A program made the position numbers and the translations under genes. From an archaeon HR01 (GTDB lineage: Archaea; Thermoproteota; Nitrososphaeria_A; Caldarchaeales; Caldarchaeaceae), in NCBI GenBank assembly GCA_002898355.1, contig BEHD01000006.1:1-64000 (forward strand): a DNA stretch of 64,000 nt, written 5' to 3'. Below, one piece after another: positions 1 to 64,000 of the stretch. Positions within the stretch are counted from its first letter, which is position 1. Every line of letters starts with the position of its first letter. A model generated the notes under the pieces. It was not told where the DNA came from. It saw nothing but the letters and a program-made list of their open reading frames with translations, and did no database searches.

Positions 1-908
1 TTATGCCTAATGCTTCAATAATCCTGAGAAAGTCCCTAGGAAATCTATATTTCTTTGGTTTATGTATAATCAATCTCCCTTTGGTAAAAATGTCTATACT
101 ACGTTATTAATGAAGATTCGTTATATCTTACAGTGGACCTTAAAAACTCTTAAATCGCGTTCGTTTATTCGCTCTTAATTCAGATGTTGTGGGTTGTTTT
201 ATACGTTATGTCTTAGTAGCGTGGACACACCGCTCTCATCTAGACGGCGTTAAGCCTGTATCATGCCTCTTACCCACACAAGATAGACAACTAGGAATAA
301 GGCTAGGGATAGGAACGAGGTCATAAACTAGATTGTTATGAGTAACTGATATATGGGGACTGGTGAGGAAGCTGCAAAGAGGGGGGCTGCTTCTTCCGGC
401 CTGTGAAAAACGAGAATGGAGCAGCAGCTAATGGAAGTGGGAATAGGGCCTTAGGCCCAAGCCCCATAACCCTGTCTCTTAACCTTCGGATCTTATCACC
501 AGCTAGAGCAACAGTATTCAACATGCCAGTAACAACTGTTGAAGCTGTAAGTGAGGGTAAGATAACTTAGGACAGGGTCTCAGTTTTATACACTGCCACA
601 GGACTCCAGTAAACATCGCATGAAACAGCCAGCCTACTGGGTGCCGAGCTGTAGGTTGTGAGGATAAAATACGAAGAGATAAAAAGAGATAAAAAAGGAT
701 AACACACTAACCGCCACGATTATCCTCATGGCCTCCAACGCTCGCCTCATCTATCTCCAGTAGCTCTACCGTCTCTAATGGATTACTTCCACTACTCAGG
801 GAAGTATATATCCTCCTCTGCTCCGTTAATGTGCTTAGGTCTAGGTTTCTAGGAGCAGAGCCGTCACCAATCCGCCCTATCTTACGAGTCCCCCATCTCC
901 TATGATAT
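1..908. other. AT-rich region without a convincing gene
   Basis: No open frame here has a recognisable protein signature. The base composition is clearly more AT-rich than the gene-dense DNA after 5 kb. A minus-strand frame at about 1-85 could be the 5' end of a gene leaving the left edge (read backwards it contains RLIIHKPKKYRFPRDFLR), but it has no ATG and cannot be assigned. A purine-rich tract with repeated GAGATAAAAA units lies near 675-700. The stretch borders a truncated rtcB, so it may be rearranged or decayed DNA. Confidence 0.5.
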
Positions 909-1508
909 ATGGTAAAGGGCCTCGGATGGTTCAACAACATACAGGAGGAGGCGCGGTCTTCTCAGACATCTCCTAATACCAGTTATAGTTCTTCCAGTCC
1001 TTTGAGCAGTCACGAAAAATCAACTTTCCCATCCGTCTACTCCCATATTTCGGGAGTAGAACTCGAGAAGCATAAGGTTGATGGGAGCGACCGTGATGTC
1101 TTCGTCCACCGTAAGGGCGCTACACGAAGTTTTCCAGCTGGCCACCCCCTCATCCCTCAGGCGTATAGGGAGGTGGGGCAGCCGGTCCTCATACCGGGCT
1201 CTATGGGAACAGCTAGCTGGGTTCTGCTGGGCAGTGAGAAGGCTATGAGCCTCAGCTTCGGCAGCACAGCCCACGGTGCGGGGCGGGAGATGAGCCGGAG
1301 CGGTGCTAAGCGGCGTTACCGGGGTGACCAGGTCTTGAGGGAGTTGGAGAGTCGTGGCATCTACGTGAAGGGTGATAGTATGGAGACTGTGGTGGAGGAG
1401 GTGGATGCTGCATACAAGTCTGTGGATGAGGTGGTGGAGGTCAGCCACCAGGTTGGGATTGGGACCAAGGTTGCCCGGTTGGTTCCCATAGGTGTGGTCA
1501 AGGGCTGA
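909..1508 (+). pseudogene. rtcB: 3' remnant of RNA ligase RtcB
   Basis: From about residue 44 the translation matches only the C-terminal third of RtcB, the archaeal 3'-phosphate RNA ligase that joins tRNA exons after intron removal. Visible blocks are VHRKGATRSF, VGQPVLIPGSMGTAS, the FGSTAHGAGR block whose His carries the GMP adduct, and the terminal KVARLVPIGVVKG. RtcB is normally about 480 residues; the N-terminal two thirds, including the metal-binding Cys and His residues, are missing. The first 40 or so residues (Ser-rich, from a GTG- or ATG-type start region) show no RtcB similarity, and nothing upstream to position 1 restores it. It cannot be an active ligase on its own. It may be a decayed copy, one side of a rearrangement, or half of a split gene whose other half is elsewhere. 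The opposite-strand frame at 1020-1520 is a shadow. Confidence 0.8.
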
Positions 1509-1773
1509 GACGGCTGTCAACCCGCATCCCCATCTTCAGCTCCCTCTCCAGCTCCAGAAGCCTCTCCTCATGGGAGAGCAGTGATGACATCGTGAAGAGG
1601 TCGAAGACGTCTCTATCAGGGTAGGCCATGCCGGCGTGGATGTATCGGAAGGCACGGTCCACCAGCCCTTCGAAAGCCCTCCTCTCATGGGCTAGAAGAG
1701 CCTGTCTGAAGCCCTTCCACCTCTCCATCTCCAGCTGCAGTCTCTGCCTATAGGTTAGGGTTGTCCTCCCCAT
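1498..1773 (-). CDS. small conserved-looking hypothetical protein
   Basis: A 91-residue charged protein with an ATG start and no recognised family. It is predicted almost entirely helical, with Arg/Glu-rich segments such as RLQLEMERWKGFRQALLAHE near the start and SHEERLLELERELKMGM near the end. It has no signal peptide, membrane segment or cysteine motif. Its stop overlaps the convergent rtcB remnant by 11 bp. A weak TATA-like element lies about 45-55 bases upstream, near 1820. Amino acid use is normal for a soluble archaeal protein, which is the main reason for accepting it. Function unknown. Confidence 0.6.
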   Translation of the reverse strand: MGRTTLTYRQRLQLEMERWKGFRQALLAHERRAFEGLVDRAFRYIHAGMAYPDRDVFDLFTMSSLLSHEERLLELERELKMGMRVDSRLSP

Positions 1774-1875
1774 CTCCCAGAAAATCTCTGGGTGGGAGAT
1801 GTAGATAAGTTGGAGAGGTGTCCGAAAGTGGAGTCCTTATATCGTGGATGCCTCGGAGCCCTAGGCCAGACCCTT

Positions 1876-3171
1876 CTAGGCCCTCTGGGATACGTAGATG
1901 CTATACCTCGTCTCATCGGAGGCCTTGGCCGACAGCCTCACGGCGGAGTAGCCGTCCAGGATAGCTTCACCCCATCCGCCGGATTCTATCTCCAGAGTCG
2001 AGATGTGACGCCAGAGCTTTCCGTTGTCGGTGTCGGCGAGGATGCTGTATGTGGCGTATAGGTCTAAAGCCAGCAGTCCTCCCCCCTCGTTTCTACAAAC
2101 TATTCTGGTCTCACTCCACTCAGCTGTCTCGATGGGTGGGTCGAGGTATTCAGGCTCCAGCCCCGCACGCCTACCCCAGGCCAGAACCCAGAAGAACCTG
2201 CCGCTCCTAGGTATCTCGAGGAGCTGGTAGACCGATGAGCTGGCCGAGCCACCCCAGTCTATGAAACCTATCGAGCCATCCAACATCTCGAAGACGTGGG
2301 TTGTCTCATAGAGCCCCAGGGCTGACGGCCTGTACAACTCGGCTCCGCCCACGATAGTGAACGGCTTCACAATACCCCACCTCGGTCTACAGTCTCTATC
2401 CACCGCCAACAGCCCTCCACCCGCCTCCTGGTTGAAGACTGTGAGGTTGCCGCCCAGCTCCGCCAGACCCGTCCTAATGGCTGCGTGGGGCTTGAGGGTG
2501 AAGGTCACGTTCCTAGTGCTGTCCAGCGGCGGGCAGGACCAGGCTATCTCCCCGGTCTCCTCATCCAGCTCGTAGACACCGCTGAAAGACTGGTTCACAG
2601 CCACAAGTATATCCCCTCCGTAGCTGTTGCTGTGTATGCGGCTGGGTGTGAAGCCTCCAATCCTCGAGAGCTTAGCCACACCGGGGCCGAAACTCCTGCT
2701 CCAGACGACTCCGCCATCCACTCTGACACGCCGCACATACCCCGCCGAGTAGTCGGTGATGATAAGCCCCTCACCATCGGATGTGGGCATGGCGTCATGG
2801 GACCATCGGGCGTCGTCCGGCCTCATACTCCACTTCACCGACCCCGTCACCCTATCCACCACTGTGAAGCGATTATCCATGTCGGCGCAGATTATGTCGC
2901 CGGGGACCGCCTTTAGAGCGGGCAGCTTCTCGGTTACCATCCGGGCTATGTGGGGGTTGGATTTTATGGTGTCACCGCCCACCCTATGCTCCCAGACTAT
3001 CTTACCCCTCTCCAGGTCGTAGATGAATGCCGAACGCCGTGTGTGGGGGTCAGCCATAACTAGAACCTCCGAGCCCGTGACAGGGTCTTCCACGTGTTCG
3101 GCGTAGTGGGGTGTGAAGCCCCTCCTAGAGAATAGTCGGCGGCAGAGCGCTCCGCCAATCCTGAAGTCCAC
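1876..3171 (-). CDS. PQQ-like beta-propeller protein (arylsulfotransferase-like fold)
   Basis: A 431-residue protein starting at GTG. It has repeated blade-like units in which a strand with GEIAW, GSVKW, GKIVWEH or GKLWRH follows an Asp- or Gly-rich turn (DLERGKIVWEH, DRVTGSVKW, DEETGEIAW, DTDNGKLWRH). This is the pattern of PQQ-enzyme-like and arylsulfotransferase-like propellers. No secretion signal is visible, so it is probably cytoplasmic or carried by a partner. The gene lies 17 bases downstream of a small two-TM protein gene on the same strand, with a good promoter before that gene, so the two are probably co-transcribed. Ligand and reaction cannot be predicted; the PQQ-binding residues of true quinoprotein dehydrogenases are not evident. 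Confidence 0.75.
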   Translation of the reverse strand: MDFRIGGALCRRLFSRRGFTPHYAEHVEDPVTGSEVLVMADPHTRRSAFIYDLERGKIVWEHRVGGDTIKSNPHIARMVTEKLPALKAVPGDIICADMDNRFTVVDRVTGSVKWSMRPDDARWSHDAMPTSDGEGLIITDYSAGYVRRVRVDGGVVWSRSFGPGVAKLSRIGGFTPSRIHSNSYGGDILVAVNQSFSGVYELDEETGEIAWSCPPLDSTRNVTFTLKPHAAIRTGLAELGGNLTVFNQEAGGGLLAVDRDCRPRWGIVKPFTIVGGAELYRPSALGLYETTHVFEMLDGSIGFIDWGGSASSSVYQLLEIPRSGRFFWVLAWGRRAGLEPEYLDPPIETAEWSETRIVCRNEGGGLLALDLYATYSILADTDNGKLWRHISTLEIESGGWGEAILDGYSAVRLSAKASDETRYSIYVSQRA

Positions 3172-3188
3172 GGGCTCTGAAGGCTGTG

Positions 3189-3353
3189 CTACCTTCTTAA
3201 AAAGCCTAGCGTGACACCTACCAACACAGCCCCTATGACGAGAAGTAGCAGCCCCACCAGCTCTATCAACAGCCTCCAGCTTAGGGCTACACCTGCAAGG
3301 GCTAGGACTATCCCTAGAATAAGCAGGGCTATGGGGCGTGCGGCCGAGGGCAT
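3189..3353 (-). CDS. small two-helix membrane protein
   Basis: A 54-residue frame starting at ATG (3353). The sequence begins MPSAARPIALLILGIVLALA and ends GVTLGFLRR. It has two hydrophobic helices (about residues 7-24 and 28-52) separated by SWRL, and a positively charged C-terminus. It directly precedes the propeller gene with a 17-base gap. A TATA box (ATATAAAA on the minus strand, 3383-3390) sits 30-37 bases upstream, as expected for a short-leader archaeal gene. The promoter, operon position and clean hydrophobic pattern support a real gene. It could anchor the propeller protein at the membrane, but that is inference. Confidence 0.6.
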   Translation of the reverse strand: MPSAARPIALLILGIVLALAGVALSWRLLIELVGLLLLVIGAVLVGVTLGFLRR

Positions 3354-3382
3354 AGGGCTCCAGTATGATGCGACGATATAAC

Positions 3383-3390
3383 TTTTATAT
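3383..3390 (-). promoter_or_regulatory. TATA box for the small membrane protein/propeller operon
   Basis: Minus-strand ATATAAAA, 30-37 bases before the ATG at 3353. Spacing fits an archaeal promoter with a transcript start a few bases before the ATG. Confidence 0.6.
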
Positions 3391-3719
3391 GGTTAGTGGG
3401 GTAACTATTGTTCTTTTTTAGTATCTATGCTGATGTTACTCTGTAACCCCGGGAATAAAAACCCAGATAGCAACTATACGAGGAAATCTTCGGAGACATA
3501 CGTATAGACATCGGCCAGCAGAGCCCCCAAAACTTCTCCAATCATCAAGCTCATGTCCAAGCCTCTCCCTATACGAGGCCATAAACACACTAACGTGGGG
3601 ACCTACATAAGCTGAGAGAGTGGTGCGAAAGTGTAGTGTCTAGCACTTCAAGCACCTTTCCGGCATTACTTCATTGAGTTCGATGAATCGATATATGAGG
3701 GGTGGCGACATCGTATGTG

Positions 3720-3881
3720 ATGGTTCTGAAGGTGTTGGCTATTGTCTTCGGAGCCCTGCTGCTTGTGTTTGGGCTAGTCGGCTACAATGTTTACTGGCTG
3801 GCCACGAGGATGGCAGAGTCGAACGGCTCGGGCTGGCTGAGCGGCCTAGGGCTAGCGCTATTGATGCGATGTGGGAGGTAA
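3720..3881 (+). CDS. small single-TM membrane protein
   Basis: A 53-residue frame starting at ATG 3720 and beginning MVLKVLAIVFGALLLVFGLV. One strong N-terminal membrane helix (residues 2-26) is followed by a short hydrophilic tail. Its stop codon lies just before the most likely start of the downstream six-helix membrane protein, so the two may be translationally linked. A longer overlapping frame from 3674 gives a compositionally odd N-terminus here, while this frame has a normal membrane-protein composition. No family recognised. Confidence 0.5.
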   Translation: MVLKVLAIVFGALLLVFGLVGYNVYWLATRMAESNGSGWLSGLGLALLMRCGR

Positions 3882-3916
3882 GCTTAATTCTAGGGTTTGG
3901 TAATGTAGTGGGGTAT

Positions 3917-4471
3917 ATGAGGGTTGAGGTGACTACTATCACCTATGCTGTGGCTGGACTTGTAACAGTATCATGGTCTATAAGCAGGGCTGTGGAAGGG
4001 ATATATAACATCTATGACGTGGTGATGGATTCTGCTGCCATTGTGTGGGTGGTATCATCCTATATGAGTATTAAGTCTAAACAGGTGCAACATCCCTTTG
4101 CTGCTCTCATGTCATTAGTTCTTCTATGGCTTCTTTTCATTACAATATCATATGAGCTGGAATTAACCGGTTTTGGTACGTATATGCCATTGCGTTTACC
4201 TCCCATTGTCTATGGTTATGCGGGTCTGCTCATTTTTGTTTGCTACGTAGCGTATAGGGATGGGGCTACAAAGCCGCCAGCATATGTAAATATCCTAACG
4301 CGGCTGTTCGTAGCCATACCACTCTTCCTGTGGTTTCTGCAAATCGTAATCGGATACTCTTATGGTTTCATTGAAGGCTACTCCCCTCCCATATGGTTGT
4401 TGCTCTTTGCAATTATACTCCTCATTTTAGCTATTCGAATAATACACAGAATAAAGACTATCTACAAATAG
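3917..4471 (+). CDS. six-TM integral membrane protein, unknown function
   Basis: An uncharacterised hydrophobic protein of 184 residues from ATG 3917. About six membrane helices are visible, including AALMSLVLLWLLFITISYEL, PIVYGYAGLLIFVCYVAY, a helix around LFVAIPLFLWFLQIVIGY, and IWLLLFAIILLILAIRII, ending in a basic RIKTIYK tail. The frame is open further upstream to 3674, but that extension is not protein-like and overlaps the small membrane protein at 3720-3881; ATG 3869 is another possible start. Base composition is more AT-rich than most neighbours. No enzymatic motif is visible. Confidence 0.6.
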   Translation: MRVEVTTITYAVAGLVTVSWSISRAVEGIYNIYDVVMDSAAIVWVVSSYMSIKSKQVQHPFAALMSLVLLWLLFITISYELELTGFGTYMPLRLPPIVYGYAGLLIFVCYVAYRDGATKPPAYVNILTRLFVAIPLFLWFLQIVIGYSYGFIEGYSPPIWLLLFAIILLILAIRIIHRIKTIYK

Positions 4472-4770
4472 TTTAGTTTTATTATCACGGACCTGTATCT
4501 TCTCCGAGGATATCCGCCGTCAGACCCGTTATGCCCTTAGATGGTTTGGATGGGTTGTTCCTTGGCTAACCGGCTGTTTCTCATGAGGCTAGGTAGGATA
4601 TCAATGGTAGCAGCGACCTATACCTATCATCATCCGCCTGCTGAGCCCTTCTCCTCCTACACCATACACACATACAACGAGGACTATGCCGCCTGCCCAT
4701 AAAACACCATGTAGAACATCCCTATTATCACTAGGACTGGAGCGTGCAGGAATCCTAGTGTCCGGATAAC
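4472..4770. other. intergenic, no supported gene
   Basis: Short frames exist on both strands, including a minus-strand 73-codon frame from 4822, but none has protein-like composition or a promoter. I see only the promoter of the following RNA candidate at its right end. Confidence 0.5.
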
Positions 4771-4772
4771 GT

Positions 4773-4780
4773 CTTAAATA
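4773..4780 (+). promoter_or_regulatory. TATA box for structured RNA candidate
   Basis: CTTAAATA on the plus strand. It predicts transcription from about 4800-4806, just before a run of strong RNA helices. Confidence 0.5.
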
Positions 4781-4799
4781 CCAAAACTTAGGGTCTAAA

Positions 4800-5052
4800 A
4801 GTATCGAAGTTGCAGAAGACATTACTCCAGCAAATCTGGTTGACAGTCCGACGGGAAGCCCAAAAGAGGCTGGCAGGCATACCGGCCCAACAGGGATAAA
4901 ACCCGTAGGCCGGTATGACTAACTTTTGGACGTCCCAGCATTTTGCTGGATACGACCCCACCTAAGACGTCCGGCCTCTTTTTTGTTTCCTAGGTGTTGT
5001 TTGGTGGATGCCTGCCAGCCGACCACTCCTCCTATTTTTTCCCTTCTTTTCT
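4800..5052 (+). ncRNA. structured RNA candidate upstream of the moaD-like gene
   Basis: No frame here is convincing as protein, but several perfect inverted repeats nest together. Helix A: 4868-4880 (GGCTGGCAGGCAT) with 5008-5020, 13 bp. Helix B: 4878-4887 (CATACCGGCC) with 4908-4917, 10 bp, with an inner GGG/CCC pairing. Helix C: 4928-4934 (GGACGTC) with 4966-4972, enclosing hairpin 4935-4940/4944-4949 (CCAGCA/TGCTGG). Helix D: 4862-4870 (AAAAGAGGC) with 4974-4982, followed by a T run at 4979-4984. Helices A and D share bases 4868-4870 and so exclude each other, as in a conformational switch. A TATA box precedes it, and T-rich tracts at 5034-5053 could terminate it. I do not recognise RNase P, SRP RNA or a known riboswitch. 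Ends are approximate. Confidence 0.55.
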
Positions 5053-5063
5053 ATTGCGAGTTT

Positions 5064-5072
5064 ATCTTAAAT
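5064..5072 (+). promoter_or_regulatory. TATA box for the moaD-like gene
   Basis: ATCTTAAAT, 28-36 bases before the TTG start at 5100. It implies that the moaD/cgi121 pair has its own promoter separate from the RNA candidate. Confidence 0.45.
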
Positions 5073-5099
5073 CATGGGTATGCCGTTATACATGGTGGC

Positions 5100-5372
5100 T
5101 TGAGGGTGGAGCTTGTGGGTCATCTAAGACATGAGGCAGGCACAGACACGTTAGAGTTCAGCCTCGGCGGCCCAGCCACCTTGCTGGAGGTTCTACACAA
5201 ACTCCCAGAGAAGCTACGGCGGTATGTTCTCAGGGGAGAGGATGAGATAGCACCCGGCCTGCTGATACTCGTAAACGGCGCAGACGTGAAATCTTTCGGC
5301 GGCCCCCGATACGTTGTCTACGATGAAGACACCGTCACCATAATCCCAGCTATTCACGGTGGTATCCCTTGA
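5100..5372 (+). CDS. MoaD/ThiS/Urm1-like sulfur-carrier or ubiquitin-like protein
   Basis: A beta-grasp protein of 90 residues from TTG 5100 (LRVELVGHLRHEAG...). The family shares the N-terminal beta hairpin, a central helix (TLLEVLHKLPEKLRRYVL) and a C-terminal strand ending in Gly-Gly. In MoaD and Urm1/SAMP proteins the terminal GG is adenylated and thiocarboxylated for molybdopterin or tRNA sulfur transfer, or joined to lysines. Here the last residues are IIPAIHGGIP, so two residues follow the diglycine. Unless trimmed, this C-terminus could not be activated. The frame is open far upstream through the RNA candidate, but that part is not protein-like. The stop overlaps the start of cgi121, indicating one operon. 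A role in Moco synthesis or in a Urm1-like system cannot be separated from sequence alone. Confidence 0.75.
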   Translation: MRVELVGHLRHEAGTDTLEFSLGGPATLLEVLHKLPEKLRRYVLRGEDEIAPGLLILVNGADVKSFGGPRYVVYDEDTVTIIPAIHGGIP

Positions 5373-5914
5373 GGATAATGGTCTTCAACAAGGGCGTGGC
5401 AGCGGTGTTTCTGGTGGATGTCGGCCGTCTGGTGGATGTGGAAGACCTTCTTGAGAAGGTTAGGGGGTTGGGGGCTGGATGCGAGGTGCAGATATTCAAC
5501 CCCGAGATGGTGGTGGACTGGACCCATCTGGAGGCCGCCTACGTGGCCGCCGTCTTGTCTATCAACTCCGGAGCCGCCAAGTCAAGGAGTCTGGGATACG
5601 AGTTCCTATGTAGGCTGGCGGCCACCACCCAGGTATCCAAGGCGATAGAGACTGTGGGGATAAGGCCCGGCTCCGGTGTTGTCGGTGTGATAGTGCTGGG
5701 TGAAGACGTTGAAGCCGTTTCATCCAAGGCCCGGAAGATACTGGAGGGGCTGGGGGCTGCCGAGGCGGAGCTCAGGCCTTCATGGGAGAAGACCGAGAAG
5801 ATAGCACGGGCCCACTCAATACAGGATATGCAGCTGGAGAGGATACAGGCCCCCAATAAGATGGATGCGGCCAGGCTGGCCATCATCCAGAAGATATCCT
5901 CCTCCCTACTCTAA
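5369..5914 (+). CDS. cgi121: KEOPS complex subunit Cgi121
   Basis: A 181-residue protein resembling Cgi121/TPRKB, the KEOPS subunit that binds the tRNA 3' end and supports Kae1-catalysed transfer of threonylcarbamoyl to A37 (t6A). The typical core is visible: HLEAAYVAAVLSINSGAAKS, then LCRLAATTQVSKAIETVGI and GSGVVGVIVLG. The C-terminal tail (about 40 residues, Lys/Gln/Met-rich) is longer than the minimal fold. TTG 5369 overlaps the moaD-like stop; ATG 5378 is an alternative start. The gene runs into the convergent tsaC gene with a 9-bp overlap at the 3' ends, so both halves of t6A synthesis sit together. Assignment rests on motif resemblance. Confidence 0.75.
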   Translation: MRIMVFNKGVAAVFLVDVGRLVDVEDLLEKVRGLGAGCEVQIFNPEMVVDWTHLEAAYVAAVLSINSGAAKSRSLGYEFLCRLAATTQVSKAIETVGIRPGSGVVGVIVLGEDVEAVSSKARKILEGLGAAEAELRPSWEKTEKIARAHSIQDMQLERIQAPNKMDAARLAIIQKISSSLL

Positions 5915-6529
5915 TATCTTGTAGGGTGTGGAGGAGAGCCTGGCCTTCAGCTCTTGAAGGCTTACAGCCCCCTCCCTAACAACCTCGATATCCCCGCCCC
6001 GAAGCCTGATGACTGTGGACGGCCTCCCATACCTTGTGGCTCCGGTATCCACAACCATGTCCACACCCCTCTTCAATTCGTCGGGTATGGCGTCGGGGCT
6101 GGCGGCAGGAGGCATACCGCTTATGTTGGCGCTGGTACCGAGCAACGGCGTCCCCGAAAGCCTCATAATCTCCAAGACTGTGAGGTCTGCAGGGATTCTC
6201 ACACCTACGGTAGGCTCGCCGAAAGTTACAATTTCAGGCACATCATCCCTTTTCTCCGCAACGATAGTTACCGGGCCAGGCCACAGGATATAGCCTAGGT
6301 AAAGCTCCTTCTCCGAGAGGTGGCAGACCCTCCCCAAGTCCTCAAGACTGGCCGCCAGAACAGGGTGGGGTTTTCTCTCACGCCTTTTCAGGTTCACCAC
6401 ACGCTGGACTGCGGCCTCGTCGAATGGGTTGCAGCCGATACCGTAAACCGTGTCCGTCGGATAGATGATCACCCCACCCTCCCTAACTATCCTCGCCGCC
6501 TCCTCAACCCTACTCCGTAGAAAGCTCAT
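5906..6529 (-). CDS. tsaC: L-threonylcarbamoyladenylate synthase (TsaC/YrdC type)
   Basis: A 207-residue YrdC-fold enzyme that makes threonylcarbamoyl-AMP from threonine, bicarbonate and ATP for the t6A modification of ANN-decoding tRNAs. The N-terminus has GGVIIYPTDTVYGIGCNPFD. The RNA/nucleotide-binding block NLKRRERKPHPVL follows, and the ATP-site signature LLGTSANISG lies near residue 130. Length matches the short TsaC form; the extra C-terminal Sua5 domain of many archaeal homologues is absent. Its start overlaps the stop of the upstream zinc-ribbon gene by 4 bp, indicating an operon. It converges on the KEOPS gene cgi121, which acts in the next step. Confidence 0.9.
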   Translation of the reverse strand: MSFLRSRVEEAARIVREGGVIIYPTDTVYGIGCNPFDEAAVQRVVNLKRRERKPHPVLAASLEDLGRVCHLSEKELYLGYILWPGPVTIVAEKRDDVPEIVTFGEPTVGVRIPADLTVLEIMRLSGTPLLGTSANISGMPPAASPDAIPDELKRGVDMVVDTGATRYGRPSTVIRLRGGDIEVVREGAVSLQELKARLSSTPYKILE

Positions 6530-6858
6530 GTTCTCCGGCTGTCATCCACCACAATCACGGATAGATGGTTTAGGTGGCAGGGAGGCCCATCCACCAGCCA
6601 CAGATAGCTGGGGTACAGACATGGCCTGCCGCCCGACATGTTGAGACATTTTACAGGAGTCCCCCTCTCAACCTTCTTCCACCCACCGTCAGAGCATACA
6701 GGACATGAGGACTCACCCCGCCTCAGATAGATGTGGCTGGACTCCCTGTTGCCGCACATCACCCACAACCCCAACTCATGACCCTTCGAACATCTCGGCG
6801 TCTCCACCCTAAGCAGGCTGTATGGAACCCTCTCACCGCACACAGGGCAGCTAACCAT
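6526..6858 (-). CDS. multi-cysteine zinc-ribbon protein
   Basis: A 110-residue soluble protein with paired cysteines: CPVCGERV at residues 4-11, Cys23 and Cys35 (RCSKGHELGLWVMCG), CPVC near residue 53, Cys70 and Cys79 (KCLNMSGGRPC), and Cys94 in PPCHLNH. This fits two or more zinc-binding ribbons. It overlaps the tsaC start by 4 bp and lies 13 bases downstream of ilvE on the same strand, so it is read as part of that unit. A nucleic-acid-binding role next to a tRNA modification gene is possible but unproven. No named family is recognised. Confidence 0.65.
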   Translation of the reverse strand: MVSCPVCGERVPYSLLRVETPRCSKGHELGLWVMCGNRESSHIYLRRGESSCPVCSDGGWKKVERGTPVKCLNMSGGRPCLYPSYLWLVDGPPCHLNHLSVIVVDDSRRT

Positions 6859-6871
6859 AGATGAGACACAC

Positions 6872-7789
6872 CTACCTACCGTAAACAGGTGTCAGCCAGC
6901 TTCTATACCTATGCTCCTGACCCCTCACAACCCTCTGATAGAGGTCGTAAATCCGTCTCGTAACAGGGCCAGGCTGGCCATCACCCACAGCCCTCCCATC
7001 CACCTCAATAATCGGCTGTATCTCCACAGCCGTACCGGTGAAGAAGAGCTCGTCAGCCGTGTAGAGCTCAACCCTGCTTATCTGCCTCTCCACCACCTGA
7101 TAGCCGAGGTCTCTGGCCAGCGTCATAACCGTGCCACGTGTGATACCCTCAAGGATTGCCGACGAGGCGGGCGGCGTACTCAACACACCATCCTTGACAA
7201 GGAAGATATTCTCACCCGGCCCCTCACTGACGAAGCCCGACTGGTCCAGCAGTATCGCCTCATCAAAGCCCGCCATCCTCGCCTCCCTGGTCGCCAGCAT
7301 GGAGTTGAGATAGTTGGCCGCAGCCTTGGCCCTCGGAGGCATCGAGGTGTCGGGGAGTCGCCGCCAGCTGGAGACACCCACCCTCAGACCGAATTTTTTG
7401 AAGAACTTGTCGAGGGGAAACGTAAGTATGGCAGCCCTCACAGGAACCTCCGCAATATCCAGCGTCATAACATTCTCGCCAGCATAGATTATCGGCCTTA
7501 TGTATACGTTGGTGGAGTATCTATTCTCCCTCAGGGTCAGGATTGTCGCATCCACCAGCTCCCTCTCCGTATAGCGGTTCCTCAACATAACGATTCGGGC
7601 CGAGTCGATAAGCCTCCTGATATGCTCCCTCAGCTTGAAGACGTATATCTCACCCTCATGGTAGTAGCCCCTAATACCCTCGAAGACTGCGGAGCCATAG
7701 TGGAGGGCGTTGGTGGATATATGTATCTTGGCCTGCTCCCAGGGGACCAGCTCGCCATCCATCCAAACCGCTGAATGTCCTTCCGCCAA
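6872..7789 (-). CDS. ilvE: branched-chain amino acid aminotransferase
   Basis: A 305-residue fold-type IV PLP enzyme catalysing the last step of Val, Leu and Ile synthesis with glutamate as amino donor. Family features: WMDGELVPWEQAKIH at the N-terminus, HYGSAVFEGIRGY near residue 35, the lysine region PPRAKAAANYLNSML supplying the PLP Schiff base, GFDEAILLDQSGFVSEGPGE, and LFFTGTAVEIQPI near the C-terminus. Length is normal. A TATA-like TTTAAATTTAAA palindrome lies 28-39 bases before the ATG at 7789. Downstream are the zinc-ribbon and tsaC genes. Confidence 0.93.
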   Translation of the reverse strand: MAEGHSAVWMDGELVPWEQAKIHISTNALHYGSAVFEGIRGYYHEGEIYVFKLREHIRRLIDSARIVMLRNRYTERELVDATILTLRENRYSTNVYIRPIIYAGENVMTLDIAEVPVRAAILTFPLDKFFKKFGLRVGVSSWRRLPDTSMPPRAKAAANYLNSMLATREARMAGFDEAILLDQSGFVSEGPGENIFLVKDGVLSTPPASSAILEGITRGTVMTLARDLGYQVVERQISRVELYTADELFFTGTAVEIQPIIEVDGRAVGDGQPGPVTRRIYDLYQRVVRGQEHRYRSWLTPVYGR

Positions 7790-7816
7790 ACCGGTCTAGC
7801 GGAGGCTCTGCCATGC

Positions 7817-7828
7817 TTTAAATTTAAA
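7817..7828 (-). promoter_or_regulatory. TATA box for ilvE operon
   Basis: TTTAAATTTAAA, 28-39 bases before the ilvE ATG at 7789; spacing predicts a nearly leaderless transcript. Confidence 0.6.
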
Positions 7829-7878
7829 CCTCACCCCACTTTCACTACGACCTCCCATAAGTAAAGCGGCTGGACTCC

Positions 7879-8547
7879 CTAGCGGAAGCTTCCAACCCCA
7901 CCCTCAAGGGCTAGGAGAACATGCTCCAGGAAATGGCCCTCCGGCAGCGCGCCCTCGAACGAGACCGTATCGTTTATAACCACCTTGGGAACAGCCATCA
8001 CCTCATACCTCTGGGCCAGATGGGGGAACTCTATGGCCTCGATCATGTCGGCCGTTACCGCCTCGTTTTCGAGGGCCATCTGATGGGCTGTCCTAACCGC
8101 CCTCGGGCAGTAGGGGCATGTGGGTGTTACAAAGACCTTGATGTGGACTGGCTTGGATATGGTCTTCAGCCTCTCCTTTGTCTGGGCTGAAAGCCTTGAG
8201 AAACCCTTGGAGACATCTACGATATCTTCGAGGAGGGCTGCGAACTCGTAGCCGCTGGGTATGCCGAAAAACCTGATGCCGTACTCACGCCTGCCATGAA
8301 GAATCGTGGCGGGTATCTTATCCACATTCCATTTTGCCGCCTTATCCGAGTCCTTCTGGAAGTCGTAGAGATGCAGCTCTATCCTGCCATCGGCCAGCCG
8401 CTCCAGCTCCTCCGCCAGCTCACGGTTTAGTGCGCAGTATTCGCATTCAAACTCTTGGGTGAAGACGATCATCTTAACAGTTCCCGACAGCTCTCTGCTG
8501 AATTTCGACCTGACAGCCTCTCTGTCCCTCTCGCTTAGGACTGGCAT
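7879..8547 (-). CDS. protein disulfide oxidoreductase (tandem glutaredoxin folds)
   Basis: A cytoplasmic PDO of 222 residues from ATG 8547. These proteins form and shuffle disulfides in thermophiles and reduce peroxiredoxins. Two thioredoxin folds are visible, each with a CXXC site: CEYC in the N-terminal half (FTQEFECEYCALNRELAEEL) and CPYC in the C-terminal half (VFVTPTCPYCPRAVRTAHQM). Each fold also has its cis-Pro loop (DKIPATI and MAVPKVV). The frame is open 26 codons further, but that part is basic, overlaps the end of the upstream aminotransferase gene and is not conserved in type; MPVLSERDREAVRSKF is the natural start. The gene follows the aminotransferase by 25 bases on the same strand. 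Confidence 0.88.
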   Translation of the reverse strand: MPVLSERDREAVRSKFSRELSGTVKMIVFTQEFECEYCALNRELAEELERLADGRIELHLYDFQKDSDKAAKWNVDKIPATILHGRREYGIRFFGIPSGYEFAALLEDIVDVSKGFSRLSAQTKERLKTISKPVHIKVFVTPTCPYCPRAVRTAHQMALENEAVTADMIEAIEFPHLAQRYEVMAVPKVVINDTVSFEGALPEGHFLEHVLLALEGGVGSFR

Positions 8548-8572
8548 GGTGGGGTGATGTCTGTGGAGGGTT

Positions 8573-9769
8573 TTAAGCGTTTCCCCTGAGGCGTGAAAGC
8601 TCCGAGATGAACGCCTCCTTCCCATCCTTAACTGGGAGGCCCAGCTCCCTGAAGGTGGATTCTAGGGCTGCCAGTGTGGGGAGTATGTATCTGGAGCTGG
8701 CTGTGATGCACATATGTCCGACACGGATAATCTTGCCGTGGAGGGATGCTATGCCTCCACCTATCATTATGCCGTGCTTCTCCAGCATTATCTTGTTAAT
8801 CTTCCCCGCATCCTTCCATAGCTGTGTGGGGAGGGATATGGCTGAGACAAGGGGCGACGCTACATCCTCGGATGGGAGCATCTCGAGGCCCATGGCTCTG
8901 ATGGCTTTTCTGAAGGCGGCCGCCACGTTGATGTGTCTCCGGTAGCGGTTCTCCAACCCCTCCTCGAGGGCGGCTTTGGCGGCTGCCTTGAGGCCGAGAT
9001 ATGCGTATGGGTTGACCGTGGTGGGGTATGGATGGCCGATATCCTTCCACTCGTCCATGTAGTATCGCCAGACACCCAGGTTTGTGAAGAATGAGCGGGG
9101 CTTGGTTCTCCTCCTCCTAAACGCCTCCCAAGCCCTCTCGCTCACCGCCACAGGGACGGCCCCCGGTATGCTGCCCAGACACTTGTTGGCATATCCCACA
9201 CAGTAGTCCAGCCCCCATCCGTCGAAATCCATCTCCGCACCACCGTATGATGAGATGGCGTCCACTATGGTGAGGGCTCCTCTCTCCCTCGCTATTCTTG
9301 CGTAGGCTGGTATGGGGTTGAAGACACCTGTGGATGTTTCGTTCTGAACCATCAATACAGCCTTCACGTTGCTCCGTGTGTCCAAGGTCTCACGAAGTCT
9401 TTCAGGCCGTACATAGTCTCCGGCCTCCGCTGTAAGCCTGACGACGTTGGCTCCCGTGTTCTCTGCTATCTCGCCCAGCCTGCTGCTGAAGAAGCCGTTG
9501 TCTATGACCACCACATCCTCACCCGGCTCTACCAGGCTTACTACCCCGGTCTCGAGGGCGACTGTCCCCGGTGTGGGCATTATGAAGACCTCGGCCTTGG
9601 TCTTGAATATCTCAGCCGAGACCCTGACTGTCTCCTCATACTCTGTCTTCCACGCAGCGCCGTAGTGGGCTACTATAGGCCTGGTGAGGACCTCCCTCAC
9701 CGCTGGATGTAGCTCTGTAGGGCCTGGAATCATCAGAATGGCCCGCTCCCCAAAATAGCTATCCACCAT
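8573..9769 (-). CDS. class V aminotransferase (alanine-glyoxylate/serine-pyruvate type)
   Basis: A 398-residue fold-type I PLP enzyme. It has MIPGPTELHPAVREVL at the N-terminus, the phosphate-binding turn TPGTVALETG near residue 67, the conserved IVDAISSYGG with Asp170, and the PLP lysine in GYANKCLGSIPG (Lys196). Family members move the amino group of alanine or serine onto glyoxylate or hydroxypyruvate; some act on phosphonates or aspartate, and the substrate cannot be fixed here. The gene shares a short divergent promoter region with the MFS gene and precedes the disulfide oxidoreductase. The window also has GlyA at its right end, so glycine/serine interconversion is a possible context. 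Confidence 0.88.
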   Translation of the reverse strand: MVDSYFGERAILMIPGPTELHPAVREVLTRPIVAHYGAAWKTEYEETVRVSAEIFKTKAEVFIMPTPGTVALETGVVSLVEPGEDVVVIDNGFFSSRLGEIAENTGANVVRLTAEAGDYVRPERLRETLDTRSNVKAVLMVQNETSTGVFNPIPAYARIARERGALTIVDAISSYGGAEMDFDGWGLDYCVGYANKCLGSIPGAVPVAVSERAWEAFRRRRTKPRSFFTNLGVWRYYMDEWKDIGHPYPTTVNPYAYLGLKAAAKAALEEGLENRYRRHINVAAAFRKAIRAMGLEMLPSEDVASPLVSAISLPTQLWKDAGKINKIMLEKHGIMIGGGIASLHGKIIRVGHMCITASSRYILPTLAALESTFRELGLPVKDGKEAFISELSRLRGNA

Positions 9770-9800
9770 CCCCTAATCACATAGGATGTCATCCTTCCTT

Positions 9801-9815
9801 ACATATATATCATGG
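9801..9815. promoter_or_regulatory. bidirectional TATA region between aminotransferase and MFS genes
   Basis: ACATATATATCATGG reads as a TATA box in both directions. It lies 20-34 bases before the TTG of the MFS gene (9835) and 32-46 bases before the ATG of the aminotransferase (9769). Confidence 0.45.
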
Positions 9816-9834
9816 TTTCTTCGATGATGTAGGG

Positions 9835-10986
9835 TTGAATCGCAGGGTAGCCGCCCTCTTTCTGGGACATCTGGCCAACGACTCCCTCTACAGCTCCCTC
9901 CCACCCCTACTACCCCTTCTGGTGGCTGCCTATGGGCTATCCACCGCCTTGGTGGGAGCCATACCGGCCGTCTACATGATGGTGGCCTCCTTCCTCCAGC
10001 CCCTCTTCGGACAGCTCTTCGATAAGAGGGGGAAGACCTGGATGATGTCCGTCGGGCTTCTGATGGGCGGTCTCGCGGTGATGTCGGTGGGGTATATGGA
10101 GAGCTATCCGGCTGTTGTGGCTGCTGCAGCTATCGGGGGGCTCGGCTCAGCCCTTTTCCATCCGGTGGCCACATCCCTGTCATCGAGTGTTGAGGGGGAT
10201 GATAGGGCTTCCAACGTCTCCGTATTCATGCTGGGTGGAAACTTGGGGCTCTCTGTAGGGCCGTTAATCATACTATCAACCCTAACCACATTCCATATTC
10301 GTGGAACATTTGTAGCCCTTGTCCTGCCGGCGATAGCGGCGCTCATCCTCTTCAGGCTCCGGTCCAGATTGAGTAAACCATCTATGGAGAGGGCTGAAGG
10401 TGTAAGGGTAAACAGGCTGGCGCTTCTGCTGGTTTTGCTGGCGTCGGTGCTGAGGGGCACGGCTACCATCACGCTCATAACATTCCTACCCCTCTACATC
10501 ACCTCCCTCGGACTATCTGTGGGCGTGGGCGGGTTGATGCTTACAGTTATGCTTCTGTCGGGCGGTGTGGGTATGCTGGTGGCTGGGAGGATTGGTGATA
10601 GATTTAACAAGATGCTGTCGGCCTCAGCGCTTCTCTTCTCCGCCGGGCCTGCAGTCCTCCTCTTCTCCGGAACCTCTATTGAGACGGTGTGGCTCCTGGC
10701 AGGGGTGATGGGTTTCACCCTCATGTCAGCGCATCCCCTGATTGTTGTTATAGCCCATGAGCTGCTGCCCGAGAGGACGGGGCTGGCCTCAGCCCTGACC
10801 TACGGCGTAGCCTTTGGGCTCTCCAACCTATTCATACCGTTGATAGGCTCAGCCATAGACGCGGTAGGTTTTTCTAGGACACTGCAGGCTATGGCCGCCT
10901 TACCGGTCCTGGCGGGGCTGGCCACCCTTCTAACCTACAGGATGCGGGTTGTCAGGCGGGAGCCAGCCAGCGCATCCACCGTCTAA
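9835..10986 (+). CDS. MFS transporter, fosmidomycin-resistance-like
   Basis: A 383-residue membrane protein of the major facilitator superfamily starting at TTG 9835. It begins RRVAALFLGHLANDSLYSSL, with the pattern seen in Fsr-like exporters, and has the loop 2-3 motif GQLFDKRGKTW. GGLGSALFHPVATSLSS in helix 4 is also typical of Fsr. About twelve helices are predicted, with the usual central loop (RSRLSKPSMERAEGVRVNR). The substrate is unknown; bacterial Fsr exports fosmidomycin and related molecules. Divergent from the aminotransferase gene, convergent with the dioxygenase gene (2 bases between stops). Confidence 0.85.
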   Translation: MNRRVAALFLGHLANDSLYSSLPPLLPLLVAAYGLSTALVGAIPAVYMMVASFLQPLFGQLFDKRGKTWMMSVGLLMGGLAVMSVGYMESYPAVVAAAAIGGLGSALFHPVATSLSSSVEGDDRASNVSVFMLGGNLGLSVGPLIILSTLTTFHIRGTFVALVLPAIAALILFRLRSRLSKPSMERAEGVRVNRLALLLVLLASVLRGTATITLITFLPLYITSLGLSVGVGGLMLTVMLLSGGVGMLVAGRIGDRFNKMLSASALLFSAGPAVLLFSGTSIETVWLLAGVMGFTLMSAHPLIVVIAHELLPERTGLASALTYGVAFGLSNLFIPLIGSAIDAVGFSRTLQAMAALPVLAGLATLLTYRMRVVRREPASASTV

Positions 10987-10987
10987 G

Positions 10988-12028
10988 CTAGAGCGTTTCA
11001 GGCGGCTCTGGAGGGTTTGGGGGGTAGGCATCTGCGGAGGTTTTGTCCTGCTCCGCCAGCCTAGACTCTATCATCTGTCTCGCTCCCTCCAGCCAGGGCG
11101 GGAGGGCGAGCCTGCTACCTAGGCTTTCCCATGGCTCATCCACATCGTATCCAGGTCCCATAGTTGCAACCTCCATCAGGTTGCCCTGGAAATCCCTGAA
11201 GTAGAGGGATTTGAACCAGAACCTGTCCACAACACCTGAATGATGTATGGACGCCTTCTCCAGCCTCCTCAACATCTTCTTCTGATCCTCATCGCTCTCC
11301 ACCGCCAGAGCCACATGGTGTATGGAGCCCCTGCCCACATAGCCTGTTTCGGCGGCTTGGGAGACTAGATATCTGAGATAGGTGTTCTCCGGCTCTCCGG
11401 CTAGAACCAAAGGGTTTTCGGGGTTGAAGGGGTTGGATGTTATCTCCACCATCTCCAGTCCGAGGAACTTCTCAGCAAATCGGGCGGCTAATTTGGCGTC
11501 TGCCACTATGGGTGAGACGTGGTGGAACCTGAGGAGCTGCATATCGCTGTCGGGATGTGGGGGCGCCTTTGTGGTGTTGAAGAGGTCTAGGATAAATTGT
11601 TCTGATGCGTCTTCGGAGGATGTCGTAAGCTCGAGGAGAGATGTGTCAGGGTCCCTGAAGTAGATGGAGACGATGCCGCCTGCCTTGTGGGGCCCGCTCA
11701 CTTTGAAACCTCCTGCCTCCAGAAAACATTTCCATCTGGCCAGTGCCTCAAGGGATTTCACCTCGTAGGCCAGGTGGTGGGGGGAGCCAAGTCCCGGATG
11801 TCCTACGGGTAGGTGGGGCCACTCAAAAAATGTGATGGTGCTGCCGGTTGGCTTGGCGGGGTTGGCGTAGAATACGTGGCGGTGGAAGATGTCGTCCTGG
11901 TTTACCGAGAGCTTGACCTGCCGGAGCCCCAGCAGCCCAGTGTAGAACCTGTGGTTGACTGAGTAGCTGCCACCCACCAAGGTGATGTGGTGGAGCCCTC
12001 TAACAGCTCCCTCCAGACTCAGTCCCAT
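10988..12028 (-). CDS. ring-cleaving dioxygenase of the vicinal-oxygen-chelate (glyoxalase) family
   Basis: A 346-residue protein with two VOC domains. Domain 1 starts GLHHITLVGGSYSVNHRFYT and continues with LGLRQVKLSVNQDD, a pattern typical of MhqO/LinE-like hydroquinone dioxygenases. Domain 2 starts LRFHHVSPIVADAKLAARF. Metal-ligand candidates are His13/14 and the His in HHLAYEV, with Glu in SLLELTT; domain 2 has HHVALAVES and GNLMEVATM. Relatives open (hydro)quinone rings using Fe(II) and O2, protecting cells from quinones. The start overlaps the stop of the radical SAM gene by 10 bp, so the two form an operon. The actual aromatic substrate is unknown. Confidence 0.8.
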   Translation of the reverse strand: MGLSLEGAVRGLHHITLVGGSYSVNHRFYTGLLGLRQVKLSVNQDDIFHRHVFYANPAKPTGSTITFFEWPHLPVGHPGLGSPHHLAYEVKSLEALARWKCFLEAGGFKVSGPHKAGGIVSIYFRDPDTSLLELTTSSEDASEQFILDLFNTTKAPPHPDSDMQLLRFHHVSPIVADAKLAARFAEKFLGLEMVEITSNPFNPENPLVLAGEPENTYLRYLVSQAAETGYVGRGSIHHVALAVESDEDQKKMLRRLEKASIHHSGVVDRFWFKSLYFRDFQGNLMEVATMGPGYDVDEPWESLGSRLALPPWLEGARQMIESRLAEQDKTSADAYPPNPPEPPETL

Positions 12029-13104
12029 ATCACCGGTATAAACCTGCTCCTGCCGTTGACCCTTCTATGTCTGGGCCTGCCCACGATGGGTATCCCATGG
12101 CCGCATTTGATACATCGGTTCTTCTCGTCGAGCCGCCAGTCGAGGATGTCGTATCCATGCCTCTCCACCACCACCTCTCCGCATCCGGGGCAGTAGGTGT
12201 TTTCCAGCCTGTGGCCTGGCACGTTGCCTATGTAGACGTATTGGAGCCCCTCCTGGCGTGCTATCTCACAGTGTCTCTCAAGAGTCTCCACAGGCGTCCA
12301 TGGCAGGTGGAGAAGCTTGTAGTCGGGGTGAAACCTCAGGAAGTGTATCGGTGTCTCCGGGCCTAGGTTCTCGTAGACCCATCTGCAGAGCCGTCTCGCA
12401 GCCTCCAAGCTGTCACCTATCTCCGGCACTATGAGGTCTGTTATCTCCAGATGTATCTTCGTCTTATCACGTATCTCGAGAAGTGTCTGGAAGATGGGTT
12501 CGGCGTCGGGTATGCCGATATATCTCCTCACAAACTCCTTCTCGCCGCTGCCCTTGAAATCCACCGTGGCGCAGTCCAGAAACTCTCCGGCCATCTTGAC
12601 GGAGTCCGGCGTCCAGTAGCCGTTGGTGACGAATATGTTGATAAGGCCACTCCGTCTTGCCAGAACGCCTATGTCGTGGGCGTACTCCATGAAGATGGAT
12701 GGCTCATTGTATGTGTATGCAATCCCATCGCTCTTATATTTCAGCGCCATCTCCACCACCTGCTCAGGGGAGGCCTCCACCCCCTCAACCTTCCTCCTCT
12801 GGCTTATGTCGAAATTCTGGCAGTAGGCGCAGAGCCAGTTACAGCCGGTGGTGGCTATGCTGAAGATTTTGGAGCCGGGCATGTAATGGGTTACCGGCTT
12901 CTTCTCTATGGGGTCCACATGGCCGGTGATAACCCTTCCATATACGAAGAGGCGGAGCCTCCCATTCACCACACCCCTCACACCGCATAATCCTATCTGG
13001 CCCTCACCAATCCTGCAATATCTGGCACAGGCAGTACAGATTACTCTCCCCGACGGCTCCGGCCTCTGCAGGACCGCCTCCCTACCCAAAACCTCCAGCT
13101 TCAC
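12019..13104 (-). CDS. amrS: AmmeMemoRadiSam-system radical SAM enzyme (PflA-like)
   Basis: A 361-residue radical SAM protein. The cluster motif CNWLCAYC (Cys88, Cys92, Cys95) binds the [4Fe-4S] that cleaves SAM. An N-terminal cysteine block (CTACARYCRIGEGQIGLCGVR) and a C-terminal pair of CXXC motifs (YCPGCGEVV, CIKCGHGIP) are typical of the AmrS family, which is widespread in archaea with AMMECR1 and Memo proteins. Neither partner lies within this window. The reaction is not firmly established. A TATA-like element (minus strand CTTTATTAAC near 13129-13138) lies 25-34 bases upstream. The bases between 13105 and 13386 hold this promoter and nothing else I can identify. Confidence 0.88.
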   Translation of the reverse strand: MKLEVLGREAVLQRPEPSGRVICTACARYCRIGEGQIGLCGVRGVVNGRLRLFVYGRVITGHVDPIEKKPVTHYMPGSKIFSIATTGCNWLCAYCQNFDISQRRKVEGVEASPEQVVEMALKYKSDGIAYTYNEPSIFMEYAHDIGVLARRSGLINIFVTNGYWTPDSVKMAGEFLDCATVDFKGSGEKEFVRRYIGIPDAEPIFQTLLEIRDKTKIHLEITDLIVPEIGDSLEAARRLCRWVYENLGPETPIHFLRFHPDYKLLHLPWTPVETLERHCEIARQEGLQYVYIGNVPGHRLENTYCPGCGEVVVERHGYDILDWRLDEKNRCIKCGHGIPIVGRPRHRRVNGRSRFIPVIWD

Positions 13105-13386
13105 TTACGCCTAACCTATGCACGCCCTGTTAATAAAGATGGGTCCTCATAACCCATAAGGAAGGAAGGGGGCGTGGTTGACGGCCTAGATGCCGGTATG
13201 TGCCTGTGTCACGTGTCCAGACACCTATGTAATCTCAGAAGCAGATGGATGGGACGGGCCCCTACAAACTCTCCTCGGCGGAGACACCCACACAAACATG
13301 GGGCATGAAAAACCACATCTCAGCACCTCTACCTAGACCAAATAGCCTATGAGAAACAGTTTAGAGCCTTGACTGGGGATGACATC

Positions 13387-13836
13387 TCAGTGTTGTTGAG
13401 AAGCTTTCAGCTTGACGAGGTTTGTTCGGCCTCGGCGCTCAACCTCTACCACGTCCCGCCTCTTTAGCGATGCGACGAGCCGGTGTGTCTTTATGCGGGA
13501 GATTCCAAGCTCTTTCGAAATCGTTCTCTGCTCAACTTTGCCACCGTTGTGTGTCAAGAAATCCACCACAGCCTTCTCCTCCGCCGTGAGCCCCGCAACC
13601 AAAGAGACATCCTTTGCCGAGACATAGAGAATTGCCGGCAGAGTGATGAGGAGCATAGCCGCCACTATCAACGGCAGATAAAACCACCACATCATCCCAG
13701 ACATCGACATACCCGTCATCCCCGGCATCATCTCATCCATCGCAGCGTTATGCTGCCAAACACTCAACAACACTGTGGACAGGAGCAGGGCCCCCGCAGT
13801 GGCCGAGACGGCCAAAATGAGACGGCTAAAAACCAT
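13387..13836 (-). CDS. membrane-anchored winged-helix regulator with Met-rich loop (candidate copper sensor)
   Basis: A 149-residue protein with an unusual layout: TM helix 1 (about residues 5-26), a loop with eight Met in 17 residues (33-49, MDEMMPGMTGMSMSGMM), TM helix 2 (50-73), then a winged-helix DNA-binding domain (about 82-143; TAEEKAVVDFLTHNGGK, RTISKELGISRIKTHRLVAS). With the HTH in the cytoplasm, the Met loop would face outside, where clusters of Met bind Cu(I) or Ag(I). The gene is divergent from three genes rich in Met, Cys and copper-type motifs. Two direct repeats one helical turn apart lie between the promoters. I infer a one-protein copper sensor and regulator. The wHTH part resembles MarR/TrmB-like archaeal membrane regulators. 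Confidence 0.75.
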   Translation of the reverse strand: MVFSRLILAVSATAGALLLSTVLLSVWQHNAAMDEMMPGMTGMSMSGMMWWFYLPLIVAAMLLITLPAILYVSAKDVSLVAGLTAEEKAVVDFLTHNGGKVEQRTISKELGISRIKTHRLVASLKRRDVVEVERRGRTNLVKLKASQQH

Positions 13837-13862
13837 CCCATACGGAGAAAAGGATCTCCAAG

Positions 13863-13911
13863 CTTTAAGGATTTACAACTGTTTCGCGACTGTTTCAAGA
13901 TAATCTTATAG
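13863..13911. promoter_or_regulatory. divergent promoters with tandem ACTGTTTC repeats
   Basis: A minus-strand TATA (CTTAAAG, 13863-13870) serves the regulator (ATG 13836) and a plus-strand one (ATCTTATAG, 13903-13911) serves the gene at 13943. Between them ACTGTTTC occurs at 13878-13885 and 13889-13896, exactly 11 bp apart, a likely operator for the divergent wHTH protein. Confidence 0.5.
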
Positions 13912-13942
13912 CTGCCGTGGCTGTGTATTGGCTTGAGACGAA

Positions 13943-14653
13943 ATGAAGCGTGTTATCCTGATTGCTGGTTTTCTGGCTTTAGCCTCTTTAGCAGCCACAG
14001 TAGCGGTCTATGCGTGGATGCAGCAGCCTCCAGCCATGTTTCTCCAGCGGTCTCCGCCTAGCTACTGGTATGGTGGAGGGATGCATGGCGGCATGATGGG
14101 TGGGTGTCCATGCACAGGCTGGTATGGTGGGCAGGCTTCTCCGACGGGTCAAAGAATATCCATGCAGCAGGCTGAGGAGATATTGGAGAGGTATGTAGCG
14201 GGCCTCGGACAGGGCTTCAAGCTGAAGGAGGTGATGGAGTTTCAGCAAAACTTCTACGCCATCGCCGTCGAGGCAGACACAGGGATAGGCGCCTTCGAGC
14301 TCCTCGTAAACCCCTACACAGGCGTAGTCTATCCTGAGCCGGGGCCCAACATGATGTGGAATACAAAATACGGAATGCATCAGGGCATGATGGGGCCCTA
14401 CATCCAGCCAACCGCGGACATGCCCATAACCCCTGAGCAGGCCGAGGAGATTGCCCTCAACTACCTGCGAAACCTGTTCCGAGGCGCTGTCGAGGTTGAG
14501 GAGCCGACGAGGTTCTACGGCTACTACACCATGGACTACAAACTCGACGGAAACATGCACGGTATGCTGAGCGTAAACGGTTTCACGGGACAGGTATGGT
14601 ACCATGGATGGCATGGAGCATTTATTCAAGAAATAGAGTTAGGTGAGGATTAG
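13943..14653 (+). CDS. exported Met/Gly/Cys-rich protein with PepSY-like repeats
   Basis: A 236-residue protein with an N-terminal signal anchor (LIAGFLALASLAATVAVYAW). A metal-ligand-rich stretch at about 40-64 (GGGMHGGMMGGCPCTGWYGG) is followed by two similar domains, each opening with a helix of the pattern ISMQQAEEILERYVAGL or ITPEQAEEIALNYLRNL. The second and third strands (FYAIAVEADTGIGAFELLVN; YYTMDYKLDGNMHGMLSVNG) fit a PepSY-like fold. The Met and His clusters and the neighbours (Met-rich regulator, DUF411 protein) suggest extracytoplasmic copper binding. The stop codon directly abuts the next gene (ATG 14654), indicating an operon. Function is inferred from composition and context. 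Confidence 0.7.
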   Translation: MKRVILIAGFLALASLAATVAVYAWMQQPPAMFLQRSPPSYWYGGGMHGGMMGGCPCTGWYGGQASPTGQRISMQQAEEILERYVAGLGQGFKLKEVMEFQQNFYAIAVEADTGIGAFELLVNPYTGVVYPEPGPNMMWNTKYGMHQGMMGPYIQPTADMPITPEQAEEIALNYLRNLFRGAVEVEEPTRFYGYYTMDYKLDGNMHGMLSVNGFTGQVWYHGWHGAFIQEIELGED

Positions 14654-15043
14654 ATGTCGGAGACGTCGAAACCCACAGCGGCTTTCGTGCTTTCACTGGT
14701 TGCTGGTGTACTGATACTGCTCGGAGGGTTGTTTGGCATGGTTGCGTGGACGATGTGGGGAGGAGCGGCGTACTGGGGTGGTGGATGGGGGATGATGGGC
14801 CCTATGATGGGGTGGTGGATGCCCATGTGGTTCACAGCCTTCTCCATACTCGGACTTATCTCGGGAATAGTCATAGTTGCCAGCGCTTTGATGCTGCAAA
14901 GCCGTCCAGCCGAGGCTAAGACATGGGGCACCCTTATACTGGTCTTCTCGGTGGTCAGCCTCTTCGGAATGGGAGGGTTCCTCATAGGAGCCGTCCTCGG
15001 CATAGTCGGCGGAATACTCGCTCTGACATGGAAGAGTGTCTAA
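14654..15043 (+). CDS. four-TM membrane protein with Met/Trp/Gly-rich segment
   Basis: A 129-residue membrane protein with about four helices (AAFVLSLVAGVLILLGGLFG, then WFTAFSILGLISGIVIVASA, TLILVFSVVSLFGMGGFLI and AVLGIVGGILALTW). Between helix 1 and helix 2 lies GGGWGMMGPMMGWWMPMW, rich in Met and Trp and placed to face outside. This resembles small membrane proteins found with archaeal copper or heavy-metal loci. It starts on the base after the preceding stop and ends just before the DUF411 gene, so the three form one transcript. No catalytic motif. Confidence 0.65.
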   Translation: MSETSKPTAAFVLSLVAGVLILLGGLFGMVAWTMWGGAAYWGGGWGMMGPMMGWWMPMWFTAFSILGLISGIVIVASALMLQSRPAEAKTWGTLILVFSVVSLFGMGGFLIGAVLGIVGGILALTWKSV

Positions 15044-15044
15044 A

Positions 15045-15521
15045 ATGAGGGGGAAAATCATCGGGTTAGCGGTTTTCGCTGTGGCCGCAGTTTTGGTGAC
15101 GATGGCTGTCAACAGCTGGACCATGAAAACATCCGCTACCGAGACGGCTGTTCAGCTGACAATCTACAGGACCGAGCAGTGTCCATGCTGCAAAGAATAC
15201 GAAGCCTACCTTAGAAATAATGGGATACCCTTCCGCACCGTGGTTGTTAGCGGCGTCGAGCTGGAGAACGTCAGGAAAAGGCTAGGCGTCCCCCGGGAGC
15301 TCTACAGCTGCCACACAGCCTCGGCCATGCAATACTTCATAGAGGGCCACACACCCGTCGAAGCCCTCAAAAAGCTGCTCGAGGAGAAGCCGACGCTAAC
15401 AGGCATAGCTGTCCCGGGGATGCCTCCCGGCTCGCCAGGAATGGGAGGCATGAAGACAGAACCCCTAAAAATATACGCGTTAAAACCTGATGGAGACATC
15501 ATCGTCTGGATGGTTTCGTAG
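15045..15521 (+). CDS. DUF411 metal-binding protein
   Basis: A 158-residue exported protein (N-terminal helix IIGLAVFAVAAVLVTMAV) with the DUF411 signature. CPCC lies at residues 46-49 in YRTEQCPCCKEYEAYLRNNG; the conserved YSCHTA follows at 88-92, then FIEGHTPVEALKKLLEEKP and the closing block IAVPGMPPGSPGM. DUF411 proteins are thioredoxin-fold-like, mostly periplasmic, and repeatedly occur with copper resistance genes. The frame also allows GTG 15036, but ATG 15045 is preferred. Third gene of the copper operon beginning at 13943. Confidence 0.85.
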   Translation: MRGKIIGLAVFAVAAVLVTMAVNSWTMKTSATETAVQLTIYRTEQCPCCKEYEAYLRNNGIPFRTVVVSGVELENVRKRLGVPRELYSCHTASAMQYFIEGHTPVEALKKLLEEKPTLTGIAVPGMPPGSPGMGGMKTEPLKIYALKPDGDIIVWMVS

Positions 15522-15674
15522 AACGCCGCAGAGCTAGCTAACAAGCCTTCAGAAAAACCATACACGCCTCAGAAACATGCCGGAGACGGCGTAACCCTCC
15601 CAGCTGGAGGCATAGCCGCCAGACAGCATCTAGGAGACCCAGAGTTGATGGATGACAAAAAATATGTGGGGTTC

Positions 15675-16265
15675 TCAATAGTAGCCGGGTTTGGCGTAGG
15701 GTATGGACCAGAGGGCCACTGTGAGCGTGACGGCCTTGAACCAGGCGTTGAACATCTTCTCCACATCCTCCTGTGAATGGCCTTTTTTGGCGAGGAAGGG
15801 CTTGATGGTGGCTGTTATCGGATATATGAAGGCTATCATATATCTCAGCGGTATGTGGTCGACGCTGTCCACCCTGTCGGTCTTGTTCTTCTTCTCCCGG
15901 CTGTGCCTCAGACCTATCTCATACTGGTAGTCAAGCCATGCACGGTCGTAGCTTCTGTAGCAGATGTCCAATATCCACTGGCCGAAACGCCTCCTGACAG
16001 CCTGCAGGTATTCGCCGATGGGCTGCCCTGTCTTACGGTCGCCGAAGTAGTAGACAAGATGCGGGTTGGAGCCAACCCAGCCATACCAGAGGTCTAGGAT
16101 GCTATCCACCTGGTCCTTCAAAACCTCACCAGCCATCCGTAGATACCTGATGTCCTCATCCCCCAACATCACGGTCTTTTTGAGAAGCTCCAGCTCCTTA
16201 TCGGTTATGGGGGCTTTAGGAATCGACGGGTCACCATACATGTATCCGGGGATGGTGCCGCTCAT
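15675..16265 (-). CDS. protoglobin
   Basis: A 196-residue single-domain globin of the protoglobin type, a heme protein known from methanogens and Aeropyrum that binds O2, CO and NO. Family features are an N-terminal extension with GYMYGDPSIPKAPI, the F-helix GLRHSREKKNKTDRV with proximal His121, and PLRYMIAFIYPITATIKPFL in the G helix. Length matches methanogen protoglobins. It is divergent from a double-HxlR regulator with which it shares 110 bases. It may detoxify or sense NO or O2 here, since other genes in the window handle copper and NosL-like chemistry, but no electron-transfer domain is fused. Confidence 0.9.
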   Translation of the reverse strand: MSGTIPGYMYGDPSIPKAPITDKELELLKKTVMLGDEDIRYLRMAGEVLKDQVDSILDLWYGWVGSNPHLVYYFGDRKTGQPIGEYLQAVRRRFGQWILDICYRSYDRAWLDYQYEIGLRHSREKKNKTDRVDSVDHIPLRYMIAFIYPITATIKPFLAKKGHSQEDVEKMFNAWFKAVTLTVALWSIPYAKPGYY

Positions 16266-16289
16266 GGCCTGGAACCCTTCCTTGAGATG

Positions 16290-16354
16290 ATTTAAACGGT
16301 GGGTATGATTCAGGTGAGGTGCTTACCGGAAAGTAACCATTCAAATCTTTTTAA
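16290..16354. promoter_or_regulatory. divergent protoglobin/HxlR promoter with short inverted repeat
   Basis: A minus-strand TATA at 16290-16296 (TTTAAAC region) precedes the protoglobin ATG (16265). A plus-strand one at 16345-16354 (TCTTTTTAAC) precedes the HxlR gene (16376). Between them TTAC-N6-GTAA (16323-16336) forms an inverted repeat of the size HxlR-type dimers bind. Confidence 0.45.
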
Positions 16355-16375
16355 CAGGCTTGCAGCCGATTTGGC

Positions 16376-16972
16376 ATGAGCTTAGGAGAAGCTGAGGTCT
16401 CCGGCGAGCTATACAGGGTTATCCGGTGCAAGTGGAGCCTCTCAATACTCTCCCACCTCGCCCATGAGCCGATGAGCTTCACACAGATAGCGAGACTGCT
16501 AAACATCTCCAACAAGGTTCTGGCCGAGAAGCTGAGAAGGCTCTCACGCCTCTCCCTCATCCAATACAACGGAGCGGGCCTATACAGCCTCAGCCCAGAG
16601 GGCTACAACCTGGTGGAGACCGTGGAACCCCTCCTACATCGCGGGGTCGAGCCTATGCACCTGAGTGAGGTTCTCAAGTGCAAGTGGATGGCTGAGACGC
16701 TTATAATGCTTCTGAGGGGTGGGATGCACCCCTCCGAGATAAGGCGGAGCCTGGCAGGGCTCAGCTGGAAGGTCCTCTCGCAGCGGCTTGGAAAGCTTCT
16801 GAGGATGGGGTTTGTAAGGAGGGAGATAATCCCATCGAAGCCTGTGAGGGTCCGCTACAGCCTAACCAGCACGGGTAGGCATACTGCCTACTGGCTCCTG
16901 ACATCTGTGAGGGAGGGCCTGGACCCGGCTCAGACTGGTATGTGGGGCTTGCTGCCGAAGAGCCGGTTGTGA
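16376..16972 (+). CDS. tandem double-HxlR winged-helix transcription regulator
   Basis: A 198-residue protein made of two HxlR-type winged helices in a row. Domain 1 (residues 10-88) has RCKWSLSILSHLAHEPMSFT and IARLLNISNKVLAEKLRRLS. Domain 2 (about 98-185) has KCKWMAETLIMLLRGGMHPS and LAGLSWKVLSQRLGKLLRMG. HxlR proteins are usually single-domain dimers whose N-terminal Cys (as in RCKW) can sense oxidants or aldehydes. Both domains here keep the Cys-Lys-Trp block, so the protein could act as a covalent dimer. It starts at TTG/ATG 16376 region just downstream of its TATA box. It is divergent from the protoglobin gene and overlaps the convergent CoA-binding gene by 43 bp. Confidence 0.8.
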   Translation: MSLGEAEVSGELYRVIRCKWSLSILSHLAHEPMSFTQIARLLNISNKVLAEKLRRLSRLSLIQYNGAGLYSLSPEGYNLVETVEPLLHRGVEPMHLSEVLKCKWMAETLIMLLRGGMHPSEIRRSLAGLSWKVLSQRLGKLLRMGFVRREIIPSKPVRVRYSLTSTGRHTAYWLLTSVREGLDPAQTGMWGLLPKSRL

Positions 16973-17388
16973 ACCTTCATCATACACCTATCCCAGACCA
17001 CGGTTATTCCGTGGGATTTTAGAAGCTCAGCAGCCTCCCTGTTGTAGATGCCTTCCTGCATCCAGAAGACCTTGGGGCCGACCTTGACCGCCGACCGAGC
17101 CACCTCCAACACCGCCTCGCTGGGCCTGAAGACATCGACAATCTCCACGGGCCGGGGCACCTCCTCGAGGGTCTTGTAGGCCTTAACCCCCAGTATCTCA
17201 TCTGCGAACGGGTTGACCGGGAAGACCTCGTAACCCTGCCTCATGAGAAAACGTGGGACGTAGCTGGCGGGCTTGGTCGGCTCCCTCGACGCACCCACCA
17301 CAGCCACCCTCCTATAACGTGTCAAAATCTCCCGCAGCTCAGCATCCGATAACCCGTCACCCTCAATCAAGGCGGACCAGCCATACAA
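16930..17388 (-). CDS. CoA-binding Rossmann protein (YccU-like)
   Basis: A 152-residue protein of the CoA_binding family related to the N-terminal domain of succinyl-CoA synthetase alpha. It has the nucleotide loop VAVVGASREPTKPASYVPRF, then LMRQGYEVFPVNPF, VDVFRPSEAVLEVA and VFWMQEGIYNREAAELLKSH. The C-terminal VVWDRCMMKVH carries the conserved Cys-Met. These proteins bind CoA but have no demonstrated catalytic role in most organisms. Single gene, convergent with the HxlR regulator (43-bp overlap). Confidence 0.85.
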   Translation of the reverse strand: MYGWSALIEGDGLSDAELREILTRYRRVAVVGASREPTKPASYVPRFLMRQGYEVFPVNPFADEILGVKAYKTLEEVPRPVEIVDVFRPSEAVLEVARSAVKVGPKVFWMQEGIYNREAAELLKSHGITVVWDRCMMKVHNRLFGSKPHIPV

Positions 17389-17554
17389 GCCCCGCCCCCT
17401 ATAAAATTCTTTCCCCGCATCCTCTGGAGGTGCCTTGTCCCCCCAAGCTATTCCTCCCCCAACTCTTCTTGCAGCATCTCCCCAGTCTTACGAAGACCAG
17501 CATCAGGTCCATCACTGTTGTTGTGGCCCCGGTTTGATCCCAAGCACATACTAG

Positions 17555-17564
17555 GCTTAAATAT
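17555..17564 (+). promoter_or_regulatory. TATA box for first HEPN/MNT pair
   Basis: GCTTAAATAT. It overlaps the first possible ATG (17563) of the HEPN gene, so translation more likely starts at GTG 17596, 32 bases after the box. Confidence 0.5.
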
Positions 17565-17595
17565 GCCGGGTGAAGTTGAGGCTGGGGAGCTTGTT

Positions 17596-17988
17596 GTGAC
17601 GCGGCGCGAGGAGGCTGAGCGCCTGTTGGAGCGGTCGGAGGGGTTTTTTGAGACCGCTAAGATGCAGGCAGGCCGCGGATTTTACGACCTAGCTGTCTTC
17701 AGCCTTGAGCAGTCTCTCCAGCTATATCTGAAATCGTGTCTCCTGAGACTCGGGGTGGACTATCCGAGAACACACAGTGTGAGGAGGCTCTTGGAGATCA
17801 TACGCGATGTAACGGGGCGGGGGGATGTTGAGGAGATTTTATCGCGATATGCTGTTGAACTCGGCTCACTGGAAGATGCGTACATCGCCTCACGATACGT
17901 TGCCAGAGCCTATACTGCTGGAGAGTTTGAGAGGCTGGAGAAAACGGTGGGGGAGGTTAGGGATGTCGTCGGCAGAGTTCTTGGTTAA
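17596..17988 (+). CDS. HEPN-domain protein (HepT-like partner 1)
   Basis: A HEPN protein of about 130 residues beginning VTRREEAERLLERSEGFFET from GTG 17596 (ATG 17563 also possible but lies inside the TATA box). The four-helix HEPN core is visible, with YDLAVFSLEQSLQLYLKSCL and the H-containing DYPRTHSVRRLLEIIR. HEPN toxins of HepT type use an R-X4-H-(X)-Y motif as RNase site; here the matching place reads SRYVARAYT, where His is replaced by Ala. It may thus be catalytically silent or use another site. The gene overlaps a nucleotidyltransferase (MNT) gene by 26 bp, the classical arrangement of HEPN/MNT toxin-antitoxin modules. Confidence 0.8.
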   Translation: MTRREEAERLLERSEGFFETAKMQAGRGFYDLAVFSLEQSLQLYLKSCLLRLGVDYPRTHSVRRLLEIIRDVTGRGDVEEILSRYAVELGSLEDAYIASRYVARAYTAGEFERLEKTVGEVRDVVGRVLG

Positions 17989-18304
17989 GGAGGCTAGACG
18001 CAGGGCCGAGGTGTTCAGAAACCTACGGCACTACCTGGAGAGGCTGGCGGATGTTATAGCGAGACTTGACCCTAGTGCAGAGGTCTATCTCTTCGGGAGC
18101 GTAGCCGAGAACAGACACCTACTCTCAAGCGATATAGACATACTTGTCGTGTCTGAGAAGAAGCCGGGCGAGGTCCTCGCAGAGCTGTGGCGCAAGGGCT
18201 TTGGAGACCCGTTCGAGGTCCATGTTGTGGCAGCCGATGCTCTTGAGGACTACAGGAGAAGAACCACGCTGGTTAAGATAAACCAGCCAGCAGAGGGGAA
18301 ATAG
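17963..18304 (+). CDS. minimal nucleotidyltransferase (MNT, antitoxin-like) 1
   Basis: A 113-residue protein starting at ATG 17963 (MSSAEFLVKEARRRAEVFRN). The nucleotidyltransferase motif is GSVAENRHLLSSDIDILVV, i.e. GS-X10-D-X-D, which binds the Mg-ATP used by MntA antitoxins to AMPylate their HEPN toxin. The C-terminal half (FGDPFEVHVVAADALEDY) supplies the third acidic strand. It overlaps the HEPN gene by 26 bp. The longer in-frame extension upstream to 17825 lies within the HEPN gene and is a shadow. Confidence 0.82.
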   Translation: MSSAEFLVKEARRRAEVFRNLRHYLERLADVIARLDPSAEVYLFGSVAENRHLLSSDIDILVVSEKKPGEVLAELWRKGFGDPFEVHVVAADALEDYRRRTTLVKINQPAEGK

Positions 18305-18383
18305 GCCTTGACATGGATGGGCTTGTGGGGGTGTGGTGGCTGTTTGCTGGGCAGAGGCTTGGTGAGGCAGTGATACATCGGGC

Positions 18384-18599
18384 TTGGGATATCCCATGTT
18401 CAAGGAGCCGGGGAAGTCCGCAGCATCCGAAAGGCTGAAGAGATTTTCTGAAGAATATAATGTGCATCTGTCAAGCTTGGAAGACGCATACATCATGGCA
18501 AGATACACGTCAAAGCACTATACGCTGCGGGACGCAGAGGAAAGTATACAGCTCGTAGAGATTCTGTCTAGGATAGTTAGAGAAGAGGTTGGGCTGTAA
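18384..18599 (+). pseudogene. C-terminal HEPN fragment (partner 2)
   Basis: A 71-codon frame that resembles only the last two helices of a HEPN protein: YNVHLSSLEDAYIMARYTSK parallels LGSLEDAYIASRYVARAY of partner 1. The R-X4-H-Y motif (RYTSKHY) expected of an active HepT RNase is intact here. The first two helices are missing. A short frame upstream (from ATG about 18314, MDGLVGVWWLFAGQRLGEAV) may be the displaced N-terminal part, which would imply a frameshift, but this is uncertain. It overlaps the following MNT gene by 1 base. Either a decayed toxin with a surviving antitoxin, or a sequencing frameshift. Confidence 0.6.
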
Positions 18600-18943
18600 T
18601 GAGCTTCATGGATACTGTGAGGAAGAGGGCAGAGATCGTCAGAAGCTGGAGAGAACACGTATATGGGGTTGCTAAGGCAGTGAAGGAGCTGCTACCAGAT
18701 GCTGAGATCTATGTCTTCGGGAGCGCTGTAGCAGGCGACCTAATCGCATCCAGCGACATAGACATCCTAGTAGTCTCCGAGAAAATCCCCGGAGGGCTTT
18801 TCGAAATAGGGCGTGTGAAAGTCGAAATCGAGAAGAAGGCGGGTCTCCCCTACTATCACCCCTTCGAATTCCACCTTGTAAAGCCTGGAGAGTCGGAAGA
18901 ATACCTGAGAAGAGCCGGTAAACACATCTTAAGAATATGCTAA
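18599..18943 (+). CDS. minimal nucleotidyltransferase (MNT, antitoxin-like) 2
   Basis: A 114-residue protein with the motif GSAVAGDLIASSDIDILVVS (GS-X10-D-X-D) and a C-terminal acidic strand in YHPFEFHLVKPGESEEYL. It resembles MNT 1 in the same locus along its whole length (both have an RAE(I/V) helix at the start, SSDIDILVVSEK in the core, and the EDY/EEYLRR ending), so the two pairs look like an old duplication. It follows the truncated HEPN frame without a gap. Predicted AMPylating antitoxin. Confidence 0.8.
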   Translation: MSFMDTVRKRAEIVRSWREHVYGVAKAVKELLPDAEIYVFGSAVAGDLIASSDIDILVVSEKIPGGLFEIGRVKVEIEKKAGLPYYHPFEFHLVKPGESEEYLRRAGKHILRIC

Positions 18944-19174
18944 GCGGTCATCATATTTTTACCTTCGTCATGTGCATGGTCTTAACACGGCCGGAAAGGC
19001 CCGTCAACCTTCTCCAGAACATCTGACTGCATGAGAGTTTTTCAGGCTCCAAGGCAGGGCCGGAATACATTGGGATGAAGACGGTCAGATGTATGGAGGG
19101 GTGGCGGCTCCATCGTCCGCCTTCCTGCCGTCGGTTAGGGGCAGGTCTCTGCCGTTTGGGCCTGACCGTGGAGC

Positions 19175-19184
19175 CATATATAAA
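19175..19184 (+). promoter_or_regulatory. TATA box for the phosphoesterase operon
   Basis: CATATATAAA, 25-34 bases before the chosen ATG at 19209. It rules out the longer in-frame start at 19089. Confidence 0.6.
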
Positions 19185-19208
19185 TCAGAACTTCACAGCC
19201 ATGCCAGC

Positions 19209-19973
19209 ATGGTGGAGAGCCAGATACGTATAGTCCACATATCCGACACCCACATCACAAAATTCGGGATGCACATACCGGAGGCACTGGACAAATGCAT
19301 CTACCTGATCAACACCCTAGACCCGCCTCCAGACATCGTAGTCCATTCGGGAGACCTCACCGACAACGGAATACTGCTGGATTATGAGATGGCCGTGGAG
19401 AAGATAAAAGAGATAAGATATGAGGTTCTCGTTGCCCCCGGCAACCATGACGAGAGAAACTACGGCGACTCCCTCTTCCGCGAGATGGTGGGGAACATGG
19501 ACTATGTAACAAGTGTGGGGAGGACAGCCTTCGTCATATTGGATAGCGGGATACCTGACAGCGACAACGGAAGGCTGGGTAGGGCGCGGCAGCAGAGGCT
19601 TAGAAACGCCTTCGAAAACCTGCCCGGAAAAACCTTCAAAGTAGCTGTATTCCACCACCATCTCATACCCATACCCTACGCAGGCCGTGAGAGGGACATC
19701 CTGGAGGACGCCGGCGACGTCTTGAAAGCCATCCTAGACCTGAAGGTGGACCTCGTCCTAATGGGCCATCGGCATGTGAGGCATGCGGTTAAGGTGGGTG
19801 AAACCCTACTCGTCAACGCCGGCACCGTATCATCGGCCAGGACGAGGGGGAGGCTGGGAAACAGCTTCAACATCATAGATGTAACCGAGGACAGACAGGT
19901 AACGGTCTCGGAGATGAAGATACCGTCGGGCGAGCTGCACATCCTAGGCACATTCAGGGTGGGGACGCAGTGA
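19209..19973 (+). CDS. calcineurin-like metallophosphoesterase
   Basis: A 254-residue enzyme with all five phosphoesterase blocks in order: HISDTHITKFG, VVHSGDLTDNG, APGNHDERNYG, FHHHLIPIPY and MGHRHVRHAV. These place the two-metal site typical of 3',5'-cyclic nucleotide phosphodiesterase-like and Icc-like proteins. Substrate unknown. The frame stays open to 19089, but that extension contains the TATA box at 19175-19184 and so cannot be translated from this promoter. The stop overlaps the start of the next gene (GTGA), indicating translational coupling to an extracytoplasmic protein. Confidence 0.87.
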   Translation: MVESQIRIVHISDTHITKFGMHIPEALDKCIYLINTLDPPPDIVVHSGDLTDNGILLDYEMAVEKIKEIRYEVLVAPGNHDERNYGDSLFREMVGNMDYVTSVGRTAFVILDSGIPDSDNGRLGRARQQRLRNAFENLPGKTFKVAVFHHHLIPIPYAGRERDILEDAGDVLKAILDLKVDLVLMGHRHVRHAVKVGETLLVNAGTVSSARTRGRLGNSFNIIDVTEDRQVTVSEMKIPSGELHILGTFRVGTQ

Positions 19974-20644
19974 AGGCAGCTGTAGCCGTCATCGTCCTAA
20001 TGCTGCTAATAGGGACGGCGGGCTTTCTACTCCTAAACCTAAGCCCAGGCCCAGGCGTGGCAACAACCACAGTAACCAGCTACAGCACTGTGACAGCTTC
20101 AACGACGGCATTCTATACGACGACGGTCGCCCTCGGAGAAACCTTCACAGTCACAAAACCCATCATACCAGAGATTGTGGCGGAGAGGATGGAGGAGCTG
20201 GCCCCAGGCTCCACCAGCCAGAACATCTACCACATCCGGCTGCCGGAGAAGCCTGGAGAATACACCTACGGCTTCGGGGTCTTCTGGAGGTTTGGGGAGG
20301 AGCACACCCACACCATAGTCTTTGAAGCACCCCAGGGCAGGATATTCACAATACTTCCAAGCTCATACATCCAGGTGAGGTATGCGTCGGCCAGGAACAT
20401 ACCCAACACCCCAGCACCCATAGGCCCCAACGCCACCCTCACGGAGATGACATTCGACGGCCAGGGGAGGATGTGGACATCCAGCTGGGAGATGAGGCCA
20501 AACATATACGGCATACCCAGCCGTCCACAGCTGGAGACCGGAAGCATCATGGTTATAGTGGTGCGATACACACCCCTGGAGATGGGTGAATACGGCGAGA
20601 GCCTCGTGGCCCGATACTACTTCTTCGACATACTTCTTCGATAG
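19970..20644 (+). CDS. exported/anchored protein with Thr-rich stalk
   Basis: A 224-residue protein with an N-terminal signal anchor (VAVIVLMLLIGTAGFLLLNL), then a Thr/Ser/Val stalk of about 35 residues (TTTVTSYSTVTASTTAFYTT) of the kind found on archaeal surface proteins, probably glycosylated. The globular part (about 60-224) has strand-rich sequence with several Trp and His residues (VFWRFGEEHTHTIVFEAPQG) and resembles no family I recognise. GTG 19970 overlaps the phosphoesterase stop by 4 bp. Its stop is next to the convergent nuoK stop. Confidence 0.65.
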   Translation: MKAAVAVIVLMLLIGTAGFLLLNLSPGPGVATTTVTSYSTVTASTTAFYTTTVALGETFTVTKPIIPEIVAERMEELAPGSTSQNIYHIRLPEKPGEYTYGFGVFWRFGEEHTHTIVFEAPQGRIFTILPSSYIQVRYASARNIPNTPAPIGPNATLTEMTFDGQGRMWTSSWEMRPNIYGIPSRPQLETGSIMVIVVRYTPLEMGEYGESLVARYYFFDILLR

Positions 20645-20968
20645 CTAACGCCTCAGCCTCTTCAGCTTGGCGACATCCAAAGTCCTGTACGTCCTATATA
20701 CCTGGACCGAGAGGAGTAGGGCCAACGCCACGACGGCCGCTCCCAGCCCCAGGGAGAGGACTATGAACGCCTGGGCGTATGGGTCCACACCGCCTCCAGA
20801 GCCGGTGGCCAAAGCCACGAAGTTGAGATGGGCTGCGTTAACCAATATCTCAAGCCCGATAATCTGTTTGATGAGGCTCCGCCTCGTGGCTAGGCAGAAG
20901 GCCCCCAGTATGAAGAGGAGGGCTGAGAAGAGGACGTAGTAGATTATGGGTAGCGCCATATCATCCAC
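20645..20968 (-). CDS. nuoK: NADH-quinone oxidoreductase subunit K
   Basis: A 107-residue three-helix membrane subunit of the proton-pumping arm of complex I. Characteristic pieces are the buried Glu in helix 2 (IIGLEILVNAAHLNFVAL) and the following DPYAQAFIVLSLGLGAAVVA. Last gene of a three-gene set (J-J-K) that overlaps by 4-8 bp. No nuoL, M, N or hydrophilic subunits lie nearby in the window. Confidence 0.88.
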   Translation of the reverse strand: MDDMALPIIYYVLFSALLFILGAFCLATRRSLIKQIIGLEILVNAAHLNFVALATGSGGGVDPYAQAFIVLSLGLGAAVVALALLLSVQVYRTYRTLDVAKLKRLRR

Positions 20969-21221
20969 CCCTCCGCAGGAGGGCCGACACCCCCAAAGCC
21001 AGGGTGAGGAGGACTAGGCCGAAAACTATGAAGGCTGGGAAGAGGCCTCCGTATATGTAGTTGCTTATCTCACGGCCCAACGTTATGAAGTCAGGCTTCA
21101 CCAGTCTCTGCATGTTCTCACCCCAGAACCTGTAGGCCGGTGGCTCGCCGGCGAGGACTGTGATGAGTACGGCGGCGAGGAAGATGGCTGTGACGCCTCC
21201 CAGGACCTCGGCAACCCTCAC
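20961..21221 (-). CDS. nuoJ: NADH-quinone oxidoreductase subunit J, C-terminal part
   Basis: An 86-residue protein with two membrane helices (LGGVTAIFLAAVLITVLAG and GGLFPAFIVFGLVLLTLALG) separated by a hydrophilic stretch with FITLGREISNYIYG. The block LGxxxxxxYxxxFE/AF-like (LGREISNYIYGGLFPAFIVF) corresponds to the second half of bacterial NuoJ. NuoJ is split into two genes in several archaea, and the other half is directly upstream with a 4-bp overlap. Confidence 0.8.
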   Translation of the reverse strand: MRVAEVLGGVTAIFLAAVLITVLAGEPPAYRFWGENMQRLVKPDFITLGREISNYIYGGLFPAFIVFGLVLLTLALGVSALLRRGG

Positions 21222-21463
21222 TCCTCCACACCCCGGGTCAAAAGTATGACGAAGATGAAGAGGGCGATAACCCCTCCGGCGTAGACTAGGAGCTGCATGA
21301 TGGCCACCTGATAGGCTCCCAAGACGAAGAATATGACACCCACCACCGCTGTGAGGCCGAGAAGCCCCATCACAGACCTCACAAGCCTGGCCTGCTCCAC
21401 CGCCACCACGGCGAATATCACCGCCAGAATGAGCAGCCCCAGCTCCAACATCTCAGTCTCCAT
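21218..21463 (-). CDS. nuoJ: NADH-quinone oxidoreductase subunit J, N-terminal part
   Basis: An 81-residue protein with three helices. The NuoJ signature around the pi-bulge of helix 3 is present: FFVLGAYQVAIMQLLVYAGG followed by VIALFIFVILLTRG. It forms the first gene of the J-J-K operon. An AT-rich element (minus-strand CATTTATTTCC near 21501-21511) about 40 bases upstream may be its promoter. Confidence 0.82.
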   Translation of the reverse strand: METEMLELGLLILAVIFAVVAVEQARLVRSVMGLLGLTAVVGVIFFVLGAYQVAIMQLLVYAGGVIALFIFVILLTRGVEE

Positions 21464-21622
21464 AGCTTCACCACCAGATGACGTATAGCGGAGGTTATGC
21501 GGAAATAAATGGATGACGGCGCTATGGGCTTGGGCTGTCGGCGGCGGGGCCTGGGTTTAAATGGGAGATATCGGTGGTGAAGGGCCGGCTCAGGTGATGG
21601 TGGGGAGCTGTTCGGGAGGCGT

Positions 21623-22567
21623 TTAGAGGGCTGTGTGTAGGATTTGGCTCCACTCCTCCTCCGTGAGGATGCCGAATCTCTTCTCGTAGGCTATCTCCCC
21701 ATCCACCGATATTAGGAAGACTGTCTCCTGGGAGACGACCCGTAGGGAGAGGAGTAGCTGTATGTTGGGTTTGGCGACTGACCAGTCCTGGTGGGCTGAG
21801 ACCCTTCCTAGGAAGTCCTCTATCTCGGCTGCGGTCTCGCTGGGGTCGAAGCTGGCCAGTACAACCTCCACACCTCCACCGTGCTGATGGTAGGCCTTGG
21901 CGAGGGCTGAGATGTTACGGCTGCATGTGGGACACCACGTGGCGAAGAAGACGAGTAGAACAGGCCTGCCACGTTTCAAAAAATCGCCCAGTGTGAAACG
22001 TCTACCATCCAACGCCTCCAGCTCTAGGTCAAGGTATCCGGAATAGCCGCCGCTCTCATGCGGATGGTCATCCTTGACGCCGCCCATCAGCTTCTCCATC
22101 ATCAATCCTCGGACGCCATCCCATCCTGTCACTGTTCCGCCGTGCTCGGCCGATGCTTTAACGGCCCTCTCCATGCTCTTGAACGCCAGTATGCCATGCC
22201 TCATGGGCGTAGATACGTCTGAGCCGAAGAGATACCAGGCCTTATCCATATCCAGCCTCTCACCTGTCTCGTAGTCGAAGACGTAGCCCCTAACTGTCTT
22301 CCACGAGGTCTCCGATGGGCTGTGCATGCCTCCGGAGGAGAACTGGTGTATAAGCATGCAGCCTATGTCGTCGTAGTAGAGTGTGGAGCTGTCTGAGATG
22401 AGGATGGCTGCATAGCGTATCTCTTTCACGGTCATTCCGCAGTATTCACACCGCCTACCCAGGGGGTTTAGGACATCGTCCCGCTGGAGTCGTGGTAGCA
22501 GTAGATATGCGGCCAGCCCCGCCGCAGCCATCGCCACACCTATGACTAGCGCCCTCCTAGTTAACAA
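21623..22567 (-). CDS. NosL-TlpA fusion protein (copper chaperone plus thioredoxin domain)
   Basis: A 314-residue membrane-anchored protein (helix about 5-24). Residues about 38-165 match NosL, the copper(I)-binding accessory protein of nitrous oxide reductase: CEYCGM (40-45), then YYDDIGCMLIHQF (65-76). The C-terminal half (about 178-314) is a TlpA/AhpC-type thioredoxin with the active site FFATWCPTCSRNIS (Cys212, Cys215). The fusion suggests one protein that delivers Cu(I) and keeps the receiving cysteines reduced, probably for the cupredoxin and multicopper oxidase encoded just upstream. No nosZ is in the window. Its start overlaps the plastocyanin stop by 11 bp. Confidence 0.85.
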   Translation of the reverse strand: MLTRRALVIGVAMAAAGLAAYLLLPRLQRDDVLNPLGRRCEYCGMTVKEIRYAAILISDSSTLYYDDIGCMLIHQFSSGGMHSPSETSWKTVRGYVFDYETGERLDMDKAWYLFGSDVSTPMRHGILAFKSMERAVKASAEHGGTVTGWDGVRGLMMEKLMGGVKDDHPHESGGYSGYLDLELEALDGRRFTLGDFLKRGRPVLLVFFATWCPTCSRNISALAKAYHQHGGGVEVVLASFDPSETAAEIEDFLGRVSAHQDWSVAKPNIQLLLSLRVVSQETVFLISVDGEIAYEKRFGILTEEEWSQILHTAL

Positions 22568-22976
22568 CCTCTACCACGCCGGACATCCATGGGTGGAGGG
22601 TGCATACATACTCGTAGACTCCCACCCTGTCAAAGGTGTAGGTGAAACTCTGGCCGGGCTGGAGAACCTGGTCGAAGAATCTATCCCGGCTTGTTACGGT
22701 GTGGGGGACTGTGTCTTCGTTAACCCATGTCACCGTATTGTTTACGTTTATGCGGAGCCTTACGTATGGGGGGTCGAATGTAAGGCTTGTATTTGTTGAC
22801 GAGCCTAATGGGTTGGAGATGATGACGGCTGATGCTGTTTTAGTTGTCAAGACTGTCTGCAGAGTGTAGGCGGATGTGGTGGTTGCTGTTCTGCCGGGAG
22901 GCTGCCCCCAAAAAAATACTAGTGTGGTGGCGAGGGCCGCAGCCAATACACCGCCAACGATGACCCCCGTCCTCAT
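22557..22976 (-). CDS. plastocyanin-like blue copper protein
   Basis: A 139-residue exported cupredoxin with an N-terminal anchor (VIVGGVLAAALATTLVFFWG) and a short Thr/Ser linker. The type 1 copper ligands are all present: His92 in DTVPHTVTS, then Cys125, His128 and Met131 in YEYVCTLHPWMSG. Predicted small one-electron carrier outside the membrane. It is flanked without gaps by the NosL-TlpA fusion downstream (11-bp overlap) and the multicopper oxidase upstream (3 bases), suggesting it passes electrons to or from that oxidase. Confidence 0.9.
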   Translation of the reverse strand: MRTGVIVGGVLAAALATTLVFFWGQPPGRTATTTSAYTLQTVLTTKTASAVIISNPLGSSTNTSLTFDPPYVRLRINVNNTVTWVNEDTVPHTVTSRDRFFDQVLQPGQSFTYTFDRVGVYEYVCTLHPWMSGVVEVVN

Positions 22977-22979
22977 ATG

Positions 22980-23996
22980 CTACTCCTCGATGATTATGAG
23001 GCCTATCATCCCAGCGTCGGCGTGGCTTACGACATGGCAGTGGAAGAGATAGACGCCCGGCTTATTATATACGAGGATTACGGTGTCGGCTGCGCCTGGG
23101 ACGAGTGGAACTATTTGTGCGGGCCAGCTTCTCCCACCTAGGACGTATTGGGATTTATGGTCTCCAACGTGGGCGTGGAAGCTGTGGTATAGGTCTCCTA
23201 TGTTGATGATGTGGAACCGTAGCCGCTCTCCCAGCTTCGCCTTAAAGACAGGCAGCGACTTGTTGAAGAGCTGAGAAACACCTTCCAACCCCTTCAAGTT
23301 GGGATAGATGGTGCTCTTGCCGAGAAACACTTTCTCGAGCTCCGGCTCTCCGCCGGGGACCCCCATACCGTCCATTATGTAGAAAGGCCTAGGCCCCGTC
23401 CCCACTATTGCATCTTTAACAGATGGGGTTTCAGCCATGAACACTACGAAGTTTCTTGAAGGCGGCTCATCTATCTCATCCACTATTATCGCTCCATACA
23501 GCCCCATCAACATGTGGTCGACGATTCTCAGTCCACCGTCCGCCGAGTGGCAGTGGTAATACCATATTCCAGCCTTGGTTGCCGGCCATTCGTAGACCCA
23601 TTCACCGCCAGGAGGTATCATGGAGCCGGCTCCAACCCCTGTTATTACGTTGACTTGGCTTCCGTCGTGCTGTAGGTCGTAGAATGGGAGATGCGGGTGA
23701 AGGCTGTGGGTTAGGTCGAGCTTGTTGATGGCCCTAACCCTGATGATGTCACCCACCTTGGCGTAAAGTGTCGGCCCAGGCACCGTACCGTTATACGTCC
23801 AAGCCTTCCAGACTACTCCAGGCGCCAGCTCAATCTCTGCAGGCTCTATGACAATGGTATACTCCCTCACATTCCTAGCTTGTGCTTCAACCTTGATAAG
23901 ACCTGGAAACCACTGGGGAACTCCGTAGATAGCTGTTGCATAGCCGAGTAGAAATCCCGCCACCACCAAACCCGTTATGATGAATGTGGTTTTCAT
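22980..23996 (-). CDS. two-domain multicopper oxidase (laccase/NirK-related)
   Basis: A 338-residue membrane-anchored protein starting at ATG 23996; the further open frame upstream lies in the divergent regulator's promoter and is not used. Two cupredoxin domains are present. Domain 1: HSLHPH (97-102), FYDLQHDGSQ, then YYHCHSADGG (HCH 148-150) and a following His161/Met164. Domain 2: HSFHAH (271-276) and LFHCHVVSHADAGM (HCH 319-321, His325, Met330). Each domain carries a type 1-like site and half of an interdomain trinuclear cluster, as in two-domain laccases and the NirK-like oxidases of Thaumarchaeota. Laccase-type O2 reduction or nitrite reduction are both possible; the paired HxH/HCH motifs favour a trinuclear oxidase. 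Confidence 0.88.
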   Translation of the reverse strand: MKTTFIITGLVVAGFLLGYATAIYGVPQWFPGLIKVEAQARNVREYTIVIEPAEIELAPGVVWKAWTYNGTVPGPTLYAKVGDIIRVRAINKLDLTHSLHPHLPFYDLQHDGSQVNVITGVGAGSMIPPGGEWVYEWPATKAGIWYYHCHSADGGLRIVDHMLMGLYGAIIVDEIDEPPSRNFVVFMAETPSVKDAIVGTGPRPFYIMDGMGVPGGEPELEKVFLGKSTIYPNLKGLEGVSQLFNKSLPVFKAKLGERLRFHIINIGDLYHSFHAHVGDHKSQYVLGGRSWPAQIVPLVPGAADTVILVYNKPGVYLFHCHVVSHADAGMIGLIIIEE

Positions 23997-24017
23997 GGTC
24001 CCGTCTTCTCCCCACCC

Positions 24018-24078
24018 AAATTTTAAGATGCGTGTATGCAATTGTAGACACCAGCTTTTATCCCCGTACATGTACGGG
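24018..24078. promoter_or_regulatory. divergent copper-oxidase/regulator promoter with perfect 16-bp palindrome
   Basis: A minus-strand TATA (CTTAAAATTT, 24018-24027) serves the oxidase operon (ATG 23996). A plus-strand TATA (GCTTTTAT, 24054-24061) serves the regulator (ATG 24085). CCCGTACATGTACGGG at 24063-24078 is a perfect palindrome sitting between the regulator's TATA box and its start, the position of a repressor operator. Confidence 0.6.
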
Positions 24079-24084
24079 TCCCAT

Positions 24085-24735
24085 ATGCTTGAGGCTTGGA
24101 TAAGGGTGCCTCCACTGTGTCCGTGGATGACGCTTCTCAGAAAGAATGTGCGGAGTATAGATTTTCTCAGCTGCAGGCCAGTCTTTGAGGGCTCTGGCTC
24201 AAGCGCCGTCGTCACCTACGAGTCGGCTGCCAGCCCGTCTGAGATTGCGTCGACAGTGAGGAGATGCGACAGTGTTGTCAGAGCATCCTTCACAAAGCTG
24301 GGGAAGTCGAGGGGGATGGGTGTTGTGGTCTCCTCCCGATGTCCATGCAGGGAGCTGGGCCTCTCGGAGCAGCACATAGTGGGGATATACCTACGGGATT
24401 CAGGCCTAGTCTTCAGGATGTTGCTGCCAGACAGGAGAGAGTTGGAACACGTGTTGGAGAGGCTGAAGACGGCCAGGGTGGGATATGAGGTTCTCAGGCT
24501 GCGGCGTCCAAAGGCCGGCCCATCACTCACATCCAAGCAGCAGCAGGCCCTAGTCCATGCCTTAATCAACGGCTACTTCAACTATCCTAGGCCAAAGCCG
24601 TTGAGGCTTATAGCCAGGAAGATGGGTGTCTCTCCTTCAGCCTTCTCCGAGACCCTGAGAAGGGCTGTCAAGAAGTCAGTGCTTAAGCTGATAATGGATG
24701 AGGGTTTCAGCCGTGACATCTTAGGAAAGCCCTAA
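24085..24735 (+). CDS. Bat-like HTH-10 transcription regulator
   Basis: A 216-residue protein from ATG 24085 (MLEAWIRVPPLCPWMTLLRK). The C-terminal 60 residues form the bacterio-opsin-activator type HTH: LTSKQQQALVHALINGYFNY followed by RPKPLRLIARKMGVSPSAFS and ETLRRAVKK. The N-terminal sensor part has several Cys residues (VPPLCPWM, DFLSCRPV, RRCDSV, SSRCPCREL), the last pair CPC being a plausible metal or redox site. It is divergent from the copper oxidase operon with 88 bases between, and a palindrome overlies its own promoter. I infer a copper-responsive regulator of the oxidase operon; the ligand is unproven. Confidence 0.8.
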   Translation: MLEAWIRVPPLCPWMTLLRKNVRSIDFLSCRPVFEGSGSSAVVTYESAASPSEIASTVRRCDSVVRASFTKLGKSRGMGVVVSSRCPCRELGLSEQHIVGIYLRDSGLVFRMLLPDRRELEHVLERLKTARVGYEVLRLRRPKAGPSLTSKQQQALVHALINGYFNYPRPKPLRLIARKMGVSPSAFSETLRRAVKKSVLKLIMDEGFSRDILGKP

Positions 24736-24746
24736 CGTGGAGACGT

Positions 24747-25739
24747 CTACCGAGGTATTATACGCCATAGCTGGTCTTGGACAGGTTCCTCAACCTTTCT
24801 AACACCCTCCCGGGTTATGAAAAGCCTTCCCTCACGCCTCTTCACGACACGGCCGATGGGTCTGGCATCCACCCTCGTGAGTATCCCCCGTTCAAGCCGT
24901 GGAGTTGTGGCCAGAAGGGCCCCTGAGCTGATGAGGCTGTAGGGGTCTAGACCTAAGGCCCTGCAGATCTCCTTCGTGGCCGGTGTTATGGGTATCTCTG
25001 ACGCCATCACCCTGAACCCGGTCCCCGAGGCCTCCGCCAGCTCGTATAGCCCTCCTAGTATGCCGCCTTCTGTGGGGTCGTGCATAGCGTTCACCACCCC
25101 CCTCCTGGCAAGGGCTAGCGCCTCCCTTACGACGCTAATCTTCCTATAGTATCCCCTCGCATCCCTTATAACCCTCCCGCTGACACCCCTTCTCCTGAGA
25201 AGTTCTGCGAAATCTGTGGCCAGTATGGCTGTGCCCTCGATGGCGGCCGCCTTAGACATTATAATCCAGTCGCCGGGCCTGGCCCCCGAGCTTCTGATAA
25301 GCCTCCCACCGACTAGGGGGCCCATCATATGGCCCACCACAACAGGTGCCGTGATATAGGGCGCCACCTCCGTATGCCCGGTGACAACAGCCACATCTAG
25401 GGACTTGGCCGCCCTGTCCACCTGCCGCATGATCTTGTCAACATCTCTGATGCTGCTTTTGGGTGGTATGAGGATTGTGGGTGAGAACCATGATGGTCTT
25501 CCTCCGGAGACCGCTACGTCGTTGGCTGATGCGTGGACTGAGAGCCAGCCCACCATCTCCCTCGAACCTGTGATAGGGTCTATGGAGAGGACGTAGACCT
25601 TTCCACCGGATTTCACAGCCCCCGCATCCTCACCCACCGCAGGTCTGAGGACTACGTCACCCCTCCTCGAGCCTGTACGGGACAGCACAAGATTTTTGAG
25701 GATGTCCGGGGGGAGCTTTCCTATAGGAAGTTTTCTCAA
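24747..25739 (-). CDS. AIR-synthase-like (PurM/HypE/ThiL superfamily) protein
   Basis: A 330-residue protein of the PurM fold. Features: a nucleotide/metal region GEDAGAVKSGGKVYVLSIDP near residue 36, WLSVHASANDVAVSGGRPSW, the helix IMRQVDRAAKSLDVAVVTGH followed by TEVAP, and AMHDPTEGGILGGLYELAEA. It lacks the C-terminal Cys of HypE used in hydrogenase cyanide synthesis, and no hyp genes are nearby. Archaeal relatives are usually annotated as AIR-synthase-related. The gene is the last of a minus-strand run with a MobA-like gene and etfA, with short gaps (15 and 6 bases). Substrate unknown. Confidence 0.78.
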   Translation of the reverse strand: MRKLPIGKLPPDILKNLVLSRTGSRRGDVVLRPAVGEDAGAVKSGGKVYVLSIDPITGSREMVGWLSVHASANDVAVSGGRPSWFSPTILIPPKSSIRDVDKIMRQVDRAAKSLDVAVVTGHTEVAPYITAPVVVGHMMGPLVGGRLIRSSGARPGDWIIMSKAAAIEGTAILATDFAELLRRRGVSGRVIRDARGYYRKISVVREALALARRGVVNAMHDPTEGGILGGLYELAEASGTGFRVMASEIPITPATKEICRALGLDPYSLISSGALLATTPRLERGILTRVDARPIGRVVKRREGRLFITREGVRKVEEPVQDQLWRIIPR

Positions 25740-25754
25740 CGCGGATACCCCGCT

Positions 25755-26369
25755 CTACTCCTCCCGCATACTCCTCAAAATGCTGGCAGCCTTGGATGCG
25801 TCCGCGCTGTTGTTAACCCTCTGGAGAAACCTGAGCTTCGGGTCGAAGACCCTCATACTCTCAGCTGAGATGTATAGGATGTTTCTAACCTTTCTCACAA
25901 CCTCACTCATCGGTAGTGAAGGGTTTTCACTCATGACAGGTAGGAATGAGCTGACCCTGTAGGATGCGGGGATAAACTCCGGCCTGTCTATACCCAGCCT
26001 CGGAATTCCTGCCGAGAATTTCGTTATTATCTCCGCTAGAAAAGTGGTGACATTCCTGTTTATCAGTGGTGTGTCGCATCTGAGAACTAGGAGGCCGTCG
26101 CTCTTTGAGTTTTGGAATACCGGCTCCAGCTGGCTTCTGACATCCATGGATTCGTGGGGTCCCACCAGCGTCCTAGCGCCGTAGGGCTGGCCCACATCCT
26201 CGTACTCCTCCACACCCTCCTCCATACACATAATCACTATATCCTCGGCCTCCTCGGGAACTGCGTCGAGGACATACTCTATCATCGGCCTCCCGTCTAT
26301 CTTCATCATCCCCTTTAGACTGTTATGGCCCATGTTAGCCATTATGGCCGCAGTGTAGGTGAGGGTCAT
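25755..26369 (-). CDS. MobA-like nucleotidyltransferase
   Basis: A 204-residue protein with the GT-A nucleotidyltransferase layout: an N-terminal strand (LTYTAAIMANMGHNSL), Lys-Met-rich KGMMKIDGRPMIEYVLDAVP, and the metal-binding strand LLVLRCDTPLINRNV with its Asp. In MobA and related enzymes the first loop is LAGGxSxRMG; here it reads MANMGHNSLKGMM, so the triphosphate loop is altered. It may activate a sugar, a cofactor or a nucleotide other than molybdopterin. It sits 6 bases after etfA and before the AIR-synthase-like gene. The window also encodes a molybdenum hydroxylase at 50.6 kb, but linkage is not shown. Confidence 0.7.
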   Translation of the reverse strand: MTLTYTAAIMANMGHNSLKGMMKIDGRPMIEYVLDAVPEEAEDIVIMCMEEGVEEYEDVGQPYGARTLVGPHESMDVRSQLEPVFQNSKSDGLLVLRCDTPLINRNVTTFLAEIITKFSAGIPRLGIDRPEFIPASYRVSSFLPVMSENPSLPMSEVVRKVRNILYISAESMRVFDPKLRFLQRVNNSADASKAASILRSMREE

Positions 26370-26375
26370 AGAGGT

Positions 26376-27326
26376 CTAGCGCCTACCCAGCTTCTCCCTC
26401 AGCCTCTCTATAAGGGGTGGCACTATCTTATATATATCGCCTACAACCGCATAATCCGACTCCGCCATTATGGGTGCGTTGGGGTCTGTGTTTACGGCTA
26501 TTATCAGCTTGGAATCCCTTATACCCACCAGATGCTGTATCTGGCCGGAGATACCTAGGGCTAGATAGGTCTTCGGCCTCACACGTTTTCCAGACAGCCC
26601 TATATGCCGGTCCTCACTCATCCATTTAAGGTCTCCAGAGACCGGCCTGCTGCACCCCAGCTCCGCTCCAAGAATCCTGGCCAGCTCCTCAGCCATAGAA
26701 AGGTCCTCCCTCCTCTTGAATCCACGGCCCACACCGACTATGAACTCGGCCCTCTCCAAATCCACATGCGAGGCCTCGGGCTTGACAACCTCCAGCAGCT
26801 CTATCTTCGGCGCGTCCACATCAACGTCAAGCCTCTCCAGCCTGGGTATGCCGGCCCCACCACCCGCCGAGTCGGCTACGGCCTGGACACCGATTACGTA
26901 GGGCCTGGCGTTGAGCTGGAGGCTGGCCTGATATGCACCGCCCAGAACAAGCCTCTTAACCAGAAGCCCCTCACCAACACTCTCCACATGGATGCATTCT
27001 GTGGCGTAGCTTCCACCCAGCCGCTGGGCCAGCCTAGGCCCTATCTCCCTCCCATACTTCGTGGCGCTCAACAAAATAGTGGATGCACCCAGCTTGGCTA
27101 CGGCCATGGCCAAGGCGGCGACAACTACCGCAGGTCCCTGAGATGTAAGGTTCTCAGGCAGGACGTGAACCGTCTCAACCCCCGCACCACCAAGCCTTCT
27201 CAGCTCCTCATCGCCAGGCGGGGCTAGGCATACCGCCTGAGCCGGACTATCCGGGAAAAACCTCCTAGCCGCACCGGCTATCCTTATGATTGTCTCCGGG
27301 TTTTCTCCGTGGATGACGAGGCTCAT
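26376..27326 (-). CDS. etfA: electron transfer flavoprotein alpha subunit
   Basis: A 316-residue EtfA (FixB). The C-terminal FAD domain is clear: FIVGVGRGFKRREDLSMAEE at about 195-215, GAELGCSRPVSGDLKWM, then LALGISGQIQHLVGIRDSKL and VNTDPNAPIMAESDYAVVGD. With EtfB it forms a heterodimer that carries electrons from dehydrogenases. It overlaps etfB by 4 bp, and the HdrD-like membrane oxidoreductase lies upstream in the same run, so the trio probably passes electrons between an acyl-CoA dehydrogenase or similar donor and the quinone pool. Confidence 0.93.
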   Translation of the reverse strand: MSLVIHGENPETIIRIAGAARRFFPDSPAQAVCLAPPGDEELRRLGGAGVETVHVLPENLTSQGPAVVVAALAMAVAKLGASTILLSATKYGREIGPRLAQRLGGSYATECIHVESVGEGLLVKRLVLGGAYQASLQLNARPYVIGVQAVADSAGGGAGIPRLERLDVDVDAPKIELLEVVKPEASHVDLERAEFIVGVGRGFKRREDLSMAEELARILGAELGCSRPVSGDLKWMSEDRHIGLSGKRVRPKTYLALGISGQIQHLVGIRDSKLIIAVNTDPNAPIMAESDYAVVGDIYKIVPPLIERLREKLGRR

Positions 27327-28102
27327 CTAGCCAACGCCTCCCTTACCAGTATATCCGCCAGCTTCTCAGCCAGCTCCTCAGGCTTCCCCTCCAGCTTCAC
27401 CCTCCTCCTCTCCACCTTCAAAGCCTTAAGCTCCCTGAGAGTGACAGAGGGGTTTAGCTCCTCCTCCGTGAGGCCTAGGTCGGAGAGACGGTATTCATGT
27501 ATGGGTTTCTTGGTGGCGGCCCTAATCATGAGGAGGCTGGGAAGCCTTGGAGTGTTTATCTCAAGGCCCACAGTGACCACGGCCGGCATACTGCAGGACG
27601 CCACATGCAGCCCATCCTCCATCGATTTCCAGGCTTTCAGCCGGCCGTCAGAGATCTCCAACTTCGTAACATACGCCAGATGGGGGACTCCGAAGATCTC
27701 CGCCAGCCTAGGGCCTGTCTGGTAGTCGCTGTTGTCGAGGGATGCTTCACCGCATAGGATTAGGTCCCACCTCCCAGCCTTCTCCACCAGCTTGGAGAGG
27801 ACGGTCGCCGTTACACGGCCGTCATAGGTGCTGAGCAGGGGGTGGGAGATGATATGGGCCTCGTCGGCACCCATGGCGAGGGTCTCCCTGATGAGTAGCT
27901 GGTTGATGGATGGGCCTGCGCTCACAACCGAGACCCTGCCCCCACCCTTCTCCCTGATACGGAGAGCCTCCTCCAAGGCGTTGAGGTCGAAGTCGCTTAT
28001 CTTGGATTGGGCCTGGCTGAAGACAGGCTCCAAGGTCTCCGGATGGGGCTTAAGCTGATACACATCCACAGTCTGCTTAACACAGACCACTATATCCGGC
28101 AT
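27323..28102 (-). CDS. etfB: electron transfer flavoprotein beta subunit
   Basis: A 259-residue EtfB (FixA). The start VVCVKQTVDVYQLKPHPETL is followed by ISDFDLNALEEALRIREKGG, the GADEAHIIS block, and the DYQTGPRLAEIFGVPHLAY region. It ends in a helix-rich tail. Whether it carries an extra FAD (bifurcating type) or AMP (classical type) cannot be decided by eye. It overlaps etfA by 4 bp and follows the HdrD-like gene after 101 bases that contain a TATA-like TATTTAAAG on the coding side. Confidence 0.93.
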   Translation of the reverse strand: MPDIVVCVKQTVDVYQLKPHPETLEPVFSQAQSKISDFDLNALEEALRIREKGGGRVSVVSAGPSINQLLIRETLAMGADEAHIISHPLLSTYDGRVTATVLSKLVEKAGRWDLILCGEASLDNSDYQTGPRLAEIFGVPHLAYVTKLEISDGRLKAWKSMEDGLHVASCSMPAVVTVGLEINTPRLPSLLMIRAATKKPIHEYRLSDLGLTEEELNPSVTLRELKALKVERRRVKLEGKPEELAEKLADILVREALAR

Positions 28103-28203
28103 CCAAACACCTCATATCTGGACGATAACCGAGACTAAAATGTCAATCCGTCAAACCATATTTAAAGTTATTTCGGTGCAGCATCCCGTCAGACACCAGA
28201 GAG

Positions 28204-30231
28204 CTAGAGGCATTCGGCCACTATCTCGGATATGTCCCTGAGCTGGATGGTGTTCTCCATCCCCTTTATTCTGACAGCGTCATTGAACATCTGGAGGCAG
28301 TAGGGGCATTCGAGGACCAGTGTACGGGCTCCAGTCTTAACGGCTTCCTCCAGCCGTATCACACTCTCCCGCTCCCTCCTCGGGACCTCATACCAGTAGG
28401 TGCTCCCTCCAGCACCGCAGCAGAAGCTCCGCCGGCCACGCCGGGCCATCTCCACAAAGTCCTTCGAAGCCATGGACAGGACCTGTCTAGGCTCCTCCAC
28501 CACGTTGTTTATCCTCCCTATATAGCATGAGTCGTGGAAGGTTATCCTCTCCGCTAGAGGCCTGCTCAGCCTCAGCCTCCCCTCCCTCAGCAGCATACCG
28601 ATTAGCTGGGAGTGGTGGACCACCTCCATCTCCAGCCCGAAATCCGTATATTCGTTTTTGAAGGTGTTGAAGCAGTGGGGGCAGTGGACAAGTATCTTCC
28701 CCGCCTTCACCTTCTTCAGCCTCTCGATGTTGGCTAGGGCCAACTCCTGAAACCGGCCCTCCTCACCAATCCTCCTCGCAGGGTCTCCAGTACATATCTC
28801 GTCATCACCCAACACAGTGAAAGAGACACCTGCAGCCATCAATATCTTAACCATACTCCTAACAATCTCCCGGCTTCTGGAATCATAGAGGGAGGCGCAT
28901 CCAATCCAGTAGAGATATTCGGCCTCCGAGACCTCATCGGCCCTCTTCACACCCATGCTGTAAAGCTCCTCAAGGAAAGAAGACCTCTCCGAGGCTGGGA
29001 AGCCGTAGGGGTTCTGAAACCTTGCCAGATTGGTCAGCATAGCCACCTTTCTCTTCTCCAGCTTCCCCTCGAGGGTTAGGGCCCGCCTCGCCTCAAGAAT
29101 ATATTCGAGGGGGCTGATTAGGACTGGGCAAGCCTCAACACAGGCGGCGCAGGTGGTGCAGGCCCATATCTCATCCTCCTCAAGAACTCCCTCCTCAAAC
29201 CAGTCCCTATCACCTCCACTCCACATCTCCGACTTGAGCTTCTGAACCACCATCCTAGGAGAGAGAGGTGTCCCAGCTGCGTAGGCCGGGCATGCGGCCT
29301 CACACCGTCCGCAGTCCGTGCATGCGTCCAGCCCCAGCCTCTGCCTCCAGCTAAGCTCGGATACTTTTCTAGCGCCCAGCTTGATCTCTGCGCTGGGGTC
29401 CACCTCATCCAGCCGGAAGGGTGTCGTCATCTTACCGGGTGTGGCCGGCCGGAGCGTGGCGAAGTAGGTGTTGGCTAATGTGGTGAATAGGTGTAGCATG
29501 TTGCTGTAGGGTATCATGGCCACCATGGCGAAGGCTACTAGTGCATGGCTCCACCAGAGGCTTTGGTAGAGGAGGAGCCTAGTGTCGACACCGGGTATTG
29601 CCGCCATCTGGTGGGAGAGGGCGTATCCCACGAAGCTGAAGCCACCCCAGCCCCTCGGGTTTATGCTGAGCCTCAACCCCTCCAAGACATAGCCTGTAAC
29701 CCCTATGAATAAGAGGCCCGCCACGGTGAGGAGGTACTCCAGCTTAGGCCTAAGCCTCGCCTCCCTCCTCACAGCCCTCCTATAGGCCAGTATTGAGAGG
29801 CCTGCCAGAAAAGCCAGCCCCAGCAAATCCAGTGAAAACTCGTAGACTAGGTAGAAGTCACCCCTGAGGAGGGAGCCGCCCAGCAGCCTCAGTATGTCGT
29901 AGTCTATGAAGACTAGGGCGGTGCCTATGAAGAGGGCTATAGTGCCCGCATATATCATCACATGCATCAGTCCGGCCACCTTCTCCTCAACAACCCTTCT
30001 CTGTAGTAGTGCATATCGGGCCATGAGGGAGAGCCTCTTGGGGATGTCCCGGAATATCTCGGCCCAGGCCGTCTCCAAACCGTAGAATCTGAGCCTCCTG
30101 TAGATGCCGTAGATGAATAACGCTGCGAATGGTGTGAGAACGATATACATGGTGATGTCTGTGCCGGGAGGCATTAAGGCGTATGTTTCCCTAAAAGGTG
30201 TCTCCAAGCCACGGCCATCAGAGTCTTTCAA
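28204..30231 (-). CDS. membrane HdrD/GlpC-like Fe-S oxidoreductase linked to ETF
   Basis: A 675-residue fusion. The N-terminal 250 residues hold about six membrane helices of the NarI/HdrE cytochrome type (several His inside helices, e.g. GLMHVMIYAGTIALFIG and WSHALVAFAMVAMI). Then come two [4Fe-4S] motifs, CTDCGRCEAACP and CTTCAACVEACP, and two CCG domains. The second has the full SFCCGAGGSTYW; the first reads EICTGDPARRIG with only one Cys at the CCG position. Such proteins accept electrons from EtfAB and reduce menaquinone. Gene order HdrD-like, etfB, etfA on one strand supports that partnership. Confidence 0.88.
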   Translation of the reverse strand: MKDSDGRGLETPFRETYALMPPGTDITMYIVLTPFAALFIYGIYRRLRFYGLETAWAEIFRDIPKRLSLMARYALLQRRVVEEKVAGLMHVMIYAGTIALFIGTALVFIDYDILRLLGGSLLRGDFYLVYEFSLDLLGLAFLAGLSILAYRRAVRREARLRPKLEYLLTVAGLLFIGVTGYVLEGLRLSINPRGWGGFSFVGYALSHQMAAIPGVDTRLLLYQSLWWSHALVAFAMVAMIPYSNMLHLFTTLANTYFATLRPATPGKMTTPFRLDEVDPSAEIKLGARKVSELSWRQRLGLDACTDCGRCEAACPAYAAGTPLSPRMVVQKLKSEMWSGGDRDWFEEGVLEEDEIWACTTCAACVEACPVLISPLEYILEARRALTLEGKLEKRKVAMLTNLARFQNPYGFPASERSSFLEELYSMGVKRADEVSEAEYLYWIGCASLYDSRSREIVRSMVKILMAAGVSFTVLGDDEICTGDPARRIGEEGRFQELALANIERLKKVKAGKILVHCPHCFNTFKNEYTDFGLEMEVVHHSQLIGMLLREGRLRLSRPLAERITFHDSCYIGRINNVVEEPRQVLSMASKDFVEMARRGRRSFCCGAGGSTYWYEVPRRERESVIRLEEAVKTGARTLVLECPYCLQMFNDAVRIKGMENTIQLRDISEIVAECL

Positions 30232-30264
30232 GATTTAGGTTTTTCTCGGAGCTGTGGAACCGTT

Positions 30265-30480
30265 GTGCCTGGCTTGACCGCCATTAGACCTGTGAAGGTT
30301 GTGAGATGTTTACGCTGCCACAACCTCCAGCTGACCACGGCCAGCCGATTCTTCACCTGCTTCAGATGCCGGACACGGAACAGGGTTGGCCCTGAAACAG
30401 TTTTGAAGATGTTCAAAGATATCAACTCAGCCCATGCAGCCCTCGTAAGGTTGAAGGCAGGCCCCGGGAGACCGCCTTAA
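30265..30480 (+). CDS. small zinc-ribbon protein
   Basis: A 71-residue protein from GTG 30265. Two CXXC pairs (VRCLRCHNLQLTTASRFFTC and CFRC) build a zinc ribbon in the first half. The second half is a helix with KDINSAHAALVRLK. It resembles the short archaeal DUF1922 proteins. Divergent from the HdrD-like gene and 25 bases upstream of the malic enzyme gene, though malic enzyme has its own TATA box inside this gene's end. Confidence 0.65.
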   Translation: MPGLTAIRPVKVVRCLRCHNLQLTTASRFFTCFRCRTRNRVGPETVLKMFKDINSAHAALVRLKAGPGRPP

Positions 30481-30486
30481 ATATGG
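30475..30486 (+). promoter_or_regulatory. TATA box for malic enzyme
   Basis: CCTTAAATATGG, 20-31 bases before the ATG at 30506, predicting a leaderless transcript. It overlaps the stop of the zinc-ribbon gene. Confidence 0.55.
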
Positions 30487-30505
30487 GTTGTAAAAACTTA
30501 GATAC

Positions 30506-31837
30506 ATGGCTGAGGAGTATGACAGGCATGGACGCCTCGCAGTCTCCCTAGCATCCTTCTACGGCGGGAAACTCGAGATCATCCCAAAAATACCTGTTAG
30601 GTCTTTGGAGGATTTCTCGGTCTGGTATACTCCTGGGGTGGCCGCAGTCTGCAGGGCTATTAAGGAGAAGCCTGAACTCAGCCTCCACTATACGGGCCGC
30701 TGGAACACGATAGCTGTGGTGACCAACGGAACCCGGGTTCTGGGTCTCGGCAACATAGGTCCTGAGGCCGCCCTGCCGGTGATGGAGGGGAAATCACTTA
30801 TCTTCAAATACCTCGGGGGTGTGGACGCGTTTCCGCTATGTATCAACGCCGACACACCGGAGAAGTTTGTCGAGGTTGTGAAAGCCTTGGAGCCGGGGCT
30901 TGGTGGGGTGAATCTAGAGGACATATCATCCCCCGACTGCTTCAAAATCCTTGACGCTTTGAGGGAGAGTATGGAGATACCTGTCTGGCATGACGACCAG
31001 CTGGGAACCGCCTCCGTAACCCTTGCAGCCCTCATCAACTCCCTCAAGATAGTGGGGAAGAAGATGGATGCTGTACGTATTGTCCTGCTGGGTGCTGGAG
31101 CGGCCAACATAGCCACCGCCAGGCTTCTGGAGAAGGCCGGCGCAGACCTGGGGAAGATATTGCTGGTGGACAGCCGTGGCATCCTCCACGCCGAGAGATA
31201 TGATATGGATGAGCTTATGCTGAGGAACCCGTGGAAGTATGAGCTGGGCCTTAGAACCAACAGGGATAGGGTTGAAGGCGGGCTTCCCGAGGCCTTGAAG
31301 GGTGCCGATGTCTTGATAGCCGCATCCCAGCCCGGGCCCGGTGTAGTTAGGAAGGAGTGGGTTAGGGGTATGGCTGAAGACCCGATAGTTTTTCTGCTGG
31401 CCAACCCTGTCCCGGAGATGTGGCCCTCGGAGGCGAAAGAGGCTGGCGCAAGGATAGTGGCTACGGGCCGCAGCGACTTCCCAAACCAGGTCAACAACAG
31501 CCTCATCTTCCCCGCCGTATTCAGGGGCGCCCTAGATGTGAGGGCCAGGCGGATATCCGACGGCATGGTCCTAGCAGCCTCCAACGCCTTAGCGGACTAT
31601 GTAGCGCCTGAGAGGCTGAGTGAGGAATATATCATACCCACCATGGATGACTGGGAGGTCTACGTCTTCGTGGCTGCAGCCGTGGCCGAGCAGGCATGTA
31701 GGGAGGGTCTGGCCAGAAACCCCCTCAGCTATGACGAGGCCTTCGTCAGGGCTAGGAAGACTATAGAGCGGTCCAGAAAGATACTCCACTCCCTAATGGC
31801 TGAGAAGATCATAAAACCGATACCTAAGGTGGATTAG
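30506..31837 (+). CDS. malic enzyme (oxaloacetate-decarboxylating malate dehydrogenase)
   Basis: A 443-residue enzyme converting malate to pyruvate and CO2 with NAD(P). Blocks seen: DFSVWYTPGVAAVCRAI near residue 35, TNGTRVLGLGNIGPEAALPV, the Asp-rich catalytic region ISSPDCFKILDAL and WHDDQLGTASVTLAAL, and the nucleotide loop RIVLLGAGAANIATARLLEK. Asn in RSDFPNQVNNSLIFPAVFRG is also typical. Length fits the short prokaryotic form without the phosphotransacetylase domain. A GNAT gene follows after 2 bases, so the two may be co-transcribed. Confidence 0.93.
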   Translation: MAEEYDRHGRLAVSLASFYGGKLEIIPKIPVRSLEDFSVWYTPGVAAVCRAIKEKPELSLHYTGRWNTIAVVTNGTRVLGLGNIGPEAALPVMEGKSLIFKYLGGVDAFPLCINADTPEKFVEVVKALEPGLGGVNLEDISSPDCFKILDALRESMEIPVWHDDQLGTASVTLAALINSLKIVGKKMDAVRIVLLGAGAANIATARLLEKAGADLGKILLVDSRGILHAERYDMDELMLRNPWKYELGLRTNRDRVEGGLPEALKGADVLIAASQPGPGVVRKEWVRGMAEDPIVFLLANPVPEMWPSEAKEAGARIVATGRSDFPNQVNNSLIFPAVFRGALDVRARRISDGMVLAASNALADYVAPERLSEEYIIPTMDDWEVYVFVAAAVAEQACREGLARNPLSYDEAFVRARKTIERSRKILHSLMAEKIIKPIPKVD

Positions 31838-31839
31838 CT

Positions 31840-32307
31840 GTGGGGAAGCCGAGTTTTAGACCTGCGAAGCCATCAGACATGGACCGTCTAGTTGACCTAA
31901 ACGTGAGGCTGAAGAGGCTTAACGAGGAGTTCGACCCACTCCTCAAGATAAGGGAGGACATAGCGGAGGTCTCGAGGAAATATCTGAGCGATGCCATGAA
32001 CTCTCCCAACAGCCTCGTGGTTGTCGCCGAGGACGACGGCAAAGTCGTCGGCTTCATCAAGGCCGACATAAGGGAGCGGCTTTTCTACAAGCCCAAGATG
32101 GAGGGTAACATAGTCGAGTTCTACCTTCTCCCAGAATATAGGAGGAAGGGTATCGGCGCCGCCTTCCTCGACTACGCCATAGACCTTCTGAGGCAGCGGG
32201 CTGAGATTATAACCGCCGAATTCCCATCCCTCAACGAGATAGCCGTGGAGTTCTACACACGCCTAAGGTTTAGGGGCATCATAAGCATCTACGCCCGTGA
32301 AAGCTAG
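31840..32307 (+). CDS. GNAT-family N-acetyltransferase
   Basis: A 155-residue protein from GTG 31840. It starts FRPAKPSDMDRLVDLNVRLK and has the acetyl-CoA loop YLLPEYRRKGIGAAFLDYAI (R/Q-x-x-G-x-G/A type), followed by AEFPSLNEIAVEFYTRLRFR. The acceptor could be a small molecule or a protein N-terminus; it is not the RimI type. It follows malic enzyme almost directly. Confidence 0.85.
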   Translation: MGKPSFRPAKPSDMDRLVDLNVRLKRLNEEFDPLLKIREDIAEVSRKYLSDAMNSPNSLVVVAEDDGKVVGFIKADIRERLFYKPKMEGNIVEFYLLPEYRRKGIGAAFLDYAIDLLRQRAEIITAEFPSLNEIAVEFYTRLRFRGIISIYARES

Positions 32308-32391
32308 GCATCGGCGAGGAGCTGGGACCCACCAGCCGCCAGCCACAACATCATCCCCCACACAATTCCGATAAACGCAACATCTTTTAAG

Positions 32392-33060
32392 CTAGGGCCT
32401 CCTCAAAGCATCATCACGCTTCTGTCTATAGGTGATAGTTCCGACACATGGGTCCCAAATTCGCGAAAACTTAGCGGGGTTGCTTACAGTCCTGATCAGC
32501 GCAAACAGAGATATTTCAAGCTCCGGATAGGCTTCAGCTACTCGCCAAGCCGCTCCTAAAGCGGTGTGTCCACGTGTTATAATGTCATCCACAAGCACAA
32601 CCCTTGAGAAACGCGGGCTCAAGAGTGTATCACATGACAATGAGTTATAATGTTCTGTTGGAGGAGGCCGCTCTTTGGCAGGAATTCTGGACGATTGAGG
32701 CAATGGCCTGGTTCTACGCAGGAGCTCATATTTTACCCCCATACCGTGCTTTTCCAGAGCTTTACAAATCTCTCTCGACACCCAGAGAGAATTGGGCTTC
32801 ATCATAGAACTTCTGGGGATAGGTACTAAAGCTGCTGACACGAAAAATTTGTTAAAAGGTAGTTGAGCCATTTGACTCTTCATCTCATCCACATAGTAGT
32901 CTATCCAGCTTCTACCATCTTTTAACATCCAGAGGTTTTTCACCGCTTTCATAATCTGTACTGAATTTTCTGATTCTTGATTTCCTCTGATAGGTTTAGG
33001 TGTGTATGCGAGCAGCGAGCCATATTCAAGTCTTGATAATTTTCTCGAGCCTGAAATCAT
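32392..33060 (-). CDS. phosphoribosyltransferase (ComF-like), partner of DprA
   Basis: A 222-residue protein with a type I PRPP-binding loop RVVLVDDIITRGHTALGAAW near residue 155. The N-terminus (RLEYGSLLAYTPKPIRGNQE) and central VSAALVPIPRSSMMKP are typical of PRTases that travel with DprA-like genes. No Cys-rich N-terminal zinc domain of classical ComFC is present. The start overlaps the end of dprA by 35 bp, so the two are translated as a pair. In bacteria ComF and DprA serve natural transformation; their role in archaea is not known to me. AT content is higher than in flanking genes, suggesting transfer. Confidence 0.78.
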   Translation of the reverse strand: MISGSRKLSRLEYGSLLAYTPKPIRGNQESENSVQIMKAVKNLWMLKDGRSWIDYYVDEMKSQMAQLPFNKFFVSAALVPIPRSSMMKPNSLWVSREICKALEKHGMGVKYELLRRTRPLPQSSRIPAKERPPPTEHYNSLSCDTLLSPRFSRVVLVDDIITRGHTALGAAWRVAEAYPELEISLFALIRTVSNPAKFSRIWDPCVGTITYRQKRDDALRRP

Positions 33061-33736
33061 ATGCTGGTAACTCGTCTAAAAGCTCTTCAACGTCACTTAA
33101 CACTCTGGCTCCATAATTCATCATTGACTGCGGCCATTTCAGCCTCCTGTCTAGAATAATAGGTGAAATGAAGAGCGGCCTTCCTAGTCTCAGGGTTTCC
33201 CATCCCTGCGAAAGGGAGCCGCTCGTTTCTCCCGCCTCGACAATGACGGTGGCGTCTGAGATTAGGGCCATTGTCCTGTTTCTGAGGATGAAGTCTCTGC
33301 GTCGTGTGATGTGGTTTTCGGGGAATTGGCTGATGGCTAGGTGCTGAGACATTATTTGTAGTTGGAGCTCTTTGTTTTCAGGTGGATAAAAGCGTGTAAG
33401 AGGTGTTCCGAGAACGGCCACAGTCTGGCCACCGCATCTAATTGCTTCTCGGTGAGCTGCAGTATCAATGCCTCTTGCTAACCCGCTGACAATAATCACA
33501 CGGTTATCAGACAGCTTCTTCACCAATTTTTTAACAAACGCAAGCCCTTCGGGACTCGGCTGCCTAGTTCCGATAACGGCCACACGTGAAAATTGAAAGG
33601 GAACAGCAATGAGGCCACAGATGAAAAGCCGCTGTGGCGCATACCGTTTTTCATAAGGGTTCAATGGCCTGCCGAGAAGCTGCTCGACAGCCACTTCCTG
33701 AATGGCGGGTATTTCGGCCACACCTCTCATGTACAT
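33026..33736 (-). CDS. DprA/Smf-like Rossmann protein
   Basis: A protein of 236 residues, taken from ATG 33736 because the TATA box (33757-33770) lies too close to ATG 33745 for that start. The DprA Rossmann core is complete: VAVIGTRQPSPEGLAF, VIIVSGLARGIDTAAHREAI, CGGQTVAVLGTPLTRFYPPE, SQFPENHITRRRDFILRNR and ATVIVEAGETSGSLSQGWET. The N-terminal SAM-like and C-terminal winged-helix domains of bacterial DprA are absent. Bacterial DprA loads RecA on incoming single-stranded DNA. Here it pairs with an overlapping phosphoribosyltransferase gene. A defence or signalling role through nucleotide-related chemistry is possible, but unproven. Confidence 0.85.
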   Translation of the reverse strand: MYMRGVAEIPAIQEVAVEQLLGRPLNPYEKRYAPQRLFICGLIAVPFQFSRVAVIGTRQPSPEGLAFVKKLVKKLSDNRVIIVSGLARGIDTAAHREAIRCGGQTVAVLGTPLTRFYPPENKELQLQIMSQHLAISQFPENHITRRRDFILRNRTMALISDATVIVEAGETSGSLSQGWETLRLGRPLFISPIILDRRLKWPQSMMNYGARVLSDVEELLDELPAYDFRLEKIIKT

Positions 33737-33756
33737 CTTCAGCATACGGGTTGTCG

Positions 33757-33770
33757 GTTTTTAAATTTTT
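33757..33770 (-). promoter_or_regulatory. TATA region for dprA/PRTase pair
   Basis: AT-only tract reading AAAAAATTTAAAAA on the minus strand; 21-34 bases before ATG 33736. Confidence 0.45.
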
Positions 33771-33829
33771 TGGAAAATGCAGACGCGCCATCGAACGTTG
33801 AAGGCTTGCACGTCAAAACCTGTAACCTC

Positions 33830-33903
33830 TGCCCCGGGGCGGACTTGAACCGCCGACACCCCGGTCTTCAGCCGGGCGCGCTCCCAGCCTGCGCTACCGG
33901 GGC
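33830..33903 (-). tRNA. tRNA-Phe (GAA)
   Basis: A 74-nt cloverleaf on the minus strand. Acceptor GCCCCGG pairs with CCGGGGC, discriminator A. D arm GCGC/GCGC. Anticodon stem CCCGG/CCGGG with loop CTGAAGA, anticodon GAA (Phe). T arm GGCGG/CCGCC with loop TTCAAGT. No intron and no encoded CCA. Confidence 0.95.
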
Positions 33904-34072
33904 GATGTGTTTTCCTGTATTGGGTGAGTAAAGTGCTGATATTTAAGCCGAAAAAGTGTGGCGAGGAGGCTGGGATGGATTAAGGCAGGGCTAATCGGTG
34001 AATCCGTCAGGTGAGAAGCTACAAGTTTAATGTATTAAGGCAAAACATATATCTGGTATCTTCATTCTAGGG

Positions 34073-34414
34073 GTGTTGAGTCGTGAGGCTTTGAAGAGGC
34101 TGATTTACTGGCTTCTGGCCGGCTCTAAGGGAGGGCCCACCAGGCTCCTGATTATTCTCAGGCTGAGGGATGGGCCGGCCAACGCCAACCAGCTGGCCAA
34201 CGAGCTGAAGCTCAACTACAAGACCATCCAGCACCATCTGGAGATTCTGCTGCAGAATAGGATGGTGGTGGCTGAGGGAGCCAGATATAACGTGGTCTAC
34301 ACCATATCGCCCGAGCTCGAGTCCAACATGGACATCGTTGAATCCATAATAGATGAGCTGGCACGGCGGAAGGCCGGTGGCTTGGAGAGATGGGCATGGG
34401 GCCTCTATGGATAA
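34073..34414 (+). CDS. ArsR-like winged-helix regulator
   Basis: A 113-residue protein from GTG 34073 (TTG 34076 also possible). Winged helix: GGPTRLLIILRLRDGPANAN, QLANELKLNYKTIQHHLEIL and a wing LQNRMVVAEGARYNVVYTIS. The C-terminus is helical. A TATA box (34045-34053) precedes it by 20-28 bases. Its stop overlaps the ATG of a small membrane protein gene (TAATG), a pairing seen in several archaea in which the membrane protein may control the regulator. Confidence 0.8.
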   Translation: MLSREALKRLIYWLLAGSKGGPTRLLIILRLRDGPANANQLANELKLNYKTIQHHLEILLQNRMVVAEGARYNVVYTISPELESNMDIVESIIDELARRKAGGLERWAWGLYG

Positions 34415-34680
34415 TGAATATAGTTATCTCGATTCTGATAGTTGTTGGGCTACTATACTCTTTGAGGGCTTACCTCATCACCAGGCGGATAGCTAGGACA
34501 AAGTTCACCAACGCGTTGGTGGCTTTGACGGCTATCTTCCTCCTCCAGAACATCTACGCCGCATACATGTTCTACAGGATGGCCTGGGAGTCACCGTCCG
34601 AGGTGGCCCCACCCCTGCTGATTCTAAACCTCATCGGCTTCGCAGGCTTCACCGTATTCTTCTACCTCTCCCGGACATAA
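34414..34680 (+). CDS. small three-TM membrane protein coupled to wHTH regulator
   Basis: An 88-residue membrane protein (MNIVISILIVVGLLYSLRAY...) with three helices: residues 2-20, about 33-53 (ALVALTAIFLLQNIYAAYMF) and 64-85 (LLILNLIGFAGFTVFFYLS). Start chosen at ATG 34414 because it overlaps the regulator stop by one base; ATG 34390 in the same frame is possible. The helices are joined by a basic loop TRRIARTK. No known family name. Likely a membrane sensor or partner of the wHTH protein. Confidence 0.68.
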   Translation: MNIVISILIVVGLLYSLRAYLITRRIARTKFTNALVALTAIFLLQNIYAAYMFYRMAWESPSEVAPPLLILNLIGFAGFTVFFYLSRT

Positions 34681-34712
34681 ACCATAAAACCCCGCACAAA
34701 GGTGGCGGTGGC

Positions 34713-35735
34713 GTGAAGGCCATAGTACTGGAGAGGCAGGGACCACCAGACGTCCTCACCTTACGGGATGTGGAGGTGCCCCGCATCGGTGAAGATGAGG
34801 TTCTGGTAAGGGTTGAGGCCGCAGGTGTCAACAGGCTGGACGTATGGGTTAGGAGCGGCGTCTACAAGACTGAGATGCCGAGGGTTCTAGGCTCTGAGGC
34901 TGCCGGAGTCGTCTCGGAGGTGGGTGGCAAAGTCTCCCATCTCTCGGTGGGTGACAGGGTCTTCATCGACCCCGCACTAACCGATGGCTCATGCAGTTTC
35001 TGCCTACAGGGAAAACAGTCCCTCTGCGAGAACCTGAAGCTGGTGGGCTTCGGAGCCGACGGATGCTACGCAGAATACGTGAAGGTCCCGGCCGTAAACG
35101 TGCATCCCATACCTAGGGGTTGGGGGTTCGAGGAGGCCGCCGCCCTAGCAGTAAACTACTTCACAGCATGGCACTGCCTGATGGCTAGAGCCAGTCTCCA
35201 GCCAGGCTCCACAGTTCTTGTGGTGGGCGGCGGAAGCGGCGTCGGTGTTGCGGCGATACAGATCTCCAAGCTTCTAGGAGCGGAGGTCATAGCCCTAGTC
35301 GGTGATGAATGGAAGAGGGAGAAGGCCAGAGGTTTGGGGGCGGACCACGTACTCAATAGGAGGCGGGAGAATATAGTGGAGGAGGTGCTGAGGCTGACGG
35401 GTGGGAAGGGTGTTGACATAGTCTTCGAACATGCAGGCGAGAAGATGTGGGAGACAGCCCTGAAATCGCTCAGACCAGGCGGTACGATGGTCTTCTTCGG
35501 CGCCACATCGGGCGACGAGGGGAGGCTCAGCATAAGGTACGCCTACAGGAGACAGCTTAACCTTGTGGGCTCCTACTCATGGGATAAGAAGGATGTCTTC
35601 AACACGCTCAAGATTCTGGAGACGGGGAGGCTGAAGCCGGTGATAGACACGGTCTACCCCCTCGCCGACGCATCAAAATCCCACATGAGGATGGAGAGGG
35701 ATGAGCACTTCGGGAAGATCATCCTCAAACCTTGA
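34713..35735 (+). CDS. zinc-type alcohol dehydrogenase/quinone oxidoreductase family protein
   Basis: A 340-residue MDR protein from GTG 34713. It has the GroES-like N-terminus (VEAAGVNRLDVWVRSGVYKT), the structural-zinc loop with three Cys (GSCSFCLQGKQSLCENLKLV), and the NAD(P) loop VLVVGGGSGVGVAAIQISKL. The catalytic-zinc Cys of classical ADH is replaced (NRLDVW), so it may be a zinc-poor reductase acting on quinones or enones. The next gene overlaps its stop by 4 bp. Confidence 0.87.
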   Translation: MKAIVLERQGPPDVLTLRDVEVPRIGEDEVLVRVEAAGVNRLDVWVRSGVYKTEMPRVLGSEAAGVVSEVGGKVSHLSVGDRVFIDPALTDGSCSFCLQGKQSLCENLKLVGFGADGCYAEYVKVPAVNVHPIPRGWGFEEAAALAVNYFTAWHCLMARASLQPGSTVLVVGGGSGVGVAAIQISKLLGAEVIALVGDEWKREKARGLGADHVLNRRRENIVEEVLRLTGGKGVDIVFEHAGEKMWETALKSLRPGGTMVFFGATSGDEGRLSIRYAYRRQLNLVGSYSWDKKDVFNTLKILETGRLKPVIDTVYPLADASKSHMRMERDEHFGKIILKP

Positions 35736-36565
35736 AAACCCCATCTCTAGACAGGGTTAGGGCGGAGAGGAGGCTGGGCTCCACAGCGCTGGCTAGGATG
35801 GCCCTTGACTGTTTTAGGGAGCTGGCCGCATCGGAGATGGTTGACGATGGAGACGTTAAGATGCTTGGGTTGGAGCTGGAAAAGGCCAGACCCTCCATGG
35901 CTCTTTTGAAGAGGTTTTCGAGGGAGGTGGTGAAGCGCTATCAGGAGCTGGCCTCAACGGGTCTTGAGAGACGGGCCGCCCTCCTCCAAGCATGTGAATA
36001 CGTGGAATCCGAGTATGAGGGGAGGATGAGGGAGCTGGTGGATAAGGCGTCGAGATATCTCAGCCAGTATGAGAGGGTCCTAACCCACAGCCACAGCGGC
36101 ACCGTAGTAAATGTCCTGTCACGGGCCTTGGGTGTGCGGAAGGTTTTGGTTCTGGAGTCCAGGCCGATGTGTGAGGGGAGAATAACAGCCACCACCCTCT
36201 CAAAGACAAAGCAGGTGGAGCTGTGGGTTGACGCCGCCTCCGGATACGCGGTCCAGAACTGCCAGGCCTGCGTCGTGGGAGCTGATGTCATCTTCCCCGA
36301 CGGCTCCTTCTCGGGAAAAGTTGGGTCGATACCTCTCGCACTGCTCTGCAGAGAGTATGGGAGACCTTTCTACGTGGTGGCGGACCTCTGGAAGATAGAT
36401 GAGAAAACCGGCTACATAATAGAGGAGGGAGGTGCTGGAGAGGTGTGGGAGGAGGGTGGAGAGGTCGTGGTCAGGAACCCCTATTTCGAGATAGTAAGGG
36501 CTGAGCTGGTCCACGGATACCTGACAGAGAAGGGGTTTCTAAAACAACTAGGTCAACACGTCTAA
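35732..36565 (+). CDS. aIF2B-family protein (ribose-1,5-bisphosphate isomerase/eIF2B-like)
   Basis: A 277-residue protein from TTG 35732. The C-terminal Rossmann half has VLVLESRPMCEGRITATTL with the conserved Arg and Cys of R15P isomerases and MtnA, then ACVVGADVIFPDGSFSGKVG with the catalytic-type Asp, and IPLALLCREYGRPFYVVADL. The N-terminal helical half is typical of eIF2B alpha-like proteins. Archaeal members include the R15P isomerase of the AMP pathway; whether this one acts there cannot be told, since no Rubisco or AMP phosphorylase lies nearby. It overlaps the oxidoreductase stop by 4 bp. Confidence 0.85.
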   Translation: MKTPSLDRVRAERRLGSTALARMALDCFRELAASEMVDDGDVKMLGLELEKARPSMALLKRFSREVVKRYQELASTGLERRAALLQACEYVESEYEGRMRELVDKASRYLSQYERVLTHSHSGTVVNVLSRALGVRKVLVLESRPMCEGRITATTLSKTKQVELWVDAASGYAVQNCQACVVGADVIFPDGSFSGKVGSIPLALLCREYGRPFYVVADLWKIDEKTGYIIEEGGAGEVWEEGGEVVVRNPYFEIVRAELVHGYLTEKGFLKQLGQHV

Positions 36566-36649
36566 GACACTCGATAGACATACCACCAAGATATATAAAG
36601 ACCAGGCCAAAAACCAACTCACAACATATCAATTAAGAGCATATAGATA

Positions 36650-37507
36650 TTAAATAGAGGAAAGAAAGGGAGTGGTTGGCTGGATGCGTCTTCTAAGATA
36701 GTCTTCGAGTCTCTGTTTCTTCCGCATAATGCTGAACCCTATCGTCTTATAGAATCTTTGGTTAGAACGACGTGATATACGGAAATAATAGTAGTCTTTT
36801 CTCCTTTTGTATAGTTTGCCTGTTGTATGGTCTCTGTGGACTGTTCCAGCCGGTAAAAGTAGTTTTGGCTGTTTCGTCGTCTCTATACCAAGTCTCTCCA
36901 GTAGCTTAATGGTGTAGCATAGCAGTCGATAGTCGGTGTTGTATACTCTTATGGTACCTTCTTTGAAGACGCTTCCTTCGCTGTCGAAGAACCCCCTCAA
37001 AAACATGGCTATGCATTCGTCAGAATACTCTACGAATGGCTTTATCTTCCTGATGTCAACAGGTTTCTTAAGCAACTGGTAGAGGACAGCAGACATTACT
37101 GAGACAACCCATTTACCATCCTTCTTCAACCTTGGTCTCGGAGGCTCTCTACCAAGGACAACAGCAAGCCTTCTGCTAAACTCTTCGGCAAAATCCCTAT
37201 CCTTCACCTCCATCCCCACCAGACAATCTCTGTATCCTTTACGTGGCTTGCTTCTCCGCCAAACACATCCGTCTCCTGCAACCACCCCTATAATGTATGA
37301 GAGGTTTTCAGAGGGCTTCAGAAATGGTGTATGTATGCCGTTGTATGGGCTATGTAACCCACGTAACCAGCGGCTTATATGGCTTTTATTCATTCTGACC
37401 TGATGCACCCTATATATCTCGTCTATGATGTTTCTGTATGTCAGCCCCCTCTGCCGTAGTTTAAGAACATCCTCGTACAACTTTATCCGTAGCGGTCTCG
37501 GTAACAT
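36650..37507 (-). CDS. LAGLIDADG homing endonuclease, free-standing
   Basis: A 285-residue protein from ATG 37507. An N-terminal HTH-like segment (LRQRGLTYRNIIDEIYRVHQ, MNKSHISRWLRGL) is followed by two LAGLIDADG motifs, SYIIGVVAGDGCVW (about residue 72) and MFLRGFFDSEGSVF (about residue 167). Each carries the catalytic acidic residue (Asp and Glu). The ATG overlaps the stop of the upstream 116-residue gene by one base. There are no intein splice residues at the ends. The region is AT-rich. It behaves like a mobile element inserted between the aIF2B-like gene and the MBL hydrolase gene. Confidence 0.87.
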   Translation of the reverse strand: MLPRPLRIKLYEDVLKLRQRGLTYRNIIDEIYRVHQVRMNKSHISRWLRGLHSPYNGIHTPFLKPSENLSYIIGVVAGDGCVWRRSKPRKGYRDCLVGMEVKDRDFAEEFSRRLAVVLGREPPRPRLKKDGKWVVSVMSAVLYQLLKKPVDIRKIKPFVEYSDECIAMFLRGFFDSEGSVFKEGTIRVYNTDYRLLCYTIKLLERLGIETTKQPKLLLPAGTVHRDHTTGKLYKRRKDYYYFRISRRSNQRFYKTIGFSIMRKKQRLEDYLRRRIQPTTPFLSSI

Positions 37508-37857
37508 CACACCACCTTCTTGACCCACCTAGACTCTCCAGCCATCAAAGCTCTTAGGTCGTTTCTGGATGTTGTACTCTTCATCTGTAGCTTCTCACGC
37601 ATCTGTTTGAGCATCGTCAGCCTTCTGAGGTAGAAGACCCTGACACCTCTTCTGAGAAGCTCTATGAACTCGTCGGTAAGCTCTAGAGGTATAACATCCA
37701 CGTACAGTTCGTCACCATCTTTGGTAGGTATATCGGCTATCCTCTTAGATTTCCCGAACTCCACGCCGTCAGTAGTGTATGTATGGTAGTTCTCTTCGGC
37801 CTTATTTCTGCGACTCTTGTTAGCCAACCTATATACATCAACATAACACCTTACCAT
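37507..37857 (-). CDS. hypothetical protein upstream of the homing endonuclease
   Basis: A 116-residue basic protein from ATG 37857, preceded by a strong ribosome site (GGGAGGTG). Central sequence: DELYVDVIPLELTDEFIELL, then RRGVRVFYLRRLTMLKQMRE, with SRNDLRALMA near the end. The alternation of strand, helix and a basic patch faintly recalls the N-terminal part of IS110-type transposases, but the similarity is too weak to name it. The stop overlaps the endonuclease start, so they form one unit. It may be the N-terminal piece of a mobile-element gene interrupted by the endonuclease. Confidence 0.5.
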   Translation of the reverse strand: MVRCYVDVYRLANKSRRNKAEENYHTYTTDGVEFGKSKRIADIPTKDGDELYVDVIPLELTDEFIELLRRGVRVFYLRRLTMLKQMREKLQMKSTTSRNDLRALMAGESRWVKKVV

Positions 37858-38209
37858 CTACACCACCTCCCTAATGGCTACCGCATATTCATGGTATAGG
37901 TTGTGGTCCTTGGCTTGGTGGACATCAAACCAATCCAAATGCAGTATATATTTATACCTTCACGGCCATCTCTCCACAGACCAACCTTAGATGACGTAGA
38001 ACTGGCTCCTACAAACACCCAAGATACGAGGAAAATAAGGTATATTGTAGCCAATGCACAGAATCACCCCTATTCACAGACCACTACCCAAAATGCAATA
38101 AAAAACCAAGAAACAGAAGAAGAGATAAAGAACCAAGAATAGAGGTAGAAGAAGAATCCATATAATATTTATCTTGGAACACAACGCTAAAACCGTGGGA
38201 GCTGGCAAC
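37858..38209. other. AT-rich intergenic region upstream of the endonuclease cassette
   Basis: Holds a strong bidirectional TATA-like tract (TATATATTTATACC, about 37945-37958), a short minus-strand frame ending directly before ATG 37857 (LDWFDVHQAKDHNLYHEYA), and a purine-rich stretch with two AACCAAGAA copies (38104-38112 and 38131-38139). No supported gene. Confidence 0.45.
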
Positions 38210-38221
38210 CGCTATATAGCG
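38210..38221 (+). promoter_or_regulatory. palindromic TATA box of MBL hydrolase gene
   Basis: CGCTATATAGCG is a perfect 12-bp palindrome 32-43 bases before TTG 38253; both the TATA function and an operator role are plausible. Confidence 0.45.
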
Positions 38222-38252
38222 CCTGACATGCCTAGATGCGGCGTGACATGTT

Positions 38253-38909
38253 TTGCCCCTCTCATACATCGTCCATGAGGTAGGCATGCTCCGCAGCAAC
38301 TCCTACCTGGCCTTCGACTCCGGCGAGGCCGTCATAATAGACGCAGGTGATGACGCTTGGAAGATAATGGAATCCATACAGGAGAAAAATCTAAGGGTGA
38401 GGGCGATATACGCCACCCACTGCCACTTCGACCACGTGATGGCCGTACAGGATCTCCGAGATGCATTGGGATGCGAGTTCTACATCCACCCAGACGACGC
38501 CGAGATACTTTCTAGGATGGTGGAGATGACGAGGGGCTTCCTGGGGATAGAGGTTCCGGAGCCACCCAAACCAGACGGCTACATCCAAGAAGGTGAAAGG
38601 ATATCGGTGGGCCGTGACTCCCTCATAGTCATACATACGCCAGGCCACTCACCCGGCAGTGTCTGCTACAGGTCCGGCGGAATACTCTTCAGCGGCGACA
38701 CCCTCTTCAGAGGCTCAATAGGTAGGACCGACGCCTACGGCGGCGACCCCGCCAAGATATTGGACTCCATCGTCAACAAGCTCTTCACCCTACCCGACGA
38801 GGTGGTTGTCCTACCAGGCCATGGCCCGCCGACGGAGATAGGCTGGGAGAGAAAGAACAACCCCTTCGTGGGGGAGAGAGGCCTTATCCGAAGAGGTAAA
38901 AATGGCTGA
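38253..38909 (+). CDS. MBL-fold metallohydrolase (glyoxalase II-like)
   Basis: A 218-residue protein from TTG 38253. The dinuclear metal motif is ATHCHFDHVMAV (THxHxDH near residue 57). The further ligands are in HTPGHSPGSVCY, FSGDTLFRGSIGRTD and VLPGHGPPTEIG. Such enzymes hydrolyse glutathione- or other thiol-thioesters, or act as persulfide dioxygenases. The long C-terminal domain of eukaryotic glyoxalase II is absent. The stop overlaps the start of the uracil-DNA glycosylase gene by 8 bp. Confidence 0.87.
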   Translation: MPLSYIVHEVGMLRSNSYLAFDSGEAVIIDAGDDAWKIMESIQEKNLRVRAIYATHCHFDHVMAVQDLRDALGCEFYIHPDDAEILSRMVEMTRGFLGIEVPEPPKPDGYIQEGERISVGRDSLIVIHTPGHSPGSVCYRSGGILFSGDTLFRGSIGRTDAYGGDPAKILDSIVNKLFTLPDEVVVLPGHGPPTEIGWERKNNPFVGERGLIRRGKNG

Positions 38910-39609
38910 GCTGGACCAGCTATACGGTAGAATTATCTCATGCGTTAGATGCCCCCGCCTAGTAGCCCATAGGAGGTGGGCTGCTGAGAACCCTCCGAGA
39001 AGGTTTAGGGGTGAGGTCTACTGGGCCAGACCTCTAACAGGTTTCGGCGATGTCAGGGCTAGGCTTCTGGTGGTCGGCCTGGCACCGGCAGCCCATGGAG
39101 GGAACAGAACCGGCAGAATGTTCACAGGAGACTCCAGCGGCAACACCTTGATGAGGGCCCTATACCACACAGGCTTCGCCAGCCAGCCCTACAGCGAGAG
39201 AAGAGACGACTCCCTAACCATCACAGACGCATATATCACGGCGGTGGTGAGATGTCCGCCTCCGGAAAACAGGCCCACCAGCACGGAGATAGCCAACTGC
39301 ATCCCCTACCTGCTAGAGGAGATGCGCATACTTGAGAACGTCCAAGTCATCATCTGCCTGGGAGGTTTAGCCTTCAACACAGTCTCCAAAATAATGAGGG
39401 AGCACGGCGAGATGGGGGGCTTCCGGCCAGCCTTCAAGCATGGGGCAACATATAGGCCCGGTGGAAAACTCTTCGGAAGACCGGCGCCAACAATCATAGC
39501 CTCATACCACCCCAGCAGACAGAACACCCAAACCGGAAGACTAACCCAGCGGATGCTGAACCAGATCTTCCTAAAAGCACGGAAAATCATAGAACAGCCT
39601 GCCGGCTAG
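38902..39609 (+). CDS. udgB: uracil-DNA glycosylase, type 5 (UdgB)
   Basis: A 235-residue Fe-S uracil-DNA glycosylase removing uracil and other deaminated bases. Cys residues near the N-terminus (ISCVRCPRL) and later ones (VVRCPPPEN, IANCIPYL) bind the [4Fe-4S]. Motif 1 is VGLAPAAHGGNRTGRMFTGD, which has the Ala-rich form and lacks the catalytic Asp/Glu of type 4 enzymes; this defines UdgB. Motif 3 is SYHPSRQNTQTGRLT. Overlaps the MBL hydrolase gene by 8 bp. Confidence 0.9.
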   Translation: MAELDQLYGRIISCVRCPRLVAHRRWAAENPPRRFRGEVYWARPLTGFGDVRARLLVVGLAPAAHGGNRTGRMFTGDSSGNTLMRALYHTGFASQPYSERRDDSLTITDAYITAVVRCPPPENRPTSTEIANCIPYLLEEMRILENVQVIICLGGLAFNTVSKIMREHGEMGGFRPAFKHGATYRPGGKLFGRPAPTIIASYHPSRQNTQTGRLTQRMLNQIFLKARKIIEQPAG

Positions 39610-39633
39610 AGGACGCTCTGGAGCACCCTTGCA

Positions 39634-39708
39634 TGGGCCGGGGCGGATTTGAACCGCCGACCTCCGCCGTGTGAGGGCGGCGTCATAACCAGGCTAGACC
39701 ACCGGCCC
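39634..39708 (-). tRNA. tRNA-Val (CAC)
   Basis: A 75-nt cloverleaf on the minus strand. Acceptor GGGCCGG/CCGGCCC with discriminator A. Anticodon stem CCGCC/GGCGG with loop CTCACAC, anticodon CAC (Val). T arm GGCGG/CCGCC with loop TTCAAAT. No intron, no encoded CCA. It lies 14 bases from the 3' end of trm56. Confidence 0.95.
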
Positions 39709-39722
39709 GTATGTCATATCCT

Positions 39723-40262
39723 CTATCCTCTCCTCTTAACGGTTTTCCCCCTGGCCGAGGGTATTATAATTTTTTTGGCGTCGGCGTATGTTTTCTCCAG
39801 CTCCCGGCCTTCCTGTAGCCAGTCTAGGAAGACGGCGAGGGCTGAGACCTCGCTGTGGGGCTGGGATGTCACCGAGACGTTATAGTCAGCCATCATGTAG
39901 GCGGCCCTCTCCACCTTCTCCCCGCCTACGACCACGAGAATATTCTTCTCCCGATGGAGCCTTCGCACCTCATCGATGATGTTTTGGATAGGTAGCCCGT
40001 ACATCGTCAGATGTATGAGGAGATATCCCTCCCCGTGTTTATCCTTGAGGAGGCGTCTCCAGTCACCTACGTAGACGGCTTCAAATTCTCCGCCCCAGTC
40101 CTCCACCACTTTGGCGATGGAGGCCTCCACCGTCTTGTCCTGGTCTCCAGAGTAGTAGAGTTTGGAGGCTCCGAAGGCTCTCGCCGCCAGCCCAACATGG
40201 GTTGTGAGCCTCTTATCCCTCTCTATCCTATGGCCTAGCCTAAGAACCTCGATGCCAGCCAT
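39723..40262 (-). CDS. trm56: tRNA 2'-O-methyltransferase Trm56
   Basis: A 179-residue archaeal SPOUT methyltransferase that methylates the 2'-OH of C56 in the tRNA T loop using SAM. The family N-terminus VLRLGHRIERDKRLTTHVGL followed by AARAFGA is unmistakable. The SPOUT knot region is seen in YLLIHLTMYGLPIQNIIDEV, NILVVVGGEKVERAAYMMAD and SVTSQPHSEVSALAVFLDWL. It starts 2 bases after the tfe stop, so trm56 and tfe form an operon. Confidence 0.94.
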   Translation of the reverse strand: MAGIEVLRLGHRIERDKRLTTHVGLAARAFGASKLYYSGDQDKTVEASIAKVVEDWGGEFEAVYVGDWRRLLKDKHGEGYLLIHLTMYGLPIQNIIDEVRRLHREKNILVVVGGEKVERAAYMMADYNVSVTSQPHSEVSALAVFLDWLQEGRELEKTYADAKKIIIPSARGKTVKRRG

Positions 40263-40264
40263 TT

Positions 40265-40774
40265 TTACTGGAGGTTTTTCTCCAGCTGGGCTATCTTGTT
40301 TTTGAGGGCGTTTATCAAAGGTGTGTTATCGTGGAGGGATAACGGTTTACGGCAGGTCCTGCATTTGAAGAAGATGTCAACAGCCTCCTCAAACGTGTAT
40401 TTCCTGCATCCAGGTGTCCCACACCAGTACATCTGGTGGCTCTGCTCGTATTCCAGCCTCCCCTGAAGCCTTTCGTAGAGCTTCCTCATCTGGGTTTTGG
40501 CGAACCCTATCATCTGCTCCTTCTGAACCCTCCACCTAAATATTCTATGGCCTGTCTCCTTATCCCTATGTATGTCGAAAGAGACTATACCCTGCTCGTT
40601 GAGCTTGTGTAGAATTCTTCTCAGCTCTTTAACATCCATCTCCATCTGCTGGGCCAGCTCCTCGTCCGAGAGGTTAGGTTTCTTGAGAAGTATATCAACG
40701 GCGCGCGCCCCCTCCTTTCCGGCCACCATCTGGACCAGCTTCAGGAAAGCCTCGTCATCGACTATTATCAGCAC
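40265..40774 (-). CDS. tfe: transcription factor E (TFE alpha)
   Basis: A 169-residue basal transcription factor that helps RNA polymerase open promoter DNA. It has an N-terminal winged helix (VQMVAGKEGARAVDILLKKP, NLSDEELAQQMEMDVKELRR) and a C-terminal zinc ribbon with CGTPGC (about 117-122) and FKCRTCRKP. The charged central helix (KLYERLQGRLEYEQ) links them. Same strand as trm56, 2 bases apart. Confidence 0.94.
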   Translation of the reverse strand: MLIIVDDEAFLKLVQMVAGKEGARAVDILLKKPNLSDEELAQQMEMDVKELRRILHKLNEQGIVSFDIHRDKETGHRIFRWRVQKEQMIGFAKTQMRKLYERLQGRLEYEQSHQMYWCGTPGCRKYTFEEAVDIFFKCRTCRKPLSLHDNTPLINALKNKIAQLEKNLQ

Positions 40775-40849
40775 GTATCATAGTATGTTGTGGCGGGTTA
40801 ATATGGTTTTCCCAATCAACCCGCTCCGTCGTCTTGTTTGGCCCCCTAA

Positions 40850-42883
40850 CTACCCTTCCAGCCGTATCCTAGTGTAGGGTGTCTCATATGCTAGTCTCCT
40901 AAACGGCTCCCCCACACCCTCGTAGAATTTGCTGAAGAATTCGTAGATGTGGAGCCTCATACTCTGTATAAAGACCATCATCCCCTCCAGCAGTATTATC
41001 CCTATATTGCCTATGACGAGTAGGGGTATTGAGACCGGCCCCAAAGCCTCCCAAGCCGAGTTGAGGAGTATCATCAAGGCTGCGTGGACTATGAGAAGTA
41101 TTGTCAGCCTTGCGTAGGATATGGTGTTGGAGAGGAAGTGTATGATGTTCTCCAGAACCTCTAGGAGCCCCTGCCCCACCGAAGATATGACCGAGACCCT
41201 ATGGCCCAGCCCTGTATACCCGGCCACCAGCCTACCCACCATCAGCACCACTATACAGGCCACTGACCCGTAGACACCTATCGCCCCCACCTGGTTGGTG
41301 GGGAGGTTTATGAGGGGTGCTGGAGAGGTGCTGGATAGGATGGATGCCATCTCACCTCCAGCGCCGAAGAATGCAAGGCCGAAGAGTATGCCGAAGATAT
41401 ACATGGCCAGTGTTGGGAGCTTGACGAATAAGGCCTCACCAAGCTCCCTCTCCCTTACGAGCTTCACAATGGATAGCGTGTAGCCGATGACTAGATGCAG
41501 TACACCTAGGAAGATGGTGAAAATAAGCAGTCTCTGGACCTCTGCTATGGCGAATGTCTTGGCACCGCCATGCTCCTCAACAAGATGTATCAGCGCCGGC
41601 GATGGGAGCGTCCCGCTTATTTTGAAGCCGAAGGCTTCACCTATCAAGAACCCTGTGATGCTGGAGGATATCCCGAGTACGGCTAGTATGATGGCCCATT
41701 TCCTCAGCTCACCCATTACCTTTCTCAGCATGAAGAGGGCGAAGCCTAGGATTACGAGGCCCTGACCCATATCGGCGAACATGATGCCATAGAAGATGGA
41801 GAAGAAGAGGGCGACGTATGGTGTGGGGTCCAGCTCGCCGGGTCTCGGAACCCCCTGGATGAAGGTTATCTTCTCGAAGGCTGCCAGAAGACCCCTGTTT
41901 CTGGTGAGGGATGGCCTGCCTCCATGGTCGGAGTGGCCGTCTCCACCCCCTATGAATACTGGATAGCTGGGGGAGAATTTTCCCAGAAACTCATCCTTCT
42001 TCTCAGCGGGTATGTACCCCTTCACCAGGGCGAAGTGTTTAAGCCCTCCACCCCCCAGCCTTTGAAGGGCCTGCCTGACAATCTCGTACCCGTCCCTCAA
42101 GGCTACTAGCAGGCTGCCATGTGTCCTCGCCGTCTCCTCCAACGTCTTCTCAATCTCTGACGCCTCAGCCCTCAGCCTCTCTATCTTATCGGAGACCGCT
42201 GCATAGGCCTGGCTAGGTATCTGGGGGAGGCCTGCGGGTATAGATAACGGTTTGACCCCAAGGCTTTTGAGGACCCTATCCAACGTCTCGCCCGCCTCCC
42301 TCCTAGCAGCCACCAGCATCAGGGTGTAGCCATCCCTGAGTGGTTTCTCGACAACAGCGCCCTCCGTCAGCGAGCGCTTTATCTCACCAGCCTCCGAGGA
42401 TGAGACTACTGCCAGTAGGACGTAGAACCTCTTCAGACCCTGTAGCGTGGAGATGTCGATATCGGTCTCGGCCAGCATGCTGAGGGCCTCCCCAACCCCC
42501 GATAGCTCTGTTATCTGCTCCTCTATCTCCTTCCTCTTCTGGAGAAGCTCGTCAACCCTCTTCTTCAGAGGGTTTAGGTTGCTGTCCAGCTCGTCGAGGA
42601 GGCTTCTAACATCCTCGGCCGTGAAGACCTTCTGCTGCGGAAGGTTTTTGCCGAAGAGCTGGTCCATTATACCTATCTGGTCCTTCACCTTCAGCTCCTG
42701 TATTAGGACTTGGGCGTTGACCGCCCCCAGCTCCGCCCTATGCTCCAGCTGGTGAAGACTGGGGTCCCTGCCGTCCTCAGCCTTGGCGTGAAAATCCCCG
42801 AACGAGTAAAGCTCTTTGAGGAGGTTTTCAAGCCTGTGGCGTGGTGCTATGATGGATACTTCTGCCAGCGGTGCGAGACCCAA
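40850..42883 (-). CDS. atpI: A-type ATP synthase subunit I (a subunit)
   Basis: A 677-residue subunit. The N-terminal half (about 1-310) is a soluble coiled-coil arm forming the peripheral stalk contact (e.g. ELDSNLNPLKKRVDELLQKR and VSDKIERLRAEASEIEKTLE). The C-terminal half has about seven helices that build the proton half-channels. Conserved parts include IFYGIMFADMGQGLVILG, the Arg-bearing late helix HFLSNTISYARLTILLIVHA and LEGMMVFIQSMRLHIYEFFS. No other ATP synthase genes are in the window. A TATA box (42912-42921) precedes the start by about 30 bases. Confidence 0.92.
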   Translation of the reverse strand: MGLAPLAEVSIIAPRHRLENLLKELYSFGDFHAKAEDGRDPSLHQLEHRAELGAVNAQVLIQELKVKDQIGIMDQLFGKNLPQQKVFTAEDVRSLLDELDSNLNPLKKRVDELLQKRKEIEEQITELSGVGEALSMLAETDIDISTLQGLKRFYVLLAVVSSSEAGEIKRSLTEGAVVEKPLRDGYTLMLVAARREAGETLDRVLKSLGVKPLSIPAGLPQIPSQAYAAVSDKIERLRAEASEIEKTLEETARTHGSLLVALRDGYEIVRQALQRLGGGGLKHFALVKGYIPAEKKDEFLGKFSPSYPVFIGGGDGHSDHGGRPSLTRNRGLLAAFEKITFIQGVPRPGELDPTPYVALFFSIFYGIMFADMGQGLVILGFALFMLRKVMGELRKWAIILAVLGISSSITGFLIGEAFGFKISGTLPSPALIHLVEEHGGAKTFAIAEVQRLLIFTIFLGVLHLVIGYTLSIVKLVRERELGEALFVKLPTLAMYIFGILFGLAFFGAGGEMASILSSTSPAPLINLPTNQVGAIGVYGSVACIVVLMVGRLVAGYTGLGHRVSVISSVGQGLLEVLENIIHFLSNTISYARLTILLIVHAALMILLNSAWEALGPVSIPLLVIGNIGIILLEGMMVFIQSMRLHIYEFFSKFYEGVGEPFRRLAYETPYTRIRLEG

Positions 42884-42911
42884 GACGGTTCGTCATAGCT
42901 CATTTAACTCT

Positions 42912-42921
42912 CCATTTAAAG
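42912..42921 (-). promoter_or_regulatory. TATA box for atpI
   Basis: CTTTAAATGG on the minus strand, 29-38 bases before the start at 42883. The rest of 42884-43141 shows a second plus-strand TATA-like ATATAAAAAC (42930-42939) and a GGCCA/TGGCC hairpin, but no gene. Confidence 0.5.
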
Positions 42922-43141
42922 CTGACCTCCATATAAAAACCCGCCCAACCCATCTTGACCGAGTCGGAGAAAAACTCCCCGCCTCCATGCGTAGGCTTCT
43001 GTGGGTTAGGGATTAGACGGGCCAACCATCCCTGCTGGCCTGCTATCCCCTCTTCTTCACATCCAGCTTCGTGTATTACCTGACGATTTACGGCCCACCA
43101 CCGCAGAGGTGCGGAATTTCCTAGGGCCAGTCCTGAGTAAC

Positions 43142-43474
43142 TTACTCCCTCTCTATCATTACTGCGGTTCCGTGAGCCGCCACCAGGACCACCGACTCGA
43201 AAACCTCCGTTGTCTCGAAGTTGACCCCTATTACGGCGTTGGCTCCAAGCCTCCTAGCCTCCTCGACAAGCCGCTGTAAAGCCTCATCCTTCGCCTTATC
43301 CAGCTCCTTGGTGAATGCCGAGACCTCCCCGCCGACGAGGCTCTGAAAGCTACCCATAATCTTCCCTCCAAGCCCACGCGTCCTAGCGGTCAAGCCGTGG
43401 ACAATCCCATAAACCCTAACCACCCTATACCCAGGTACATATGGCGTGGTTACCGCTATCAGCTCCGGCATCAT
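43142..43474 (-). CDS. UPF0145 (YbjQ-like) protein
   Basis: A 110-residue protein of the YbjQ/UPF0145 family: AVTTPYVPGYRVVRVYGIVH near the start, ARTRGLGGKIMGSFQSLVGG, and LGANAVIGVNFETTEVFESV near the end. The family forms pentamers of dodecin-like fold and is sometimes called a heavy-metal-binding protein, without a proven role. Start at ATG 43474 or 43471. It stands alone between the large membrane protein gene and atpI. Confidence 0.88.
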   Translation of the reverse strand: MMPELIAVTTPYVPGYRVVRVYGIVHGLTARTRGLGGKIMGSFQSLVGGEVSAFTKELDKAKDEALQRLVEEARRLGANAVIGVNFETTEVFESVVLVAAHGTAVMIERE

Positions 43475-43600
43475 TAAACAAGACCACCGTAGAGAGGATT
43501 ATAAGCGTTTGAGCTACCCCGCTCAACGCATAAGATATCCTAACCGCTCAGCAAGCCAGCCGATATCCCTCAGAGAATCCAAAACTCATTCCGGGCGATT

Positions 43601-45061
43601 TCAGTCTACGGACGGGGATGAGAGAAGCCAGAGTCCAAACATCGTGTACCCAACCATCAAAAACATCATAGGAATTTGACTCAGCATCGCCGCCCTTACG
43701 GTCTTCACTTCCCTCAGAGCGATGACATGGGCTATGTACACCGCCAAAACATGCACCAATACTATCAAACCCACCTGAGCATAGTATACATAGTATACCT
43801 GATAAGGGTCCTTCAAGAAAGATGGAATCGCAGGCACGCCTGAGACTCCCAATAGGTTCCAGCCCAACTCAAAGGGGTCTGAAAAAGAAGCATAGACCGT
43901 CTGGAAATTGGCTACCACATACGGAAAATAGTGGGCTATATGATACCCCAAGGCTATGGGGACTATCGAGGGGACGAACAAACCCATAGTCTCGGAAAGC
44001 CTCCAACCGTGAAAAACCAGTAGCTTGGCCAGCCAGCAGGCCAGAATATAGACGGCCGCTATGGCTGAGAAAGTGGCCAGCATACCCACACTGTTAGCAC
44101 CCATGAGGAGTGTTCTCCCCGGGTAGTCAAGAGGATTGACCCCTATGATAGATAGCCATGTGAAGGTCCTTGAGAAGCCATCGAATGAGACCGTTGAGAG
44201 AGCGAGTATGATGAATATTGTATGGCTCAGCCTTAACCTCCGTTCTCTAGCTAGGTTGGCCGTGGGTAGCGTGACCAGTATTTGGCTTACCCGTCGGCCG
44301 TCTCCAACACCAGCATGAGAGAGAGCTGTTTCATTATCCGACCTGTCCCACTCTCGGACAGCTATAGGAGATATCCAAGACACCATTTCGAAGAATACAG
44401 AGAAAGCTTCACAATATTGTAGCCAGATGCGTTTACCGAATAGCAGGAGGCCTATGAAGTTGTAGAGTAGATAGCCTGCTATGAGGGTTGATAGGAACTC
44501 CGGGTCGGCTGGGTATGGGTGGACCAGCTCAACCCATGCGAATGCAAAAAAGACCGCTATAGATGGGATATATCCCAGCTTCTCCGGATACCTCAACGGC
44601 GGCCGATAATTTATCCTACGTAGAATCTTACTCCCCATCAGAAGCTCATACACACCTGTCCAAGGATTGAGAACGGCCCACACGTTACCGAGAAGGGCGG
44701 TAATAATTGTCATCCCGGGCCACCAGAGAAACCAGATGAAAAGCGGTGCAGGGTTTTCGAGAGGGTCTCTAGACCCATACCGGCCAGCGAAGACCAGAAA
44801 CGACGCAAACGCGAGAGAAGCAACACTAATCCAGACGCCTACCCGGGCTGAGCGGACGACCAAGACCTTTCCTCTATATTCTGTAGCAGAGACAACACGC
44901 CTAACCGGGATTAACGCCAGCAATGCGAAGGAGGCTGCCACCACCAATGCGCCACCCGCTATGAAGAGGTTTGTGGGGAGAAGGAGGATAAATCCCCGCC
45001 CGGATACATGAGCGGCCACAGCTGGAAAGAGGAAGGCTAAAAGAGGCAGTAGTAAAAGCAT
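43601..45061 (-). CDS. large polytopic membrane protein (about 12 TM)
   Basis: A 486-residue membrane protein starting at ATG 45061 (MLLLLPLLAFLFPAVAAHVS), which looks like a signal peptide or first helix. The frame is open to 45130, but that stretch contains the TATA box and so is upstream of transcription. About 12 helices, with polar markers HVSGRGFILLLPTNLFIAGG, FIWFLWWPGMTIITALLGN with NPW after it, and AHYFPYVVANFQ. The pattern resembles the bacterial membrane family often annotated as fenitrothion hydrolase, whose real role is uncertain. His and Trp residues within helices suggest a redox or transport role. Composition is more AT-rich than neighbouring genes. Confidence 0.7.
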   Translation of the reverse strand: MLLLLPLLAFLFPAVAAHVSGRGFILLLPTNLFIAGGALVVAASFALLALIPVRRVVSATEYRGKVLVVRSARVGVWISVASLAFASFLVFAGRYGSRDPLENPAPLFIWFLWWPGMTIITALLGNVWAVLNPWTGVYELLMGSKILRRINYRPPLRYPEKLGYIPSIAVFFAFAWVELVHPYPADPEFLSTLIAGYLLYNFIGLLLFGKRIWLQYCEAFSVFFEMVSWISPIAVREWDRSDNETALSHAGVGDGRRVSQILVTLPTANLARERRLRLSHTIFIILALSTVSFDGFSRTFTWLSIIGVNPLDYPGRTLLMGANSVGMLATFSAIAAVYILACWLAKLLVFHGWRLSETMGLFVPSIVPIALGYHIAHYFPYVVANFQTVYASFSDPFELGWNLLGVSGVPAIPSFLKDPYQVYYVYYAQVGLIVLVHVLAVYIAHVIALREVKTVRAAMLSQIPMMFLMVGYTMFGLWLLSSPSVD

Positions 45062-45108
45062 TTGACGGATAAAAGCACCCTTCAACCCTTCAGCAGAGTC
45101 GATGGGAG

Positions 45109-45120
45109 ATATATATATTA
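45109..45120 (-). promoter_or_regulatory. TATA box of polytopic membrane protein gene
   Basis: TAATATATATAT on the minus strand, 48-59 bases before ATG 45061. It lies inside the longest open frame, which shows that the frame's first codons are not translated. Confidence 0.5.
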
Positions 45121-45491
45121 ATCGGATCAAAGTTGGGGCTGCTAAGTTGTTTTTATGGCTTGGTTTTCCTGTCTTCTGCTATGGGTTTGCGGGTGGTCTT
45201 AAGGACTTCCCATTTTTATCGTTCCTCCAAGCCCTATAACTCAGACTCTTGGGTAGTAGCCTGAGGAGGGTATCTAGTGCTATAGGACTTTTCATCGGGA
45301 GGAGTCATGTTGGTGTTTAGCTTTGGGAGAAGAGGCTTCTGATGGGTGCAGTCACTAAGTAGCATGCAGGAGCCTAGGGATTGAACATGGATTCGAAAGC
45401 TGGATATACTTTACGAGGAAGAATGAGTGAAGGAAATACGCTGATCAAGATTGAGCAATACCGAGTTAACAGACCTTCAACGGTTAAAAAA
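45121..45491. other. intergenic region before the ABC importer operon
   Basis: Separates two divergent genes. Short frames (for example ATG 45387 in frame with the binding protein) exist but lie upstream of the importer's TATA box. I see no RNA helix or repeat that stands out. Confidence 0.4.
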
Positions 45492-45502
45492 TTTATATAT
45501 AA
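45492..45502 (+). promoter_or_regulatory. TATA box of the importer operon
   Basis: TTTATATATAA, 17-27 bases before ATG 45519; supports a leaderless start at 45519 or 45522 and rejects the longer frame from 45381. Confidence 0.5.
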
Positions 45503-45518
45503 CGTACAAAGATTGAGT

Positions 45519-46976
45519 ATGATGTCTATAGGAAAGATTTCAAGGAGAGATGCTATCAAAGCTATCACAAGATCTGCCGCAGCGGGTGTGGCTGTGGGTG
45601 TCGGGGTCGTAGGTGGTGTGGGAGGCTATCTCGTGGGTTCGTCTAGTGCAAGACCAGGCCAAACTGTGACCGTCACGCAGACAGCGGCCGGGGCCACAGT
45701 CACCCAGACCATCCCAGGCGCCACAGTGACTCAAACCGTCACGGCGGCCCCGTCGACTGTGACTGTCACGCGGACTGAGACTGTGGGCGGCCCTGCAAAG
45801 GAGCCGATTAAGATAGGGTTTGAAGTCCACAGAACCGGCATAGGTGCCGTGTATGGTGCTTGGTATGAGCGGACCACTAGGGCTGCTGTTGCATTGATAA
45901 ATGAGATGGGTGGGATAGACGGCCGGCCGATCGAGCTCATAGCAGAGGATGACGGCACAGACCCCCAGAGAGGTGTTCAGGCGGTGGAGAAGCTGGTGCT
46001 GGAGCATAAAGTCGACTTTATTCTGGGAGCCCTTTTCTCTAATGTGGTGCTTGCTGCAGCGCCTCGTGCCGGCGAGCTGAAGAAGCCTTACTTTGCAGTC
46101 AGCGAGGGCTATCATGTCCCGTCGGGACAGCTTAACAGATACAGCTTCCAGCCCGGCATTACGGATGTCAGATCACAGCTAACCGCAATAGCTGGATGGG
46201 TGGTCAATAATCTGGGTAAGAAGATTACGATGATCTACCCCGACTACGCCTTCGGATACGACCATAGGGATTGGTTTGGCAAGGCCGCAACAGAACTTGG
46301 CGCTACAATCATAGAGAGGATACCTATACCGCCCACCGAGACTTCCTTCACTAAATACTTCCCCAGAGTGCCCGCAGATACGGAGGTCCTCTACCATGTC
46401 ATGGTGGGCCCAGCCGTCTTAACGTTCGTGAAGGAGATGGGCGAATATTTTGGGTCCAGAAGACCAGAGATCTTCGGCTTCGTTGACTCTCTTGAAGGCG
46501 TGCCTCTGAATAGCCCGGGTCTGGAGTTCCTTGAGGGGACATATTTCTGGGAGGCATTTCCACGGTACCTTGACGGATACGACACCCCCTACCATCGATA
46601 CTATAGAAACAAGGTGGGAGTTGATGAAAACGGGGCTGACGTCAATGATCCAAAGAATGTTTCGACGTATTCACACATGTTCAGCTGTTGGGAGACGCTC
46701 TTCATACTCAAAGAAGCTGTTGAGCAGAGTGGATATAGACGACAGACCCCCGATGACTATAGAGCATTTATAACTACTTTAGAGAACTTCGAATGGTTTA
46801 ATGAGGGCAATCAGCATCCCCAGGGTGCGAAGAAGTTTGACGGAAGGCTACACCAATGCTTCGGGCAGCAGTTCATCTCAAAAGTTGAGAATTCCAAATT
46901 CAGGGTGGTGCATAGGACGAGGATTGAAGACTCGGTATACGAGTCAGATGTTGACTACACGAAGCAGCCCCTCTAA
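45519..46976 (+). CDS. ABC transporter substrate-binding protein, Tat-exported
   Basis: A 485-residue solute-binding protein of the branched-chain amino acid/amide (Peripla_BP_6) type. A twin-arginine signal (ISRRDAIKAITRSAAAGVAV) suggests folding before export, often linked to a cofactor or a quickly folding fold. A Thr/Val-rich spacer with VTQT repeats (TVTVTQTAAGATVTQTIPGA) tethers it to the membrane. The core begins IKIGFEVHRTGIGAVYGAWY and has EMGGIDGRPIELIAEDDGTD and VQAVEKLVLEHKVDFILGAL. Such proteins bind amino acids, amides, urea or aromatic acids. The following livHMGF-like genes complete the importer, and catabolic genes follow, so I infer an N-heteroaromatic or amide ligand. Confidence 0.9.
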   Translation: MMSIGKISRRDAIKAITRSAAAGVAVGVGVVGGVGGYLVGSSSARPGQTVTVTQTAAGATVTQTIPGATVTQTVTAAPSTVTVTRTETVGGPAKEPIKIGFEVHRTGIGAVYGAWYERTTRAAVALINEMGGIDGRPIELIAEDDGTDPQRGVQAVEKLVLEHKVDFILGALFSNVVLAAAPRAGELKKPYFAVSEGYHVPSGQLNRYSFQPGITDVRSQLTAIAGWVVNNLGKKITMIYPDYAFGYDHRDWFGKAATELGATIIERIPIPPTETSFTKYFPRVPADTEVLYHVMVGPAVLTFVKEMGEYFGSRRPEIFGFVDSLEGVPLNSPGLEFLEGTYFWEAFPRYLDGYDTPYHRYYRNKVGVDENGADVNDPKNVSTYSHMFSCWETLFILKEAVEQSGYRRQTPDDYRAFITTLENFEWFNEGNQHPQGAKKFDGRLHQCFGQQFISKVENSKFRVVHRTRIEDSVYESDVDYTKQPL

Positions 46977-47017
46977 ATAGCTTTTAATATCCTTGGTGTG
47001 TGTAGGTGTTTACATCC

Positions 47018-47887
47018 ATGGGGATAGAGGTCCCTATAACATTGGGAATCCTTGACGGGGTGGTTGTTGCTATGGTTGCGGCTCTAACAGCTCTGGGTCT
47101 TTCGCTGGTTTTTGGAATAATGAGGATAGTGAACGTATCCCATGGGGAGTTTTACATGCTAGGCGCTATCATAGCATGGTTTGTGGTGACATATCTAGGC
47201 AGTTTCCTCCTAGCACTTGTTCTGGCACCCCTAGCTGTTGGGGGGTTGGCCACAGCTGTAGAGCGTACCATACTCAAAAAGATAAGATATGACCCCGAAT
47301 CCACCATAGTGGCTACCATCGGGTTATTATACGCTATTCAGCAGGTGGTTCTCGCCACTTTCGGCCCCTACGCCAGAGAGGTATCCCCACCCTTCTATTT
47401 CCGTGTCGACCTTGGTTTCTTCGGCTACTCAGGGTATAAGGTGGGAGTCGCCGTGATATCAGCTATATTGATAGCGGCCGTGTATCTGCTGATATATAAG
47501 ACGCGGCTTGGGCTTTTCATGAGGGCGACCCAGCAGGACACCGAGATAGCCCAGGCATTCGGTGTCCCAGTCAGAAAAGTATACACAGTATCATTCGCGT
47601 TAGGTGCAGCGTTGGCTGCGGCTGCAGGGGTACTAATAGTTCCTATCCAGCAGGCTTACTACCTTATGGGGCTTGACGCTCTACTCCTATCATTTATAAT
47701 TGTGATAGTTGGAGGGCTTGGAAGCATTAAGGGTACTCTCGTGGCGGCGTTGATAGTGGGGTTGCTGGACGGTGTTGTATCGGTTTTCTTCTCACCTACC
47801 CTATCGCGCATACTGTCATCACTGCTGGTGGCCGGAGTCATATTGGTGAGGCCGAGGGGCCTGTTTGGGTCGGGGAAGACCATGTGA
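47018..47887 (+). CDS. livH: branched-chain-type ABC permease LivH
   Basis: A permease of 289 residues from ATG 47018 (GTG 47006 possible), with about eight helices. The LivH signature is LGLSLVFGIMRIVNVSHGEF followed by YMLGAIIAW. The cytoplasmic coupling loop has MRATQQDTEIAQAFGVPVRK. The C-terminal GGLGSIKGTLVAALIVGLLD is also typical. Second gene of the importer operon; its stop overlaps the livM start. Confidence 0.92.
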   Translation: MGIEVPITLGILDGVVVAMVAALTALGLSLVFGIMRIVNVSHGEFYMLGAIIAWFVVTYLGSFLLALVLAPLAVGGLATAVERTILKKIRYDPESTIVATIGLLYAIQQVVLATFGPYAREVSPPFYFRVDLGFFGYSGYKVGVAVISAILIAAVYLLIYKTRLGLFMRATQQDTEIAQAFGVPVRKVYTVSFALGAALAAAAGVLIVPIQQAYYLMGLDALLLSFIIVIVGGLGSIKGTLVAALIVGLLDGVVSVFFSPTLSRILSSLLVAGVILVRPRGLFGSGKTM

Positions 47888-48846
47888 TGAGGGAGATAGG
47901 CTCGCTTCCCGCTATATTCCATCTCTCCATCATTGCAGCCCTATTCGTAGCCCAGTTTATCCTTCCACCCTTCCACCACTCCATGCTGACAAGGATAATG
48001 GTTCTAGCTGCATATGCTTCGGGATACAACATACTGCTGGGATATACTGGTTTAATGAGTTTGGGGCACGCCATGCTCTTTTCCACGGGGCTGTACTCGG
48101 TAGGCCTGACTATTCTATATCTGGGATTTGAACCTCTAGCCGCATTCACAGTGGCACTGATATCCAGCTTAGTAATCTCCCTTCTCCTCGGGGCTATAAC
48201 ATTACGGACATCCGGGGTTTTCTTCCTCATAGTAACCATGATCTTCTCCCAAGTCTTCTATCTCACAACCCTTTACTTTAACAACATAACCTATGGAGAC
48301 CAAGGCTTCGTCATAAGCCAATACCTGCACCCCATCAACATGGGATTTTTCCAGATAGATTTTGCTGATAGGACGGTGAAGTATAACTTGTCACTCCTGG
48401 TGTTTAGCGTGGCCTTTCTGCTTAGCCTCTATGTAAGCAGGTCCCCCCTGGGACTTGTGCTTGCGGCTATCAAGGAAAATCCAGACCGGGCTGAAATGCT
48501 GGGATATAACACCTACAGGTATAAGCTAATAGCATTCGCCCTATCTGGCACGATAGCCGGTATGTCGGGAGCAGTATATGCTCTGGTATTCTCCTACATC
48601 GGCTCCTCTCTGGCCTTCATCCACAACTCCATAAATCCGCTGCTCTGGACGCTGCTCGGAGGCGCGGGTACAACAACCGGCCCCCTGGTGGGCACCATGC
48701 TCATGGTGTATGTCATAGATGTCACCAGCTCCTTCACGGAGAGCTACCTTGTTGTAGTTGGTATAGCACTCATTCTGATAATTCTCGGATTTCCGAAGGG
48801 GATAGTGGGAAGCATCAGGAAGAGGTGGCTCACATGGCTTCCGTAG
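47884..48846 (+). CDS. livM: branched-chain-type ABC permease LivM
   Basis: A 320-residue permease (start GTG 47884 or ATG 47887). LivM blocks: ASGYNILLGYTGLMSLGHAM near residue 45, TLRTSGVFFLIVTMIFSQV, the coupling helix LAAIKENPDRAEMLGYNTYR and ALLGGAGTTTGPLVGTM-like GGAGTTTGPLVGTMLMVYV. Overlaps livH by 4 bp and livG by 22 bp. Confidence 0.92.
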   Translation: MMREIGSLPAIFHLSIIAALFVAQFILPPFHHSMLTRIMVLAAYASGYNILLGYTGLMSLGHAMLFSTGLYSVGLTILYLGFEPLAAFTVALISSLVISLLLGAITLRTSGVFFLIVTMIFSQVFYLTTLYFNNITYGDQGFVISQYLHPINMGFFQIDFADRTVKYNLSLLVFSVAFLLSLYVSRSPLGLVLAAIKENPDRAEMLGYNTYRYKLIAFALSGTIAGMSGAVYALVFSYIGSSLAFIHNSINPLLWTLLGGAGTTTGPLVGTMLMVYVIDVTSSFTESYLVVVGIALILIILGFPKGIVGSIRKRWLTWLP

Positions 48847-49580
48847 AGGACGTACCCTTATTGGAGACCCAGGGCCTCTCGAAGAGGTTTGCCGGGTTGG
48901 AGGCGGTTAAATCCGTGGACCTACGTCTGGAGAAAGAGACGGTGAGGGCTATTATAGGACCCAACGGTGCAGGTAAGACTACCCTTGTCAACCTAATCAG
49001 CGGACGTTTAAAACCTACCTCCGGAAAAATCTACTACCGTGGGGTGGACATAACCAACCTACCGGCCCATAAAAGGGCGTCTATGGGCATAGTCTACACA
49101 TTTCAGATTGTCAGCCTCTTCCCATCCCTCACCGTATTTGAGAACGTCGTCCTAGCTGTCCAGAGAAGACTGGGCCGCGGTATACTGCTGAGGCTTGACA
49201 GGGACTCGGTGTACCGGCAGTCTGAGAAGGCTCTTGAACTGGTGGGTCTTGAAGATGAGGCGGAGCTGGAGGCCGGCGCCCTCCCATACGGGCATCAGCG
49301 GCTGCTGGATATAGCGATGGCCCTGGCCCTGCAACCAGTTTTACTTATTCTTGATGAGCCGACGCAGGGGCTGTCGGCGGGGGAGATAGAGAAGATAACC
49401 GATCTGGTGAAAAAACTCTCAAAAAACACTACAATCCTATTGATAGAACATAATATTAGTGTGGTTATGGAGTTGGCGCATAAGATCACGGTGATGGCTG
49501 ATGGGTCTATTCTAGCTGAGGGCCCCCCCTCAGAGGTTGAGAAAGATGTCAGGGTGCAGAGCATATACCTCGGAGTTTGA
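48825..49580 (+). CDS. livG: ABC transporter ATP-binding protein LivG
   Basis: A 251-residue ATPase. Walker A is GPNGAGKTTL (about residue 45), the LivG-specific region THTFQIV-like VYTFQIVSLFPSLTVFENVV follows, signature-like LPYGHQRLLDIAMALALQPV, Walker B LLILDEPTQGLS and the H-loop LLIEHNISVVMEL. The signature loop YGHQR departs from LSGGQ, as is usual for LivG. ATG 48825 lies within the end of livM. Confidence 0.93.
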   Translation: MAHMASVEDVPLLETQGLSKRFAGLEAVKSVDLRLEKETVRAIIGPNGAGKTTLVNLISGRLKPTSGKIYYRGVDITNLPAHKRASMGIVYTFQIVSLFPSLTVFENVVLAVQRRLGRGILLRLDRDSVYRQSEKALELVGLEDEAELEAGALPYGHQRLLDIAMALALQPVLLILDEPTQGLSAGEIEKITDLVKKLSKNTTILLIEHNISVVMELAHKITVMADGSILAEGPPSEVEKDVRVQSIYLGV

Positions 49581-49600
49581 TTTGAGTGGTTGGGCAGAAA

Positions 49601-50317
49601 ATGTCTGAATTTAGCTCACTAACCGTGAGTGGACTTAACTGTTATTACGGAAAGGCTCACATATTAAAAGACATATCTCTAACAGTCTCCAGGTCGGAGG
49701 TTCTCTGCATATTGGGACGTAACGGTGCAGGTAAGACAACAACCCTAAAGGCGATAATGGGCTTAGTGAGGCCAAGGTCTGGAGTGATATCACTCGACGG
49801 CGTGGACCTGACACGTGTACCTGCGCACAAGCTATTCTCATATGGTTTATCGTATGTGCCGCAGGGTAGACGCCTCTTTCCCGACCTAACCGTGGAAGAG
49901 AATCTCAGGATCAGTCCCTTGGTGAGGCGGGGTAACCAGGAGGTCATTCGGGAGGTTTGGGAGATCTTCCCCGTCCTTAAGGAGAGGATGCGTCAGAAGG
50001 CTGGCACACTGAGCGGTGGGGAGCAGCAGATGCTTGCAATAGCTCGGGCTCTATGCATGAAGCCCAAGTTCCTGCTGATGGATGAGCCTACGGAGGGTTT
50101 GATGCCGCTTCTAGTATCTAGAGTGTTGGAGAGTATAGGGTCCCTGAAAGCTAGGGGGTTGGGGATATTGCTTGTGGAGCAGAGGATTGATGCGGCCTTT
50201 AAGGTTGCTGACAGGGTATTGATAATGGAGAACGGCCGAATAGCACATGAAACAACTCCCCAGCAGCTGTATGCCAACGCTGAGGTTCTTCTAAAATATC
50301 TGGGGATAAAGCGCTGA
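49601..50317 (+). CDS. livF: ABC transporter ATP-binding protein LivF
   Basis: A 238-residue ATPase from ATG 49601 (GTG 49586 possible). Walker A GRNGAGKTTTLKAIMGL, Q-loop region GLSYVPQGRRLFPDLTVEEN, signature LSGGEQQMLAIARALCMKPK, Walker B LLMDEPTEGLMP and H-loop LLVEQRIDAAFKV (Gln-Arg replaces the usual His pair). Last gene of the importer; 329 bases follow before the molybdenum hydroxylase gene. Confidence 0.93.
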   Translation: MSEFSSLTVSGLNCYYGKAHILKDISLTVSRSEVLCILGRNGAGKTTTLKAIMGLVRPRSGVISLDGVDLTRVPAHKLFSYGLSYVPQGRRLFPDLTVEENLRISPLVRRGNQEVIREVWEIFPVLKERMRQKAGTLSGGEQQMLAIARALCMKPKFLLMDEPTEGLMPLLVSRVLESIGSLKARGLGILLVEQRIDAAFKVADRVLIMENGRIAHETTPQQLYANAEVLLKYLGIKR

Positions 50318-50646
50318 AGGGATTTAGTCCTCCGAAGGTGACGGGGGTTAGCGCCGGCCAGTTAACACCATAGTCGGAGACGGCCCTGTTTATGTCGCCC
50401 GAGACTATCTTACCGGCATTCTTGAGGTGTCACGGATACCGCTTTCAAAAGGCTTATTTATACCAGTTTTCGCCCACCAGAACAGGTCTGTAAAGTTTTT
50501 CCTGTCATCCGCTGGTGGTGACCGGATAACGCCTTAGGCATCATAGCGAAGGAAAAGCCGTCAAGCCTTTAAATACCATCCTCATCCGGACACTACCAAA
50601 ATTCTTTGGAACAGTTTAAAACTGAGCCTGAAAAAGCCAATCAACG
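50318..50646. other. intergenic region before the catabolic genes, with promoter
   Basis: No gene. TATA-like CCTTTAAATA at 50566-50575 lies 72-81 bases before TTG 50647 and implies a leader of about 45 nt. A second TATA-like GCTTATTTATACC (about 50453-50465) could start another transcript across ATCCG/CGGAT and ACAGG/CCTGT hairpins (50480-50525). These could be part of a leader, but nothing is certain. Confidence 0.45.
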
Positions 50647-52950
50647 TTGAAGCTGTCGAAAAGGTTGGAGGACCAGCGTCTTCTGCGGGGAGAGGGGATA
50701 TTCATAGACGACCTTGCTTTTCCGCAGATGCTTCATCTAGTCTTTGTCCGCAGCCCATACGGCCACGCTAGAATAAAATCGATAAACCTCCAGGAAGCTC
50801 TTAGGAAGGCTGCGGCGGTTATCGACGGCAAAACCGTGGCCTCGGGGGCTAAACCGCTCTACACATTGATAAGAGATGTGCCTTATTACGGTATCGCCGT
50901 GGGGAAGGCTAGGTTTTACGGTGAGCCCGTGGCGATGGTTGCTGCTGAATCACTGGGCGATGCTTTGGATGCTGCTGAAGAGGTGATGGTTGACTACGAG
51001 CCCCTGCCCGCCGTGGTTGACCCAGAGGCCGTCGAGTCATCTGTCCATGTGCATGAGAGCCTAGGCTCCAACGTGGCTTTGAGCCGTCATCTCGTCTTTG
51101 GAGATGTTGAGAAAGCATTTGCTGAAGCCGACACGGTTGTAAGGGAGAAGTTCTTCTTCGACAGATATGCGGCCGCCCCCATCGAGGCCTGTGGGGTGGT
51201 TACGGTCCCCGGAAAAGACGGCTCCCTAACAGTTTATGATAACCAGCAGACCCCTCAGCTTTTTAAAAAATTCATAGCCCAATCACTTGGACTTAAGCCG
51301 GAGAAGATACGGTTCATTGAATACGATATAGGTGGAGGATTCGGTGTAAAGATTATGCTTTACCCCTATGTTTTTCTACTCTGCTTCGCCGCACTCAGGC
51401 TCAGAAGACCAGTTAAATGGATAGAGACGCGTCGGGAACATCTGGCCGCCATGGCCCACAACTCCAACAGAGTAACTGTTGCAGAAATGGCTTTGAAACA
51501 AGACGGCAGGGTAACTGGCTACCGAACAAGCTTCATTGAAGACGTCGGTGCATACGCTAGGCTTCCAGACCCCGGGGGAACAGTGCGCTCCCTGATGACC
51601 TACCTCGGATGCTACGACATCCGCAATGTCGAAGTCGACTTCAAAGTTGTTCTGACAAACAAGTGTCCAACAGGGCCGGTGCGAGGTTATGGATGCCAGC
51701 AAGCCTACTTCGTCCTCGAACGCATGATGGACATAGCGGCTCGTCAGCTCGGGCTATCACCAACCGAGATACGCCTCAAAAACATGATAGAAAAGTGGCA
51801 GCAGCCCTACCGCACCGTCTTAGGAAGTCTTTACGACGGCGGCGACTATAAATCCACTCTCCTTAGGGCTTGGAGTCTTTCACAGGCGGAGAAATACCTC
51901 GGCTTACAGGACGTGGGCGTTGGAGTAGCATGTGTAGTAGAGCCAGCTGTGACAAACCTCGCCCGCAACAAGCTTCTCTTCCCAGAGCTCGAGACATCTG
52001 GGTCGGGAGAAGGCGCGATAGTGAGGCTGGAGGAGTCGGGAACCATAACGGTTTACGCTGCGTCTATTCCACAGGGGCAGGGACACGCAACAGTTCTTAC
52101 GGAGATTGTCTCCGAAGTCTTAGGTGTAAGGCCGGAGCAGGTACGGATACTTTTCGGCGCCACAGACCTCGTTTACCCGAGTCCCTACGGTGGCACATGG
52201 GGGAGCAGGTTCAGCGTCATGACCACAGCCGCAGTCAAAAAATCCTGCGAAATACTCAAGGATAGGATTCTGGAGATAGCTACCGAGATTCTCGAGGCCT
52301 CGCCGAAGGACCTCGAAATCCACGACGGCGAAATTTATGTAAAAGGGTCAGGCGTCTCCATATCGCTGGAGAAGCTGGCCGCAAAAGCTTACCGTGACAC
52401 CCTAGCCACCAAGGGAAAACACCAGAGCCTCCAAGCGGAATGTTTCTACGAATTTCCCACATTCAACACCGGTGAACCCGGTAAAATCAATATGTCAGCC
52501 ACCTACGGAAACTCAACCCACGTAGCCATAGTCAAGGTCGACAGAGAAAGTGGGGAGGTGAAGATTATACGATATGTCGCGGTCCATGACTGCGGAAAGA
52601 TACTCAACAAGGAGATCGTTGATGGTCAGATATTTGGTGGAGTTGTACAGGGAATTGGAGCAACGCTTTATGAAGAAATCGTGTATGATGAAAATGGGCA
52701 GCTGCTAACCAGCAACTTCAGTGATTATCTAATCCCGACGGCGGTGGAGACGCCGGAAATAATCATAGACCATTTAGAGACACCGTCTCTGTTTTCGGAG
52801 CTTGGGTCGAAAGGCATGGGGGAGGGCCCGTTGATACCGGTGGCAGCAGCCATAGTCAACGCAGTTGAAGACGCGGTCAAAACAAGGTTAACGCGGTCGC
52901 ATTTATCCCCCAGCCAGCTCTGGACAACCATTCACAGAAAAAGGCTTTAA
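50647..52950 (+). CDS. molybdenum hydroxylase large subunit (xanthine dehydrogenase/CoxL family)
   Basis: A 767-residue subunit from TTG 50647 that binds the molybdopterin cofactor. Blocks: GEGIFIDDLAFPQMLHLVFV at the start, IEYDIGGGFGVKIMLYPYVF, TGPVRGYGCQQAYFVLERM (about residue 346), IPQGQGHATVLTEIVSEVLG and the catalytic Glu726 in GSKGMGEGPLIPVAAAIVNA. The loop where true aerobic CO dehydrogenase has AYXCSFR reads PVRGYGC, so it is not a CO dehydrogenase; nicotinate, isoquinoline or xanthine hydroxylases fit better. The iron-sulfur and FAD subunits needed for such enzymes are not adjacent. The next gene is an enamidase homologue. Confidence 0.9.
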   Translation: MKLSKRLEDQRLLRGEGIFIDDLAFPQMLHLVFVRSPYGHARIKSINLQEALRKAAAVIDGKTVASGAKPLYTLIRDVPYYGIAVGKARFYGEPVAMVAAESLGDALDAAEEVMVDYEPLPAVVDPEAVESSVHVHESLGSNVALSRHLVFGDVEKAFAEADTVVREKFFFDRYAAAPIEACGVVTVPGKDGSLTVYDNQQTPQLFKKFIAQSLGLKPEKIRFIEYDIGGGFGVKIMLYPYVFLLCFAALRLRRPVKWIETRREHLAAMAHNSNRVTVAEMALKQDGRVTGYRTSFIEDVGAYARLPDPGGTVRSLMTYLGCYDIRNVEVDFKVVLTNKCPTGPVRGYGCQQAYFVLERMMDIAARQLGLSPTEIRLKNMIEKWQQPYRTVLGSLYDGGDYKSTLLRAWSLSQAEKYLGLQDVGVGVACVVEPAVTNLARNKLLFPELETSGSGEGAIVRLEESGTITVYAASIPQGQGHATVLTEIVSEVLGVRPEQVRILFGATDLVYPSPYGGTWGSRFSVMTTAAVKKSCEILKDRILEIATEILEASPKDLEIHDGEIYVKGSGVSISLEKLAAKAYRDTLATKGKHQSLQAECFYEFPTFNTGEPGKINMSATYGNSTHVAIVKVDRESGEVKIIRYVAVHDCGKILNKEIVDGQIFGGVVQGIGATLYEEIVYDENGQLLTSNFSDYLIPTAVETPEIIIDHLETPSLFSELGSKGMGEGPLIPVAAAIVNAVEDAVKTRLTRSHLSPSQLWTTIHRKRL

Positions 52951-52974
52951 AAAACCTCTTAATCAGAAGAAGAC

Positions 52975-54159
52975 ATGCCATCATACATTATTAAAAACGC
53001 TGGAAAAATCATAACCGGGGACATCAATAAACCGGTAGCAGACGGTGACAGCATATACGTAAGGGACGGTGTGATTGAAGAGGTTGGATGGAATATTTCT
53101 CGTCCAGCCGACGGAGTCTTCGACGTCAATAACATGACAGTTATACCGGGTCTTTTTGATTCTCACGTCCACCCAGTATTCGGCGACTTTACACCACGGC
53201 AAAACACGCTCGGCTTTATCGAGTCCTCCGTCCACGGTGGAGTAACAACATTCATCTCCGCAGGCGAGGTGCATCTGCCGGGGAGGCCACGGGGTGACAA
53301 AGAGGCATCGAAGGCCCTCGCCATCATCGCTCACAAGTCATTCAAAAACATTCGCCCGCTTGGCGCGAAAATACATGCTGGGGCCCTGCTCCTTGAGAAG
53401 GGGATGACGGAAGCTGACTTTGAAGAGGTTGTAGGAGCCGGGGTATGGCTTGTCGGTGAAGTGGGTCTCGGAAGTGTGCAGGACCCCGATGAAGCAGCAA
53501 CCATGGTTAGAATAGCGCAGAAACTAGGTATGAAGGTTGTTATACACACCGGCGGCGCCTCTATACCGGGCAGCACAATAAACAACGCCGACGTAGTCCT
53601 CAAAGTCAAGCCCGACGTCGTATCACACATCAATGGCGGCCCAACCTCACCATCCATACAAGACATAAGAAAAATAATTGAGAACCTCAACTCAGCCATT
53701 GAGGTTGTCCAGTGTGGAAACTTCCGCTCGATGATAGAGACGGTGAGGATTCTGCGTCAGAGAAACGAGCTTCACAGACTTATAGTAGGAAATGACGCGC
53801 CATCGGGAACAGGGGTCATCCCACTCGGCATAATCAGAACAATATCATTCATAGCTTCTAACACGGAAGTCGAGGCCGAGAAAGCTGTCTGCGCCTCTAC
53901 AGGCAACACGGGAAGGGTGTTCGGGCTCAGAGAAGGTGTCATTGAGCGGGGGAGGCCGGCCGACCTCGTAGTCATCGACGCCCCATATGGCTCGACTGCG
54001 AAGAATGCGTTGGAAGCTTTTTCAATAGGTGACATTCCGGGCATAGCCATGGTAATGGTTGACGGTCTTGCACGTGTTGGCCGAAGCAGGATGACGCCCC
54101 CGCCCACCCGCCAAATCAAGGTAGAAGGCTCAGCGAGGCTGCCGGAGGCTGTTCACTGA
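52975..54159 (+). CDS. enamidase-like amidohydrolase
   Basis: A 394-residue binuclear-metal amidohydrolase. As I recall the enamidase of Eubacterium barkeri, agreement extends over the whole length, with blocks IIKNAGKIITGDINKPV, the metal HVH at His64/His66 in FDSHVHPVFGDFTPRQNT, HGGVTTFISAGEVHLPGRPR, GVWLVGEVGLGSV with Glu162, HTGGASIPGS with His191, SHINGGPTSPS with His218 and the catalytic Asp274 in GNDAPSGTGVIPLGIIR. Enamidase hydrolyses 6-oxo-1,4,5,6-tetrahydronicotinate to 2-formylglutarate and ammonia in anaerobic nicotinate degradation. A relative acting on another cyclic enamide is possible. It lies 24 bases after the hydroxylase gene, and its stop overlaps the next start. Confidence 0.82.
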   Translation: MPSYIIKNAGKIITGDINKPVADGDSIYVRDGVIEEVGWNISRPADGVFDVNNMTVIPGLFDSHVHPVFGDFTPRQNTLGFIESSVHGGVTTFISAGEVHLPGRPRGDKEASKALAIIAHKSFKNIRPLGAKIHAGALLLEKGMTEADFEEVVGAGVWLVGEVGLGSVQDPDEAATMVRIAQKLGMKVVIHTGGASIPGSTINNADVVLKVKPDVVSHINGGPTSPSIQDIRKIIENLNSAIEVVQCGNFRSMIETVRILRQRNELHRLIVGNDAPSGTGVIPLGIIRTISFIASNTEVEAEKAVCASTGNTGRVFGLREGVIERGRPADLVVIDAPYGSTAKNALEAFSIGDIPGIAMVMVDGLARVGRSRMTPPPTRQIKVEGSARLPEAVH

Positions 54160-55163
54160 TGAAACTCGGCCTGCGTCTCCCAACCTACGCAATGCCTGGA
54201 GAATTCTCCTCATACGAGACGCTGAGAAACTATGTCGCTGAAGCGGAAGATTTAGGCGTTGAAGGCTTCTTCGTCATCGACCATCTGCTAACCTCGAAAC
54301 CTGCCTACTCAACCAGTTGGCACGACCCCTTGATCGCCCTCTCCTTCATAGCTGCCGCAACAAAGAAAGCAGTCATCGGGCCGATGATACTTGTGCTGCC
54401 CTTCAGAAACCCATACCTTCTCGCAAAACAGACAGCATCACTGGACGTCTACTCTGGGGGACGGCTCATTCTCGGCGCAGGTGTTGGATGGAACCCTGAC
54501 GAGTTCAGACTCCTGAACACTCCGCTGGAGAAACGGGGAGTAATCATGGACGAATATCTTATTCTCCTCAAGAAGCTGTGGACAGAGGATAAAATCAGTT
54601 TCGAGGGCAGGTTTTTCAACGTGAAGGATTTGGTTCTGGAGCCTAAACCCAGCCAGAAGCCTCATCCCCCGATCTGGATAGGGGGCGGTAGCCAGCCGCA
54701 TGAAATACTGTACGGCGCCGCCGCCAAGGGCATAGACAGAGTGCTTCACCGTGTCGCAAAGTTTGCTGACGGCTGGATACCGCATTCAAGCTCAACACCG
54801 GAGATGGCGAGACAGGACTGGGAGAAGGTCAAGAAATATGCCGGGGAGCTGGGACGCGACCCATACAAAATCCAAAAAGTATACTCGAACTTCATCTACA
54901 TCAAAAGCCCCGGCGACAACGACGCCGAAGCCGTCAAACGTTTTTCACTCTATTCAGGCATGAACCTTGATTACTGGAAAAACTTCTACCTATACGGAAC
55001 CCTTGATGAATTGACGGAAAAAATCAGGAAACGCATACAAGCCCTCGAGGGCGTCGACTGGATTGTTCTAAACCCCGTTACTTATGAGAAGGAGCAGTTG
55101 CAAAAAATTGCGGACGAGCTTTTCCCGCGCGTCGAGAACGTGAGCTGGCCCAAGGGTGGTTGA
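54159..55163 (+). CDS. LLM-class flavin/F420-dependent oxidoreductase
   Basis: A 334-residue TIM-barrel oxidoreductase of the luciferase-like family. Visible: LGLRLPTYAMPGEFSSYETL, the strand VEGFFVIDHLL, VIGPMILVLPFRNPYLLAKQ, LDVYSGGRLILGAGVGWNPD, then PKPSQKPHPPIWIGGGSQPH and FADGWIPHSS. Such enzymes use F420 or FMN for hydride transfer or oxygenation. Archaeal members usually use F420. In this operon it could reduce the ring before hydrolysis, or oxidise a product. It overlaps the enamidase stop by one base. Confidence 0.88.
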   Translation: MKLGLRLPTYAMPGEFSSYETLRNYVAEAEDLGVEGFFVIDHLLTSKPAYSTSWHDPLIALSFIAAATKKAVIGPMILVLPFRNPYLLAKQTASLDVYSGGRLILGAGVGWNPDEFRLLNTPLEKRGVIMDEYLILLKKLWTEDKISFEGRFFNVKDLVLEPKPSQKPHPPIWIGGGSQPHEILYGAAAKGIDRVLHRVAKFADGWIPHSSSTPEMARQDWEKVKKYAGELGRDPYKIQKVYSNFIYIKSPGDNDAEAVKRFSLYSGMNLDYWKNFYLYGTLDELTEKIRKRIQALEGVDWIVLNPVTYEKEQLQKIADELFPRVENVSWPKGG

Positions 55164-55504
55164 GCCATGATAAGACCCGTTACTATAGCCATTAAGGCCG
55201 TAGTGGTCGTCGCCTAGACATCATCTGGCTGAGACAGGCGATTTGGCTCCTTTGACGGGGGCTTCACTGGGTGGGATATGGTTTATACGAGATAGAGGCT
55301 AGAGGTTTTTTCTCAGCGCCTTCGTTGTCCTCTGAGAAAAACGACTCAATTATCGATATGATAATGGTTGATGCTATCAAGAAAACATGGTCATCCGACC
55401 CTACCGCTGCAGCAAACCAAACACTGACAGGAGAATACACTCCAGAGATGCCCGCACGACTTCCTACCCTCCCCGGGTGTAGAGTAAAATAACTCGACTG
55501 TTCT
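55164..55504. other. intergenic region between convergent catabolic genes
   Basis: Directly after the oxidoreductase stop, ATG 55167 opens a 16-codon frame ending at TAG 55217 (MIRPVTIAIKAVVVVA), which may be the start of a truncated gene. A 73-codon frame at 55271-55492 lacks protein-like features. No strong hairpin noted. Confidence 0.45.
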
Positions 55505-56122
55505 TTAGCGGAGGCCGTCCTCCCCCCTAACCTCTTCCTTACGCAGCCCCCCTATCCGTGGCAGAGGCCTCCCCGAGTTTGTGACAGCCGCTATCACTAC
55601 TATCTCGTCTGGCAGCGGAGCATCACCTATCCTGACCTCAACGGCGTCGTAGTGACTTCTCACAAACGCCGCCCGCTTATAATGAAGTGGAACGTCTATC
55701 GCGGTCCCGGGGCCGCCAAGCTTGGCCGCCGAGGGAATTATCGCCTTGCACACATCTTGTCCCCCGCATTCTTCTCGCAGTCCACGTCCAAACTTCGGAT
55801 GTAGAATAGCGTGTCCATGCTCCAGTTCACCCTCCAAACCGATTATCGCGGCCTTACCATAGCTCTCTACATCAGCGGGTGAAATCCCAAGAGCTTCTCT
55901 TGCTTTTTTACCTAGAAAGCCTCCCAAGAAATCGCCCGCGTCAATGAGCAGCTGCAAGTCGTCGACATATCTTCCGACGTATGGGTTCTTTATCACGGCG
56001 GCTGCAGCACTCTTTCTGACAGGCTGTTGCAGATCTTTACCCATCTCCATGAATGTTTCATCAACATAGACAGCGACCTTACGGATAACCACGCCGGAGG
56101 CAGCTTCCAGCATCACCACCAC
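55505..56122 (-). CDS. DUF1185 (AA_synth) family protein
   Basis: A 205-residue protein resembling the PF06684 'amino acid synthesis' family: VIRKVAVYVDETFMEMGKDL, then KNPYVGRYVDDLQLLIDAGD, ESYGKAAIIGLEGELEHGHA, GGPGTAIDVPLHYKRAAFVR and IVVIAAVTNSGRPLPRIGGL. In bacteria this family appears next to LLM oxidoreductases, amidohydrolases and aldehyde dehydrogenases in catabolic clusters; the biochemical role is unknown to me. It overlaps the aldehyde dehydrogenase gene by 10 bp and is probably co-transcribed. Confidence 0.75.
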   Translation of the reverse strand: MVVMLEAASGVVIRKVAVYVDETFMEMGKDLQQPVRKSAAAAVIKNPYVGRYVDDLQLLIDAGDFLGGFLGKKAREALGISPADVESYGKAAIIGLEGELEHGHAILHPKFGRGLREECGGQDVCKAIIPSAAKLGGPGTAIDVPLHYKRAAFVRSHYDAVEVRIGDAPLPDEIVVIAAVTNSGRPLPRIGGLRKEEVRGEDGLR

Positions 56123-57555
56123 CTCGTTGTCACAATCTTATGGTCTGTAAAGAATCTTATTGTGTCGACGCGGCTATGTGCTGTGCCGAAAAATGAATGC
56201 TTCCGGCCTCCCAGCGGAAAGTATGCCATGGGCTGTGGAACACCTACGTTTACTCCAACGTTTCCGACATTGACGTCGAGAGTGAAGCGGCGTGCCAAGT
56301 TAGGGTTTGATGTGAAGATTGAGGCGGCGTTACCGTAGGGAGTATTCTTGTTTATAAGCTCAACCGTCTCTTCCAAGCTTTCAGTGTAGATTATAGATGC
56401 GACTGGACCGAATATCTCCTCCTTCGCGAGCGGAGAATTGGGTGGTACATCAAGGAAAACCGTTGGCCCGATAAAGTAGCCGCCAAGAGGTTTAGCGGGT
56501 TTGTTCTTACGCCCGTCGACGATAAGTTTGCCAACCTGCTCGCCGATTTCGATAAACTTTAGAACCCTGTCTAGCAGGGTCTTGGCGGCCATCGGCCCCA
56601 TCTCGGTCTCCTTATCCATACCATATCCCAGCCTAAGCCAAGACTTCTCCCGCACCATGTCAACAACCTTCTCAGCCCCCTTAACCACAACGAGGTTAGA
56701 GCCAGCAAGACAACGCTGACCCGACATCCCAAAGAAGGATGATACAACAGCGTCAGCCGTCTTCGCAAAATTGGCGTCAGGCATCACAACAAGATGGTTT
56801 TTGGCCCCGGCGTTGATGGAGGCGCGTTTCCCCTCCTTTGCAGCCAGCTCATAGAGAAATTTACCCGTCTTCGTCGAGCCGATGAACCCTATCCCCTGAA
56901 TATCGGGATGCCGCGCCAAAGTCTCAGCAACCCTGCCATCGCCATGAACAACCGACATCACACCCGTGGGAACCCCCGCCCCCTTAACTATCCGAGCGAC
57001 TTCGTTCGCGATAATGGGTGTTACTTCGCTGGGTTTGAGCACAACAGTCGCACCGAGGGCTATGGCGTAGGGGACGTATGAGGACCATGCGTGTAGAGGG
57101 ATGTTGAAAGGCGTTATCACGGCGAAACAGCCTAGAGGCTCCCGGATAAGCTCCTGATCTATGTCTGGAGAGACGTTAACCATCTTCTCCCCTTTGGCCA
57201 AAGTGTACGCCAGTGCGGCCGCCGCCTCGACGTTTTCTATACTGCGTTTAACCTCCGCCACGGCCTCTGCGTAGGTTCTGCCGTGGTTTTCGACGAGTAT
57301 TCTAGCGAGCAGGTCGGTATCCCTTATCACCGAATCACGAATCTTCAACAGGTACGACACCCTATCAGAGGGGGTTGTCTTCCGAAACTTTTCAAACGCT
57401 GATACACCTGCCTCAACAGCTTCTGCAACCTCCTCCTCGGTGCTTACTGGAGCGTATGAGATGACGGTGTCGAAGGCAGGGTTTCTGACCGGAATCTTTT
57501 CCGAAGACTTTGACTCAACAAACTGGTCAGCTATGAAGTTTGGCAACACATTCAT
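56113..57555 (-). CDS. methylmalonate-semialdehyde-dehydrogenase-like (CoA-acylating) aldehyde dehydrogenase
   Basis: A 480-residue ALDH. The catalytic Cys282 is in FFGMSGQRCLAGSNLVVV. At the position of the general-base Glu (ELGGK in ordinary ALDHs) the sequence is INAGAKNHLVVMPDAN with Asn248, which is the hallmark of MMSDH, a CoA-dependent enzyme that releases CO2 from malonate semialdehydes. Other features are ITPFNIPLHAWSSYVPYAIA, FIGSTKTGKFLY and GNVGVNVGVPQPMAYFPLGG. It may oxidise 2-formylglutarate to glutaryl-CoA, given the convergent enamidase. A minus-strand TATA-like TTTAAAAC lies 21-31 bases upstream. Overlaps the DUF1185 gene. Confidence 0.88.
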   Translation of the reverse strand: MNVLPNFIADQFVESKSSEKIPVRNPAFDTVISYAPVSTEEEVAEAVEAGVSAFEKFRKTTPSDRVSYLLKIRDSVIRDTDLLARILVENHGRTYAEAVAEVKRSIENVEAAAALAYTLAKGEKMVNVSPDIDQELIREPLGCFAVITPFNIPLHAWSSYVPYAIALGATVVLKPSEVTPIIANEVARIVKGAGVPTGVMSVVHGDGRVAETLARHPDIQGIGFIGSTKTGKFLYELAAKEGKRASINAGAKNHLVVMPDANFAKTADAVVSSFFGMSGQRCLAGSNLVVVKGAEKVVDMVREKSWLRLGYGMDKETEMGPMAAKTLLDRVLKFIEIGEQVGKLIVDGRKNKPAKPLGGYFIGPTVFLDVPPNSPLAKEEIFGPVASIIYTESLEETVELINKNTPYGNAASIFTSNPNLARRFTLDVNVGNVGVNVGVPQPMAYFPLGGRKHSFFGTAHSRVDTIRFFTDHKIVTTRWW

Positions 57556-57819
57556 GACGTTTAACTAACGCAGCAGGTTTTAAACATGAAATTATCTGTG
57601 CTTTTTGGCTTAATTCTTTTGTTTTACATTCTCTTAGCCTGCTGGCTCTTCTATATTTTCTAGGCTGTTGCTGGGCTTATATGGTTAGCTCTGCCCCCTC
57701 TATTTGGGCTTCCCAGCTCAAAGACCGGAAACAGACCAAAGAATCGGGCTTAAAGGCAGATTTTATAAAAAATTTTTAAATGTATGTTTTTGTCAAAGCG
57801 GGCTTAGGATGATGCATCC

Positions 57820-59256
57820 TTGAAGGCTGGTATTCTTCTCGCAATTATCTCGTTGCTGGTCATTGGTTTTCTAGCCACAGTCGTACTTCTTCAGCAACCC
57901 TCACCACAGACAACCACGGTGGAGGCTCCGAAGACGACGGCCCAGACTGTGACATCGCCAGGCACGGCCGGGTTTAATCTTATCGCTAAGCTGGAGGGTG
58001 ATGCGGTACCTCTTTGGGCTGACGGAGAAGCATTGTATCTAGCCCATGGAATAATAGAGAGGCCGGGCCGTGGGAGGGTAGAGCTGGTGAAGCTGGATGT
58101 CGGGAGCGGGGCTGTCAGGAGGGTGGCTACCCTTAGAGACGACTGGCATGGCCAGATTTATTTGAATCTGGCGATAGGTCAGCCGATATTCGACGGGGAC
58201 ACGGCCTACTTCCTCATGGAGAACAGCCAAGTCGTCAAGATAGTCGATTTAGTGAGTGGAGAGGTATCGACCGTCGATAAGAGGGGGACCTACCTCTACT
58301 TTGTGGGGGCGGGCTCCGGGGTTCTCTATGCTCGGGACAGCACAGCCGGCGACATATGGCTGGTGGCTATAGACCACATGGGAAGGGAGCTCTGGCGGTC
58401 GCCGAAAGACCCACTCGTTCTGAAAGACCCTTACCAGCACATCCTCTTCACCGTCGAGGATGGTCCGAGGTTTCTGCTGGTTGAGGCGCATGGGTTTGTT
58501 GAGAGGTCTGGCGGATGGTTTGCCACTCCAGCCCTGCTAGTGGTGACGCTGGGGCCTGATGGTGAGGCGAGGGTTGAGAGGAGACTTGTTTCGGGGGAGG
58601 TCGGTCCGATGCCCGCCGTGACTTCTTATGGGTGGGCTGCGGCGGCTGGCGATGGCTACTATGTCCTCGTGGCCTTTGGACAGCGGCTCTTCCTCTGCCG
58701 GCTGAGAGGAGACATGGCGGTCAAGTGGTGCAGTGGCCTTGGTGAGTATAGGCTTGACCTCTCCTCCGGTGGAATGTTGCTACACCCGCTCGGCGACGGC
58801 GTGCTTGTGACCTTCCCATACCAGGTCAGGGCTAACACGACCTATGAAGCATACGAGACATGGATTAGGCTCTCATTCTACGGCCCCGATGGAAAGCTTG
58901 TAGCGTCATCCAACTACGTTCCCAACCATTTCCCGTTCTACATCAGCGTTGTCGGAGAGCATGATGGATACTTGTACGTCCTAATCCCCACTGGTAAGCA
59001 GTTCATAGGCACCGTCAGCCAAGGAACAAAGATCACGTTAGCGAGGATAGGCCCGGGCGGAGCCGTCCATAGCATCCTATCCCTGAAGGATGATCTGGCG
59101 GCTGAGCTCTTCAAGGGAGAAGAACCATGGTCCTACAGGTTCTCCGACGTGATGCATGCAATGATCATGGATCACGAGTTCATCTTAATCACCAAAGCAA
59201 CTGTGAGGGATCAGGTCTATACCTATGTGGTAGGTTCGGAAGAGCTGCTGCACTGA
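57820..59256 (+). CDS. secreted or anchored beta-propeller-like protein
   Basis: A 478-residue protein from TTG 57820. An N-terminal anchor (ILLAIISLLVIGFLATVVLL) is followed by a Thr/Pro/Gln linker (TTTVEAPKTTAQTVTSPGTA) and a strand-rich body of repeated units (VKIVDLVSGEVSTVDKRG; WLVAIDHMGRELWRSPKDP; LSFYGPDGKLVASSNYV) of propeller type. No catalytic motif is visible. AT-rich TATA-like tracts lie around 57761-57780. It is probably a surface protein; link with the adjacent catabolic genes is unknown. Confidence 0.7.
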   Translation: MKAGILLAIISLLVIGFLATVVLLQQPSPQTTTVEAPKTTAQTVTSPGTAGFNLIAKLEGDAVPLWADGEALYLAHGIIERPGRGRVELVKLDVGSGAVRRVATLRDDWHGQIYLNLAIGQPIFDGDTAYFLMENSQVVKIVDLVSGEVSTVDKRGTYLYFVGAGSGVLYARDSTAGDIWLVAIDHMGRELWRSPKDPLVLKDPYQHILFTVEDGPRFLLVEAHGFVERSGGWFATPALLVVTLGPDGEARVERRLVSGEVGPMPAVTSYGWAAAAGDGYYVLVAFGQRLFLCRLRGDMAVKWCSGLGEYRLDLSSGGMLLHPLGDGVLVTFPYQVRANTTYEAYETWIRLSFYGPDGKLVASSNYVPNHFPFYISVVGEHDGYLYVLIPTGKQFIGTVSQGTKITLARIGPGGAVHSILSLKDDLAAELFKGEEPWSYRFSDVMHAMIMDHEFILITKATVRDQVYTYVVGSEELLH

Positions 59257-59405
59257 GAGATAGGTGATGTCCCTATGGAGGAGAGCCTGACTAACCCTAT
59301 TGAACGTGTTGAATGGTGCATCTCCCACACTGTGAGGTTTAGAAGATTCCCATTCGTTGAGGGAGGCGCCTGCTTAATGCTTAACGGGTTGAGATGCGGA
59401 GGGCT

Positions 59406-59843
59406 TCAACGCTTTTTAAGCCTGAACTCTGCTAGACGGGCGTAGGCTCTGTCGATGAAGTCATCAACCTCTCTGCTGTCCACACCCTTACCAGCAAGCA
59501 TCCTCTTGATATGTGCCTCCACAACCCTGTAGCTCTTGTATCGCTCGTTGAGGCTATGCCACTTGACGCCCTTCAAAGCATCCCCAAGCCTAGCCTCGTA
59601 GGGTAGGGCCTCCTTAACCATCAGGAAGGCCAGTATCGGATAGCCTATGTAGTTCCTGTAGGTGGTGCCGTTGTCGTCGGAGTCGGCCAATCCAGCATCC
59701 AAGTCCACGTAAACCCTGTAAAACCTCTCACCCTCGGAGGCCCTCACGACAGCCTCCTTATCCGATATGACCTGGACACGTCCATCGGCCACACTGCCCA
59801 AAGCCTCCAAAAACTTAATCCTAGGCGGTGGGGAGAGCTCCAC
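59406..59843 (-). CDS. hypothetical protein divergent from sufD
   Basis: A 145-residue soluble protein from GTG 59843. This start is chosen because a TATA box (59864-59875) lies 21-32 bases upstream; the longer open frame to 60005 crosses that box and the sufD promoter. Features: VELSPPPRIKFLEALGSVAD, a VYVDLDAGLADSDDNGTTYR loop that is acidic, and a C-terminal helical part with HSLNERYKSYRVVEAHIKRM. Composition is normal. No family recognised. Confidence 0.65.
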   Translation of the reverse strand: MELSPPPRIKFLEALGSVADGRVQVISDKEAVVRASEGERFYRVYVDLDAGLADSDDNGTTYRNYIGYPILAFLMVKEALPYEARLGDALKGVKWHSLNERYKSYRVVEAHIKRMLAGKGVDSREVDDFIDRAYARLAEFRLKKR

Positions 59844-59863
59844 AGGTGTGGGAGGGGCAGGCC

Positions 59864-59923
59864 CATATTTAAATCGGCCTATGCAGCCGACATCGGATGG
59901 TTGAGGATGGGATATCTTAAATA
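59864..59923. promoter_or_regulatory. divergent promoters of hypothetical gene and sufD
   Basis: A minus-strand TATA (GATTTAAATATG, 59864-59875) serves the gene at 59843. A plus-strand CTTAAATA (59916-59923) serves sufD, 34-41 bases before TTG 59957. Confidence 0.5.
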
Positions 59924-59956
59924 ATGTGGATGCATCTCCGGAAGAGGTAGTCCAAC

Positions 59957-61318
59957 TTGAGAGAGGTTGTGGAGTCTGGAGGAAGGGTTGAAAACGAGCC
60001 TTCATGGCTGACTAGGCTCAGAGCTAGGTATATGGAGTATTATAGGGCGTTGCCTGTGGAAGTCTCCCAGCTCTATGTACGGCATTACGAGGCTCCGGAG
60101 CTTAGCGAGCAGTCCCTCGGCGAGATGCTGGAACGTGAGAGTGGTGGGAAAATACCTGAGGCCTTCAGATACGTGGTTGACAACATCGAACAGCCCTCAG
60201 TGATATTTGTAAACGGTAAGCTCTCCCACCTATGCCTACCCGAGAGGCTGGCTAGACAGGGTGTGGAGATCTCACCCATACCAGAAGCCTTCAAAACCCA
60301 TGAAGAGTTTTTCCGGGAGCATTATAGCCAGAGGCTTCAGTCACATGTTCTGGACAAGTTCTCATCCCTCAACAACGCCCTCTTCTCCACGGGGATATTC
60401 ATACGTGTGGCCGACAACCTAGAAGTCGACACACCCATCAGGATTCTCTGGATTCTGGACGGTGACCACATCGCATCGATAGGCCAGACATTCATCCTTA
60501 CAGGGAGTAACTCATCGGTCTCAGTTATAGAGGAGGCACATGGAGAAGGTGATGGGCCTGGATTGCTCAGCCATCTGGTGGAGATAGTTCAGGGTAGTGG
60601 GGGGCGTCTCAGACATTCGACCCTGCAGAACCTTCCACCCAGCAAATACTTTCTAGACAACAGGGTTTTGAATGCTGGCACGGACAGCGACACGAACATT
60701 GTGGGGGCCCTTCTAGGCTCGAAGATCTCCAAGTCGAGGGTGGATAACATACTCTCCGGTAACGGCTCTAGGGTGAATGACTTGGAAATAGTTTTCGGAG
60801 ACGGTGAGCAGAGGATAGATCTCACATCAAACCTTCATCACATAGGGTATGGGACGCAGGGCAGAGTGTTGGCCAAGGGTGTGGCTAAGGATAGCAGCAA
60901 GACCCTCTTCAAGGGTGTGATAACCATAGGCTCCAAAGCCAAAAACACCAGCGCCTACCTGGCTGAGCATGCCATGATAATAAGCCCTGAGGCCAGAGCA
61001 TACGCCATACCCTCACTGGAGATTGAGACGGACGAGGTGAAGGCCACCCACTCAGCCAGCGTCAGCCAGATAGACCAGGAGCAGATATACTATCTGATGA
61101 GCCGTGGCATACCGGAGCCTGAGGCGAGGAAGATGATTACGATGGGGTTCTTCGAGCCTGTGGTCTCTATGATTGACTTGGATGTAGTGAGATGGGGTCT
61201 GAGAAGCCTCCTAGAGGGTAAGTGGGGCGGAGCCTTCGACGAGCTATTCGAGGAGGGCCATGTGACAGTCACGGAGCTCTTCGCCGGCCACTACAAATAC
61301 CGATGGGGAAAACAGTGA
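59957..61318 (+). CDS. sufD: Fe-S assembly scaffold protein SufD (SufB/SufD family)
   Basis: A 453-residue SufD-like protein from TTG 59957. The N-terminal helical part has PSWLTRLRARYMEYYRALPV. The beta-helix core shows VNGKLSHLCLPERLARQGVE, then IIGALLGSKIS-like NIVGALLGSKISKSRVDNIL, DLTSNLHHIGYGTQGRVLAK and KTLFKGVITIGSKAKNTSAY. Near the end HSASVSQIDQEQIYYLMSRG and IPEPEARKMITMGFFEPVV are the family signature. It builds Fe-S clusters with SufC and SufB, neither of which is in the window. The NUDIX gene starts 2 bases after the stop. Confidence 0.9.
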   Translation: MREVVESGGRVENEPSWLTRLRARYMEYYRALPVEVSQLYVRHYEAPELSEQSLGEMLERESGGKIPEAFRYVVDNIEQPSVIFVNGKLSHLCLPERLARQGVEISPIPEAFKTHEEFFREHYSQRLQSHVLDKFSSLNNALFSTGIFIRVADNLEVDTPIRILWILDGDHIASIGQTFILTGSNSSVSVIEEAHGEGDGPGLLSHLVEIVQGSGGRLRHSTLQNLPPSKYFLDNRVLNAGTDSDTNIVGALLGSKISKSRVDNILSGNGSRVNDLEIVFGDGEQRIDLTSNLHHIGYGTQGRVLAKGVAKDSSKTLFKGVITIGSKAKNTSAYLAEHAMIISPEARAYAIPSLEIETDEVKATHSASVSQIDQEQIYYLMSRGIPEPEARKMITMGFFEPVVSMIDLDVVRWGLRSLLEGKWGGAFDELFEEGHVTVTELFAGHYKYRWGKQ

Positions 61319-61319
61319 C

Positions 61320-61871
61320 GTGAAGGTCATCCTAGAAAAGCTTAGGTCTCTGGGTATGGCTGGAGACGGCGAGCCGGCATCAGCGGCAGTAATCCTCGTC
61401 ATCAACCCCTCGGAAAGCCCGGAGATTCTCTTTATCAAGCGGAGGATAAGCGAGCGTGACCCGTGGTCGGGCCAGGTGGCGTTGCCTGGGGGGAGGTATA
61501 GAAGCGAAGACGGAGAACTGTCAGAGACTATTCGGAGGGAGCTCTATGAGGAGGTTGGGCTGAGGCTCGGCGAGGATGTGGAGCTGGCCGGCTCCATCCA
61601 GCCCCTAACACCATCCAACGTCCCATCCCTAAAGGTTAGGCCCTATGTGGGAATCCTCCGTAGAGAGGCTGAGATAGTTGTAGGAGATGAGCTGGCGGGA
61701 TATTTCTGGACACCCCTTAAAAATCTCCGGAGAAGGGTTGGCCCCGTCTACGCCGGGGGCGGGAGATGGCTGAGAAACGTCTTCTACTATCAGGCGGGCT
61801 CCGAGGCTGTATGGGGGCTAACCGCCAACATACTCAACAGACTGTTACTCCATCTCGAGCCCCTAGGATGA
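61320..61871 (+). CDS. NUDIX hydrolase, CoA-pyrophosphatase-like
   Basis: A 183-residue enzyme from GTG 61320. The Nudix box reads GGRYRSEDGELSETIRRELY then EEVGL, with all catalytic acidic residues. It is preceded by ILFIKRRISERDPWSGQVAL, the CoA-specific motif of NudL-type pyrophosphatases that release phosphopantetheine from CoA. Downstream VWGLTANILNRLL is also usual in the group. Co-transcribed with sufD. Confidence 0.88.
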   Translation: MKVILEKLRSLGMAGDGEPASAAVILVINPSESPEILFIKRRISERDPWSGQVALPGGRYRSEDGELSETIRRELYEEVGLRLGEDVELAGSIQPLTPSNVPSLKVRPYVGILRREAEIVVGDELAGYFWTPLKNLRRRVGPVYAGGGRWLRNVFYYQAGSEAVWGLTANILNRLLLHLEPLG

Positions 61872-61969
61872 TTGAAGTCATCCCCACGTATTAATTTGAT
61901 ATCCCCGGGAGAACATCCCAAAAGCTCCGAGGAGCAACCTTTTTCCCCATCCAAGTCCTCCCCCATGCC

Positions 61970-62062
61970 ATGATGCGTCTAAGCCACAGAATGGCTGTTA
62001 TAACGCTCATCACGCTGGACCTAACCCTTCTATATCTGATAATCTACTTCGGCTTTTTATAG
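61970..62062 (+). CDS. possible 30-residue single-TM peptide
   Basis: ATG 61970 opens a 30-codon frame starting MMRLSHRMAVITLITLDLTL and ending in a hydrophobic FGFL. It has a basic start and one membrane helix. It lies 38 bases before glyA in a 229-base gap that holds nothing else. No promoter is certain. Could be a chance frame. Confidence 0.3.
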   Translation: MMRLSHRMAVITLITLDLTLLYLIIYFGFL

Positions 62063-62100
62063 ACAAAGCCTAAAATCCCGCTAACCACGCCACTTACCAG

Positions 62101-63426
62101 ATGACAGAGCTGGAGAAGTTGGAGGCATACTCTAAGGTCCTCGCACTGCTGGAGGAGCATCACGAGTTCTTCAGCAAGTCCCTCCCACTTATAGCCAGTG
62201 AAAATGTCTGCAGCCCAGCCGTAAGGGAGGCTGTCGCCAGCGACTTCATGCATAGATATGCCGAGGGGTGGCCGGGTGAGAGGCTTTACGCCGGATGCCG
62301 ATATATAGATGAGGTGGAGAAGATTGCGATAGAGCTGGGGAGAGATGTCTTCAAAGCCGAGTTTGTGGATGTGCGGCCCATCTCAGGCGTAGTAGCAAAT
62401 CTCGTGGCCTACTGCACCTTTGCGAGGCCGGGAGACATGATGATCGCCCTCGCAATCCCTCACGGAGGACACATAAGCCATGGTAAGGAGAAGTGGGGTG
62501 GGACGGCGGGTGTGGTGAGAGGGCTTGAAGTGGAGCGGTACGAGTTCAACGAGGAGGAGCATGAGATAGATGTAGACGCCACAGCCAGAAAGCTTAGAAG
62601 GCTCGAAGCCGATACCGGGAAACGGCCCCGCCTCTTCATGCTGGGAGCCAGCGTCTTCCTATTCCCCCATCCCGTGAAAGAGGTCAGACGGCTTGCAGAC
62701 GAATACGGCGCATACCTAGTCTACGACGCCGCACATGTGGCCGGCTTGATTGCGGGCGGTAGGTTTCAGGACCCGCTCAGGGAGGGTGCCGACTGCATGA
62801 CCATGAGTACCCATAAAACCCTGGCCGGCCCCCAGCACGGGATGGTGGTATCGTGGAGCAGGTATGCTGAGAGGCTGAAGCAGGTAGCCTTCCCAGGCCT
62901 GTTATCCAACCACCACCTCCACCATGTGGCGGGTCTAGCAATAGCCCTTGCGGAGGCCAAAGCCTTCTACAGGGAGTACGCCGGAGCGATAATCCGGAAT
63001 GCGAAGACCTTGGCGGAGGCCATGCACGAACTCGGTATAGACGTCCTCTACGAGCATAGGGGATTCACAGAATCCCACACTATAGTCGCCGACGTCACCA
63101 AGTACATGGATGGGAGGACGGCGGAGGAGAAGCTAGAGAGGGCCGGAATAATAGTGAACCGTAACCTTATACCAAAAGACTATAGGCTGAAGACCGACCA
63201 CAGAAAACCCAGCGGTATAAGGCTGGGGGTCCAGGAGCTGACGAGGCTGGGAATGAATGAGAGCGAGATGAAACATGTGGCTGAGCTGATTGCAGACGTA
63301 ATAGTTAGGAACAGGGAGCCGGAGAAGGTAGCGAAGGATGTGGAGGATTTCAGGACGCAATATAGGAAGGTACACTACTGCTTTGAATCGGCTGTGGGCG
63401 CATATGACTATATAAGAATCCGCTAG
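62101..63426 (+). CDS. glyA: serine hydroxymethyltransferase
   Basis: A 441-residue fold-type I PLP enzyme interconverting serine and glycine with a pterin one-carbon carrier. Blocks: SLPLIASENVCSPAVREAVA at residue 27, FMHRYAEGWPGERLYAGCRY, DVRPISGVVANLVAY, YDAAHVAGLIAGGRFQDPL and the PLP lysine in TMSTHKTLAGPQHGMVV. EHRGFTESHTIVADVTKY and SGIRLGVQELTRLGM are typical of the archaeal branch. Followed after 16 bases by an ABC transporter gene on the same strand. Confidence 0.94.
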   Translation: MTELEKLEAYSKVLALLEEHHEFFSKSLPLIASENVCSPAVREAVASDFMHRYAEGWPGERLYAGCRYIDEVEKIAIELGRDVFKAEFVDVRPISGVVANLVAYCTFARPGDMMIALAIPHGGHISHGKEKWGGTAGVVRGLEVERYEFNEEEHEIDVDATARKLRRLEADTGKRPRLFMLGASVFLFPHPVKEVRRLADEYGAYLVYDAAHVAGLIAGGRFQDPLREGADCMTMSTHKTLAGPQHGMVVSWSRYAERLKQVAFPGLLSNHHLHHVAGLAIALAEAKAFYREYAGAIIRNAKTLAEAMHELGIDVLYEHRGFTESHTIVADVTKYMDGRTAEEKLERAGIIVNRNLIPKDYRLKTDHRKPSGIRLGVQELTRLGMNESEMKHVAELIADVIVRNREPEKVAKDVEDFRTQYRKVHYCFESAVGAYDYIRIR

Positions 63427-63442
63427 TACGGAGTAATCTGGA

Positions 63443-64000
63443 ATGGAGTATGTGGTGGAGATATACGGTTTAAGGAAGGTCTACAGGCTTAACGGTATTG
63501 AGACTAATGCACTCAACGGTATAGACCTTAGGATAGGGCGTGGAGAGTTCCTATCAATAGTTGGCCCCAGCGGTAGCGGTAAGTCCACGTTCCTCAACAT
63601 GTTGGGCGCCCTCGACAAGCCCACAGAGGGTAAAATATTGATAGACGGCGTCGACATCTCCACTCTCTCAGACGATGAGCGGGCGGAACTACGTAACAAA
63701 AAGATAGGTTTCATTTTCCAATCGTATAACCTCATCCAGAGGTTGGACGTCCTCAGAAACGTTGAGTTGCCGTTAATATTGAGGGGCGTTCCGGAGAATG
63801 AGAGGAGAAGGCTGGCGTTGGAGATGTTGGATGAGGTGGGTTTGAGGAACAAGTATAGGAACAAGCCTTCCCAGCTTAGCGGTGGCGAGCAGCAGAGGGT
63901 TGCTATAGCCAGGGCTCTAGTCACAAACCCTAGCATAATACTCGCCGACGAGCCGACTGGAAACCTGGACTCCAAGACCGGCGATACAATAGTGGAGCTG
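63443..64000 (+). CDS. ABC transporter ATP-binding protein (LolD/MacB type), truncated by window edge
   Basis: Partial: 186 codons from ATG 63443, open to the right end. It begins [20 protein letters not shown]. Walker A is [21 protein letters not shown]-loop [20 protein letters not shown], signature [20 protein letters not shown] and Walker [17 protein letters not shown]. The order [12 protein letters not shown] and the ...FQSYNL motif place it with lipoprotein/macrolide-type (MacB, LolD, FtsE-like) exporters, whose FtsX-like permease would lie beyond 64000. Confidence 0.92.

Follow-up and report, generated by a model that had tools for sequence, protein, structure and literature searches.

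The 64,000-nucleotide stretch of DNA analysed here (the window), taken from contig BEHD01000006.1 of the archaeon HR01, a member of the Caldarchaeales, contains upstream of a MoaD/Urm1-like gene a short region in which several long helices can be drawn within some 160 bases. The question then is whether this structure serves the neighbouring gene, for example as a leader or a switch, or belongs to something else altogether. The helices noted in a preliminary description of the region are legible directly in the sequence, as are the T-rich ends, and the folding energy of positions 4820-5060 is -83.6 kcal/mol as compared to -66.5 kcal/mol for dinucleotide shuffles (z = -3.77), with only 1 of 200 shuffles folding as well. 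Across 23 aligned copies, from which a covariance model (R1) was built, pairing is kept in 89.0% of cells, falling to 33-56% when the alignment is slid by 1-3 columns. The search for compensatory changes in relatives, proposed as a check in that description, was positive: seven helix pairs have changed on both sides in the 23 copies, with a covariation score that none of 500 shuffles matched. Hairpin 2 was excluded from the covariation analysis, since the RNA subtypes are offset by one column there, and the value of 69.6% paired for most of the last hairpin is probably an underestimate, because the 3' part is misaligned in some rows.

The predicted molecule is a long stem closed by a pseudoknot, on which two variable loops of nine nucleotides each, V1 and V2, would be exposed on either side of a small hairpin (Table 1). 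The region had been described as a switch in which two helices, A and D, are mutually exclusive. The two overlap only at 4868-4870, and on the evidence of the alignment helix A is best read as a pseudoknot strand lying just inside helix D, because 4871-4879 can pair with 5009-5017 without disturbing helix D, and pairing is conserved in the two (91% of cells for A, 97% for D); their coexistence is therefore possible. The other proposal made at the time, a structured RNA that stands on its own and terminates near 5034-5053, finds support. As for known RNAs, no Rfam family reached its gathering score over the RNA at 4852-5033 (best below threshold E = 1.2), and H/ACA or box C/D RNA, RNase P and SRP RNA were dropped as candidates for lack of Rfam support.

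Table 1. Features of the guide-RNA locus in the window (positions are those of the whole window)
Feature	Position	Strand	Basis
Guide-RNA gene, remnant copy of the element's RNA	4852..5033	+	Covariance model R1, 172.7 bits, full length 1-187
35-codon remnant, 3' end of recombinase-like gene, overlapping the RNA	4792..4899	+	Frame GLKVSKLQKTLLQQIWLTVRREAQKRLAGIPAQQG aligned to intact copies; stop codon 4897-4899
Outer stem, 5' strand, pairs with 4985-4990	4854..4859	+	82.6% of cells paired
Helix D core, 5' strand, pairs with 4974-4978	4866..4870	+	97.4% of cells paired
Pseudoknot 5' strand (helix A of the preliminary description), pairs with 5009-5017	4871..4879	+	91.3% paired; two-sided changes in 4 of 9 pairs
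Hairpin 1 (4881-4887/4908-4914)	4881..4914	+	88.8% paired
Variable loop V1 (TAACTTTTG), half of the guide	4920..4928	+	Set by alignment; corresponds to one half of the target in each of the 8 resolved copies
Hairpin 2 between V1 and V2 (4935-4939/4945-4949)	4935..4949	+	Sequence differs in most copies
Variable loop V2 (CCCACCTAA), second guide half	4957..4965	+	Set by alignment; corresponds to the other half of the target in each of the 8 resolved copies
3' strands of helix D and outer stem	4974..4990	+	Covariation analysis
3' hairpin, loop contains pseudoknot 3' strand 5009-5017	5004..5026	+	Covariation analysis
T-rich end, likely transcript end	5034..5052	+	Sequence; T-rich run common to other copies

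Plain blastn places the RNA sequence of the window at many unrelated positions in a few related genomes, and with the covariance model 34 copies score above 50 bits, spread over 5 of the 44 genomes of the order, namely three in the genome of the window itself (G000), eight in G002, one in G005, 19 in G018 and three in G024; at E 0.01, a match is found in 8 of the 44. Within the window, a high score is obtained only for the RNA of Table 1. Where the element is intact, the RNA begins within the 3' end of a recombinase-like gene, whose product of 282-303 amino acids ends in RLAGIPAQQQG, and extends past that gene. The earlier statement that no protein frame explains the region thus has to be amended, as its 5' part is in intact copies the end of this protein, of which the window retains 35 codons. 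The protein is present in 13 of 398 genomes of the phylum, all 13 from the order of the window, and no relatives were found in viral contigs. In the window copy, similarity to full copies begins about 190 bases before the anchor and nearly all of the protein gene is lost; judged by its sequence, this copy is a remnant with an intact RNA structure, and may still be transcribed. A retro-element, as suggested by the 5'-truncated copies, was dropped, there being no such match in the protein family.

Other sequences in and around these copies were also recorded. The window contains at 15580-15773 (minus strand) a weak match to the RNA model (18.2 bits), possibly a decayed copy, and at 37510-37812 (minus strand) a second fragment of the recombinase-like protein family, 47% identical over about 100 residues. 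A noncoding-looking segment of about 180 bp at 4526-4703, 83% identical to G002:C1:727372-727561 and with no Rfam match, may be a conserved RNA or a repeat. Upstream frames resembling a methyltransferase and a piece of a sliding clamp had no match in Pfam or PDB, and the two names are no more than impressions. Further occurrences of the left 600 bp of the G002 elements, at G002:C1:1606385-1606994, 41607-42075 and 188039-189281, have no RNA match and could be hidden insertions. Two copies, L032 and L038, have a similar piece adjoining the RNA; the piece in L038 is the beginning of a gatD gene (GatD_N, 1.3e-19). In copy L034 a different protein of 337 amino acids with similarly spaced aspartates (L034:3336-4349, plus strand) is combined with an RNA and a left region of the usual type, as though one protein module had been exchanged for another.

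What the two variable loops correspond to becomes apparent from the sites at which the copies reside. V1 and V2, which flank hairpin 2 and have nine nucleotides (ten in a few copies), were set by hand for 23 copies before empty sites were searched. Outside this set are L036 (a piece of about 190 bp), L039 and L052, which are without loops, L037, which is without an alignment match, and L047, whose loops are those of L048 and which entered only the G018 test and the test of loops at eight junctions. In the DNA flanking the copies, the reverse complement of V1 is enriched on the right, with four copies matching at least 8 of 9 letters at +45 to +110 as against about 0.3 expected. When left and right flank matches are taken as a pair, 4 of the 23 copies reach 18/18, compared with 2 of 506 swapped pairs; the scores of the other 19, 15-17, lie inside the range of the swapped pairs. 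The pattern is either V2 in the left flank and the reverse complement of V1 in the right, or V1 in the left and the reverse complement of V2 in the right.

Uninterrupted orthologous sites for seven of the G002 copies (L031, L032, L028, L029, L030, L034 and L035) are present in G005, a relative of G002; for L033 no orthologous empty site was found. Conversely, for L038, the copy of G005, the target predicted from the loops, CCAACCTTTATAACAT, is intact in G002, with only the right junction of the insertion visible and its left end not found within 20 kb. At all eight empty-site junctions the copy's own loops match 17-19 of 18-20 letters (18/18 at five sites, 17/18 for L028 and L029, 19/20 for L034), and the 23 other loop pairs match at most 15. 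For L028 and L029 it is G005 that is one base off, the G002 flank matching that loop fully, and L034 obeys the same rule with its different protein. The target is V1 plus the reverse complement of V2, an uninterrupted site of 15-19 bp with an A+T-rich centre, often of the form N6-TTTA-N6. The RNA stores both halves of the element's own insertion site.

The flanks of twelve copies in G018 (HRbin02) find relatives at 69-95% identity, with several clean junctions; at these loci the relatives contain no exact target, the best matches being 12-14 of 18-19 letters and located at the junction only for L053 and L046 (14 of 18). Nine of 16 divergent loci have an exact match of at least 10 nucleotides between the RNA and the reverse complement of the right flank, as compared to 10.8% of 240 swapped pairs, although one of the nine (L061) is a long repeat and not guide-like. 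The sequence behind divergent family members looks structured; inspected by eye, most of the loci displayed show a hairpin. Regulation of the downstream promoter was also considered and rejected: at +56, L040 matches its target but for 3 mismatches of 18, and 97 of 506 swapped pairs are equal or better.

The guides differ far more than the elements that carry them. Five close copies in G002 are 85-96% identical over about 1.29 kb, yet have only 1-8 of 12 guide letters in common, and L031 and L032, which are 96.4% identical, have five in common. Relative to the target, three copies are oriented one way (L028, L032 and L034) and five the other (L029, L030, L031, L035 and L038). Both the left and the right boundaries differ in every resolved copy, right ends falling anywhere from +73 to +838 from the anchor, and the junctions show repeats of 3-6 bp, which may partly be due to chance. 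In the pairs L033/L035, L045/L050 and L043/L051, V2 is common and V1 is not, as if half-guides were kept or exchanged separately.

On the basis of sequence comparison, the protein is distantly related to the IS110 recombinases, which are of the DEDD, RuvC-like type. The NCBIfam model of IS110 (NF033542) matches 7 of 26 members, with a best value of 4.2e-5, and the Pfam model DEDD_Tnp_IS110 (PF01548) matches 5 of 26, with a best value of 0.01; the family profile gives a long alignment with IS621 at a weak E = 0.74, and scanning four close members singly yielded no family match, to these two models or any other. An AlphaFold2 model from four sequences had a pLDDT of 49.8 and did not confirm the fold. 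Since the protein resembles IS110, a TnpB-type omega RNA was dropped as a candidate. Three acidic residues are invariant, D6 in 22 of 22 members, D47 (D, not E) in 25 of 25 and the fourth D in 26 of 26. The third D, which is specific to IS110, is found in only 14 of 26, the other 12 having A, G, S or T there, and is absent in the clade with this RNA. The likely position of the catalytic serine, assigned by alignment only, is S in 10 of 26 and N in 12 of 26, with an adjoining Y in 23 of 26. In IS621, mutating either the third D or the catalytic serine abolished recombination, as reported in PMC11208158.

As described in PMC11187229, PMC11208160 and PMC11208158, the IS1111/IS110 elements with their seekRNA or bridge RNA likewise combine a DEDD-type protein with a structured noncoding RNA beside its gene (downstream, as in IS1111), in which two stretches match both target strands. 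According to PMC11187229 every group of these elements has a site of its own and a single orientation of insertion; one natural case of re-direction is described, between relatives with 72% protein identity. In comparison with these descriptions, the present family has near-identical copies with different guides, each matching its own site; it inserts in both orientations, has ragged ends with 3-6 bp repeats, and does not conserve the third acidic residue nor, as it seems, the serine, and no second, donor-matching loop was recognised in it on informal inspection. A tandem pair of spacers of about nine nucleotides in a single RNA, together with a RuvC-type nuclease, is also described for TIGR-Tas (PMC12045711), where common ancestry with IS110 is proposed and the IS110, TIGR and box C/D guides are linked. 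Compared with the system described there, the present RNA has no array, there being one loop pair per copy, RNA and gene form one mobile unit, and the guides match the element's own insertion site. The element itself has very likely been encountered before, as the transposable element 'a'+'b' of Caldiarchaeum subterraneum described in 2012, of which 'b' (an 813 bp ORF) was predicted to be a recombinase (PMC3293823): the unit a3b4 is placed there beside tRNA-Thr at 503442-503515, a position which adjoins copy L029 at 503574 of G002. Section 6 of that account contains neither the RNA nor guide loops nor a target rule, and it is the RNA and the target rule that are supplied here.

Taken as a whole, we regard it as probable that this is an IS110-derived dual-guide mobile element, which acquires its guide anew at every site it moves to and of which the window copy is a 5'-truncated remnant. 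The IS110 relationship suggests that the protein would bind the RNA, and that V1 and V2 would each pair with one half-site, on opposite strands. The target would then be cut at mid-site with a short stagger, the element would end up there, and both half-guides would be rewritten to match each newly occupied site, such that the element would from then on address empty alleles of its own locus. We infer such rewriting because closely similar copies carry unrelated, exactly matching guides. A nuclease-type mechanism appears more likely to us than an IS621-type recombination, in view of the changes in the active site, the ragged ends and the insertion in either orientation. Capture or homing at an RNA-guided break is preferred to recombination with defined ends because the ends are ragged, both orientations are used and the serine seems not to be conserved. 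To self-reprogramming in the strict sense, in which both 9-nt halves of the site would be copied into the guide RNA and a serine-less IS110-derived RuvC nuclease re-aimed at empty alleles, we would give an even chance.

TnpB/IscB with omega RNA and homing endonucleases are familiar means by which an element targets its own site in the uninterrupted state; here, in distinction to both, the two site halves are stored inside the RNA, away from the ends of the element. That the guides match the uninterrupted form of their own site follows the logic of a homing element, and one could envisage a family bound to its loci, each locus having its own lineage, passed from strain to strain into one and the same site, selection keeping the guides exact, and new loci being colonised rarely through partial matches followed by mutation. 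This reading, to which the three pairs with a common V2 and different V1 also lend themselves, is possible, if somewhat doubtful, as guide divergence lies far above body divergence and no second strain was seen with the same filled locus.

We consider it unlikely that the family consists of ordinary IS110/IS1111 elements with fixed, inherited guides, inserted by pre-existing guides, the differing guides of today being old variants. The protein belongs to the same superfamily, the RNA has two target matches and lies downstream of the gene as in IS1111, and natural re-direction between relatives is known, all of which would be expected under such a scheme. Against it, copies of up to 96.4% identity have unrelated guides, each exact for its own site, both orientations are used and the ends are not conserved; 12 of 26 members lack the third acidic residue, and only 10 of 26 have S at the likely serine position.

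A further reading concerns the window copy alone, which might have been kept as a trans-acting guide RNA directed at another locus, for example together with a protein encoded elsewhere in the genome. The structure of its RNA is intact despite the loss of the gene, related protein genes are still present in G000, and its predicted target, TAACTTTTTAGGTGGG, is matched once, with one mismatch (15/16), between genes of the same genome (G000:C28:5132), which is weak evidence; a reversed-pattern control gives four matches at no more than two mismatches in that genome. With the centre of V1 being G in the window copy, as against T in close copies, we find such a function improbable on present sequence comparisons. 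A function for moaD/cgi121, be it as leader, as riboswitch or as independent regulatory RNA, the interpretation initially prompted by a structured RNA located upstream of moaD, can practically be dismissed, given that the same RNA occurs at many unrelated loci, in or right behind a recombinase-like gene or its remnant, that both helices are conserved together and that there is no Rfam match; moaD is merely a neighbour of the window copy.

In the RNA-guided transposons known to us, the guide is inherited. Should self-reprogramming prove true, it would be a case of guide acquisition by a transposon, of which a literature consulted as titles and abstract openings, with few subscription papers or preprints, contained no description for elements of this kind. 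A single archaeal genome with closely similar copies, each with an exact guide, makes the change of guides directly accessible to study and, if the guide is indeed rewritten on insertion, these archaea would harbour a natural system able to record a DNA address in the very guide RNA that it uses.

Follow-up and report, generated by a model that had tools for sequence, protein, structure and literature searches.

A run of ten genes in the window (the whole stretch of 64,000 nucleotides that was analysed), which belongs to the genome of a thermophilic archaeon of the Caldarchaeales (Aigarchaeota), probably encodes a catabolic module that acts on nicotinate or a closely related 3-carboxypyridine. 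In anaerobic nicotinate breakdown, a Mo hydroxylase produces 6-hydroxynicotinate, the ring is then reduced, and an enamidase yields 2-formylglutarate; in Eubacterium barkeri, the fermentation proceeds via Ndh, Hnr, and Ena, and then via Hgd, Mgm, Mii, and Dmd. The preliminary description of the locus proposed a comparable archaeal pathway, and this proposal is supported by the membership of the amidohydrolase in the enamidase family, by the linkage of three of the genes, and by bacterial clusters that bear the 6-hydroxynicotinate reductase, HnR.

An ORF check of the window gave the same ten genes, with coordinates identical to those in the preliminary description. The importer recognised there, an SBP plus LivHMGF on the forward strand, is borne out by family matches: the SBP (45519..46976, with a start possibly at 45381) matches Peripla_BP_6 (3e-52) and is followed by a LivH-like permease (47006..47887; BPD_transp_2, 2e-39), which overlaps by 4 nt the gene for a LivM-like permease (47884..48846; UrtC/LivM models), and by LivG-like (48825..49580; LivG, 4e-64; UrtD, 7e-67) and LivF-like (49586..50317; LivF, 3e-60; UrtE, 3e-75) ATPases. 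After a gap of 329 nt come three more forward-strand genes, which encode the large (Mo-pterin) subunit of a Mo hydroxylase (50647..52950; MoCoBD_1/2), an enamidase-class amidohydrolase (52975..54159), and a luciferase-like (LLM) flavin/F420 oxidoreductase (54159..55163; Bac_luciferase, 9e-47), the start of which overlaps the enamidase stop by 1 nt. A motif search found a possible archaeal TATA element upstream of these three, TTTAAATA (50568..50575, forward strand), which is a weak sequence match only. The reverse strand carries the genes for a DUF1185 protein (55505..56122; PF06684, 3e-69, 232.5 bits against a gathering score of 27) and for a predicted CoA-acylating, MMSDH-like ALDH (56113..57555; Aldedh, 8e-122). 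The earlier naming of the LLM and DUF1185 genes agrees with these matches.

Judged by its alignments, the amidohydrolase is genuinely related to the enamidase of E. barkeri (PDB 2vun), with which it shares 52% identity over residues 3–383 (E = 1e-123), so that the agreement across its length reported previously holds; the second PDB match, a dihydroorotase, reaches only 4e-9. The enamidase motifs HVH, GEVGLG (with the metal-site Glu), HTGG, SHINGG, and GNDAPSG are all present, and presumably have metal-motif roles. The full-length homology to 2vun is far above that to other cyclic amidohydrolases, and the comparison of homologues places it in the enamidase family rather than with isoaspartyl peptidases or prolidases. 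The archaeal proteins are 49–53% identical to the E. barkeri enzyme, compared to 44–49% for the HnR-linked proteobacterial enamidases; the deep branches of the enamidase tree have no resolved order.

The genes are not scattered in related genomes. The Mo-hydroxylase, enamidase, and LLM genes are contiguous, and in unchanged order, in all eight archaeal genomes with the enamidase (the source archaeon and seven relatives). DUF1185 is present in these eight and in two others among 151 genomes (naive hypergeometric, 8e-12), and it is paired with the MMSDH-like ALDH even in Pelearchaeum, where the pair has been relocated elsewhere. The SBP has an orthologue, 78% identical, at the Pelearchaeum locus. 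The Liv-type importers occur as two non-orthologous versions at two kinds of locus, which suggests that the importer linkage has been kept through replacement.

A similar association is found in bacteria. In proteobacterial clusters, HnR, a Mo hydroxylase, DUF1185, and a Liv-type importer occur together, and the enamidase with them; it is this company of the bacterial homologues that ties the enamidase class to nicotinate. The importer, Mo hydroxylase, DUF1185, and enamidase of the archaeal locus are thus shared with the HnR clusters on plasmids of Sulfitobacter, Rhizobium, and Comamonadaceae and with the aerobic tetrahydro-oxonicotinate pathway of the Azorhizobium type (Kitts 1992, cited in PMC9304392). 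However, the plasmid clusters have UPF0280 and ferredoxin-NADP reductase genes, both of which are absent from the archaeal locus, and carry two copies of DUF1185 rather than one. In a planctomycete relative (54% identity for the enamidase and 59% for DUF1185), the neighbours encode aconitase-type dehydratase subunits, a B12-binding mutase-like protein, MutL, PrpF, and PEP-mutase-like proteins, a set that, by sequence, matches the downstream route of E. barkeri, and HnR is encoded elsewhere in the same genome. At the archaeal locus itself, Hgd, Mgm, Mii, Dmd, or glutarate-route genes were not found.

The identification of the Mo hydroxylase large subunit in the preliminary description stands (MoCoBD_2, 2e-82), with the correction that the protein is an orphan: no medium or small subunit is encoded in the locus, and the roughly 18 large-subunit genes of the source genome are matched by only five genes for FAD partners and five for Fe-S partners. 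The nicotinate Mo hydroxylase of E. barkeri has split Mo subunits, whereas the archaeal one is a single ORF, whose nearest solved structures are CoxL, a putative oxidoreductase Mo subunit (4zoh), and quinoline 2-oxidoreductase. It contains a GMGE motif. An identity as CO dehydrogenase was rejected because the AYxCSFR loop of CoxL is absent.

The main departure from E. barkeri concerns the reduction of the ring, where the archaea lack HnR and would have the LLM enzyme in its place. HnR was found in none of the seven archaeal genomes searched (G000, G001, G002, G004, G005, G007, and G011), while the same search was positive for the planctomycete (6e-116) and two plasmids; a single-sequence search for HnR in 28 genomes was likewise empty. 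Like the gene content, family membership, conserved linkage, and class markers, this absence is read directly from the sequences. It is what was to be expected from the earlier idea that an LLM enzyme acts at the step of the Eubacterium Fe-S reductase, and it makes the LLM enzyme, by position and elimination, the best candidate for the ring reductase. The enzyme may be F420-dependent: it scores 204.3 bits on the F420-named TIGR03619 (curated cut-off, 166.9). Its best PDB match is a named alkanal monooxygenase (6e-18), followed by the F420 enzyme methylenetetrahydromethanopterin reductase (3e-13). Of the F420 biosynthesis proteins, the archaea have CofD and CofE; CofH is below the cut-off or absent in G000 and in the closed genome G002, and present in G003 of the same family, so that an F420-dependent enzyme would have to rely on salvaged Fo or on an unrecognised route. 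When plasmids were searched with the LLM protein, the only relatives were Sinorhizobium proteins at about 33% and weaker haloarchaeal matches, and no enamidase link was seen.

A further difference from E. barkeri lies in the aldehyde enzyme encoded next to these genes, an MMSDH-like ALDH. That assignment, made previously, holds insofar as its nearest solved structures are all MMSDHs (best, 1t90, 3e-98); on the MMSDH model TIGR01722, it scores 416.4 bits, just under the curated 448.5. It shares with the CoA-acylating MMSDHs (IolA, TIGR01722, 1t90) the GAKNH motif (at 250), which replaces the usual catalytic-Glu loop, together with RSIENVE (at 104), GQRC (at 279), and both aligned Arg positions, which we take to be the pair that binds the substrate carboxylate in MMSDH. 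The proposed substrate, 2-formylglutarate, is a 2-substituted malonate semialdehyde with a larger side chain than the family's substrate; an enzyme with these motifs would convert it to glutaryl-CoA in one step. The genome has six acyl-CoA dehydrogenases, none up to the glutaryl-CoA dehydrogenase cut-off.

DUF1185 is a family with solved structures and, to our knowledge, no known function. Among these structures are 2qtp and 3byq (SPO0826 and BB2672). The protein in the window matches the family over its full length (9e-64 to 2qtp); it is distinguished from the family in general by its proposed place in a ring-opening pathway. Its predicted models are of low confidence (pLDDT of 36 from one sequence and 56 from four). 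Roles as a cyclic amidase or a RidA-like protein have been thought of. That it is the sole ring opener is weakened by the five HnR/DUF1185 loci read that are without enamidase, in all of which hydantoinase A/B-type (or acetophenone-carboxylase-annotated) genes take its place.

The scheme that follows is a prediction as regards its substrate, all of its reactions, their order, and the cofactor of the LLM enzyme. The compound would be imported by the Liv-type transporter and hydroxylated to 6-hydroxynicotinate by the Mo large subunit, which would borrow its FAD and Fe-S partners. The LLM enzyme, replacing the bacterial HnR, would reduce the ring to 6-oxo-1,4,5,6-tetrahydronicotinate, the lactam of which would be hydrolysed by the enamidase, with the release of ammonia, to 2-formylglutarate. 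DUF1185 may help around the ring-opening or formyl step, by handling an enamine/imine or the formyl product, and the ALDH would carry out an oxidative decarboxylation (2-formylglutarate + CoA + NAD to glutaryl-CoA + CO2). That an archaeal nicotinate pathway combines dearomatisation of 6-hydroxynicotinate by a possibly F420H2-dependent LLM enzyme with the direct formation of glutaryl-CoA by an MMSDH-like enzyme is put forward tentatively; a literature search found no archaeal nicotinate breakdown, no LLM ring-reduction step, and no MMSDH-like 2-formylglutarate step.

A different N-heterocycle (a substituted pyridine, a pyrrole-type lactam, or a cofactor breakdown product) could be the substrate of an enamidase-class pathway in which the LLM protein acts not as a reductase but as an FMN/O2 monooxygenase. 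This reading is somewhat doubtful. Enamidase homologues do lie beside Rieske dioxygenases or FAD monooxygenases with no HnR, and the occurrence of family members in clusters without HnR in Thermomicrobium, Mesorhizobium, and Rhodococcus indicates that the family is broader than nicotinate. However, in the six non-HnR enamidases that were compared, Lys replaces the metal-site Glu common to the archaeal and HnR-linked enzymes, and the 21 diagnostic columns differ as well; at 16 of these, the window protein agrees with the HnR-linked class. As for the LLM protein, the ranking of its PDB matches and the absence of CofH favour a monooxygenase, and its score above the TIGR03619 cut-off argues against one.

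It is unlikely that the pathway is of the nicotinate type with the ring reduced by an unlinked, unrecognised enzyme, the LLM protein being accessory. The genome search covered HnR only, which leaves room for such an enzyme, but the LLM gene directly follows the enamidase in 8/8 genomes, and a second enamidase locus also has an LLM gene and a Mo large subunit. Less probable still is a role in amino-acid or peptide metabolism, with the enamidase as a generic lactamase or dihydroorotase-like enzyme. The Liv-type names and the label of PF06684 ('amino acid synthesis') point this way, as does a 2010 structure paper, which proposed amino-acid metabolism for the family from gene neighbourhoods (PMC2954203). 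Against it are the margin of the enamidase match over dihydroorotases and the same Liv and DUF1185 surroundings of bacterial HnR, DUF1185 being within about 3 kb of HnR in all 26 HnR-bearing plasmid records.

If the preferred reading, a module for nicotinate or a close relative, is true, the tetrahydro-oxonicotinate route, known so far from bacteria, extends to thermophilic archaea. We know of no cultivated member of these archaea, for which a testable substrate would be named. A new enzyme family for the reduction of pyridone rings would also be indicated, and DUF1185 gains a concrete pathway context.

All ten genes of the preliminary description were found where it had placed them and in the families it had named, within a host assembly of 1.76 Mb that is archaeal and 93% complete. 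Neighbouring Liv genes overlap or lie no more than 29 nt apart, the enamidase gene (52975-54159) begins 24 nt past the end of the Mo hydroxylase large subunit gene and shares 1 base with the LLM oxidoreductase gene, and, on the opposite strand, the aldehyde dehydrogenase (ALDH) and DUF1185 (PF06684) genes overlap each other. Divergent from the importer lies a membrane protein without a Pfam match (43601-45130, minus strand), which may be a pathway member because its 49% homologue adjoins the ALDH-DUF1185 pair in Pelearchaeum (L072:4074-5579).

The proposed identity of the amidohydrolase was borne out by a search of all solved structures, in which it matched the E. barkeri enamidase (2vun) over its full length (1e-123), the runner-up being a dihydroorotase (4e-9). 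Its closest named relatives are from Candidatus Caldarchaeum (80-90% identity), another archaeon (77%), and Pelearchaeum (73%), which puts the host among the Caldarchaeales (previously Aigarchaeota). The eight archaeal enamidases make up one well-supported group in a tree built from 27 homologues; the deep order of the groups is not resolved, and class-separating columns were therefore compared between seven enamidases linked to 6-hydroxynicotinate reductase (HnR), including that of E. barkeri, and six without this link. Of 21 columns, the archaeal enamidases agree with the HnR-linked class at 16 and have a residue in common with the other class at 3; when the test was reversed, they agreed with the HnR-linked class at 20 of 33 columns and with the other at 6. 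One separating column is the Glu of GEVGLG at the metal site, presumably a metal ligand in enamidase (AKFGFG or VKAGFG in the non-HnR class).

The enamidase is present in 8 of 151 genomes, one of the eight being from another family, and the genes are indeed kept together in these relatives: Mo large subunit, enamidase, and LLM are contiguous and in identical order in all eight (one Mo gene is truncated by a contig end). DUF1185 occurs in all eight and in two others, an overlap with a naive chance of 8e-12 if shared ancestry is ignored. It adjoins the ALDH in seven genomes, the contig ending in the eighth; in Pelearchaeum, one of the seven, the pair is still adjacent, though placed away from the enamidase locus. 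The importers of the window and Pelearchaeum are orthologous (59-78%), whereas the Liv genes found there in Caldarchaeum and the other-family genome belong to another set (23-43%); that the importer was swapped and yet its place retained argues for its functional link to the locus. A further locus, seen in three Caldarchaeum-type genomes (L043:2908-13431, L044, and L045), has an enamidase paralogue (39-40%), a Mo large subunit, an LLM, another amidohydrolase, a UbiD decarboxylase, and CbiQ-type and ABC ATPase genes, and probably serves to degrade a related ring.

The ring-reduction and enamidase steps of the E. barkeri route have been summarised (PMC9304392). On plasmids of Comamonadaceae, Sulfitobacter, and Rhizobium (the last locus came unannotated and was annotated here), the enamidase shares its cluster with HnR and Mo hydroxylase subunits, and DUF1185 (in one or two copies), UPF0280, ferredoxin-NADP reductase, and genes for Liv-type transport are also there. 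A planctomycete (L019:2755-13359) has an enamidase (54% identity) and a DUF1185 protein (59%) alongside aconitase-type dehydratase subunits, a B12-binding mutase-like protein, MutL, PrpF, and a PEP-mutase-like lyase, as the E. barkeri route would call for past 2-formylglutarate. This stretch apparently holds most of the genes for nicotinate fermentation of the E. barkeri type; the HnR gene lies elsewhere in the genome.

A DUF1185 gene lies within about 3 kb of HnR in all 26 HnR-bearing plasmid records, 16 of which also have enamidase. Five of the ten without it were read (L101-L105); their HnR/UPF0280/DUF1185 clusters all contain hydantoinase A/B-type genes, likely an alternative opener of the tetrahydro-oxonicotinate ring. 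DUF1185 thus accompanies either kind of ring-opener and, where HnR is absent, accompanies enamidase, which fits an action at the ring-opening or formyl step. From its Liv neighbours, a role in amino-acid metabolism was proposed in the 2010 structure paper (PMC2954203); these neighbours may instead be nicotinate importers.

In the known chemistry, the ring is reduced before enamidase acts. A profile of four HnR proteins found no match in seven archaeal genomes, the positive controls being the planctomycete gene (6e-116) and two plasmid genes. Since ring reduction is needed and HnR is missing, the LLM oxidoreductase is, by position and elimination, the best candidate for the reductase. It passes the cut-off of TIGR03619, a model named for F420. 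The host, a closed relative (G002), and other Caldarchaeales genomes have CofD and CofE of the F420 biosynthetic pathway; CofH (Fo synthase) is missing in the host, gives only a background-level match in G002, and was found in a genome of the same family (G003), the sole exception among the Caldarchaeales genomes examined. F420 would therefore need salvaged Fo, which is possible in these Caldarchaeales, or the LLM uses another flavin.

The locus contains no FAD or Fe-S partner gene for the Mo enzyme; the host has about 18 large subunits versus five FAD and five 2Fe-2S partners, so that partners are likely shared. Another large subunit on the same contig as the window (G000:C6:102870-106078, 41% identical) adjoins an acyl-CoA dehydrogenase.

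Methylmalonate-semialdehyde dehydrogenases act on malonate semialdehydes substituted at position 2 and, with CoA and NAD, form an acyl-CoA, CO2, and NADH. They are all ten of the best solved relatives of the ALDH, which retains GAKNH and both Arg positions. 2-Formylglutarate is such a semialdehyde, with a carboxyethyl side chain, and we infer that the ALDH would yield glutaryl-CoA from it. None of the host's acyl-CoA dehydrogenases reached the cut-off for glutaryl-CoA dehydrogenase.

No archaeal nicotinate or enamidase pathway, Aigarchaeota included, was found in the papers searched, all open-access, a scope that does not prove novelty; the Caldarchaeales genome paper (PMC10547907) does not mention nicotinate. 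Gene families, linkage, and pathway logic support the pathway first suggested for this locus, which, read from its bacterial relatives, would be of the nicotinate type, with its substrate and reactions as predictions.
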